In this document: positions 1 through 32,336 of the stretch, one piece after another
Layout of the letters: each line of letters begins with the position of its first letter
How positions within the stretch are numbered: position 1 is the stretch's first letter
Origin: a virus
Virus record (IMG/VR): IMGVR_UViG_3300045258_000011
Span: 1-32,336 of that record
Reading direction: 5' to 3' (one strand)
DNA length: 32,336 nucleotides
Made by a program: the position numbers and the translations under genes
The notes under the pieces: generated by a model
Told to the model about the DNA's origin: nothing
Database searches by the model: none
Seen by the model: only the letters and a program-made list of their open reading frames with translations

Positions 1-1
1 C

Positions 2-1717
2 CCGCAAGGCAAGAAGGCTGGAAAGGAATGGAAGGTCGGTGGCGTAGGCGGTGAGTCTGGCTCGAGCATGTCTGTGTGCCTGACCGGTTCGAAGCGCGGC
101 GTTTGGAAGGATTTCGCAACTGGCGATGCCGGCGATCTGCTCGACCTGTGGGGAAAATGCCGCATGGTGTCCGTAGCCGATGCGATGCGCGACGCGAAGC
201 GATTCCTTGGGGTTCGCGACGAGGCGCCGATTCGAGAAATGCCTAGCTACAAGCGGCCGGCCAAGCCTAAGTGCTCGGCGCCCAAAGCGGCGGTGAACGA
301 ATGGCTGTCAGCTCGAGGTCTCGAGCAATCGACGATTTCGGCATTCAAGGTGGCCGAAGCGGAGCGCGACGGAAAGATGTATGCGGTGTTTCCGTACCTG
401 CGCGAAGGCGAATTGATCAATGCCAAGACGCGGAACATCGCGGACAAGAAGGACATGCGCCAGGAAAGCGGCGCCGAGCCGTGCCTGTTCGGCTGGCATC
501 TGATCGACCCAAAGCGCCGCGGGCTTGCGATCACAGAGGGTGAGATCGACGCCATGACGTTGCATCAGATGGGCATCCCGGCTGTTTCGGTAAACGCTGG
601 CGCCGGCAATCACCAGTGGATCGATAACGACTGGAACCGGCTCGAGCGCTTCAGTGACATCTACCTTTGCTACGACAACGATGAAGCGGGCCAGAAAGGC
701 GCCAAGGAAGTAGCCGGCCGACTCGGAATCGAGCGCTGCCGAATCGTGAAGTTTCCGAAGAAGGACGCGAACGAATATCTGCTGGCCGGCGCGACCTCGG
801 AAGATTTCGCGCGGTGCGTGGCGGAAGGGAAGTCTTTCGACCCGGAAGAACTGCGCGAGATTTCCGACTTTTGGGGCGGTGTAAAGGCGCTCTTCTATCC
901 GACCCAGGATCAGGTAACGAATCCTTTCCTGTCGTTCTGCGGCGAGAAGCAGTTCTGGTTTGACTTCCGACCGGGCGAATTGACGGTATGGACCGGATAC
1001 AACGGGCACGGCAAGTCTCTGATGTTGAATCAAGTGCTGATCGGGCTGATGGACCAAGGAACCAAAGTTTGCGTGTTCTCAGGCGAGATGACGCCGGAAC
1101 GCCAAGGCAAGCGCATGGCGAAGCAACTTGGCGGACTGGATCGCCCGACGCCGGCATATCTTGACGCCATGTCCGACTGGCTGCGTGATCGCATGTGGCT
1201 TTTCAACCTCGTCGGCACGGCATCCATCGATCGCCTTCTGACTGTCTTCACGTACGGATACAAGCGCTACGGCATCCGGCACTTCGTGATCGACAGCTTG
1301 ATGATGACTGACGTGCTCGAGGATGGCGCCGGCGCGATGACCTCGCAGAAGGAAGCCATGCGGAAGCTTGCCGCTTTCGCTCGAGGAAACGGCGTGCATG
1401 TCCACCTAGTGGCGCATCCCCGCAAGGGGCAAGACGATAAAAAGGCGCCAGGGAAGATGGACATTTCCGGAAGTTCGAAGATCACTGACGCAGCGGACAA
1501 CGTGTTCGCCGTCTGGTCGGCACAGAAACAGGAAGGTGACTCGAAATCGGACGAGCCGGACGGAACGCTCGAGCTCTACAAGAACCGGAACGGCGACATT
1601 CAATACAAAAAGCTGTTCCTGTTCCTCAACCGTGACTGCATGCAGTTCAGCGTCAGGGATGCGCGCCGGGCGTATTCGCATGTGCCTTTCATGAATAACC
1701 AGACGGAGGAAGCGTGA
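2..1717 (+). CDS. T7 gp4-like DNA primase-helicase (5' truncated by window edge)
   Basis: Replicative primase/helicase that unwinds the phage fork and primes lagging-strand synthesis. The frame is open to the left edge. The residues before the first ATG (nt 68) read as the family's Lys-rich KEW..GG..GES segment, so the true start and the N-terminal zinc ribbon lie upstream of the window. Visible parts in order: a WKDFATGDAGDLLDLW primase motif, a TOPRIM domain (ITEGEIDAMTL at about nt 532-564, then YDNDEAGQKGAKE), and a RecA-like helicase core. The core has Walker A GYNGHGKS (about nt 995-1018), FSGEM, Walker B-like HFVIDSL and VHLVAHPRK. Domain order matches T7 gp4 and Twinkle. The stop overlaps the next gene's GTG start by 4 bp (GTGA). 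The assignment is firm; only the missing N-terminus is uncertain. Confidence 0.95.
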   Translation, partial: PQGKKAGKEWKVGGVGGESGSSMSVCLTGSKRGVWKDFATGDAGDLLDLWGKCRMVSVADAMRDAKRFLGVRDEAPIREMPSYKRPAKPKCSAPKAAVNEWLSARGLEQSTISAFKVAEAERDGKMYAVFPYLREGELINAKTRNIADKKDMRQESGAEPCLFGWHLIDPKRRGLAITEGEIDAMTLHQMGIPAVSVNAGAGNHQWIDNDWNRLERFSDIYLCYDNDEAGQKGAKEVAGRLGIERCRIVKFPKKDANEYLLAGATSEDFARCVAEGKSFDPEELREISDFWGGVKALFYPTQDQVTNPFLSFCGEKQFWFDFRPGELTVWTGYNGHGKSLMLNQVLIGLMDQGTKVCVFSGEMTPERQGKRMAKQLGGLDRPTPAYLDAMSDWLRDRMWLFNLVGTASIDRLLTVFTYGYKRYGIRHFVIDSLMMTDVLEDGAGAMTSQKEAMRKLAAFARGNGVHVHLVAHPRKGQDDKKAPGKMDISGSSKITDAADNVFAVWSAQKQEGDSKSDEPDGTLELYKNRNGDIQYKKLFLFLNRDCMQFSVRDARRAYSHVPFMNNQTEEA

Positions 1718-1866
1718 CTTTCATTCGAGTTCAAGACCTTATGGCAGAAATCTTGGCCAACTTCGACAACTTAAAGCCCTCAGAAAGTCAGCGCGAGCGA
1801 GATCGACGGGCCCTCGAGGAATGGGAAGCGCAACCCGATCCAGAAGAGGCGGCGGACGAAGAATGA
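1714..1866 (+). CDS. Small acidic protein of unknown function
   Basis: Fifty residues with a GTG start in a GTGA overlap with the primase-helicase stop. A clear GGAGGA Shine-Dalgarno sequence lies 5 nt upstream, inside the end of the helicase gene. The product starts VTFIRVQDLMAEIL. Its C-terminal half is very charged and ends in a run of Glu, Asp and Ala. The stop overlaps the next start as ATGA, which supports real translation in the operon. I recognise no domain. A helicase-associated role would be only a guess from position. Confidence 0.6.
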   Translation: MTFIRVQDLMAEILANFDNLKPSESQRERDRRALEEWEAQPDPEEAADEE

Positions 1867-2018
1867 ACTGCCGCAACTGCATCCACGTACAAGCCAAGCC
1901 GGAAGCGCGAGCGATGAACCAGCTAGGTTTCCGCAACTGCAAGCACATGCCGAGTTACGCCTACGTCGCCGGCCGGAATGTATGCCGGATCGGGAAGTTC
2001 GAGGAAAAGAAGTCGTGA
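1863..2018 (+). CDS. Small four-cysteine (zinc-ribbon-like) protein
   Basis: Fifty-one residues. The start at 1863 overlaps the previous stop as ATGA, and the stop overlaps the next GTG start as GTGA. Cysteines at positions 3, 6, 26 and 41 form a CxxC pair plus two separate Cys, a layout typical of small phage zinc-binding proteins. An in-frame ATG lies upstream at 1821, but it would add 14 Arg/Gly-rich residues and has no good ribosome binding site. Function is unknown. Confidence 0.6.
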   Translation: MNCRNCIHVQAKPEARAMNQLGFRNCKHMPSYAYVAGRNVCRIGKFEEKKS

Positions 2019-2335
2019 AGCGCTCGCCGTCAGCATTAACCGCTGAGTTGCTGAAAGAGCAAGGATGGCTGGTCTGGACCGTTGAACGCTGGATACCAGG
2101 TGCCCGAATCCGAGTCGATCTATTCGGGATTCTGGACCAGATAGCGATAAAGGACGGAGAAGTACTCGGCTTACAGCCGACGAGTTGGAGCAACGTTCCG
2201 GCGCGGGTGAAGAAGATAGCCGAGTCGGAGCACATAGGGGAAGTCCGGAAGCTAGGTTGGACGCTGCAGGTGATTGGCTGGAAATGGGATTCGGTGGCAA
2301 AGGAATGGCGCCATCGCATTGTCGATGTTTCGTGA
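2015..2335 (+). CDS. Possible PD-(D/E)XK-like nuclease, small phage protein
   Basis: A 106-residue protein starting at GTG 2015, in a GTGA overlap with the gene before. The central pattern is R-x-R-V-D-L-F-G followed by D-Q-I-A-I, then E-V-L-G-L-Q-P-T-S, then a conserved-looking SNVPARVKKI. This resembles the D ... (E/Q)-x-K/Q core of small PD-(D/E)XK nucleases such as VRR-NUC and resolvase-like proteins, with Gln in the place of the usual catalytic Lys. The fold is inferred from this pattern only, so DNA cleavage activity is not certain. It lies in the replication/recombination operon upstream of NinB, which fits a nucleic-acid role. An in-frame ATG at 1982 is less likely because it overlaps deeply with the upstream gene. 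Confidence 0.5.
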   Translation: MKRSPSALTAELLKEQGWLVWTVERWIPGARIRVDLFGILDQIAIKDGEVLGLQPTSWSNVPARVKKIAESEHIGEVRKLGWTLQVIGWKWDSVAKEWRHRIVDVS

Positions 2336-2348
2336 AACGGGGGAAGGA

Positions 2349-2861
2349 ATGGGACAGAGTCAGAAGCCGCGGAAAAAGTATCGGCCGAAGGTAGGAACGA
2401 AGGACACGATTACGACGCTCTTCGAAGGCGACGAGCCGTTGAAAGGCGAACTGAAGGACAAAGTACTGCTGACGACGCACATGGCCGCGCTGTCGCTCTC
2501 CAAGGGCGAAGCGACCCAAGACGACTGGGGCGCGCTCGTGACCGCCTGCAACGTGTGCCTCGTGCTGTGCGAGCAAGCGAAAAACAAGCACATCGGTCTG
2601 CAAGCCGTATATGACGCCAGCAACGCGCTTATTTCGGTGCAGGAGCGGTTCTTCGCGATGGGCCGCAGGGTAAGTACCGGCGACGAGCTGACGGCCGTCA
2701 ACGGCGGGATACACGTGTTCGAGGAATTAGTCGAGACGGTGAGCAAGCGGAAGTACGTTTGGGCATCGGATCAGATCGAAAAGCGGATGCGAGAAGGGCA
2801 GTCGGTCGGCGTGGCGCCGTTCAAGAAGACGGCACGGTATGCGTTAATGGAGGCAGCATGA
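2349..2861 (+). CDS. Hypothetical phage protein
   Basis: A 170-residue protein starting at MGQSQKPRKKYRP, with a strongly basic first 20 residues and a mostly helical remainder. A purine-rich GGGGGAAGGA precedes the ATG, but spacing is tight, so ATG 2328 (seven residues longer) is an alternative start. The middle (LLTTHMAALSLSKGEATQ) and the segment with three clustered Cys/Val residues (NVCLVLCEQ) look like an all-alpha domain. I recognise no catalytic motif. It ends in an ATGA overlap with the next gene, as a full member of the early operon. Confidence 0.6.
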   Translation: MGQSQKPRKKYRPKVGTKDTITTLFEGDEPLKGELKDKVLLTTHMAALSLSKGEATQDDWGALVTACNVCLVLCEQAKNKHIGLQAVYDASNALISVQERFFAMGRRVSTGDELTAVNGGIHVFEELVETVSKRKYVWASDQIEKRMREGQSVGVAPFKKTARYALMEAA

Positions 2862-3385
2862 AGCGAGAAATGTGGACGGTTCAAGAAGAACGCACGCTCC
2901 GTGAGATTTGGTCTAGTGGCAAATTGGTCAAAGAATGTCTGGACATGCTTCCCGGCCGTTCGTATCGGGCGATGACCGATCGGATGCACGATTTGGGACT
3001 CGGGAGGCGCTCCCATGTCCGCAGCGGACCGGTCAGATCGCTTATCTGGAGCGTAGCCGAACAAATGCTCAAGCGCGGCGAGCAATTGACGACGCATGAA
3101 TTCTCGGAACGGATTCAATGCACGCATCGCCACATATGGGAACTTCTCAAGAATAACCATAAGGCGAAGGAAATCCATATCGCTCACTGGAAAAGAGCGC
3201 GCCATAACGGCGTATGGACCGAAGTATGGGGATATGGGGAAGGGCCTGATGCTGTAAAGCCAAAGCCCAAGACACGTCCCGAAACGTCTCGCTCGGCATA
3301 TCTTAGAAAACGGATGCGCCAAGGAAAGATCGAAGCGAACCCGTTCTCAGTGGTGATGGCTCAAGTTATGAGGGAGGCCGCATGA
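2858..3385 (+). CDS. SANT/Myb-like DNA-binding protein
   Basis: A 175-residue protein starting in an ATGA overlap at 2858. Residues 5-48 show a SANT/Myb/GcrA-type helical pattern: MWTVQEERTLREIW, then LPGRSYRAMTDRMHDLGL, with the usual W..EE..L..lw..g and PgRs..a...r...lgL spacing. A second helical segment follows (EQLTTHEFSERIQCTHRHIWELL) that could be a winged helix-turn-helix, then a basic tail. The likely role is sequence-specific DNA binding, for example in transcription. The target is unknown. The longer ATG-start reading from 2759 is rejected because the operon overlap and spacing fit 2858. Confidence 0.6.
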   Translation: MKREMWTVQEERTLREIWSSGKLVKECLDMLPGRSYRAMTDRMHDLGLGRRSHVRSGPVRSLIWSVAEQMLKRGEQLTTHEFSERIQCTHRHIWELLKNNHKAKEIHIAHWKRARHNGVWTEVWGYGEGPDAVKPKPKTRPETSRSAYLRKRMRQGKIEANPFSVVMAQVMREAA

Positions 3386-3471
3386 TCCCCGATACGTTCG
3401 ATCCATATTTCGCCGTCATGGGCGTTAAACGCCGTGACTGGACCAAGCCAGTTCAGCAGGAGCAGAAATGA
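3382..3471 (+). CDS. 29-residue micro-protein
   Basis: ATG at 3382 overlaps the previous stop (ATGA) and has a near-perfect AGGGAGG ribosome site at 3371-3377. The stop overlaps the next ATG at 3468. The peptide begins MIPDTFDPYFAVMG and ends in a charged KPVQQEQK tail. The double 4-bp overlap and strong ribosome site argue for translation, either as a peptide with its own role or as a coupling device for the next gene. Confidence 0.5.
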   Translation: MIPDTFDPYFAVMGVKRRDWTKPVQQEQK

Positions 3472-3680
3472 ATCTCACCGGCTGGATTCCATGCGCGACA
3501 CCGCCAATCCGAGAGGGCTGGTATGACGTGGAGATTATTTATCAGAACGGCGCGGACGAAAAGAACCGTCGCTATTACTGGAAGCTCGGCGACTTTCGGT
3601 TGAGCGATCGCGACATGCTTCGTGCGCCGATCATCTACGAAATGGACCGTTGGCGCGGTCTTACAAAGGAGCCGAAATGA
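3468..3680 (+). CDS. Small DUF551-like hypothetical protein
   Basis: Seventy residues, ATGA-coupled on both sides, with CAGGAG upstream of the start. The N-terminus reads GWIPCATPPIREGWYDVEI, which resembles the W-I-x-V/C...P-P...G-x-Y-x-V opening of DUF551-type phage proteins, followed by an aromatic-rich second half (RRYYWKLGDF). Likely a small beta-rich protein. Function is unknown. Confidence 0.55.
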   Translation: MNLTGWIPCATPPIREGWYDVEIIYQNGADEKNRRYYWKLGDFRLSDRDMLRAPIIYEMDRWRGLTKEPK

Positions 3681-3868
3681 GCGTGTTAAATGGAAGAGAG
3701 CAATTCGAAGCCTATTACGCGAAGGCAGGCGGCTGCCTTCTGGCGTCGGTGAAGGAGAACCACTGGCAAACCTGGCTCGCGGCGCAGGTCGCTCTGCTTG
3801 AGGCGCACGGTCCGGCCGTTGAAATGCGTGTGCTGCCTAGTCGGATGGCGATGCAGGAGCCGGAATGA
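3677..3868 (+). CDS. Hypothetical small phage protein
   Basis: Sixty-three residues beginning MSVLNGREQFEAYYAKAG. The start at 3677 has AAAGGAG upstream and a 4-bp overlap with the gene before. The sequence W-Q-T-W-L-A-A-Q is typical of small phage helical proteins of no known role. I recognise no family. Confidence 0.5.
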   Translation: MSVLNGREQFEAYYAKAGGCLLASVKENHWQTWLAAQVALLEAHGPAVEMRVLPSRMAMQEPE

Positions 3869-4143
3869 GCGACGAGATCAAGAAATTAGAGAAAGAGCGA
3901 AATTACTGGATGCGGGTCGCTGCATATCTTGCGTCTTGCCATGCTGCCACGCTCAGCTATGACGGCACATTGAAAAGCTGCTCTCGGAGTCGCCGCGAAC
4001 GGTTTGAGAGCATCGCTACGATCGCCGCCGAAATGATGGACGGGAAGGATTGGCGAGCGGGGTCAAGTTATGCCAGATCGACGCCCGACAAAAGCCGGGA
4101 CGATTGTATGAAAGCACTGGAATTTTCAAAGGCGGAATCATGA
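3865..4143 (+). CDS. Hypothetical small helical protein
   Basis: Ninety-two residues, ATGA-coupled to both neighbours. The N-terminal 20 residues (MSDEIKKLEKERNYWMRVAA) are likely a short coiled coil. Three Cys are scattered through the rest without a metal-site pattern. It sits immediately before ninB. Function is unknown. Confidence 0.55.
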   Translation: MSDEIKKLEKERNYWMRVAAYLASCHAATLSYDGTLKSCSRSRRERFESIATIAAEMMDGKDWRAGSSYARSTPDKSRDDCMKALEFSKAES

Positions 4144-4541
4144 GCGATCGCCAGTTCTTCGCCCTCGTGCACGATACCGCTCGTCAGATGGCCGTCAGAG
4201 CGGTCACGCGAGCGCCGGCAGGGTATGTAGTGGAAGTGAAGCCCAAGACGCGCACGCTCGATCAGAACGCCAAGCTGCACGCCATGTTCACTGACATCGC
4301 GCGGCAGGCATCCTTTCACGGGAAAGCGCGCACCGCGGCGGAATGGAAGGTGATCTTCATCTCTGGTCACGCCGTGGCTACTGGATTGGGCGCCGACATC
4401 GTCCCAGGCTTGGAAGGCGAATTCGTGAATATCCGGGAATCGTCGGCTCAGATGGGCGTCAAGCGCCTCAACAGCCTAATCGAGTATGTGACGGCGTGGG
4501 CTGCTGATAATGAGGTGAGGTTTTCCGGGAGCGAGGAATGA
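4140..4541 (+). CDS. ninB: NinB-like recombination mediator (lambda Orf family)
   Basis: A 133-residue protein, close to lambda NinB/Orf in length. It carries the family's recognisable line K-P-K-T-R-T-L-D-Q-N-A-K-L-H-A-M near residues 37-52, then AAEWKVIF and a G-x-N-I-R-E-S-S/T-x-x-M segment near the middle. Family members bind single-stranded DNA and SSB and substitute for RecFOR in loading recombinase. The start at 4140 is chosen because it forms the ATGA overlap and avoids 30 odd residues from the upstream ATG. It is followed, again by overlap, by a Ref-like nuclease, as in ninB-ninG-type recombination blocks. Confidence 0.85.
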   Translation: MSDRQFFALVHDTARQMAVRAVTRAPAGYVVEVKPKTRTLDQNAKLHAMFTDIARQASFHGKARTAAEWKVIFISGHAVATGLGADIVPGLEGEFVNIRESSAQMGVKRLNSLIEYVTAWAADNEVRFSGSEE

Positions 4542-4816
4542 CCGCGGCAGCCGAACGACTTCACATTGCGCGCGTGAAGGAACTCGACTGCGCAGTATGC
4601 GGCACGCACGGCCCAAGCGATGCGCATCACATACTCGCCGGCCGCACGCCGGGCAGGAAGAGTCCAGGATTCTGCGTGATCCCGCTCTGCAAAGACTGTC
4701 ACCAAGGAAGTTTCAACGGAATCCACGGCCAGCGGCGCATGTGGGAAGTGGTGAAGGTAAGCGAACTAGATTGCCTCGCGGCAACGATCGAACGACTTTA
4801 TGGGGGTAGAAGATGA
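4538..4816 (+). CDS. Zinc-binding HNH-type nuclease, Ref/DUF968-like
   Basis: Ninety-two residues. Metal ligands are visible as C18-x-x-C21, H30-H31, C46 and C51-x-x-C54-H55, then G-I-H63-G and a conserved W. This is the layout of the Ref (phage P1) and DUF968/NinG-neighbour group of HNH-like nucleases that act with recombinases at D-loops. Position directly after NinB supports a recombination role. It lacks any extra DNA-recognition domain, so it is probably not a homing enzyme. Start and stop are both in 4-bp overlaps. Confidence 0.7.
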   Translation: MTAAAERLHIARVKELDCAVCGTHGPSDAHHILAGRTPGRKSPGFCVIPLCKDCHQGSFNGIHGQRRMWEVVKVSELDCLAATIERLYGGRR

Positions 4817-5286
4817 GCAGGGAGGTCCAACTTACGCGCGGAATCGTCGCGATCGTCGATGACGCCGACTACAACCTAGTCCTGCAAAGCAAGTGGTTCG
4901 CCACTACGAACGGATATGCGGCAAGAACGGTTCGCGGTCTTGATGGGAAGAACATCCGAATTCATCTGCATCGTTTCATTATGGGCGTCACCGATCCGAA
5001 ATCGCATGTCGACCATATCAACGGAAACGGCTTCGATAACAGACGGAGCAATTTGAGAATCTGCTCTCACGCTGAGAACAGGTGCAACAACAAGGTATAC
5101 GCGAACAATAAATCTGGATTTCCTGGTGTTGCGTGGAGCAAGTGCGCAGGGAAGTGGCAGGCGTACATCACGGCAGGAAGAAAGAGGAAGCATCTCGGTC
5201 TGTTCGAAAGCAAAGAGCGCGCATACGCAGCCTATTGCGATGCGGCAAAAGTTCTACACAAAGAATTCTCAAGGACCGGAGTTTGA
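4813..5286 (+). CDS. HNH endonuclease with C-terminal AP2 domain (homing type)
   Basis: A 157-residue protein. Residues about 50-95 hold the HNH core: IHLHRFIMG, then HVDHINGNGFDNRRSNLRICS with the His, Asp-His and Asn residues in place. Residues about 98-155 form an AP2 DNA-binding fold (KSGFPGVAWSKCAGKWQAYI ... HLGLFESKERAYAAYCDAA). This HNH-AP2 pairing is a standard free-standing phage homing endonuclease. Its start is in an ATGA overlap with the Ref-like gene and its stop lies 1 nt before the next ATG, so it is fully merged into the operon. Confidence 0.9.
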   Translation: MSREVQLTRGIVAIVDDADYNLVLQSKWFATTNGYAARTVRGLDGKNIRIHLHRFIMGVTDPKSHVDHINGNGFDNRRSNLRICSHAENRCNNKVYANNKSGFPGVAWSKCAGKWQAYITAGRKRKHLGLFESKERAYAAYCDAAKVLHKEFSRTGV

Positions 5287-5287
5287 A

Positions 5288-5683
5288 ATGGAAGCTGACA
5301 ACCAAGAACTGCACATGTTTTGCACTCGTTGGTCGGAGTGGCATAAGTCCCGCCGCCTATTTGCGCCGCCTGTCCCGCAGAACATCCTTGCGAGAATGCG
5401 CGGCCCGTCTGGCGGCGGAGATGTGCCCGATGCGATCCTGAGCGCTGACCTGAGCTATTTCAATCTTGCAGTCTTGGCACAAAGGGAAAGTCAGGCAAAG
5501 TTCATTTTTTACCTCTTTTATGTCCACCGCGCCAAGAACATCAAGGCGATCGCGCATGAGATGGGATTCTCGACATCATATTTCTACCGGCAGCTTCGGA
5601 CGTTCAGAGCTGAGGCACATCGCGCATATCGGGCTATGCTGAACGGCCAGCCGGTGCTGGAACGCGAAGAGGAGATGGCGTGA
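5288..5683 (+). CDS. Helix-turn-helix late regulator, Q-antiterminator-like
   Basis: A 131-residue protein. Start 5288 (MEADNQELHMF) lies just after the HNH stop, with AAGGACCGGAG upstream. The N-terminal part has RWSEWHKSRRLF and PQNILARM. Residues about 84-110 form a helix-turn-helix (NIKAIAHEMGFSTSYFYRQL), a pattern shared with sigma-like helix-turn-helix proteins and with phage Q/DUF1133-type late regulators. The main support is context: it is the last early gene, directly followed by a promoter and a leader terminator, then all late genes. This is where lambdoid Q genes sit. A transcription activator rather than an antiterminator is the main alternative. Confidence 0.6.
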   Translation: MEADNQELHMFCTRWSEWHKSRRLFAPPVPQNILARMRGPSGGGDVPDAILSADLSYFNLAVLAQRESQAKFIFYLFYVHRAKNIKAIAHEMGFSTSYFYRQLRTFRAEAHRAYRAMLNGQPVLEREEEMA

Positions 5684-5691
5684 ACATTAGC

Positions 5692-5715
5692 AGTTCACAT
5701 CACGCTAGTTCACAC
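5692..5715 (+). repeat. Direct repeat pair AGTTCACA at the late promoter
   Basis: AGTTCACA occurs at 5692-5699 and again at 5707-5714, 15 bp apart. The second copy overlaps the -35 element. A direct repeat at a promoter next to a regulator gene is a plausible binding site for that regulator (a Q-binding-element analogue), but this is inference. Confidence 0.45.
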
Positions 5716-5737
5716 ATACCCTCTTAAAACGTACAAT
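5709..5737 (+). promoter_or_regulatory. Candidate late promoter (sigma-70 type)
   Basis: -35 TTCACA at 5709-5714 (5 of 6 to consensus), a 17-bp spacer, and -10 TACAAT at 5732-5737 (5 of 6). Transcription would start near 5744, where a second -10-like hexamer TAGATT (5743-5748) occurs. In lambda pR' a -10-like element just after the start causes the sigma-dependent pause needed by Q. No gene starts between this promoter and the terminator at 5843. Confidence 0.65.
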
Positions 5738-5842
5738 TTTGCTAGATTGAGTTTTTGCCTTCACGCTGTGCCACCGCTATCCCCGTAGCTGACTGATGGA
5801 AAGACATCACTACTCCTCCAGCTGCGAATCCCCCGCAGCTTT

Positions 5843-5866
5843 AGCCCCGCTAGTCGGGGCTTTTTC
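5843..5866 (+). terminator. Intrinsic terminator in the late leader (tR'-like)
   Basis: Perfect 7-bp stem AGCCCCG/CGGGGCT (5843-5849 with 5855-5861), loop CTAGT, followed by five T. A second hairpin, AGCTGCG/CGCAGCT (5820-5826 with 5834-5840) and without a T run, sits directly upstream. Placed downstream of the late promoter and before the first late gene, it would stop late transcription unless an antiterminator acts. The region 5684-5881 otherwise holds no convincing gene. Confidence 0.8.
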
Positions 5867-5881
5867 TATTCGGAGCCGCAG

Positions 5882-5962
5882 ATGCGTTGCTGGTGGTGTG
5901 CTCGCAAGTTGCGGACACCCGATGAGCGCTGCTGCAATCCGCACGAGAAAGCGAACCTGTAA
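5882..5962 (+). CDS. 26-residue Cys-rich micro-protein
   Basis: ATG 5882 has GGAG at 5872-5875 with 6-nt spacing, directly after the leader terminator. The peptide begins MRCWWCARKL and contains a CxxC plus a CC pair with a nearby His, so it could bind zinc. Its TAA overlaps the next ATG (TAATG). It may be a genuine small protein or a coupling leader for the first late gene. Confidence 0.45.
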   Translation: MRCWWCARKLRTPDERCCNPHEKANL

Positions 5963-6276
5963 TGATCGAAGCCATCACCAAGAAGCAAGTCGCGATTGTC
6001 TCTTTTGACCGAGACCTGAAGAACGCGAAGTTGCTAGACGATCTTGGCCACCCAGCGCCGCGTGTCGTGACCTACCAAGTGACGCTCGATCCGGCTCGTC
6101 TGTCGCCTGAAGGCCAGTTCGTGCGCTTCGGACAATGGAGCGATGGACTTGGCGCTGGTGACGAAATGACCGGCTGGATTCTGCTGGACGATTTAACCGT
6201 AGAGGAGATCCTGGCTGAACACGACGGCAAGGAATTTCGACCATATGTAGTTGAAAGCGCCGTGCGCGCAGCTTAG
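5962..6276 (+). CDS. Hypothetical protein, first sizeable late gene
   Basis: A 104-residue acidic protein whose ATG overlaps the stop of the micro-protein before it. It starts MIEAITKKQVAIVSFDRDLKNAKLLDD; the middle is W-S-D-G-L-G-A-G-D-E-M-T-G-W-I-L and the end is DLTVEEILAEHDG. Likely alpha/beta. I recognise no family. Its position ahead of head-associated proteins suggests a late function. Confidence 0.6.
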   Translation: MIEAITKKQVAIVSFDRDLKNAKLLDDLGHPAPRVVTYQVTLDPARLSPEGQFVRFGQWSDGLGAGDEMTGWILLDDLTVEEILAEHDGKEFRPYVVESAVRAA

Positions 6277-6285
6277 GAAAATCAC

Positions 6286-6678
6286 ATGACCACAATCGCG
6301 AAACTGATGGGTTCCGGAGTTCCGGCAGCCCAAGCACAGGCAACTACCGCTGGCGTTCCTGCACTCGCCTTGAGCGCTGCTGGCACCACGCAGGTAGGCG
6401 CTACGTTGATCACCAGCGACTTTTCCGTATTCACGACGGTAGCAGCCAGCTCGGGCGCACGTCTTCCGGCAGCCAATGCCGCGTCGATGACAGCGCTCGC
6501 CGGTGACATCTACGTAGTCGTGAACAGCCAGGCGACGAACGCCCTTTCTGTCTATCCTCCGGTCGGCGGCAACTTCTCGAATGTTGCAGTCAATACGGCT
6601 GTCAGTGTTCCCGCAGGCAAAACGGCAGACTTCTATTGCCTGGGCGGGAACGTATGGGCGCCGAGCGTCGGCGGCTGA
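6286..6678 (+). CDS. Small virion-type protein, stand-alone copy of the 8691 gene's N-terminal module
   Basis: A 130-residue protein rich in Ala, Thr, Ser and Val with beta-strand character. It begins MTTIAKLMGSGVPAAQAQ and ends FYCLGGNVWAPSVGG. The same sequence pattern, clearly homologous along its whole length, forms residues 1-125 of the 663-residue protein at 8691. The copy stops precisely at the module boundary. Small Ala/Thr/Ser-rich beta proteins of this kind are typical virion surface or decoration subunits, and the module may be a capsid- or virion-anchoring domain. No enzyme motif is seen. Confidence 0.65.
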   Translation: MTTIAKLMGSGVPAAQAQATTAGVPALALSAAGTTQVGATLITSDFSVFTTVAASSGARLPAANAASMTALAGDIYVVVNSQATNALSVYPPVGGNFSNVAVNTAVSVPAGKTADFYCLGGNVWAPSVGG

Positions 6679-6680
6679 TC

Positions 6681-6830
6681 ATGATCATCTCAGCAGAAGC
6701 CCGCGAATGGGCTATCGAGCAGATCAAAGCGCACGGGGAATACTCGTCGCTCGACGACCTGCTCCAACAGGCTGAGACGCTGGCGCAGAAGTACGTAAGA
6801 GGCGGGGAAGATGGCAGCCCGTCTGCGTAA
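6681..6830 (+). CDS. Hypothetical 49-residue helical protein
   Basis: Starts MIISAEAREWAIEQIKAHG 2 nt after the previous stop and overlaps the next gene by 20 nt. It is mostly helical and acidic (YSSLDDLLQQAETLAQKYV). No strong ribosome site, so coupling from the upstream gene is likely. Position before the terminase pair is where small packaging accessories occur. Function is unknown. Confidence 0.5.
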   Translation: MIISAEAREWAIEQIKAHGEYSSLDDLLQQAETLAQKYVRGGEDGSPSA

Positions 6831-7077
6831 GACACACCAAGATGATGTGCGCCAGAAAATTCAGGCCACACAGCTAATAAATGTCTTGCAAAATCATGCA
6901 CTTGGCATTTCGGAAGAGTTGAGCCAGTCCCGCCTCAAGGCGATTGAGATTCTATTGCGCAAGTCAGTGCCTGACCTGAGTCAGATGCAACTGACGGGCG
7001 ATAAGGACGCGCCGCTTCAGGTGGTCCAGAGAATCGAGCTCGTCCCGCTGGAAGGCCATGACGTCAGTAAGGATTGA
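6811..7077 (+). CDS. Candidate terminase small subunit
   Basis: An 88-residue protein with GGCGGGGAAG upstream of ATG 6811. It begins MAARLRKTHQDDVRQKIQAT. The segment NVLQNHALGISEELSQSRLKAIEILLRKSVPDLSQMQL is a common signature of short phage proteins preceding TerL, with helical DNA-binding and oligomerisation parts. Its 20-nt overlap with TerL is typical of terS-terL pairs. Small terminases are poorly conserved, so the call rests on position plus this pattern. Confidence 0.65.
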   Translation: MAARLRKTHQDDVRQKIQATQLINVLQNHALGISEELSQSRLKAIEILLRKSVPDLSQMQLTGDKDAPLQVVQRIELVPLEGHDVSKD

Positions 7078-8422
7078 ACTCCCGCCCAAGCTAATCCCAG
7101 TTTTCAGCGGGGCAGCGGATATACGCGGGGCATACGGCGGACGGGGGTCGGGCAAAACGCGATCGTTTGCCAAGATGAGCGCAGTTCGTGCCTACATGTG
7201 GGCGATGGAAGGCCGCGAGGGGATCATCCTCTGCGCTCGGCAGTTCATGAACTCGCTAGATGACTCGTCGCTTGAGGAAATCAAGGCGGCGATTAGGTCT
7301 GAGGCATGGCTGGAAGCGTTCTTCGAGATCGGCGAGAAGTACATCCGCACGAAGGACGGCCGAATCTCGTATAAATTCGCCGGGTTGGATCGCAGCATCG
7401 ACAGTGTGAAGTCGAAGGCGCGGATTCTGTTGTGTTGGGTGGACGAGGCAGAGCCGGTCACGAATATGGCGTGGTCGACGCTGATCCCGACGCTGCGGGA
7501 AGAGGTGAGCGAACTATGGGTGACGTGGAACCCAAGGCGCAAGGGTAGTCCGACCGATCTGCGCTTCAGGCGCGTGAAAGACCCGCTGTTCAAGATCATC
7601 GAACTGAACTGGCGTGACAATCCGCGCTTTCCTTCCGTGTTGCAGCGTGCTCGTCAGCGTGACTTAGCGAACCTGCCGGAAGAAGAGTACGACCATATCT
7701 GGGAAGGCGCATACGGCAACATCGCCGGGTCGATCCTTGGTAAGTGGGTCAGCGCCGCAGAGCGCGAAGGCCGGATCAGCGAAGAGATTGAATACGACCC
7801 ATTGGGCGCGCCGATTGAGATCAGCAGCGACTTGGGGTTCCGCGATACGGCCTCATGGTGGTACTGGCAGCGCCTGCCGGGTGGATTCAACCTCGTCAAA
7901 TACGAAGGTGATTCAGGGCTGGATGCTGAGGACTGGATTCCACGCATTCAGCAGAGCATCACCGACATGGGCGCCAAGCTCGGAAAGATATGGCTGCCGC
8001 ACGATGCGCGGGCCAAGACGTTCCAAAGCAAGCACACGAGCATGGAGCGGTTTCTAGCGGCGTTTGGCGGCGGCAAGGTCGATGTCGTGCCGCAGACCAA
8101 GAAACTTGACCAGATCAGCGCAGCTCGCGCGGTCATCCCGAAATGTGCATTCAACCGTACCGCATGTGAAGCCGGGCTAGATGGCCTTGGCGCGTGGGAA
8201 TACGAGTGGAATGACGACACGGGCGTGTTTTCGAAAGAACCGCTGCACAACTGGGCCTCGCATCCATCTGACGCGTTCGCATATGGCGCGCAGGTGATGA
8301 GCGAGGCGGAATACATCGCACCCAAGCATGAGCCTGACTGGGCCAATTTCGACGCCAGCGAGACGCTAAACGACGTTTGGGAAGATCACATGCGGCAAGT
8401 ATCGAATCATCGGAGGCTGTAA
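7058..8422 (+). CDS. terL: Terminase large subunit (packaging ATPase-nuclease)
   Basis: A 454-residue protein, normal for TerL. The ATPase half has Walker A G-G-R-G-S-G-K-T near residues 27-34, an Arg/Gln-containing ARQFMNSLDDS motif and Walker B LLCWVDEAE near residue 125, with coupling residues TWNPR afterwards. The C-terminal RNase H-like nuclease shows SSDLGFRDTASWWYW, LPHDARAKT and HPSDAFAY, giving the three acidic metal ligands. It cuts concatemeric DNA and pumps it through the portal. The start overlaps terS, with GGAAGG five bases upstream, and the stop overlaps the next ATG (TAATG). Confidence 0.95.
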   Translation: MTSVRIELPPKLIPVFSGAADIRGAYGGRGSGKTRSFAKMSAVRAYMWAMEGREGIILCARQFMNSLDDSSLEEIKAAIRSEAWLEAFFEIGEKYIRTKDGRISYKFAGLDRSIDSVKSKARILLCWVDEAEPVTNMAWSTLIPTLREEVSELWVTWNPRRKGSPTDLRFRRVKDPLFKIIELNWRDNPRFPSVLQRARQRDLANLPEEEYDHIWEGAYGNIAGSILGKWVSAAEREGRISEEIEYDPLGAPIEISSDLGFRDTASWWYWQRLPGGFNLVKYEGDSGLDAEDWIPRIQQSITDMGAKLGKIWLPHDARAKTFQSKHTSMERFLAAFGGGKVDVVPQTKKLDQISAARAVIPKCAFNRTACEAGLDGLGAWEYEWNDDTGVFSKEPLHNWASHPSDAFAYGAQVMSEAEYIAPKHEPDWANFDASETLNDVWEDHMRQVSNHRRL

Positions 8423-8691
8423 TGGCATCGAGCATTAGCGGCGGCGGCGTTCTGTTCAGCGCGAGTAAGAATGTCAATGCAATCCCCGGTCAGACGTTGA
8501 TTGGCATCTTCGTATCGAGCACGACATCAGGCACTGTGGCTGTCTACGACAGCAATGCCACGTCGACGGCCACGAAGCTGATTGACACGGTGCTCTTGCC
8601 GGTTGGCTTCACGCCGATGCATCTCGCGGCCGGCCAAGGTCACTACATCGTGGTAGGCGGCACGATCAGCGCAACAGCGATCATCGGCTGA
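8422..8691 (+). CDS. Small beta-rich virion-type protein
   Basis: Eighty-nine residues starting MASSISGGGVLFSASKNV, with CGGAGG upstream. It has alternating hydrophobic and Thr/Ser strands (GTVAVYDSNATSTATKLIDTV) and ends TISATAIIG. It looks like a small beta-sandwich subunit found in phage head or fibre clusters, where related proteins are annotated as hypothetical. The start and stop are in 1-4 bp overlaps with TerL and the 663-residue protein. Confidence 0.6.
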   Translation: MASSISGGGVLFSASKNVNAIPGQTLIGIFVSSTTSGTVAVYDSNATSTATKLIDTVLLPVGFTPMHLAAGQGHYIVVGGTISATAIIG

Positions 8692-10682
8692 TGACTACCC
8701 TTGCGAAGCTGATGGGGTCGGGCGTTCCCGGCGCTCAGGCACAGAACACGACCGCAGGCGTTCCCGCGCTCAATCTCACGGCTGCCGGCACGACCCAAGC
8801 TAACGCAACCCTGATCAGCAACGACTTCAGCGTGTTCTCGAACGTGCCGGCGTCATCAGGTGCTCGTCTGCCGGCACAAAACACGGTCAGTATGACCGCG
8901 ATGGCCGGTGACATATACGTCATTGTCAATGCGTCGTCGACGCCGATGCTGGTTTATCCGCCGATTGGCGGTAGTTTCCTCAATGCGGCTGCATCTGCAT
9001 CGCTTGCGGGTGGCCAGACTGGCGACTTCTACTGTCTCGGAAACAATGCATGGGCGCCTAGTCTCGGCGGCGGTGCGTCAATCTTTGCCGAAGACGATTT
9101 CATTGGGACGGCCGGCACGTTTGTCGAATCACGCCCAACGAACATCGGCAACAAGACATGGACCACGAATGCGGCGGGCGCTTTCACGCTGAACGGCAGC
9201 GGAAAGGCTCAGGCGGCTATTCAAGTGAACGCCAATGCCAACGTATTCGATGCGGGCGTGTCGGATTTCACCATCACGTGTCCGATGTCATCGTTCACGC
9301 CGGATGGCAATCTGTGCGTGATCGCTGTGATGATGTTCCGTTACGTGGACGCGGGTAATAACTGGGGTATCCAGGTTGATCCGCGCTATAACCGCGTCAC
9401 GCTCTACAACAAGCAGGGCGGAACGCAGTTCGATCAGGCGTACATCGCGGACGCAACGGTAGTTAATAACGCCATCACGACTGTTCGCGTGGATTGCGTT
9501 GGCCAAAACATCACGATTTGGGTAAATGGCGTCCAGATTTCCTCGATCGTGTCGACGCTCTTCCAGACGGCGACCAAGTGCGGCATCTACATGGGCGTCA
9601 ACGGACCGTCGGGCGGAAACGCAACGTGGGGGCCGATAAAGGTTCAATCGCTGGTCGGACTCAATTACAACTGGCCCGTCTTTACGGCGCTCGCGGCAAA
9701 TGCTGGTGCTCCGGTCATTGCCAAGGGTTCGGCCGGCACATGGGATGCAACTGACATTGCCAATCCCGAGCCGTTCTTCGATGCCGTGAACAATCGATGG
9801 GCCATGCTGCTGTCTGGTTATACCGCGGCCGCGCATGTGACGAACGGGAATGCCGCGAACTCGAACATCCTGAATCTTGGATTGTGGACTTCGACGACCA
9901 TTGATGGGCCGTGGACGGCCGATGTTTCGAATCCGGTGATGCTTGCGAATGGGACGGATGGTTTCTTCTCATTCAATGGTGGCGCGGTTCAGATCGCCGG
10001 CACGACATATCAGGCGTACGTTTCTGATAACGGCACGACGATCCGATGGGCGACGAGCACCGATCTCCACACATGGACGCGAGTCGGTCTGATCTGCAGC
10101 GCGACTGTGCCGGCTTCGAATAACTTCTGGCGCAATCAGGGCGTTTTCGATCCAATGCTGCGGGTTCGCCAAGGCAGCAACGTCATTGAAATGTGGTGTG
10201 CCGGGCTAGGTGGCGATGGTCTGAAGCGCTTCGGCTTGCTCACGTCAAGCGACTTGGGCGCGACTTGGGTTGATCAGACAGGGACGATCCCTGCTGTTCT
10301 GCCGCCTGTCGGGCTGTTCCGCAATGACTCGGCTGGTGAACCGTCTGTCTACGTGCCACCTGGGAAAGAAGGCCAGCAATATCTGATCTCGTTCGACTAC
10401 GTTCCGCAAACGCAGACAGGCAATCCGCCTATTGGCCGATTTATCGGACAGGGGATTTCACTGGATGGCGGCCTCACGTGGGCGTTCCGCATTGCTGCTG
10501 GAGTGCCGGGCGCCTATGCGTGGGAAAACTTGCAGGTCTTCGATTCATTCGTGGTCGATGTAGGCGACGGAACGCTTCGCCTGTTCCATAGCGGAGCGAA
10601 TACCTACGGCCCGTCTCTCGGATTGAATATCCAGATCGGCCAACAGAATGCCCCGTGGTCAAGCTCTAGCCTGGTGAAATAA
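8691..10682 (+). CDS. Large virion protein: anchor module plus glycosidase-like beta-propeller
   Basis: A 663-residue protein. Residues 1-125 duplicate the protein encoded at 6286-6678. Residues about 130-330 look like a jelly-roll/LamG-type carbohydrate-binding domain (FAEDDFIGTAGTF at the start, then VNGVQISSIVSTLF). Residues about 335-655 resemble the five-bladed propeller of GH43/GH32-like and sialidase-like glycosidases: GTWDATDIANPEPFFD, NNRWAMLLSGY, SNILNLGLWTS, DGPWTAD, the repeated S/T-x-D-L-x-x-T/A-W pattern, and DGTLRLFHSG. I infer a virion-bound polysaccharide-binding or cleaving protein. Catalytic residues are not assigned. It sits, unusually, between terL and portal. Confidence 0.65.
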   Translation: MTTLAKLMGSGVPGAQAQNTTAGVPALNLTAAGTTQANATLISNDFSVFSNVPASSGARLPAQNTVSMTAMAGDIYVIVNASSTPMLVYPPIGGSFLNAAASASLAGGQTGDFYCLGNNAWAPSLGGGASIFAEDDFIGTAGTFVESRPTNIGNKTWTTNAAGAFTLNGSGKAQAAIQVNANANVFDAGVSDFTITCPMSSFTPDGNLCVIAVMMFRYVDAGNNWGIQVDPRYNRVTLYNKQGGTQFDQAYIADATVVNNAITTVRVDCVGQNITIWVNGVQISSIVSTLFQTATKCGIYMGVNGPSGGNATWGPIKVQSLVGLNYNWPVFTALAANAGAPVIAKGSAGTWDATDIANPEPFFDAVNNRWAMLLSGYTAAAHVTNGNAANSNILNLGLWTSTTIDGPWTADVSNPVMLANGTDGFFSFNGGAVQIAGTTYQAYVSDNGTTIRWATSTDLHTWTRVGLICSATVPASNNFWRNQGVFDPMLRVRQGSNVIEMWCAGLGGDGLKRFGLLTSSDLGATWVDQTGTIPAVLPPVGLFRNDSAGEPSVYVPPGKEGQQYLISFDYVPQTQTGNPPIGRFIGQGISLDGGLTWAFRIAAGVPGAYAWENLQVFDSFVVDVGDGTLRLFHSGANTYGPSLGLNIQIGQQNAPWSSSSLVK

Positions 10683-12895
10683 TGGCACAACCAACGCGTT
10701 CGCCCGAAGTAGAGCGCTACCTAGGCTATATCACGGCCTACGATAAGACGTTCAACAAGTGGACGGACCGCTCGACAAAGATCACGAAGCGCTACCGCGA
10801 CGACGCGAAGGAATACACCTATGGCAGCGAGTCCGCACGCTTCAACATCTTATGGGCCAACGTACAGACATTGGTTCCAGCAACCTTCAGTCGCCTACCG
10901 CAGCCCGATGTCTCAAGGCGTTTCCGCGATTCTGACCCGGTGGGCCGTGTCGCGTCCTTACTTCTCGAACGGGCGCTGGAATTTGAAGTTCGCCATTATC
11001 CCGATTACCGGGAGGCGATGAAGAACAGCGTCCAGGATCGCTTTCTCGGCGGTCGTGGCGTGGCTTGGGTGCGATACGCGCCGGTCACGAGCGTGCAGGA
11101 GCCGTTGTCCGAGGACGAGACGGGCGATGATGAGGCGGTCATTGAGGGCGCTGGCGCGGAGCAGATCACAGATGACCAGCCGCTAGAGCAGATCGACGAC
11201 GAGACATCGCCGGTCGACTATGTGCACTGGAAGGATTTCGGCCATTCGGTCGCGCGGACATGGGAAGAAGTAACGTGCGTTTGGCGCAAGGTCTACCTGT
11301 CCTATTCGAAGCTCTGCGAGCGCTTTGGCGAAGAAACGGCCATGCGTGTGCCTCTCGATGCGACGCCGGGCGCAGAGGGCTATGGCGAGTCGAAGATGGC
11401 GACCGGCCAAGAGCAGATGAACAAGCAGGCTTGCGTCTATGAGATTTGGGACAAGGAGACGCAGAAAGCCGTTTGGTTGTCGAAATCGGTCGGGCAGTTG
11501 CTTGATGAGAAGGACGATCCGCTCGAACTTGAGGGATTCTTCCCATGTCCGAAGCCGCTACTCGGCACGACGACCAGCGATACGCTCGTTCCTGTCCCTG
11601 ACTTCATCCAGTACCAGGACCAAGCGAACGAACTCGATGTCATCAGCGATCGCATCGACGGGCTGATTAAGGCGCTCAAGGTGCGCGGCGTCTATAACGC
11701 CGAGTTCAAGGAATTGCAGCGTCTGTTCACCGAGACGGGCAATAACGACCTGATCCCGGTCAAGAGTTTCGCAGCATTCGCCGAGAAGGGCGGTTTGAAG
11801 GGCGCGGTCGACATCGTTGACCTTGGCCCGATTGCGCAGGCGCTGCAAATCGCATTCGAAGCGCGTGAGAACGTGGTCCAGCAGATATACGCGCTGACCG
11901 GCATTGCCGACATCATGCGAGGCGAGACTGACGCGGCAGAGACGGCGACGGCTCAGGGCATCAAGGCGCGCTTCGGTGCGGTTCGGTTGCGCACGACGCA
12001 GGAAGACGTAGCTATCTATGCCACTGAACTCCTGCGCCTCAAAGCACAAGTCATTTGCGGCAAGTTCAGCGATCAGACCATCCTTCAGATGGCGTCGGCC
12101 GCTCAGTTGCTGCCAGAAGACCAGCAATACATCCCGCAAGCGCTCCAGATGCTGCGCAACAAGGTGCTTCGCTCGTTCCGCATCGAGGTCGACGCTGACT
12201 CTCTGGTTCAGATCGACGAGGACGCGCAGAAGCAGGACCGTATAGAGTTTGTCGAGATGGTCAGCAAGTTCCTTCAGCAAGCCGTCCCGGCCGCGCAAAC
12301 TACTCCCGAGCTTGCGCCCGTGTTAGTGGAAATCCTCAAGTTTGGCGTGTCGGCGTTCAAGGCCGGCAAGACGCTGGAGGGGATGATCGACAACGCAGCA
12401 GAGACGCTGACGAAGCAGATCGCGCAGCAGGCCAACCAGCCCAAGCCGCCGCCGATCGAAATCCAGAAGGTGCAGGCTGAGTCGCAAGCGCGCATCCAAG
12501 AGAAGCAGGCCGGCGCGCAGATCGATATGCAGATGGAGCAGGGACGCAATCAGATTGAGCAAGCCAAGATGCAGCAGCAGGGGCAACTCGAAATGCTGAA
12601 GGCGCATCTCGCGCAACAGACGGCCAATGCCGAGCAGGAAGCCCAAGCGCGCCAGGCGACGCAAGAGCAGGTGCTTGAAATGCACCGCGACCAGATGAAA
12701 GCCGAGCAGGAGCAGCGCCTGGAGCAAATGCGCATGATGCTCGACTCGCAGAAGGCTGAAATGCAGGCGCAGATGCAAGTGCTGATTGCTCACCTGAACA
12801 ACGCCCGCGCGATTGAAGTCGCGGAAATCTCCGCGGAAACCACTCTCGACGCAGCGCAGATCAGCGCGGCGCGTACAGCCGAATCCGGCGAATAA
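10682..12895 (+). CDS. Portal protein
   Basis: A 737-residue protein forming the dodecameric DNA channel at the head vertex. It opens MAQPTRSPEVERYLGYITAYDKTF. The region ESARFNILWANVQTLVPATFSRLPQPDV and later ETDAAETATAQGIKARFGAVRL are typical of P22-type and large podovirus portals. Residues about 575-720 are a long Gln/Glu-rich coiled coil (the barrel-type C-terminal extension). Adjacent terL, scaffold and MCP confirm the role. The start overlaps the previous stop. Confidence 0.9.
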   Translation: MAQPTRSPEVERYLGYITAYDKTFNKWTDRSTKITKRYRDDAKEYTYGSESARFNILWANVQTLVPATFSRLPQPDVSRRFRDSDPVGRVASLLLERALEFEVRHYPDYREAMKNSVQDRFLGGRGVAWVRYAPVTSVQEPLSEDETGDDEAVIEGAGAEQITDDQPLEQIDDETSPVDYVHWKDFGHSVARTWEEVTCVWRKVYLSYSKLCERFGEETAMRVPLDATPGAEGYGESKMATGQEQMNKQACVYEIWDKETQKAVWLSKSVGQLLDEKDDPLELEGFFPCPKPLLGTTTSDTLVPVPDFIQYQDQANELDVISDRIDGLIKALKVRGVYNAEFKELQRLFTETGNNDLIPVKSFAAFAEKGGLKGAVDIVDLGPIAQALQIAFEARENVVQQIYALTGIADIMRGETDAAETATAQGIKARFGAVRLRTTQEDVAIYATELLRLKAQVICGKFSDQTILQMASAAQLLPEDQQYIPQALQMLRNKVLRSFRIEVDADSLVQIDEDAQKQDRIEFVEMVSKFLQQAVPAAQTTPELAPVLVEILKFGVSAFKAGKTLEGMIDNAAETLTKQIAQQANQPKPPPIEIQKVQAESQARIQEKQAGAQIDMQMEQGRNQIEQAKMQQQGQLEMLKAHLAQQTANAEQEAQARQATQEQVLEMHRDQMKAEQEQRLEQMRMMLDSQKAEMQAQMQVLIAHLNNARAIEVAEISAETTLDAAQISAARTAESGE

Positions 12896-12898
12896 CCC

Positions 12899-13297
12899 AT
12901 GCCGATTTACCGATACAAATGCTCGATCTGTGATCACGAGCAGGATGAATATCGCCCCGTTGCCGACCGTGACCGTCTTCCAATCTGTGAGGCCGACCGT
13001 GATCCAGACGATTTAGGTGAAGACGAGGACGAGGCGCAATGGACCTGCGAAGGAGAGATGCGTCGCGTAGTAGCAGCTCCGATGGTCATCACTGACATGC
13101 AGCCGTACCGCTCGATGATCACGGGCGAAATGATCTCTTCCCGCTCGCAGCATCGCGCACACCTGAAGGCGCACAACTGCATCGAGATCGGCAATGAAAC
13201 AAAGTACCTGAAGCCAAAAGAAAAGATCGACCTTGCGCCCGAGTCGAAGAAGGCGCGCAAGCAAAAGATCATCGACCAAGTCAACGCGCTTAAATAA
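12899..13297 (+). CDS. FmdB-like zinc-ribbon protein with split second knuckle
   Basis: A 132-residue protein. The N-terminus MPIYRYKCSICDHEQDEYRPV matches the FmdB/YwfI-type zinc ribbon (Cys8 and Cys11). The second pair expected as P-x-C-x-x-C appears as PIC (Cys30), then an acidic stretch of about 18 residues, then TCEGEMRRV. The final part is a basic, helical tail. It occurs between portal and scaffold, where small accessory proteins are common. Metal binding is inferred and function is unknown. No ribosome site is obvious, so translation is probably coupled to portal. Confidence 0.6.
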   Translation: MPIYRYKCSICDHEQDEYRPVADRDRLPICEADRDPDDLGEDEDEAQWTCEGEMRRVVAAPMVITDMQPYRSMITGEMISSRSQHRAHLKAHNCIEIGNETKYLKPKEKIDLAPESKKARKQKIIDQVNALK

Positions 13298-13312
13298 AGC
13301 CACGGAGAAACC

Positions 13313-14371
13313 ATGGGAACCCGCAGAGAAGATTTAGCCGAAGCGCTCGAAGCAATTGACCAATCGGTGACTGACACGCCGGCCGATCCGGTGCATGAGG
13401 TTGTAGTCGATGCGCCGAGCGTCGAGAACATCAGCGCCGAGCCGGTAGAGAACGAAGGCCGGTCGCGTGATGAATCGGGCCGGTTCGCTCCGAAAGCACC
13501 GGCAACACCATCTATGGATGCTGTGGCGGGCATTGAGGCTCAGCCGGTAGCAACAGAGCGCCCCGAACCGCCGAAGTCATGGAAGGCCGATCAGCGCGCC
13601 CACTGGGACAAGCTGGACCCGGAAGTCGCGAAGTACATCCATCAGCGCGAGCAGGAAAGCCAGCGCGGATTCGATGACTACCGTGCGAAGGTCGAGCCGA
13701 TCGTTCAATCGATTCAGCCGCATCTGGACGAACTGCGCCATCAAGGCGTGCAACCCGAAGTCGTCGTTCGCGACTTGCTGTACACGCGTAAGTTGCTGGC
13801 GACCGGCGACGAGGCGACGAAGATTCAGACGCTGGTGAATGTGGCCCACGCGGTTGGCATCCCGCTCCAACAGATGTTGCAGCAGAGCGCGGCGCTCCCG
13901 CAGCACATGCAACATCACATCGATCCGAACGTGATGGCAGCGCAACAGCGCGCACGCGATCTGGAAAACCAGATGTCGCAGTACCAGAACCAGCAAAACG
14001 CACAGATTCAGGCGGCTGCTGTGGCCGAAGTCGAGAACTTCAGGTCATCGCATCCGTTTGTAGACCAATTGGGACCGGAGATGCAGCGCCTGCTACAAGC
14101 GGGCATGGCTACGGATCTTGATAGCGCCTATTCGAAGGCGCTCCGCTTGAACGACGAACTTTTCACGAAGCATCAGGCGACACAACGCGATGCAGCGGAG
14201 AAGCAACGTCGGATCGAGGCGGATAAGGCAGCGAAAGCAGCCAAAGCGAACGCAGTCAGCACGCGGACGGCCACACCCGGCGCAGTCGCGGCAACGACAG
14301 GCGGGGCACCGAAAGGACGGCGAGCGGCACTGGAAGAATCCTTCGACCAAGCGACCGCAAGCCGTATTTGA
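13313..14371 (+). CDS. Capsid scaffolding protein
   Basis: A 352-residue protein that is acidic at the N-terminus, Pro/Ala-rich near residues 60-90, then long and helical (WDKLDPEVAKYIHQREQESQ ... QQMLQQSAALPQHM ... ARDLENQMSQYQNQQ). The C-terminus is basic and flexible (KGRRAALEESFDQATASRI). Sequence composition, length and position immediately before the MCP are those of podovirus scaffolds, which guide procapsid assembly and then leave. A strong ACGGAGAAA ribosome site precedes the ATG. Confidence 0.8.
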   Translation: MGTRREDLAEALEAIDQSVTDTPADPVHEVVVDAPSVENISAEPVENEGRSRDESGRFAPKAPATPSMDAVAGIEAQPVATERPEPPKSWKADQRAHWDKLDPEVAKYIHQREQESQRGFDDYRAKVEPIVQSIQPHLDELRHQGVQPEVVVRDLLYTRKLLATGDEATKIQTLVNVAHAVGIPLQQMLQQSAALPQHMQHHIDPNVMAAQQRARDLENQMSQYQNQQNAQIQAAAVAEVENFRSSHPFVDQLGPEMQRLLQAGMATDLDSAYSKALRLNDELFTKHQATQRDAAEKQRRIEADKAAKAAKANAVSTRTATPGAVAATTGGAPKGRRAALEESFDQATASRI

Positions 14372-14392
14372 TTTCACTGATAGGAGCGACAC

Positions 14393-14431
14393 ATGGCATT
14401 CGCCAATGGAGCAATCAGCGACATCATCGCT
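14393..14431 (+). CDS. Major capsid protein, exon 1
   Basis: Thirteen codons, MAFANGAISDIIA, with a TAGGAG ribosome site 7 nt upstream. In the unspliced RNA the next codon is TAA, so only a 13-residue peptide could be made. Joined to exon 2 at 15296 the reading continues ...DIIA-TTIQSRSGELADN, the usual start of HK97-fold capsid proteins of this phage type. The last seven bases (CATCGCT) pair with the intron guide sequence at 15054-15060. This pairing and the frame fit define the splice site after T14431. Confidence 0.85.
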
Positions 14432-14434
14432 TAA

Positions 14435-15010
14435 CTAATCTGATAGCTGTAATGTCTCTTCGGTAATTCTGTTGTACTTCTTCCGATTCTCGGCTGCCGT
14501 GAGGTACTGAAGATTGTGAAGGACGTGAAGCCCAGAAACGGGCCGACCGTCGATCAAACCCTTCAAGGGAACGATGTGATCAACTTCGTATCCTTCGGGG
14601 CACTTGGCATAGAACTCTAGGACCTCTGTCAGATCGACCCATTTTGGGGTGCGGTCTTTCACATCCTTGCGTCGATAATACTTGCGGGCCGGATCATAAG
14701 GATCATTGGCCCACCGGAAACGCCGCTTCGCCTTCAGTTCTTCGATGCGACCGGCGCGCCACGCTTTTTTCTGCTCGGCGATCTTTTCCCGGTAGTCAGG
14801 CTCGGTCGAATACTTCTGCTTGCGCCATTCGTTCTGGTACTCGGAATACTTTCCGATGTACTTGGGCGCGCGTTCGCGGATAGCAGCGAGCGAACACGGT
14901 TTGCATTTGTGGCTGACCGTCTCGCCCTTCTTATAGTATTCAGAGCGCGGCTTGGTTACTCCGCAAGCGGGGCAGATTTTCTCGACGAATGGTTTTTTTC
15001 CGGGTTTCAT
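14435..15010 (-). CDS. HNH homing endonuclease encoded antisense within the intron
   Basis: A 191-residue protein. The N-terminal zinc ribbon is CPACG ... CKPC (residues about 13-38). A long Lys/Arg/Glu-rich helical linker follows. The C-terminal HNH core is YEVDHIVPLKG ... LHVLHNLQYLTAAENRKK, with the Asp-His, Asn and Asn/His positions of the family. It would cut intronless MCP alleles so that repair copies the intron in. It runs opposite to the intron RNA, so it must use its own promoter (see 15038-15064). It ends 3 nt inside the 5' splice site. No clear Shine-Dalgarno sequence precedes ATG 15010. Confidence 0.88.
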   Translation of the reverse strand: MKPGKKPFVEKICPACGVTKPRSEYYKKGETVSHKCKPCSLAAIRERAPKYIGKYSEYQNEWRKQKYSTEPDYREKIAEQKKAWRAGRIEELKAKRRFRWANDPYDPARKYYRRKDVKDRTPKWVDLTEVLEFYAKCPEGYEVDHIVPLKGLIDGRPVSGLHVLHNLQYLTAAENRKKYNRITEETLQLSD

Positions 15011-15037
15011 GGGTTTGTAGGAGTACGTAATAGAGAT

Positions 15038-15064
15038 ATTATAGCACCCGGAAGGCGATGTAAA
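15038..15064 (-). promoter_or_regulatory. Candidate minus-strand promoter of the intron HNH gene
   Basis: On the minus strand a perfect -10 TATAAT (15043-15038) lies about 28 nt upstream of the HNH start. A TTTACA -35 candidate (15064-15059) has a short 15-bp spacer; GTTTTA at 17-bp spacing is a weaker alternative. The -10 box is part of the 3' strand of the P1-extension helix, and the -35 region overlaps the internal guide sequence. The same bases would thus serve RNA folding on one strand and transcription on the other. Confidence 0.5.
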
Positions 15065-15295
15065 ACAGGGTGAATTCGGTGAAAACCCAGAACGGGCAAC
15101 GCCGAGCGAAGCCGCACATGTAGGCCGAAAGGCTGAGGGGTGCGGAACGTGTAACGACTAGGTTCCGAGCGAAAGCAGTAACGAACCCACGAGCGCCCTG
15201 CCTACCCAGAACATCGGGATAGTGATGACATAGTCTGAGCACCATAGGAATATGGTGAAGCACTGGATAAAGAGCCGGTGCGATAACAAGGTCTG

Positions 15296-16261
15296 ACCAC
15301 CATTCAGAGTCGTAGCGGCGAACTCGCTGACAACGTAACAAACAACAACGCCCTGCTCATGGTTCTGCGTGAGCGTGGGAATGTCCGTCCGTTCGGCGGC
15401 GGTAACGTGATTTTGGAAGAAATCATGTACACCGACGCGACGACGACCAACGTCAACTCATACTCGGGTTACGAAGTCCTGAACATCGCGCCGAACAGCC
15501 CGATTTCGGCGGCTCAGTTCTCGATCCAGCAGTACGCGGCGGCTGTGACCATCTCGGGGCTGGAAATGCTCCAGAACTCGTCGAAAGAGGCAATCATCGA
15601 CCTGCTCGATTCGCGTATGGACATCGCCGAGTCGCAACTGATCAACCGCATTGCGGCCGACATCTATCTCGATGGCACGGGCAACAGTGGCAAGAACATC
15701 ACCGGTTTGGCCGCGGCTATTCCGGATGCGCCTGGCTCGGGTACGTATGGCGGTATCAACCGCGCGTCGTTCGCCTTCTGGCAATCGCAGGTGTTCTCGG
15801 GCGTGACGAATGGTGGTGCGGCTGTGTCGGCAGCGAACATCCAGAACTACATGACGCAGCTCGCTCTCAAGGCGGTTCGCGGTCGTGACCGTATGGACCT
15901 GTTTGTTGCGGACAACAACTACTACTCGATGTACATCGCATCGATGGTTGCTCAGCAGCGCGTCATGAGCGACGGCAACACGAAGCTCGCTGGCGCTGGC
16001 TTCCCGGCTGTCAAGTTCTACGGTGGCGGCATGGCTTCGGATGTCGTGCTTGATGGCGGTATCGGCGCCAACGCAACGGCGAATCACATGTGGGGCCTCA
16101 ACACGAAGTACATCTCGTTCCGGCCGCACCGTGACCGCAACTTCGTGCCGATCGGTGGCGAGCGTCAGGCAGTCAACCAGGATGCTGTTAGCAAATTGAT
16201 AGGCTGGGCAGGCAACCTAACCAGCCGCGGCCCCCAATTCTCCGGGGTGTTGATCGGCTGA
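15296..16261 (+). CDS. Major capsid protein, exon 2
   Basis: 322 codons including stop; with exon 1 the mature mRNA encodes 334 residues, a normal size for an HK97-fold capsid protein. The frame starts TTIQSRSGELADN at the splice junction, so the first in-frame ATG at 15359 is internal and not the start. Recognisable parts: NNALLMVLRERGNVRPFGGG (N-arm), EEIMYTDATTTNVNSYSGYEVL (E-loop-like), LDSRMDIAESQLINRIAADIY (spine helix), DRMDLFVADNNYYSMY (P-domain) and HMWGLNTKYISFRPHRDRNFVP. The last 24 codons contain rare codons not used earlier in the exon (see findings). It assembles the procapsid around the scaffold encoded just upstream. Confidence 0.92.
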   Translation, partial: TTIQSRSGELADNVTNNNALLMVLRERGNVRPFGGGNVILEEIMYTDATTTNVNSYSGYEVLNIAPNSPISAAQFSIQQYAAAVTISGLEMLQNSSKEAIIDLLDSRMDIAESQLINRIAADIYLDGTGNSGKNITGLAAAIPDAPGSGTYGGINRASFAFWQSQVFSGVTNGGAAVSAANIQNYMTQLALKAVRGRDRMDLFVADNNYYSMYIASMVAQQRVMSDGNTKLAGAGFPAVKFYGGGMASDVVLDGGIGANATANHMWGLNTKYISFRPHRDRNFVPIGGERQAVNQDAVSKLIGWAGNLTSRGPQFSGVLIG

Positions 16262-16281
16262 GGCATATCCAATAGGGCAAA

Positions 16282-16323
16282 GAGGTGATATGTTATCGGT
16301 TGGCCAACCAAACATATCACCTC
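16282..16323 (+). promoter_or_regulatory. 13-bp hairpin sequestering a Shine-Dalgarno sequence before the HNH gene
   Basis: Perfect inverted repeat GAGGTGATATGTT (16282-16294) and AACATATCACCTC (16311-16323). The 16-nt loop contains GGTTGGCCAACC, which can add 4 bp. The left arm carries the only good ribosome site (GAGGTGA) and the right arm is its exact complement, ending 1 nt before the HNH ATG. No T run follows, so it is more likely a translation control element than a terminator. Confidence 0.75.
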
Positions 16324-16328
16324 CATGA
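16290..16328 (+). CDS. 12-residue leader peptide coupled to the HNH gene
   Basis: ATG 16290 follows AGAGGTGAT and reads MLSVGQPNISPP, then TGA at 16326-16328. The stop overlaps the HNH start (16325) as ATGA. The leader runs through the whole hairpin, so a ribosome translating it would melt the structure and deliver itself to the HNH start. Translation is inferred; the reading frame and overlap are seen directly. Confidence 0.5.
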   Translation: MLSVGQPNISPP

Positions 16329-16954
16329 AACGAATCGACAGGACCGGCGAAATACACGGTCGTTTGACAGTCATTGAACACGTTCCGAACGCTCCCGGAG
16401 CAAAAGACACGAACGCACGGTGGTTGTGCAAATGCGTCTGCGGAACGATGAAAGTTGTTTATGGGCAGGATCTGAAGAAGGGCAAGGTGGTTTCGTGTGG
16501 TTGCTGGAATGCTGAAAAGCGGACTAAGCACGGGATGTCGCGAAGCCACATATATGGCGTTTGGTCCGTGATGCGTGATCGGTGCAGTAACCCGAGCAAC
16601 CCGAGCTATCACAACTATGGCGGCAGGGGCATAAAGGTCTGCGAAAGGTGGGAATCTTTCACGGACTTCCTTGCAGACATGGGTGATAGACCGCAGGGTT
16701 ATGAGATTGATCGCATCGACAACAATGGCCATTACGAGCCGGGAAATTGCCGGTGGCTCTCCAAGCAGAAGAACCTAAACAACAAGCGCACCAACCGCTT
16801 CCTAGAGTTCCGAGGCGAAACCCATACGATTGCCGAGTGGTCAAGGATCACTGGCTTTTCGTGGCTCGCGATTCGGCAGCGTCTTAGGTACGGCTGGACT
16901 GTTGAACGCACGTTGACTGAACCGCTCAAGTCAAATCCTTCAAAGGAGCAGTGA
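16325..16954 (+). CDS. Free-standing HNH-type homing endonuclease next to MCP
   Basis: A 209-residue protein. The N-terminus has a CxC ... CGC zinc-type segment (WLCKCVCGTMKVV, SCGCWN). The nuclease block is IYGVWSVMRDRCSNPSNPSY, YGGRGIKVCERW, FLADMGDRPQGYEIDRIDNN and PGNCRWLSKQ, a well-known phage HNH family. The last 40 residues (HTIAEWSRITGFSWLAIRQRL ... GWTVERTL) form a helix-turn-helix DNA-recognition module. It is related along the nuclease block to the antisense gene at 27604-28218. It lies between MCP and the next head gene, and its last codons hold the AAAGGAG ribosome site of that gene. Confidence 0.88.
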   Translation: MKRIDRTGEIHGRLTVIEHVPNAPGAKDTNARWLCKCVCGTMKVVYGQDLKKGKVVSCGCWNAEKRTKHGMSRSHIYGVWSVMRDRCSNPSNPSYHNYGGRGIKVCERWESFTDFLADMGDRPQGYEIDRIDNNGHYEPGNCRWLSKQKNLNNKRTNRFLEFRGETHTIAEWSRITGFSWLAIRQRLRYGWTVERTLTEPLKSNPSKEQ

Positions 16955-16955
16955 A

Positions 16956-17249
16956 ATGGCATTCTCAGTCACTCCCCAGATCGGCTTCGATCTGATCAAC
17001 ACGATCCTTGCAACCGACATTGCGTCGGGCGCTCGGACTGTGCCCGTCAACCTCGGCGAGCAAGTCTTCGGCAGCAATGGCTTGCGCTACGTCTTTGGCA
17101 AGGCCAATGCTTCGATCACTGCATCGACGACCGCTTGCACAGTCGACCCGGTGACCTTCCTCGTGACGGCATCGGCGGGCGCATACACATCGCCCGCAAC
17201 CAACATGTCGACCGGCGATTACGGCTGGTTCTCGAAGGCATCGGTCTAA
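16956..17249 (+). CDS. Candidate head decoration or stabilisation protein
   Basis: A 97-residue beta-rich protein, MAFSVTPQIGFDLINTILATDI..., with strands rich in Thr, Ala and Val (ASITASTTACTVDPVTFLVTAS) and a C-terminal GDYGWFSKASV. An AAAGGAG ribosome site lies 10 nt upstream, inside the HNH 3' end. Before HNH insertion it would have followed the MCP directly, the usual position for a decoration subunit. Function is inferred from size, composition and position. Confidence 0.6.
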   Translation: MAFSVTPQIGFDLINTILATDIASGARTVPVNLGEQVFGSNGLRYVFGKANASITASTTACTVDPVTFLVTASAGAYTSPATNMSTGDYGWFSKASV

Positions 17250-17272
17250 ACAGCTTCTCCCGTGGCACCTTT

Positions 17273-17300
17273 GGGGCGTCTATATGGCGCCCCTTTTTTT
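17273..17300 (+). terminator. Intrinsic terminator after the head genes
   Basis: Stem GGGGCG/CGCCCC (17273-17278 with 17288-17293), a 9-nt loop and seven consecutive T. It separates the capsid block from the head-completion genes. It could lower downstream expression relative to MCP. Confidence 0.8.
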
Positions 17301-17310
17301 GGAGTTTCGA

Positions 17311-17484
17311 ATGAATCTGACCCAAGAGATGAAGGATTTCGTTCACCTGTTGGCGCGTGCGCTGGCAAAGACGGACGGATCGAAAACGCCGGAAGTGTTC
17401 GCTGATGTCGTGCTGGAACATGCGGTCGCATTGGCCGCTCCAGTCGTTCCGGAAGTTGTTCCCGCTGACACGCCGGTCGCATAA
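17311..17484 (+). CDS. Hypothetical 57-residue protein
   Basis: Starts MNLTQEMKDFVHLLARALAK. The GGAG ribosome site lies 6 nt upstream, immediately after the terminator T run. The N-terminal half is helical and the C-terminal half is Ala/Val/Pro-rich (AAPVVPEVVPADTPVA). No family is recognised. The upstream in-frame ATG at 17284 lies in the terminator loop and is rejected. Confidence 0.5.
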   Translation: MNLTQEMKDFVHLLARALAKTDGSKTPEVFADVVLEHAVALAAPVVPEVVPADTPVA

Positions 17485-17508
17485 CAAAACAAATCCACGG
17501 AGAAAAGC

Positions 17509-18105
17509 ATGTACCAAGCACTGGAAAGTGACACGCAGAACCCGCGCGCTGGACTGTGGGTTGAGTTTTACCCCGGCAAGCGCTTCAACGAATTTCGCAG
17601 CAAGGAAACCGGCAAGCCCGAGTTCGACCTTGTTCCCATGATCAAGAAGTGCAATCCGGGCGATCCGACGAACGTCATCGAACGCCCGATGCGCGACGAA
17701 GACCGGGACGAATGGCCGCAACAATGGGCGGCATACGAGCGCCGCACGACCTATCGCCCTGAATCCGGCACGCCGATTGAAGATTGGCCGCGCCTGGATG
17801 TTGCGACGGTGGCGAAGCTGAAGGCGCTCGAATTCCATACGGTCGAGCAATTGGCCGAATGCTCCGACCAGCAATGCCAGCGCATCGGCATGGGCTGCTA
17901 CGAGATGCGCACGAAGGCGGCAGCCTACATCGCTTCGGCGAAAGACTCGTCCCTCGCTCAGAAGCAGGCCGAAGACCTCATGCTCCGCAATCAGGAAATC
18001 GAAGACCTGAAGGCGACTGTGCTGCGGCTCGGCTCGCAACTCGAAGCAATGCAAGCGATGGACCCCGAAAAACGCGGTCCCGGCCGTCCCCGTAAAGAGG
18101 CGTAA
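17509..18105 (+). CDS. Protein with helix-hairpin-helix-like domain, coiled coil and AT-hook-like tail
   Basis: A 198-residue protein with an ACGGAGAAAA ribosome site. The N-terminal part is beta-rich (GLWVEFYPGKRFNEFRSKETG). Residues about 98-140 (LDVATVAKLKALEFHTVEQLAE ... IGMGCYEMRTKAAAYI) resemble a helix-hairpin-helix. Residues about 145-185 form a coiled coil (QKQAEDLMLRNQEIEDLKA). The C-terminus RGPGRPRK is an AT-hook-like motif that could touch DNA in the minor groove. It is probably a virion or packaging accessory given its place between capsid and head-completion genes. Function is not established. Confidence 0.55.
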   Translation: MYQALESDTQNPRAGLWVEFYPGKRFNEFRSKETGKPEFDLVPMIKKCNPGDPTNVIERPMRDEDRDEWPQQWAAYERRTTYRPESGTPIEDWPRLDVATVAKLKALEFHTVEQLAECSDQQCQRIGMGCYEMRTKAAAYIASAKDSSLAQKQAEDLMLRNQEIEDLKATVLRLGSQLEAMQAMDPEKRGPGRPRKEA

Positions 18106-18108
18106 TCC

Positions 18109-19029
18109 ATGTCGTCGACCATGTTGCAGCTTGTACAGCAGGCCACCGGTGAATTGGGGCTTGCTGTGCCGTTCTCAGTCGCGGGCAATACAGCCCAAGA
18201 TACGACGCAGCAACTTGCGTTGCTCAACGCGGTCGGCTACGAATTGGTACGGGAGCCTGCATTCAACTGGCAGGCTCTGACGACCGAGTATCGTTTCACC
18301 AGTCAATGGGCGATCCAGACTGGCAATGTTACGGGCGGTTCGGCTGTCATCACGGGTATTCCGTCGACAGCCGGGATTGTCGCCGGCACGTACATGGTGA
18401 CTGGCAGCGGCATCAATCAGGACACGTACGTCCAATCGGTTGATTCGTCGACGCAGGTGACGATGAGCCAGGCGGCCGCGGCGAGTGGAACTGGCGTAAC
18501 GCTGACGTTCGCGCAGACCAAAGACGCGTTCCCGGCGGACTACCAGCGGATCATCGATCGCACCCAATGGGATAAGTCGAAGCATTGGGAAATGCTGGGG
18601 CCGGAAAGCCCGCAGCAGTGGCAATGGCTGAAGTCCGGATACATCGCGACCGGCCCGCGCATCCGTTGGCGCATCCTCGGCAACACCTTCCAGATTTGGC
18701 CGGGCGTTAGCACGTCTGAATACCTCGGCTTCGAGTATGTCTCGAAGTACTGGGTGACGGATGTCAGCGGGACGCCAAAAGGTTCGTTCACGAGCGATAC
18801 CGATACGTGCCAGTTCGACGACAGACTGATGGTCGCCGGGCTAAAGCTGAAGTACTTCGGCATCAAGGGCTTCGAGACGCAGATTTTGCAGGCGGAATAC
18901 GACGCCATCCTTTCGTCGATCAAGGGCGAGGAACAGGGTGCGCCGATGCTTTCGTTCGCGCCACGGCTGTCGAGCTATCTGCTCGGTCCCGAGAATATTC
19001 CCGACTCATTCCCGACTACCGGTCCGTAA
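18109..19029 (+). CDS. Head-tail connector/adaptor protein with inserted beta domain
   Basis: A 306-residue protein. The N-terminus (MLQLVQQATGELGLAVP, then QQLALLNAVGYELVREPAFNWQAL) and C-terminus (DDRLMVAGLKLKYFGIKGFETQILQAEYDAIL) are the helical parts of podovirus head-completion adaptors (P22 gp4/T7 gp11-like role). Residues about 65-135 are a Gly/Thr/Ser-rich Ig-like insertion (GNVTGGSAVITGIPSTAGIV). It would dock under the portal and carry the nozzle. The family match is by pattern and context. The ribosome site AGAGG is in the upstream gene's end. Confidence 0.7.
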   Translation: MSSTMLQLVQQATGELGLAVPFSVAGNTAQDTTQQLALLNAVGYELVREPAFNWQALTTEYRFTSQWAIQTGNVTGGSAVITGIPSTAGIVAGTYMVTGSGINQDTYVQSVDSSTQVTMSQAAAASGTGVTLTFAQTKDAFPADYQRIIDRTQWDKSKHWEMLGPESPQQWQWLKSGYIATGPRIRWRILGNTFQIWPGVSTSEYLGFEYVSKYWVTDVSGTPKGSFTSDTDTCQFDDRLMVAGLKLKYFGIKGFETQILQAEYDAILSSIKGEEQGAPMLSFAPRLSSYLLGPENIPDSFPTTGP

Positions 19030-20610
19030 ATGACCAACATCACCGGTATTGCAGCAGCAGCCCAGCGCGCGCGCAGGCAGGCCCAAGGGCAGCGTTCGAC
19101 TACCGTCAACGTGCCAGCGCCGATTGGCGGCTGGAATGCGCGTGATTCTCTAGCTGAGATGCCGATTCAGGACGCGGTTTCGTTGACTAACTGGTTTCCG
19201 ACGACATCTGACGTAATGGGGCGGATGGGCTTTACGAAGTGGGCGACTGGCTTGCCGACCCAAGTCAACACGATCATGACGTATAACCCGGCCAGCGGAA
19301 CGCCAAAGATGTTCGCCGCATCAGGGGCTGGCATTTACGACGTGACAGGCGGTGGCCCTGTGGGCGCGCCGGTCGTTTCGAGTCTGACGAGCGACAAGTG
19401 GGCGTACACGAACTTTTCGACTAGCGCCGGCCCGTTTCTCGGGATAGTGAACGGACAAGACGGCTATTACGTCTACAACGGAACGACGTGGCAGAGCGTA
19501 ACGGCCGTTTCAACGCCGATTTCGATTACTGGTGTTGATCCGACGACGCTCGGCTTTATCACGTCATTTGCTCAGCGTGTCTGGTTCATCCAGAAAAACT
19601 CGCTGAATGCGTACTACCTACCGGTGAGTAGCGTTGGCGGAGCTGCGCAGGCATTTCCGCTTCAGGCGATATTTCGCCGCGGCGGTTCGCTCGTCTCGAT
19701 GGGCGTATGGACTGTCGATGGCGGGTACGGGATGCAGGACAACCTATGTTTCGTCACGTCGGAAGGTGAGGTTGCTGTCTATCAAGGCACAGACCCATCT
19801 CAGGCTAGTACCTTCTCGCTGGTCGGCGTCTACCAGCTCGGCTCGCCAATGGGATTCCGATCATTCCTGAAGTACGGCGGTGACCTTCTCTATATCGGGA
19901 AAGATGGGCTAGGCCCGATCTCAGCGCTGCTGGCTTCCACTCGGATTAATACCAATATCAATCTGACTGGGAAGATTCAAGGCGCGATCTCGCAGGCAAC
20001 GAGCCTTTACGCGAACAACTACGGTTGGTGCATGGTTCTGTTTCCGCTGCAGAACATGATCATCCTGAACGTCCCAGTAGGGCTAGGCCAGCAGCAACAG
20101 TATGTGATGAACACCATCACCGGGGCTTGGTGCAATTTCACCGGTTGGAACGCGAATCACTGGGAACGGTTTAACGATCAAATTTACTTCGGCAGCAATG
20201 GTTACGTCGGTCTGGCATGGAACGGATTCAGCGACAGCAGCCAGAACATCAACGCCATTGCGCAACAGGCGTTTAGTGAGTTCGGTACGCCCTTGCAGAA
20301 GCGCTTCACGATGATGCGCCCGATCCTATGGACGAATGGCGCTCCGGCTCTCGCGGCCGGGATCAATGTCGACTATGACCAGAACATCCCGAATTCAACA
20401 CTGAGTTTCCTTCCGACGAGCTTCGGAATTTGGGATTCGGCGATATGGGATTCAGACATTTGGGGCGGCTCGCTTCAGATTGCCAAAGCATGGCAAGGCG
20501 TCACAGGTGTCGGCATGACCGGATCACCAACCCTCAAAGCAGCCATCAACGGCACAGAGACGCATTGGGCGGCCTCTGACATCGTGTTCGAGACTGGCTG
20601 GACCGTATGA
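19030..20610 (+). CDS. Tail nozzle/DNA-stabilisation protein (P22 gp10-like role)
   Basis: A 526-residue all-beta protein. The opening VPAPIGGWNARDSLAEMPIQDAVSLTNWFPTTSDVMGRMGF is typical of phage nozzle proteins. Repeated strands with NGQDGYYVYNG, FITSFAQRVWFIQ, NLCFVTSEGEVAVYQG and GDLLYIGKDGL suggest a beta-propeller. The end has a curious SFGIWDSAIWDSDIW repeat. It would continue the tail tube below the adaptor encoded upstream. No ribosome site, starts directly after the adaptor stop. Confidence 0.75.
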   Translation: MTNITGIAAAAQRARRQAQGQRSTTVNVPAPIGGWNARDSLAEMPIQDAVSLTNWFPTTSDVMGRMGFTKWATGLPTQVNTIMTYNPASGTPKMFAASGAGIYDVTGGGPVGAPVVSSLTSDKWAYTNFSTSAGPFLGIVNGQDGYYVYNGTTWQSVTAVSTPISITGVDPTTLGFITSFAQRVWFIQKNSLNAYYLPVSSVGGAAQAFPLQAIFRRGGSLVSMGVWTVDGGYGMQDNLCFVTSEGEVAVYQGTDPSQASTFSLVGVYQLGSPMGFRSFLKYGGDLLYIGKDGLGPISALLASTRINTNINLTGKIQGAISQATSLYANNYGWCMVLFPLQNMIILNVPVGLGQQQQYVMNTITGAWCNFTGWNANHWERFNDQIYFGSNGYVGLAWNGFSDSSQNINAIAQQAFSEFGTPLQKRFTMMRPILWTNGAPALAAGINVDYDQNIPNSTLSFLPTSFGIWDSAIWDSDIWGGSLQIAKAWQGVTGVGMTGSPTLKAAINGTETHWAASDIVFETGWTV

Positions 20611-21056
20611 AGCGAATTGTGTGGGATCAACCGGAGCGCGTCATGCGCTTCGTGGCTAGTCGCGTCGGTGAGAAAGAACTGTTCAATTACAGCGCGATCG
20701 GTCTTGAGCGGGACGGTGAACTTGTCGCAGGCGTTCTCTACGAGCAGCACAACGGCCCGAACGTGATGATGCATGTCGCGTCGGATGGCTCACGTCATTG
20801 GATGACGCCGGCATACATGGCCGCGTGTTTCCGCTATCCATTCCTGCAACTCGACGTCCATCGCGTGAGCGGACTTGTGCGTGCTGATAACAAAGACGCT
20901 CAGAGATTCGACGAAGCATTGGGATTCAAAGCTGAAGGCGTATTGCGGGAAGCCGCGGCAGACGGCACCGATCTGGTCCTGTACGGGATGCTCAAACGGG
21001 AGTGCAGGTATCTGGATGGCAAATATTTCGACGCGCTGCGCAAGGAAATGAAATGA
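20607..21056 (+). CDS. GNAT-family N-acetyltransferase
   Basis: A 149-residue protein, GNAT-sized. The C-terminal half shows LDVHRVSGLVRADNKDAQRFDEALGFKAEGVLREAA, matching the acetyl-CoA-binding strand-helix pattern and the N..A.RF.E.lGF..EG..R signature. It would transfer an acetyl group from acetyl-CoA, but the substrate is unknown. Start is ATGA-coupled to the nozzle gene and the stop overlaps the next start, so it is a full member of the tail operon. It may modify a virion or host protein late in infection. Confidence 0.8.
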   Translation: MKRIVWDQPERVMRFVASRVGEKELFNYSAIGLERDGELVAGVLYEQHNGPNVMMHVASDGSRHWMTPAYMAACFRYPFLQLDVHRVSGLVRADNKDAQRFDEALGFKAEGVLREAAADGTDLVLYGMLKRECRYLDGKYFDALRKEMK

Positions 21057-22756
21057 ACGTCTTGAAGCTTCTAAAATACCTGCTCGTCGATGCATTTACA
21101 TTCTACGGCGGCGGAAAAGGCGGCGGCGGTGGCTCGGCTCCTTCTTATCCCGATCCAACGAAGATTGCGCAGGCGACCACGCAAACGAATACGGACACGG
21201 CGGCCTATAACAAGGCGCTGAACCTCAATAACTATTCGAACGCGTTTGGCTCGCAGCAGTCGACGCAGACGGGGACCGATCCGACGACCGGCGCACCGAT
21301 CTATAACACTCAACTAAGCGCTAATCCGCAACTTACCGGGGCCCTTAGCGGCTTGTTGGGTCAGGCAGGACAGAGCGGGCAGACGAATGCCAATGCGCTG
21401 AATGGTCTGTATTCGCTGAACAACAATTACAACGGCCTCGGTAGCCAGTTCTCCGGCTTGGCACAGCAGCAGCTTGGGCTTAACCAAGGTATTAGCAATC
21501 TAAATAATCAGTACGGTGACATCAGCCATGGTCTTAACGGGCTGAACAATAACTACGGCGATCAAACGCAATCGCTTTATGGACTCAACGGAGCCTACGC
21601 TGGACAGTCCCAAGGGTTGGGGAATCTAGGCTCTCAATATGCATCGCTCGGCGGGGGGCTGAATTCGCTTCAGTCTCAATTAGGCGGCATCAATGGTCAG
21701 CTTGGCGGCCTCGGGTCGCAACTGAACCAAGGCCAAGCCGCGCAGGCACAACAGCAAGGTCAGAACGCGGCCTATGCGGCGCAGAAGCAATATCTCGACC
21801 CACAGTTCTCGCAGCAGGGCGAATCGCTGAGCGCGCAGCTTGCCAATCAAGGTCTTACTCCGGGTTCTGAGGCGTACAACAACGCTCAGACGAACTTCAA
21901 TAACACGAAGCAACAGGCATATAGCAACGCGCAGAACCAAGCGATCATGACCGGATCGCAACTCGGCGCCCAGAATTTGCAAAATCAGATTTCCGGCATC
22001 AATACCCAAGCCGGATTGCTAGGCCAGCAGGGTTCGAACCTGATGAACTCGGCGAATCTATATGGTCAGCAAGGAAACATGCTTGGCGCTCAAGCCGGTC
22101 TTATCGGCCAGCAAAGCGGGCTTACCGGTCAACAGGCAGGTCTTGTCGGCCAACAGACAGGGATTACGGGCCAGCAGGCAGGACTCTACGGGCAACAGGC
22201 CGGACTCACCGGGCAGCAGGCCGGATTGTACGGCCTTCAGGGTAGCAACATTTCCAACGCTGGCGCTTTGTACGGTCAGCAAGGCAATACATATGGCGCG
22301 CAATCCGGGCTGATGGGCCAGCTTTCCTCGAATGCGAACCTCCCATACTCGCAACTCGGCAGTATCGCGAGCCTGATCCCGGGGTATTCGGGCACCGGTC
22401 AGAGCAGTGCGGCTCCAGCGGACATCGCCGGCCTCTATAACAACCAGTATCAGTCTCAACTCGCCGGCTACAACGCAGGCCAAGCTAGTTCCAACAATAC
22501 GATGAGCGGCCTGTTCGGTCTTGGCTCTGCCGGCATCATGGGCATGATGATGTCCGATCGGCGCGCGAAACGCTCCATCAAGCGTGTTGGGACATGGGCG
22601 AATGGATTGGGCGTCTATACCTATCGGTATATGTGGGAACCGAAGAACGTCCGGCATCTCGGGTTCATGGCAGACGAGGTGCGCAAGATTGCTCCGCAGG
22701 CTGTGCGCCGCGGCGCCGACGGCTTCGATCGCGTCAACTACCAAATGGCGGCTTAA
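21053..22756 (+). CDS. Repeat-rich internal virion protein with C-terminal S74-type chaperone domain
   Basis: A 567-residue protein; start 21053 overlaps the GNAT stop (ATGA). The N-terminus is hydrophobic, then Gly-rich (YGGGKGGGGGSAPSYPDPTK). Residues about 100-240 carry Asn/Gln/Gly/Leu repeats (LNNNYG, GLGSQ, SLGGGL). Residues 345-393 carry seven GQQ-A-G-L-x heptads. Residues about 500-567 match the S74 peptidase/intramolecular chaperone: M-S501-D-R-R-A-K506-R-S-I-K, then YTYRYMW, RHLGFMADEV, APQAV and VNYQM, with the Ser/Lys pair present. S74 domains help trimer folding and cleave themselves off. Ejection-protein position and repeats suggest a role in DNA delivery. Confidence 0.7.
   Translation: MNVLKLLKYLLVDAFTFYGGGKGGGGGSAPSYPDPTKIAQATTQTNTDTAAYNKALNLNNYSNAFGSQQSTQTGTDPTTGAPIYNTQLSANPQLTGALSGLLGQAGQSGQTNANALNGLYSLNNNYNGLGSQFSGLAQQQLGLNQGISNLNNQYGDISHGLNGLNNNYGDQTQSLYGLNGAYAGQSQGLGNLGSQYASLGGGLNSLQSQLGGINGQLGGLGSQLNQGQAAQAQQQGQNAAYAAQKQYLDPQFSQQGESLSAQLANQGLTPGSEAYNNAQTNFNNTKQQAYSNAQNQAIMTGSQLGAQNLQNQISGINTQAGLLGQQGSNLMNSANLYGQQGNMLGAQAGLIGQQSGLTGQQAGLVGQQTGITGQQAGLYGQQAGLTGQQAGLYGLQGSNISNAGALYGQQGNTYGAQSGLMGQLSSNANLPYSQLGSIASLIPGYSGTGQSSAAPADIAGLYNNQYQSQLAGYNAGQASSNNTMSGLFGLGSAGIMGMMMSDRRAKRSIKRVGTWANGLGVYTYRYMWEPKNVRHLGFMADEVRKIAPQAVRRGADGFDRVNYQMAA
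22085..22231 (+). repeat. Seven tandem 21-bp coding repeats (GQQAGLx heptads)
   Basis: Seven in-frame units encoding G-(Q/A)-Q-(A/S/T)-G-(L/I)-x. The nucleotide copies vary at synonymous positions (GGCCAGCAA, GGTCAACAG, GGGCAGCAG), so the protein repeat is under selection rather than being a fresh slippage array. Confidence 0.85.
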
Positions 22757-23851
22757 ATGGGCGTCTTCGGAAATTCGCTCAGCGCTGGCAACCAAGATTC
22801 GCCGATTGGCGCTATCGGCGGGAAAATCCAAAAGTGGACTGATCCTATCGCATGGATCCCCGGCGGGATCGGCGATAAGTGGGTGAACCTCACGTCGCAT
22901 CAGATTCCGAAGATGACGAATCAGGTGCTCCAGCCGATCGCGCAGCCGATTAACAAGATGGATTCCGCAGTTAACCCGTTGCGCAAAATTGGAATCGTCA
23001 ACAACCTAGCAAACACGGCATATGCGAAGCCTGGCGATGCGATCGGGATCGGGATCGGCTCGGCGTTCACTGGCGGCGCATTGGGTGGTGCATTGGGCGC
23101 AGCAGGAGGAAGCGGAGCGGGTGCAGCAGCCGGCGCAGGTGCTGCGGGCGCCGCTGATGCAGGTATCGGAGGCGCTGCGGCGGCTGGGGGCGGCGGACTG
23201 TTCGGAGGCGGCGGCTTATCTGGTCTATTCGGCGCTGGTGGCTTAGGCGGCAGCACGACCGCAGGAACAGCCCTTGGGACTGGTCTCGGAACAGATGCGG
23301 CCGCGACCGGTGGAATTACGGGCGGTGCTGGTGGATTGACAGGCTTGTTCAGCGGCCCGGCTGCATTCGGCGATGCGGGCTTGACCGGCACTGTCTCGGC
23401 GGGCGGCTCAGGGCTTGGCGGGGCGATGGCCGGCGATATGGGGGGCGCTCTCGGTTCATCGCCTACCGGTCTATTTAGCGGCTTGCTTCCTGGTGGCGGC
23501 ATGAGCGGCACGGCGAGCGGCGCGCTCGGAGGCGGCCTGTCTGGTGCGTCCGCAGGCGGCTCGTCGATCGGTGGCGCTTCGATGGGAGGATTGCTGAATA
23601 ACAGCACCTTCATGAACATGGCGCAGCAGATGCTAAGCCAGCAGAGCAAGAACAACCAGCAGCAATCGCAACAGAATCAGCAGGCGGCGAACCAAAATAA
23701 CTTCAGCCCGAGTAACGCTGCGCTGATGAACTACGCGATGAATCAGCAGAACGTGGCGAACACGCAATCGCTTCAGCAAAACCTCGCGCGGGATCAGCAG
23801 CGCAGACAAGCACTTGCATACGCATTGAATCAGGGGAACATCTATGGCTAG
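22757..23851 (+). CDS. Gly/Ala-rich internal (ejection) protein
   Basis: A 364-residue protein starting MGVFGNSLSAGN immediately after the previous TAA. Residues about 90-290 are very Gly/Ala-rich (GIGIGSAFTGGALGGALGAAGG), with hydrophobic stretches that could insert in membranes. Residues about 290-364 are Gln/Asn-rich and helical (NMAQQMLSQQSKNNQQQ). Low-complexity, membrane-active proteins in this position are ejection proteins that leave the head ahead of DNA and form a channel across the envelope. Role inferred from composition and neighbours. The stop overlaps the next start. Confidence 0.6.
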   Translation: MGVFGNSLSAGNQDSPIGAIGGKIQKWTDPIAWIPGGIGDKWVNLTSHQIPKMTNQVLQPIAQPINKMDSAVNPLRKIGIVNNLANTAYAKPGDAIGIGIGSAFTGGALGGALGAAGGSGAGAAAGAGAAGAADAGIGGAAAAGGGGLFGGGGLSGLFGAGGLGGSTTAGTALGTGLGTDAAATGGITGGAGGLTGLFSGPAAFGDAGLTGTVSAGGSGLGGAMAGDMGGALGSSPTGLFSGLLPGGGMSGTASGALGGGLSGASAGGSSIGGASMGGLLNNSTFMNMAQQMLSQQSKNNQQQSQQNQQAANQNNFSPSNAALMNYAMNQQNVANTQSLQQNLARDQQRRQALAYALNQGNIYG

Positions 23852-25772
23852 CGCAGCAATGCCGGGAATGACGGTTCTTCCGCAGTTTCAGGGGAACGCA
23901 TATCAGCTTCAGCAGCAGCAGGCGTTAGCGCAGGCTCTGATGCAGCAATCCTTCCAGCCGCAGAACACCCAGGCTGTCGGATCGGGCCAATATTCGATCG
24001 TGCCGAAGTACAGCGCTGTCGGTGGGCTTGCGCAACTTGGTCAAGCGCTGATGGCGGCGAAGATGCAGCAAAACGTCGCCCAAGGGTATAACCAGCTTGG
24101 TCAGAATCAATGGGCTGCTCTTACTGGTTCACCTCCTGCATCGTCTGGCACTGGCGGCACTTCGGATGGGTCAAGTGACTCGTCGAGCGCGAATCCACAA
24201 GCGCTGGCAAGCGCACTTGGCAGCAGCGGATCAACGGCGCCGGCACAAACTGCTGCCCCGCAACAGAGCGGAGGATTGCTTTCGCCTGGTGGTCCGCTGA
24301 ATCCGAACGGCATCCCGACGACCGCAGCAGCAATGATGTATATGACGCCGGAAGGGCAAAAGGAACTGTTCAAGTCGACTGCTGCGGCATATGCGCCGAC
24401 CGATACGACGCGCATGGGTCGTCAAGCCGGATATACCCCCGAACAGATTCAACAGGCTAACTCTGGCCGCATATTCAAGGATAACTATGTGAGCCCGAAT
24501 CAATACGGCCCGAACATGGTCGTTCAAGACCCGAAGACCGGTGCGATTTCGACTACCCCGTCTGCTGCTCCCGCAGGTGCTCAGAATATTATGGGGGCGG
24601 ACGGAAAGTTTTATACGGTTCCGGTCCAAGGCGGCACGGCGGCAATTCAAGCCGAAGCAGCGGCGAAGGCCGGAGGCGAGGGAAGCCAGCTTCCGTATGA
24701 TAAGGGAGTAGACGCAAGCGGAAACCCGCTTCCGGTCATGAGCCGAACGCAGGCCGCTACCGGAAATATGCCGCTCCCGATGCGCAACAACAATCCCGGC
24801 GCTGTTTCGCCCGGCGGCCAGGTCGCACAATATCCAGATATGCAAACCGGTTTGGCCGCGATGGATAAGAACCTCGCGAGTTATGCGGGTAAGCCGGATG
24901 CGGGAACGCTCGGCGGCGTGATTACGAAATGGGTCGGCTCGCCAGCAAATGCGCCGGCATATATCAAGGATGTCACGTCCCGTCTTGGTATCCCTGCGAG
25001 CTCGCCGGTTGATTTGACAAATCCTGCACAACGTCAAGCGATCTCGACGGCAATCATGCTGCATGAAAATGGCCCGAGCGCTGTGTTTTCCGGTAAGCAA
25101 GGCGCGGGTAGCGGGGGTGGTGCGCCGGCCGCGGGGGGCGCAATCTATGCTGCTCCCCCGATGGGCGCACAAGCCAACGCAGAGGCGACGACAAAAGGCC
25201 AAGTCGACACGATGCAGAAGTCGTATCAGAACTTGCAAACGGTACGCTCTGGCGCGCCAGCAGCCCTTCAAGACGTGGACAACATGTCGAAGCTTGCGCA
25301 GGGCGCCTCGATGGCTACGATCGGTCCCGCTGGCGCAAAATTCGCCGGCCTGTTCAGCGCCAACGCGGCCGAATACGAGAAGTCGCGCGACAACCTCGTG
25401 ACGAATCTCGGCTCTCAGCTCGGCATCAATTCAGACGCAGCGCGCGATCTCGTCTACGGCTCGATTCCTTCGTATGGTGCACCGAAACAAGCGGTTCAAA
25501 ATGGTCTTGACACACTGCGCGGACAGATTCAAACGCGTCTGCTGAAGTCCGATTACTTGTCCGGCGCCTATACCTCTGGTGATGCAAAGGCATACAACCA
25601 GAAGGAAAACCAGTTCGATCAGAACATGACGCCCGCGGTCGCCAATCAGGTGTCGAGCTTCAATTCCATGCCAACCGGTCCAGCAAAAGCGCAGGCTTTG
25701 AAAGCTGCGGCATCTAATCCGCAATTGCGTCAGCGGCTTGAATGGGCTGTCTCGAACGGGATTCTGAAATGA
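23844..25772 (+). CDS. Internal virion protein with peptidoglycan-hydrolase (P5/transglycosylase-like) domain
   Basis: A 642-residue protein. The N-terminal 100 residues are Gln-rich helices (QLQQQQALAQALMQQSF). Residues about 300-420 resemble the lytic domain found in phage structural proteins of the PRD1 P5/transglycosylase type: MPLPMRNNNPGAVSPGG, YPDMQTGLAAMDKNLASY, TLGGVITKWVGSPAN, PAYIKDVTSRLGI and ISTAIMLHENG. The C-terminal 190 residues are helical. It would open the cell wall locally during DNA entry. The start overlaps the upstream gene by 8 bp and the stop is ATGA-coupled. Confidence 0.7.
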   Translation: MASAAMPGMTVLPQFQGNAYQLQQQQALAQALMQQSFQPQNTQAVGSGQYSIVPKYSAVGGLAQLGQALMAAKMQQNVAQGYNQLGQNQWAALTGSPPASSGTGGTSDGSSDSSSANPQALASALGSSGSTAPAQTAAPQQSGGLLSPGGPLNPNGIPTTAAAMMYMTPEGQKELFKSTAAAYAPTDTTRMGRQAGYTPEQIQQANSGRIFKDNYVSPNQYGPNMVVQDPKTGAISTTPSAAPAGAQNIMGADGKFYTVPVQGGTAAIQAEAAAKAGGEGSQLPYDKGVDASGNPLPVMSRTQAATGNMPLPMRNNNPGAVSPGGQVAQYPDMQTGLAAMDKNLASYAGKPDAGTLGGVITKWVGSPANAPAYIKDVTSRLGIPASSPVDLTNPAQRQAISTAIMLHENGPSAVFSGKQGAGSGGGAPAAGGAIYAAPPMGAQANAEATTKGQVDTMQKSYQNLQTVRSGAPAALQDVDNMSKLAQGASMATIGPAGAKFAGLFSANAAEYEKSRDNLVTNLGSQLGINSDAARDLVYGSIPSYGAPKQAVQNGLDTLRGQIQTRLLKSDYLSGAYTSGDAKAYNQKENQFDQNMTPAVANQVSSFNSMPTGPAKAQALKAAASNPQLRQRLEWAVSNGILK

Positions 25773-27502
25773 GCGCCTTGGATGATCTAATCGTGAGTAA
25801 CGCTGCGCCGCAGCAGGCGTCTCCGCTGGATGCGCTGATCGCGACCAATGCGCAAGCGGCATCTGCTCCGCAAGCTACATCGGCTCCCGCGGCGACAGGT
25901 CAACCACCGCCTCAACCGCCGCAGCCTCCGCAACAAGGGGCGCCAGGATATTTGGCATCGCTCGGCGCAGGCTTGGGACATGGGTTCGGAAACACCGTTC
26001 TCGGCGCTCAAGAATTGCTTGGAAAAGGGCTGAGCGCGGTGGGATCGGACAATGTTGGTCCATGGCTCGTCAACGATGCGCAGCAGGGCGTCAAGAACTT
26101 AGACACTCAGAATCAGCCTTATGCGGCAGCGAACCCGCTCACGAATACCGCGGGCAAGATCGGCGGCAATATCGTTGCTACTGCTCCGTTGGCGACTCTA
26201 GCGCCGGCCGCCGCTACGGCAACTGCGCTCGGTCGAATTGGAACTGGTGCGGCTGTAGGTGCTGCAAGCGGGGCGATGACGCCTTCTGATCCGAACAGCC
26301 AAGAGGGCTATTGGCAGCAGAAAGGAACCCAAGCAGGTACAGGCGCAGTCTTTGGCGCGGGCGGAGCAACACTCGCAAATGCACTGGGGAAGGTCATTTC
26401 TGGTGCTAGTGGAACCGCGCAAAGGACGTTGGCAGATGCCGGTGTCACGATGACACCCGGCCAAACGCTAGGCGGCGGCTTTGCGCGCACTGAAGATAAG
26501 CTTACGAGCGTCCCGATCCTCGGCGACATGATCAAGAACGCTCAGCAACGCTCGGTCCAAAGCTTCAATAAAGCTGTCTACAATGACGTGCTCTCGCCGA
26601 TCGGCAAGACTTATGACGGACCAGTAGGGCAGGACGCAGTGCAGGCCGTAAAGTCTCAGATCAGCAATGCCTACGATGGCGCGCTGTCTAATATGACGTT
26701 CAAGGCGACAGACCCGCTGTTTCAGAAAGACATCTCGAATCTTACCGGCCTTGCTCAGAATCTCCCGGCTCAGCAGCAGCAGACGTTCATGAATATCCTG
26801 AAAACTCAGGTCATGGGCAAGTTGGGGCCGCAAGGGAACATGGACGGTCCAACGCTGAAGGGCGCTCAAAGCGAGCTTTCTAGGATTGCAAGCGGATATT
26901 CAAGCGATGCGTCTTTCGACAATCGCCAATTAGGCGCAGCAGTTGGCGAGATAAAAAACGCCATCGATACATCGCTAACGCGCTATAACGCGCCTGCCGA
27001 TGTGCAGAATCTTTCGAACGCCAACGCGGCGTATGCGAAATTCGTGCGCCTTCGAGCTGCGGCCGGATCACAAGGCGCAATGAACAACGATGGCATTTTC
27101 ACCGCCGGTCAGCTTCAGAATGCCGTTCGAAGTTCTGATAAGTCGGTCGGAAAGGGCGCAACGGCAACAGGAAATGCGCTCATGCAGGATTTGTCTAGTG
27201 CCGGCCAAAGTGTGCTCGGCTCGAAATATCCTGATAGCGGAACGCCAGGACGCGCGGCCCTGATGGGAATTCTCGGCGCATTAGGTGGCGGCGGAGCGAC
27301 GGCAGCTGGATTTGGTGTTCCTACCCTTGCGGCAGCCGCGGCAGCAGGGCTATCCGCGCTTCCCTATACCGGCATCGGGCAACGAGCTACGCAGGCGGCT
27401 CTTATGGCTCGACCAGCGTTTTCCCAACCGGTAGGCCAATTCGTTCAAAAAGGTGCGTCTCCCTTCGCGGCGGCGCTTGGCGCGGCACTCGCTAACCACT
27501 GA
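25769..27502 (+). CDS. Large internal virion (ejection) protein
   Basis: A 577-residue protein; the start at 25769 (MSALDDLIVSNAAPQQ) is ATGA-coupled. It has a Pro/Gln linker near residues 45-60, a Gly/Ala-rich hydrophobic part near 65-220 (PLATLAPAAATATALGRIG, AVGAASGAMT) and a long helical part near 260-480 (KNAQQRSVQSFNKAVYNDVL). The Ala-rich hydrophobic C-terminus ends in KGASPFAAALGAALANH. It is the fourth consecutive large internal protein and the last gene before the antisense HNH block. Family pattern only; no enzyme motif seen. Confidence 0.6.
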   Translation: MSALDDLIVSNAAPQQASPLDALIATNAQAASAPQATSAPAATGQPPPQPPQPPQQGAPGYLASLGAGLGHGFGNTVLGAQELLGKGLSAVGSDNVGPWLVNDAQQGVKNLDTQNQPYAAANPLTNTAGKIGGNIVATAPLATLAPAAATATALGRIGTGAAVGAASGAMTPSDPNSQEGYWQQKGTQAGTGAVFGAGGATLANALGKVISGASGTAQRTLADAGVTMTPGQTLGGGFARTEDKLTSVPILGDMIKNAQQRSVQSFNKAVYNDVLSPIGKTYDGPVGQDAVQAVKSQISNAYDGALSNMTFKATDPLFQKDISNLTGLAQNLPAQQQQTFMNILKTQVMGKLGPQGNMDGPTLKGAQSELSRIASGYSSDASFDNRQLGAAVGEIKNAIDTSLTRYNAPADVQNLSNANAAYAKFVRLRAAAGSQGAMNNDGIFTAGQLQNAVRSSDKSVGKGATATGNALMQDLSSAGQSVLGSKYPDSGTPGRAALMGILGALGGGGATAAGFGVPTLAAAAAAGLSALPYTGIGQRATQAALMARPAFSQPVGQFVQKGASPFAAALGAALANH

Positions 27503-27571
27503 CTTGATAGCCGGTATGGCACCGACAACGGCAGACGATATAGCGATCTGCCAGAAATGACTGTTGTTCAT
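27350..27571 (-). CDS. Possible antisense small membrane protein
   Basis: A 73-residue reading frame on the minus strand. ATG 27571 has AGGGAG five bases upstream. The N-terminus MNNSHFWQIAISSAVVGAIPAI is a plausible signal-anchor or transmembrane segment, followed by a strongly basic region (KRRREGRRTF). It starts 32 nt after the stop of the minus-strand HNH gene, so the two could share a transcript. The last 153 nt overlap the 3' end of the ejection gene in antisense, which lowers confidence in the C-terminus. It might be a holin-like fragment or chance. Confidence 0.35.
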   Translation of the reverse strand: MNNSHFWQIAISSAVVGAIPAIKSVVSECRAKRRREGRRTFLNELAYRLGKRWSSHKSRLRSSLPDAGIGKRG

Positions 27572-27603
27572 ATTTCTCCCTTTAAGGGCCGCCAAGTGCG
27601 GCA

Positions 27604-28218
27604 TTAGGCAGCCTTCTTTTGAAGGTAGCGTTCGGTGGCCATCATACTGCGACAGGTCAGGCAGCCGCGACCAGTTTTCACGAAATAGGTGTTTTCTTCG
27701 GTGTATTCGTGGCCTCTCTTGCAATGCGTTCTGGCGCGGCGCATTTTTGCAGCAGCTTCTATCGCCAATTTCATGTGGTTATGGTCTCGCGGAATGCGCA
27801 TGACGGTAAGCGCCTCCTCTAAAGGAATTCCGTTCGCAATGCGCTTCATGATGACATCGCCTCCGCGAAGTCCCAAACCATGCGCCCATTGCGTCGCGGT
27901 TTTGGTTACGCCGTTGAAAGTGATTCGGATATTGGTTCGGCGATTGTTGCCTTGATCTTTCATCGTCGCCCAAATGCAGTTTCCAGGCCCATATGCGAGG
28001 TTGTTGTCTTTCCTTTCAAGTGTCATTCCGTCAGGTCTCGGACCCATATCAGAGACGAAGTTTCTGAACCCGATCCCGCGCGGTATAAGCCATCGATCAC
28101 AGACCGTGATGCCTCGTCCGCCGTACGAGTGGTAAGCGGCGTTGGTCTTGCAATAGCAACGCTTTTTCATTGAAGCATAGAGCCAATAGTCTGGATGCTT
28201 TTGAGCTTTGAATTCCAT
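27604..28218 (-). CDS. HNH-type homing endonuclease, antisense between ejection and fibre genes
   Basis: A 204-residue protein with AAGGAG 9 nt upstream of ATG 28218. The nuclease block (YASMKKRCYCKTNAAYHSYG, GGRGITVCDRW, FVSDMGPRPDGMTLERKDNN, GPGNCIWATMKDQ) is the same family as the gene at 16325. The recognition module is KTATQWAHGLGL, then GGDVIMKRIANGIPLEEAL. It adds a C-terminal CKRGHEYTEENTYF ... CLTC zinc ribbon. It is transcribed against all its neighbours and sits in the gap before the tail-fibre gene, a typical homing site for selfish genes. Confidence 0.88.
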   Translation of the reverse strand: MEFKAQKHPDYWLYASMKKRCYCKTNAAYHSYGGRGITVCDRWLIPRGIGFRNFVSDMGPRPDGMTLERKDNNLAYGPGNCIWATMKDQGNNRRTNIRITFNGVTKTATQWAHGLGLRGGDVIMKRIANGIPLEEALTVMRIPRDHNHMKLAIEAAAKMRRARTHCKRGHEYTEENTYFVKTGRGCLTCRSMMATERYLQKKAA

Positions 28219-28275
28219 GTCTTGTTCTCCTTAGCGATCCTGACATTTTAACGCAATTTCAGATAGAGGTGTATC

Positions 28276-29829
28276 TTGCCATTTAACGGAAGTGGTATTT
28301 TCGGCCTCGCAGCGGGCAATCCTGTCATTACAGGAACAACGATATCGTCCAGCTGGGCGAACAACACTTTGGGCGATATATCTGCCAATGGCCTCACGAA
28401 TTGTTTGACGAAGGACGGCCAGCAGACTCCGATCGCGAACATCCCGCTTGGTGGCTTCCGGATCACCAACCTCGGCAACGGTACGGCGCTCACAGACGCT
28501 GCGAATCTTAGCCAAATCCAGAACAGCACTTCTACCGTACTCAGTTCGATCAGCGGAACAGGCGATGCGATCATTGCCGGCTCGGCTCCTGCAATTACTG
28601 CCTACACGGCTGGTCAGGAGTTCACCTACACGCCGACTTCGACTAACACGCTGACCAACCCGACGATCAACATTTCGTCGGTAGGCGCCAAGACGATTAC
28701 ACAATCGAACGGCCTTGGTCTGTGGTCAGGCGCACTCGCGGTAGGAACGCCGTATCAACTGTATTACGACGGCACGAATTTCCGCGTTCAGACGGGACAA
28801 CTCGCGCAGGGAATTCCGTACTATCAGAGCCGAACGAGCCATCGGAACTACATCGCCGACGGCAATTTCGATTTCTGGCGCTCCGGGACTTCGTTCACGA
28901 TCGCCTCAGGTCTTTTTCAATTCACGGCGGACATGTGGATTGTGTCGTCGGGCGGGGGATCGTCTTCCCTCACGATCTCGAAAACGAATTTTACAGCGGG
29001 CGGCACGCCCGTCGGGATGACGACGCCTGCCAATTCTTTCCTGAAGGCTTCACAGACGGTTGCAGCGACCGTTACCGGCAGCGGTATCAGCCAGCACATC
29101 CCCGGTGTTCGCACGCTTGAGAATCACACTGCGACCTATGGCGTATGGCTGTGGACGGATTCTGGAACGATCACCATTACGTCGCTCTCTACTACTCAAA
29201 ACTTCGGGGCTGGCGGAAGTGCAGGGGTAACGACAAACACCACTGTAAATTGGGTCATCACGACTACCCCGACATTCTTTTCGGCCTCGTTGGCAATTCC
29301 CTCGATTTCAGGAAAAACGATCGGTACGGACTTCTCGGATAACCTTTCAGTGCGGCTTAATTTGCCAGTGAGCGTCACGTTCGCTCTCAATATGGCACAA
29401 GTTCAGCTTGAAGAAAGCCCGCCCAATGCTCCGGCCGCAGGTCTCCCGACGCCGTTCGAATATAGGGGAGCGGATGCCGAATTGGGGCGGGTCAATCGGA
29501 GTGTTCAGAACCTTACCGATCCGGTCGCATTCCCACAGGAAGTGATCGGAACGGGCGTCTTCACGTCTGCGACAAACTTCCAGGCGCTGATTCCTCTTGC
29601 CGCACCTATGCGGCTGCAGCCTGTCTTGACATTCGTTTCCGGCACCGCAGCAGCATTTGTCGCAGTGGCAGGATCAAGCTTCGCGATCTCTGCTATGTCG
29701 TTAGTGACTGCCTCATCGTCGACGACAGGGCTGCTCGTGAACTGCACAGTGGCCGGCGCGACTACGGGTCAAGCCGGAATTTTGAGACTCAGCACAAGCG
29801 CCTTGTTGATTGCGGACGCGCGAGTGTGA
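28276..29829 (+). CDS. Tail fibre protein
   Basis: A 517-residue protein. The start is TTG at 28276, with GAGGTG at 28265-28270 and 5-nt spacing; no ATG is available and the N-terminus (M)PFNGSGIF fits the family. Residues about 10-90 hold the standard virion-attachment opening: GNPVITGTTISSSWANNTLGDIS, TKDGQQTPIANIPLGGFRITNLGNGT and DAANLSQIQ. A beta-rich shaft and a carbohydrate-binding-like part follow (NYIADGNFDFWRSGTSF, then QVQLEESP...PFEYR). It binds the host surface. It ends before an intrinsic terminator. Confidence 0.85.
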   Translation: MPFNGSGIFGLAAGNPVITGTTISSSWANNTLGDISANGLTNCLTKDGQQTPIANIPLGGFRITNLGNGTALTDAANLSQIQNSTSTVLSSISGTGDAIIAGSAPAITAYTAGQEFTYTPTSTNTLTNPTINISSVGAKTITQSNGLGLWSGALAVGTPYQLYYDGTNFRVQTGQLAQGIPYYQSRTSHRNYIADGNFDFWRSGTSFTIASGLFQFTADMWIVSSGGGSSSLTISKTNFTAGGTPVGMTTPANSFLKASQTVAATVTGSGISQHIPGVRTLENHTATYGVWLWTDSGTITITSLSTTQNFGAGGSAGVTTNTTVNWVITTTPTFFSASLAIPSISGKTIGTDFSDNLSVRLNLPVSVTFALNMAQVQLEESPPNAPAAGLPTPFEYRGADAELGRVNRSVQNLTDPVAFPQEVIGTGVFTSATNFQALIPLAAPMRLQPVLTFVSGTAAAFVAVAGSSFAISAMSLVTASSSTTGLLVNCTVAGATTGQAGILRLSTSALLIADARV

Positions 29830-29844
29830 CGCACAAAAAACAAT

Positions 29845-29866
29845 AGCCGCCTAGAGCGGCTTTTTT
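29845..29866 (+). terminator. Intrinsic terminator after the tail fibre
   Basis: Stem AGCCGC/GCGGCT (29845-29850 with 29856-29861), loop CTAGA, then a six-T run. Loop and layout resemble the terminator at 5843. It separates fibre from lysis genes. Confidence 0.8.
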
Positions 29867-29878
29867 ACGGGGCTTCGA

Positions 29879-30202
29879 ATGCACGAAGACATAGTCGCGG
29901 CGATTCACGCCCTTTCAGCCGACATGGACCAGCGGCACTCCGAGAACGTTACACAACAGCGTGTAACTGATCTCAAAGTTGACGAGGTTATACGCAGAGT
30001 GGATGACTTACACAACGCATTCCCCAACGGCGATTGGGACGGACATCGCAGAGCGCATGAGGCGATGATCGCGCGGCATGAGGCAAAGGCGAGGTTCTAT
30101 GAAGAACTCCGCGTAGACCTCGCACAGAAAGGATTGTGGGCGCTGATTGTCGGGCTGGCTACGGCGGTCTGGTATTACTTCCGAGCGAAGGTGAACACAT
30201 GA
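29879..30202 (+). CDS. Tail-anchored small membrane protein, holin candidate
   Basis: A 107-residue protein, helical and charged through residue about 80 (MHEDIVAAIHALSADMDQRH ... RRAHEAMIARHEAKARFYEEL), then a single membrane segment GLWALIVGLATAVWYYF and a short basic tail. One C-terminal membrane span directly before an endolysin is compatible with a holin or with a lysis-timing partner. The stop overlaps the endolysin start (ATGA). Ribosome site is weak (GGGG), so read-through from upstream may matter. Confidence 0.6.
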   Translation: MHEDIVAAIHALSADMDQRHSENVTQQRVTDLKVDEVIRRVDDLHNAFPNGDWDGHRRAHEAMIARHEAKARFYEELRVDLAQKGLWALIVGLATAVWYYFRAKVNT

Positions 30203-30717
30203 GCGCATTTGATGATTGCTTCTCTCAGTTGATCGGCAATGAAGGCGCTTTCACGGCTGATCCGAAAGATAGCGGGAATTGGACTGGCGGATCGATCGGG
30301 CAAGGTCAACTGAAGGGTACGAAGTACGGAATCTCCGCAGCGAGCTACCCGACTGTCGATATTGCCAATCTGGCGCTCGACCAGGCGAAGGCCATTTACC
30401 TGCGCGATTTCTGGAATAAGTTTGGCGGCGATTCGCTAAACGAAGCGCTTGCATTCCAAGTGTTCGACGGCGCGGTCAACAGCGGCGTATCTCGCTCGGT
30501 GAAATGGCTTCAGCAGGCGGCTGGCGTAACTCAGGACGGGGTAGTCGGCCCGCAGACGCTCGCCGCGGCCGGTTCCCTTCAGCCCGCATGTGCAATCGCC
30601 GCCTATAACGGCTATCGGTTGGATTTCATGACCGACACCAATGCGTGGGCAACCTATTCGCGCGGATGGGCTAAACGCATCGCGAACAATCTCAAGCTTC
30701 TAGGAGCGCAATCGTGA
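30199..30717 (+). CDS. Endolysin, GH108 N-acetylmuramidase with peptidoglycan-binding end
   Basis: A 172-residue protein. The start at 30199 is ATGA-coupled to the membrane gene. Residues 12-30 show IGNEG-A-F-T-A-D-P-K-D-S-G-N-W-T-G-G, the GH108 signature with catalytic Glu15. Next come YGISAASYP, LDQAKAIYLRDFWNKFGGD and FQVFDGAVNSGVSRSVKWLQQAAG. The GH108-linked peptidoglycan-binding end is GVTQDGVVGPQTLAAAG and RLDFMTD. It cleaves the MurNAc-GlcNAc bond of peptidoglycan for lysis. No signal peptide is seen, so release needs the holin. Confidence 0.92.
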   Translation: MSAFDDCFSQLIGNEGAFTADPKDSGNWTGGSIGQGQLKGTKYGISAASYPTVDIANLALDQAKAIYLRDFWNKFGGDSLNEALAFQVFDGAVNSGVSRSVKWLQQAAGVTQDGVVGPQTLAAAGSLQPACAIAAYNGYRLDFMTDTNAWATYSRGWAKRIANNLKLLGAQS

Positions 30718-31322
30718 ACTGGTCAGACATAGCCGGCGCAGTCGGCAAAGCGGCGCCCATTCTCGGTACGGCGCTCGGCGGTCCTCTCGGTGGCGTGGCC
30801 GGCGCATTGATTGCCAGTGCGCTCGGAACGTCCAATGATGCCGATGCGGTAAACACAGCTCTCGCTGCTGATCCTGCCGCGCTCGAAAAGCTGAAAGAAG
30901 CGGAAATGGCGAACAAGGTGCAGATGCAGAACCTTGTCATCACCGCGGAAGCGAACCGGCTTGCCGACGTTCAGAACGCGCGCGCCAGGCAGACGGCGAA
31001 TCCGAAAGACTACACGCCTCAGTTCCTCGCTGGCGGCGTTACCTTGGGCTTCTTCGGCGCTCTCACTGCGGTCATGCTGGCGCCTTTGTCTAATACGGTG
31101 CACGACCTATTGCTCGTCATGATCGGCGCGCTTCAAACCGCTTGGATTTCGGTCATCTCGTATTATTTCGGCTCTAGCAAGGAAAGCGCCGGTCAGACGA
31201 AGATGATCGCTGATGTCGGGTACGCCGCGGCGAATGCTCCTATCAACATTCATACGCAGGCAGCCGCCGATCCTATCGCGCCGGCGTCGCTCCCTGAACC
31301 AAGCTTGTTCAAGGGGCACTGA
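30714..31322 (+). CDS. Holin-like 3TM membrane protein
   Basis: A 202-residue protein. GTG start 30714 with TAGGAG 8 nt upstream, overlapping the endolysin stop. An N-terminal Gly/Ala-rich hydrophobic segment (PILGTALGGPLGGVAGALIASAL) is followed by a helical charged part (PAALEKLKEAEMANKVQMQNL, ARARQTANPKDYTPQFLAGG). Two further membrane segments come next (TLGFFGALTAVML and LLLVMIGALQTAWISVISYYFGSSKES). The ARxxxxxxKDxxP and YYFGSSxxS lines match the 3TM holin family used in phage and gene-transfer-agent release. It probably forms or controls the membrane lesion. Confidence 0.7.
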   Translation: MNWSDIAGAVGKAAPILGTALGGPLGGVAGALIASALGTSNDADAVNTALAADPAALEKLKEAEMANKVQMQNLVITAEANRLADVQNARARQTANPKDYTPQFLAGGVTLGFFGALTAVMLAPLSNTVHDLLLVMIGALQTAWISVISYYFGSSKESAGQTKMIADVGYAAANAPINIHTQAAADPIAPASLPEPSLFKGH

Positions 31323-31323
31323 G

Positions 31324-31845
31324 ATGATTCGCTATGTATTGGCTACGATCGCTCAGGTGCTTTTCACGTACCTGCTTGCGGTACCGCTCGCGCCTCTCAT
31401 CGCGCTTTTCTGCAAGGATGACGGCTACCTGCCGAACTGGCTGTGCTGGTTTCAGACGTTCGATGCTCCGCTCGATTCGGGTTGGATCGACGGCTATTTC
31501 CAGCCAGCAGGCGCTCCCGCTCCGATCGGGTGGGAGAAGTGGTGGCTTCGTACGCGCTGGTTATGGCGAAACCCGGCATACGGCTTCTGTTATTGGCCGC
31601 TCGGCTTGCCCTACGATCCTGCCACATGGGTTGTCGATCTATTGACGCATGACGGCACGACGCTGACGGAGTTCAAGGCGCACACAGCCGACGGCAAGCA
31701 TTTCTGCCATACGACCAGTGCCGGCCTCAAGCTCGGCTACAAACTCTGGTGGGCGCTCGATGAGAACTGGAAGTTTATCGACAAGCTTCCGACATCGCGC
31801 GGACCTGATAACCGTCTACCGATCTGCTTTACGCCAACTTTTTAA
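31324..31845 (+). CDS. Hypothetical membrane-anchored protein
   Basis: A 173-residue protein starting MIRYVLATIAQVLFTYLLAVPLAPLIALF, one clear N-terminal membrane segment, followed by a Trp-rich soluble part (NWLCWFQTFDAPLDSG, EKWWLRTRWLWRNPAYGFCYWPLG, KLWWALDENWKF). Found in many phages of this type after lysis genes, with no known function. The longer upstream start at 31213 lies inside the holin gene and is rejected. It could assist lysis or superinfection exclusion, but this is a guess. Confidence 0.6.
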   Translation: MIRYVLATIAQVLFTYLLAVPLAPLIALFCKDDGYLPNWLCWFQTFDAPLDSGWIDGYFQPAGAPAPIGWEKWWLRTRWLWRNPAYGFCYWPLGLPYDPATWVVDLLTHDGTTLTEFKAHTADGKHFCHTTSAGLKLGYKLWWALDENWKFIDKLPTSRGPDNRLPICFTPTF

Positions 31846-32336
31846 ATGTTAGCAAGATGGATCGATCCTTTCGAGGGCTTCTGTTACAAGCCGACCGACC
31901 GTCTGCCGACCGTAATCGACTATGGAGCCAAGGGCGACGGCGTAACGGACGATAGCGCCGCGTTTCAGGCCGCGATCAATAGCGGGTTCGTCCGTATTCC
32001 AAAAACGTCAGCGGGCTTTATGATCCGCCATCCGCTGAATGCGACGAATCTCGATCAACTGACCATCGAAGGCGACGGCATGATTGCGCCTGACTGGGGC
32101 TTGGTCTACATTCTTCCGCCCTCTGGCAGCACGCTTCTCGCCGGAACCGGAGGCGTCCTGCTCGACGTCACCGGCTCAAACAACATTACGCTGCGGAATT
32201 TCAACATTTCCGCGCTCGGCGTTTCATCCAATCCTTCGTCTGTCGGGATCATCGGCGGTACTTCCACCGATCAGCGCCTCGGTGCGCCTGGCGGTTCGAA
32301 CATGATCATGGAAAACGTCGCCGTGTGCATGCAGAA
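31846..32336 (+). CDS. Tailspike with pectate-lyase-type beta-helix (3' truncated by window edge)
   Basis: An open frame from ATG 31846 to the right edge, 163 full codons. It begins MLARWIDPFEGFCYKPTDRL. Then VIDYGAKGDGVTDDSAAFQAAIN is the classic opening of Pectate_lyase_3/tailspike proteins, and beta-helix rungs follow (LTIEGDGMI, GVLLDVTGSNNITLRNFNIS). It would trim or bind surface polysaccharide. The catalytic part lies outside the window. The start directly follows the TAA of the previous gene, without a good ribosome site, so coupling is likely. Confidence 0.85.
   Translation, partial: MLARWIDPFEGFCYKPTDRLPTVIDYGAKGDGVTDDSAAFQAAINSGFVRIPKTSAGFMIRHPLNATNLDQLTIEGDGMIAPDWGLVYILPPSGSTLLAGTGGVLLDVTGSNNITLRNFNISALGVSSNPSSVGIIGGTSTDQRLGAPGGSNMIMENVAVCMQ

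Follow-up and report, generated by a model that had tools for sequence, protein, structure and literature searches.

A Shine-Dalgarno sequence buried in a stem-loop before a phage HNH endonuclease gene: a probable RNA lock with reversed geometry

Here we analyzed a virus fragment of 32,336 bases (IMGVR_UViG_3300045258_000011, positions 1 to 32,336; this whole stretch is called the window) in which a perfect stem-loop buries the only strong Shine-Dalgarno (SD) site within reach of the start codon of a free-standing HNH endonuclease gene. The reading that we favor, at a probability of roughly 0.6, is that this stem-loop (Table 1) is an RNA lock on the translation of the endonuclease and not a peptide switch. 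The endonuclease has taken up a place between the major capsid gene and the gene that follows it in the operon, and burial of its SD would keep the amount of endonuclease made from an abundant message low.

Table 1. Features of the capsid operon region in the window and of endonuclease genes in relatives
Feature	Coordinates	Strand	Remarks
Major capsid protein gene	14393-16261	+	phrog_9953 major head protein, E 6.5e-90; stop 20 nt 5' of hairpin
Capsid gene exon 1	14393-14431	+	
Group I intron	about 14432-15295	+	exon joint placed by comparison with intronless relatives L031 and L033
Capsid gene exon 2	about 15296-16261	+	
Stem 5' arm	16282-16294	+	GAGGTGATATGTT; contains SD GAGGTGAT (16282-16289) and leader ATG (16290-16292); 13/13 identical in L051
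12-codon leader frame	16290-16328	+	MLSVGQPNISPP; window sequence; ML-stop in L051
Loop with 4-bp inner helix (GGTT/AACC)	16295-16310	+	from the fold; 11/16 identical in L051
Stem 3' arm	16311-16323	+	AACATATCACCTC; SD complement, abuts HNH start; 13/13 identical in L051
Free-standing HNH homing-type endonuclease gene, 209 aa	16325-16954	+	phrog_374, E 4e-66; slot empty in most relatives
Next gene of capsid operon	16956-17249	+	in empty relatives 9-16 nt 3' of capsid stop
HNH_3-type endonucleases after capsid gene	L031:4964-5425; L032:1074-1535; L037:3636-4091; L063:4941-5396		each with buried SD

The stem-loop and its place in the capsid operon

The initial annotation had described a perfect 13-bp hairpin ending one nucleotide before the HNH ATG and pairing the SD with its complement, and we find it exactly where it had been placed: the two arms are 100% complementary over 13 bp and enclose a loop of 16 nt, and a single base (C16324) separates the stem from the start codon. 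No other non-palindromic inverted repeat of 11 nt or longer, with arms within 100 nt of each other, occurs in the window. Perfect repeats of at least 13 bp with loops of 3-30 nt occur once in the window against a mean of 0.02 in Markov shuffles, where any such repeat appeared in 3 of 200. The hairpin has a predicted folding energy of -22 kcal/mol, and the surrounding 161 nt have a z score of -3.3. The SD inside the stem lies 35 nt before the HNH AUG, and between positions -20 and -4 of the HNH ATG there is no SD (the best match is 2 nt, scored in L003, a relative sharing this upstream sequence, and inspection of the window by eye agrees), so that the HNH start has, as had been claimed, no ribosome site of its own.

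Opening this SD is costly in terms of model energies, to which all the values in this and the next paragraph refer. The cost is 15.3 kcal/mol in the window and 20.0 kcal/mol in L051, a relative carrying the same stem, against shuffle means of 5.5 and 7.6 (maxima 11.9 and 17.4; 200 shuffles each), whereas hardly any energy is needed to open the HNH AUG itself (0.6 and 1.5 kcal/mol, respectively). The energy regained when GAGGUGAU pairs with the 16S rRNA tail is about 12 kcal/mol for the window and about 16 for L051, and freeing the SD and pairing it with the 16S rRNA is uphill by about 5 kcal/mol, whether capture is partial or full. On the nascent RNA the lower stem forms only once the last bases before the AUG appear, and a short open phase therefore exists.

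Translation of the HNH gene would accordingly need capture of the SD by the ribosome, either while the 3' arm of the nascent RNA is still to be synthesized or by displacement of the 3' arm, which copies the 16S rRNA tail AUCACCUCC. The upper stem may remain folded after this capture. When GAGG alone is captured, nine upper-stem pairs remain (-11.4 kcal/mol) and the AUG is 5 nt away; when the whole of GAGGTGAT is captured, five pairs remain (-4.7 kcal/mol) and the AUG is 9 nt away, an arrangement that would amount to a split ribosome-binding site. We put forward only tentatively, as a possibility, that the site is both split and self-competing, a copy of the 16S tail set in cis against the AUG contending with the ribosome for the distant SD and, where the ribosome wins, the upper stem bringing that SD to 5-9 nt from the start codon, so that one helix would serve as lock and as bridge.

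The HNH protein matches the phrog_374 HNH endonuclease family and also phrog_3377 (E 1.7e-54), with no Pfam match at E 0.001. Its two closest homologues begin MKRI at the same residue, which supports 16325 as the correct start, and reading the window sequence by eye shows no in-frame ATG, GTG or TTG upstream before a stop. In the empty alleles, which comprise most of the closest relatives (L031-L057) and most of the distant ones, the capsid stop and the next gene are 9-16 nt apart; this spacing in most close relatives indicates that the HNH gene is an added, optional gene. A scan of positions 15900-17100 for sigma-70-like promoters, phage-specific promoters being outside its scope, found none, and in view of this the HNH gene probably shares the transcript of the capsid gene.

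The region that diverges most between HNH-bearing and HEG-less capsid genes is their last 70 nt (16192-16261 in the window and the same stretch of L051 and L055), where identity is 0.64-0.71 in the HNH-bearing alleles against 0.83-0.94 in HEG-less near relatives. Among other possible causes, this divergence fits a changed target site beside a homing endonuclease. A group I intron (RF00028, E 1.4e-11; Rfam match at 15005-15257) splits the capsid gene itself after its codon 13 and holds an endonuclease VII-like ORF on the opposite strand (14435-15010; phrog_1035, E 7.6e-16). The same intron occurs in L036 and is absent from L031, L033, L051 and L055. Within the intron core, 46 nt (15071-15116) match records of Klebsiella, Escherichia, Salmonella, Listeria and Acinetobacter phages at 89-91%, indicating that related introns are widely spread.

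Conservation of the stem and buried SDs in other endonucleases

The searches uncovered only two other members of the HNH clade, L051/L003 (79%) and L055/L004 (73%), both of them in the same slot. Two scans with the closest HNH proteins yielded no further member of this 70-80% clade, and a search of the genome collection returned one distant HNH. In L051 the layout is GGAGGTGATATGTT-16 nt-AACATATCACCTCC-ATG, with all 26 stem bases identical to those of the window and a 14th pair (G-C) added. Identity between the two phages is 69% in the loop (11/16), 75% in the first 120 nt of the HNH gene, 76% in the whole HNH gene and 82% at the end of the capsid gene; against a background of 76%, identity at 26 of 26 stem positions has a probability of about 0.001. 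The inner GGTT/AACC helix re-forms in L051 one base further on. No role besides pairing is evident for the 3' arm, and its conservation is therefore a sign that the stem pairs. On the strength of these sequence comparisons, the stem is either selected or has been recently exchanged; only two contigs carry it and their arms, being identical, do not covary. The third clade member, L055, has in place of the stem an ordinary SD beneath a weaker hairpin. These findings support the earlier proposal of a hairpin that hides the ribosome site of a mobile HNH endonuclease at its start, and they extend it to L051.

We searched viral contigs for the exact pattern of the reversed hairpin (SD in the 5' arm, its complement against the AUG) and recovered, besides the window, only the L051 contig. 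A looser pattern gave 13 hits, of which the other 12 look like chance stretches inside other genes, with an ATG that opens no endonuclease-like gene. Among 152 HNH starts the reversed hairpin was present only in the L051 copy, and two weak 8-bp matches, with the stem 11 nt away, look unrelated.

Burial of the SD recurs in the same slot with other endonucleases. Seven of the 80 fetched relatives carry there a different, unrelated endonuclease of the HNH_3 type (PF13392 for L031 and L063). The cost of opening the slot SD is 15.7 kcal/mol in L063 (reached in 0 of 200 shuffles), 9.3-10.3 in L031, L032 and L037 (p 0.01-0.025) and 7.6 in L055 (p 0.03), and in the same analysis the SD of the next gene is not buried. 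In these other slot endonucleases the SD belongs to the 3' arm, which is the usual orientation, and the full usual layout, in which that SD stands beside the AUG, is seen in L055 and L063. Taking together the starts of HNH relatives that have an SD, 7 of 106 have perfect stems of at least 9 bp over the SD versus 1 of 232 control genes in the same contigs (p 0.0015, the p-values being approximate because some loci are related). The median opening energy of the SD does not differ between HNH genes and controls; only the tail of strong hairpins does. In other HNH genes of this family, those of L158, L150, L005 and L011, strong hairpins of the usual I-TevI/mobE layout lie over the SD 5' of the start, with up to 14 perfect pairs in L158. 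The endonuclease genes of L031, L032 and L037 and the HNH gene of the window, whose proteins are of two different HNH types, all end in KEQ-stop, formed by the ribosome site of the next gene (AAGGAGCAGTGAAATG).

The leader frame and other explanations of the stem

The initial annotation had further described a leader frame running from the buried site across the whole stem to an ATGA overlap with the HNH start, and had suggested that its translation is coupled to that of the endonuclease. The frame is present in the window (ATG TTA TCG GTT GGC CAA CCA AAC ATA TCA CCT CCA TGA). Given such a hairpin, however, the chance of a crossing frame that ends in ATGA is about 27%. Conservation of the frame in relatives had been named as a check, and in running it we found that L051 keeps the hairpin and loses the frame, the very outcome named beforehand as refuting the coupling: its leader reads ATG TTA TAG and closes at codon 3, leaving 29 nt between its stop and the HNH AUG. 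The HNH gene of this phage itself ends in TAG, which shows that TAG is a true stop there, and recoding of TAG was for this reason rejected as an escape. The loss is seen in one relative, on one metagenome contig where a sequencing error is possible. Judged from these two frames, the leader peptide is probably not selected. What L051 has directly 3' of a strong SD is a two-codon mini-ORF (L051:4932-4940).

A use of the leader start that does not depend on the peptide or its length is conceivable, although we think it unlikely. A ribosome at the leader ATG would melt the stem by sitting on the 5' arm and make a few amino acids, and the same or the next ribosome would restart at the HNH AUG. Both phages conserve the SD and ATG of the 5' arm, and L051 retains its two codons and stop. 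But there is no sign that the ATG is used, its conservation follows from membership in the stem anyway, and reinitiation 29 nt downstream in the absence of an SD would be inefficient. Either this route or the split site may lead through the lock.

Full coupling, in which ribosomes start at the ATG at 16290, pass through the stem, terminate in ATGA and reinitiate at the HNH AUG, appears improbable. The HNH start without an SD, the frame that spans the entire stem and the 4-nt overlap of stop and start, a known layout for reinitiation, would all suit it. Against it stand the true stop at leader codon 3 of L051 under an intact stem, the frequency with which such frames are expected by chance, and the position of the leader start in the most deeply buried part of the structure, where opening the SD plus ATG costs 16.8 kcal/mol. 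Leader-peptide coupling across a hairpin is known from the plasmid systems repY-repZ and tap-repA, in which a short frame runs through a structure to end where the next one starts; the present case differs from them in that the frame is not conserved, being stopped at codon 3 in L051.

We regard as very improbable that the stem serves the capsid mRNA, protecting or processing it 3' of the stop as an exonuclease barrier or RNase site, with any effect on the HNH gene as a by-product. The stem does follow, at a distance of 20 nt, the stop codon of a gene whose expression is probably high, and no terminator is seen at the hairpin (an intrinsic terminator was rejected, no T run following it). Yet the capsid genes of HNH-less relatives have no such stem, leaving only the 9-16 nt to the next gene, and the stem accompanies the HNH gene, directly against the AUG of which it lies. 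It is hardly credible that the inverted repeat acts as a DNA element, an operator or endonuclease recognition site giving autorepression as in I-TevI: the 3' arm sequence ATATCACCTCC resembles ATATGACCTCC near the capsid 3' end of the empty allele L033 (10/11), where HNH-bearing alleles diverge, but the similarity is within chance (0.10-0.13 of shuffles), most empty alleles differ from L033 at that spot, and no sigma-70-type promoter was found to be repressed.

Meaning and comparison with known systems

A selfish endonuclease gene that enters a highly expressed operon must do so without harm to the phage. That two HNH types in one slot downstream of the capsid gene, with several leaders, all start inside RNA structure suggests that burial of the SD is a general entry requirement, also outside the T4-like phages. 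For the question of how ribosomes make use of an SD that is enclosed in a helix directly beside the start codon, the reversed form would offer a compact natural test.

Among known systems, seg43(25) of Aeromonas phage 25 also has a very stable hairpin immediately 5' of a phage endonuclease start, but its SD lies free directly 3' of the stem, whereas in the window the SD is inside the stem (PMC2988022). The T4 genes 25 and 38 have SDs 27 and 22 nt upstream, which a folded stem brings to spacings of 11 nt (25) and 5 nt (38) (PMC3014915). The window resembles them in having an SD far upstream (35 nt) that a folded stem could place within the range of 5-11 nt from the AUG; the difference is that the T4 genes have their SD outside a helix that aids translation, whereas in the window the SD is not outside but forms the base of the 5' arm and pairs with the lower stem, so that the helix should mainly repress (PMC3014915).

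The closest comparison is with the hairpins that sequester the ribosome-binding sites of T4 I-TevI, I-TevII and I-TevIII, T4 segB and Aeh1 mobE; such locks are established in T4-like phages, free-standing endonucleases such as mobE and segB included (PMC2988022), and the precedent of I-TevI invoked by the initial annotation is real. As is probable for the window, a phage homing-type endonuclease is carried on the message of a host gene; a stable hairpin at its start buries the SD, as the window hairpin buries the only SD nearby, and mobE is also a free-standing HNH (PMC2988022). In the I-TevI and mobE locks, however, the SD is about 8 nt before the AUG, in the 3' arm, whereas the SD of the window belongs to the 5' arm, where it stands beside the leader ATG at 35 nt from the HNH AUG, and it is the anti-SD arm that abuts this AUG; furthermore, a late promoter can yield a hairpin-free transcript in those locks, while in the window a transcript without the 5' arm would have no SD (PMC2988022). 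As far as the sequences tell, the reversed form is an unusual version of a known RNA lock, seen in the window and L051 alone among the contigs and the 152 HNH starts searched. In its outcome we infer that the window hairpin works like the I-TevI and mobE locks, with the geometry reversed.
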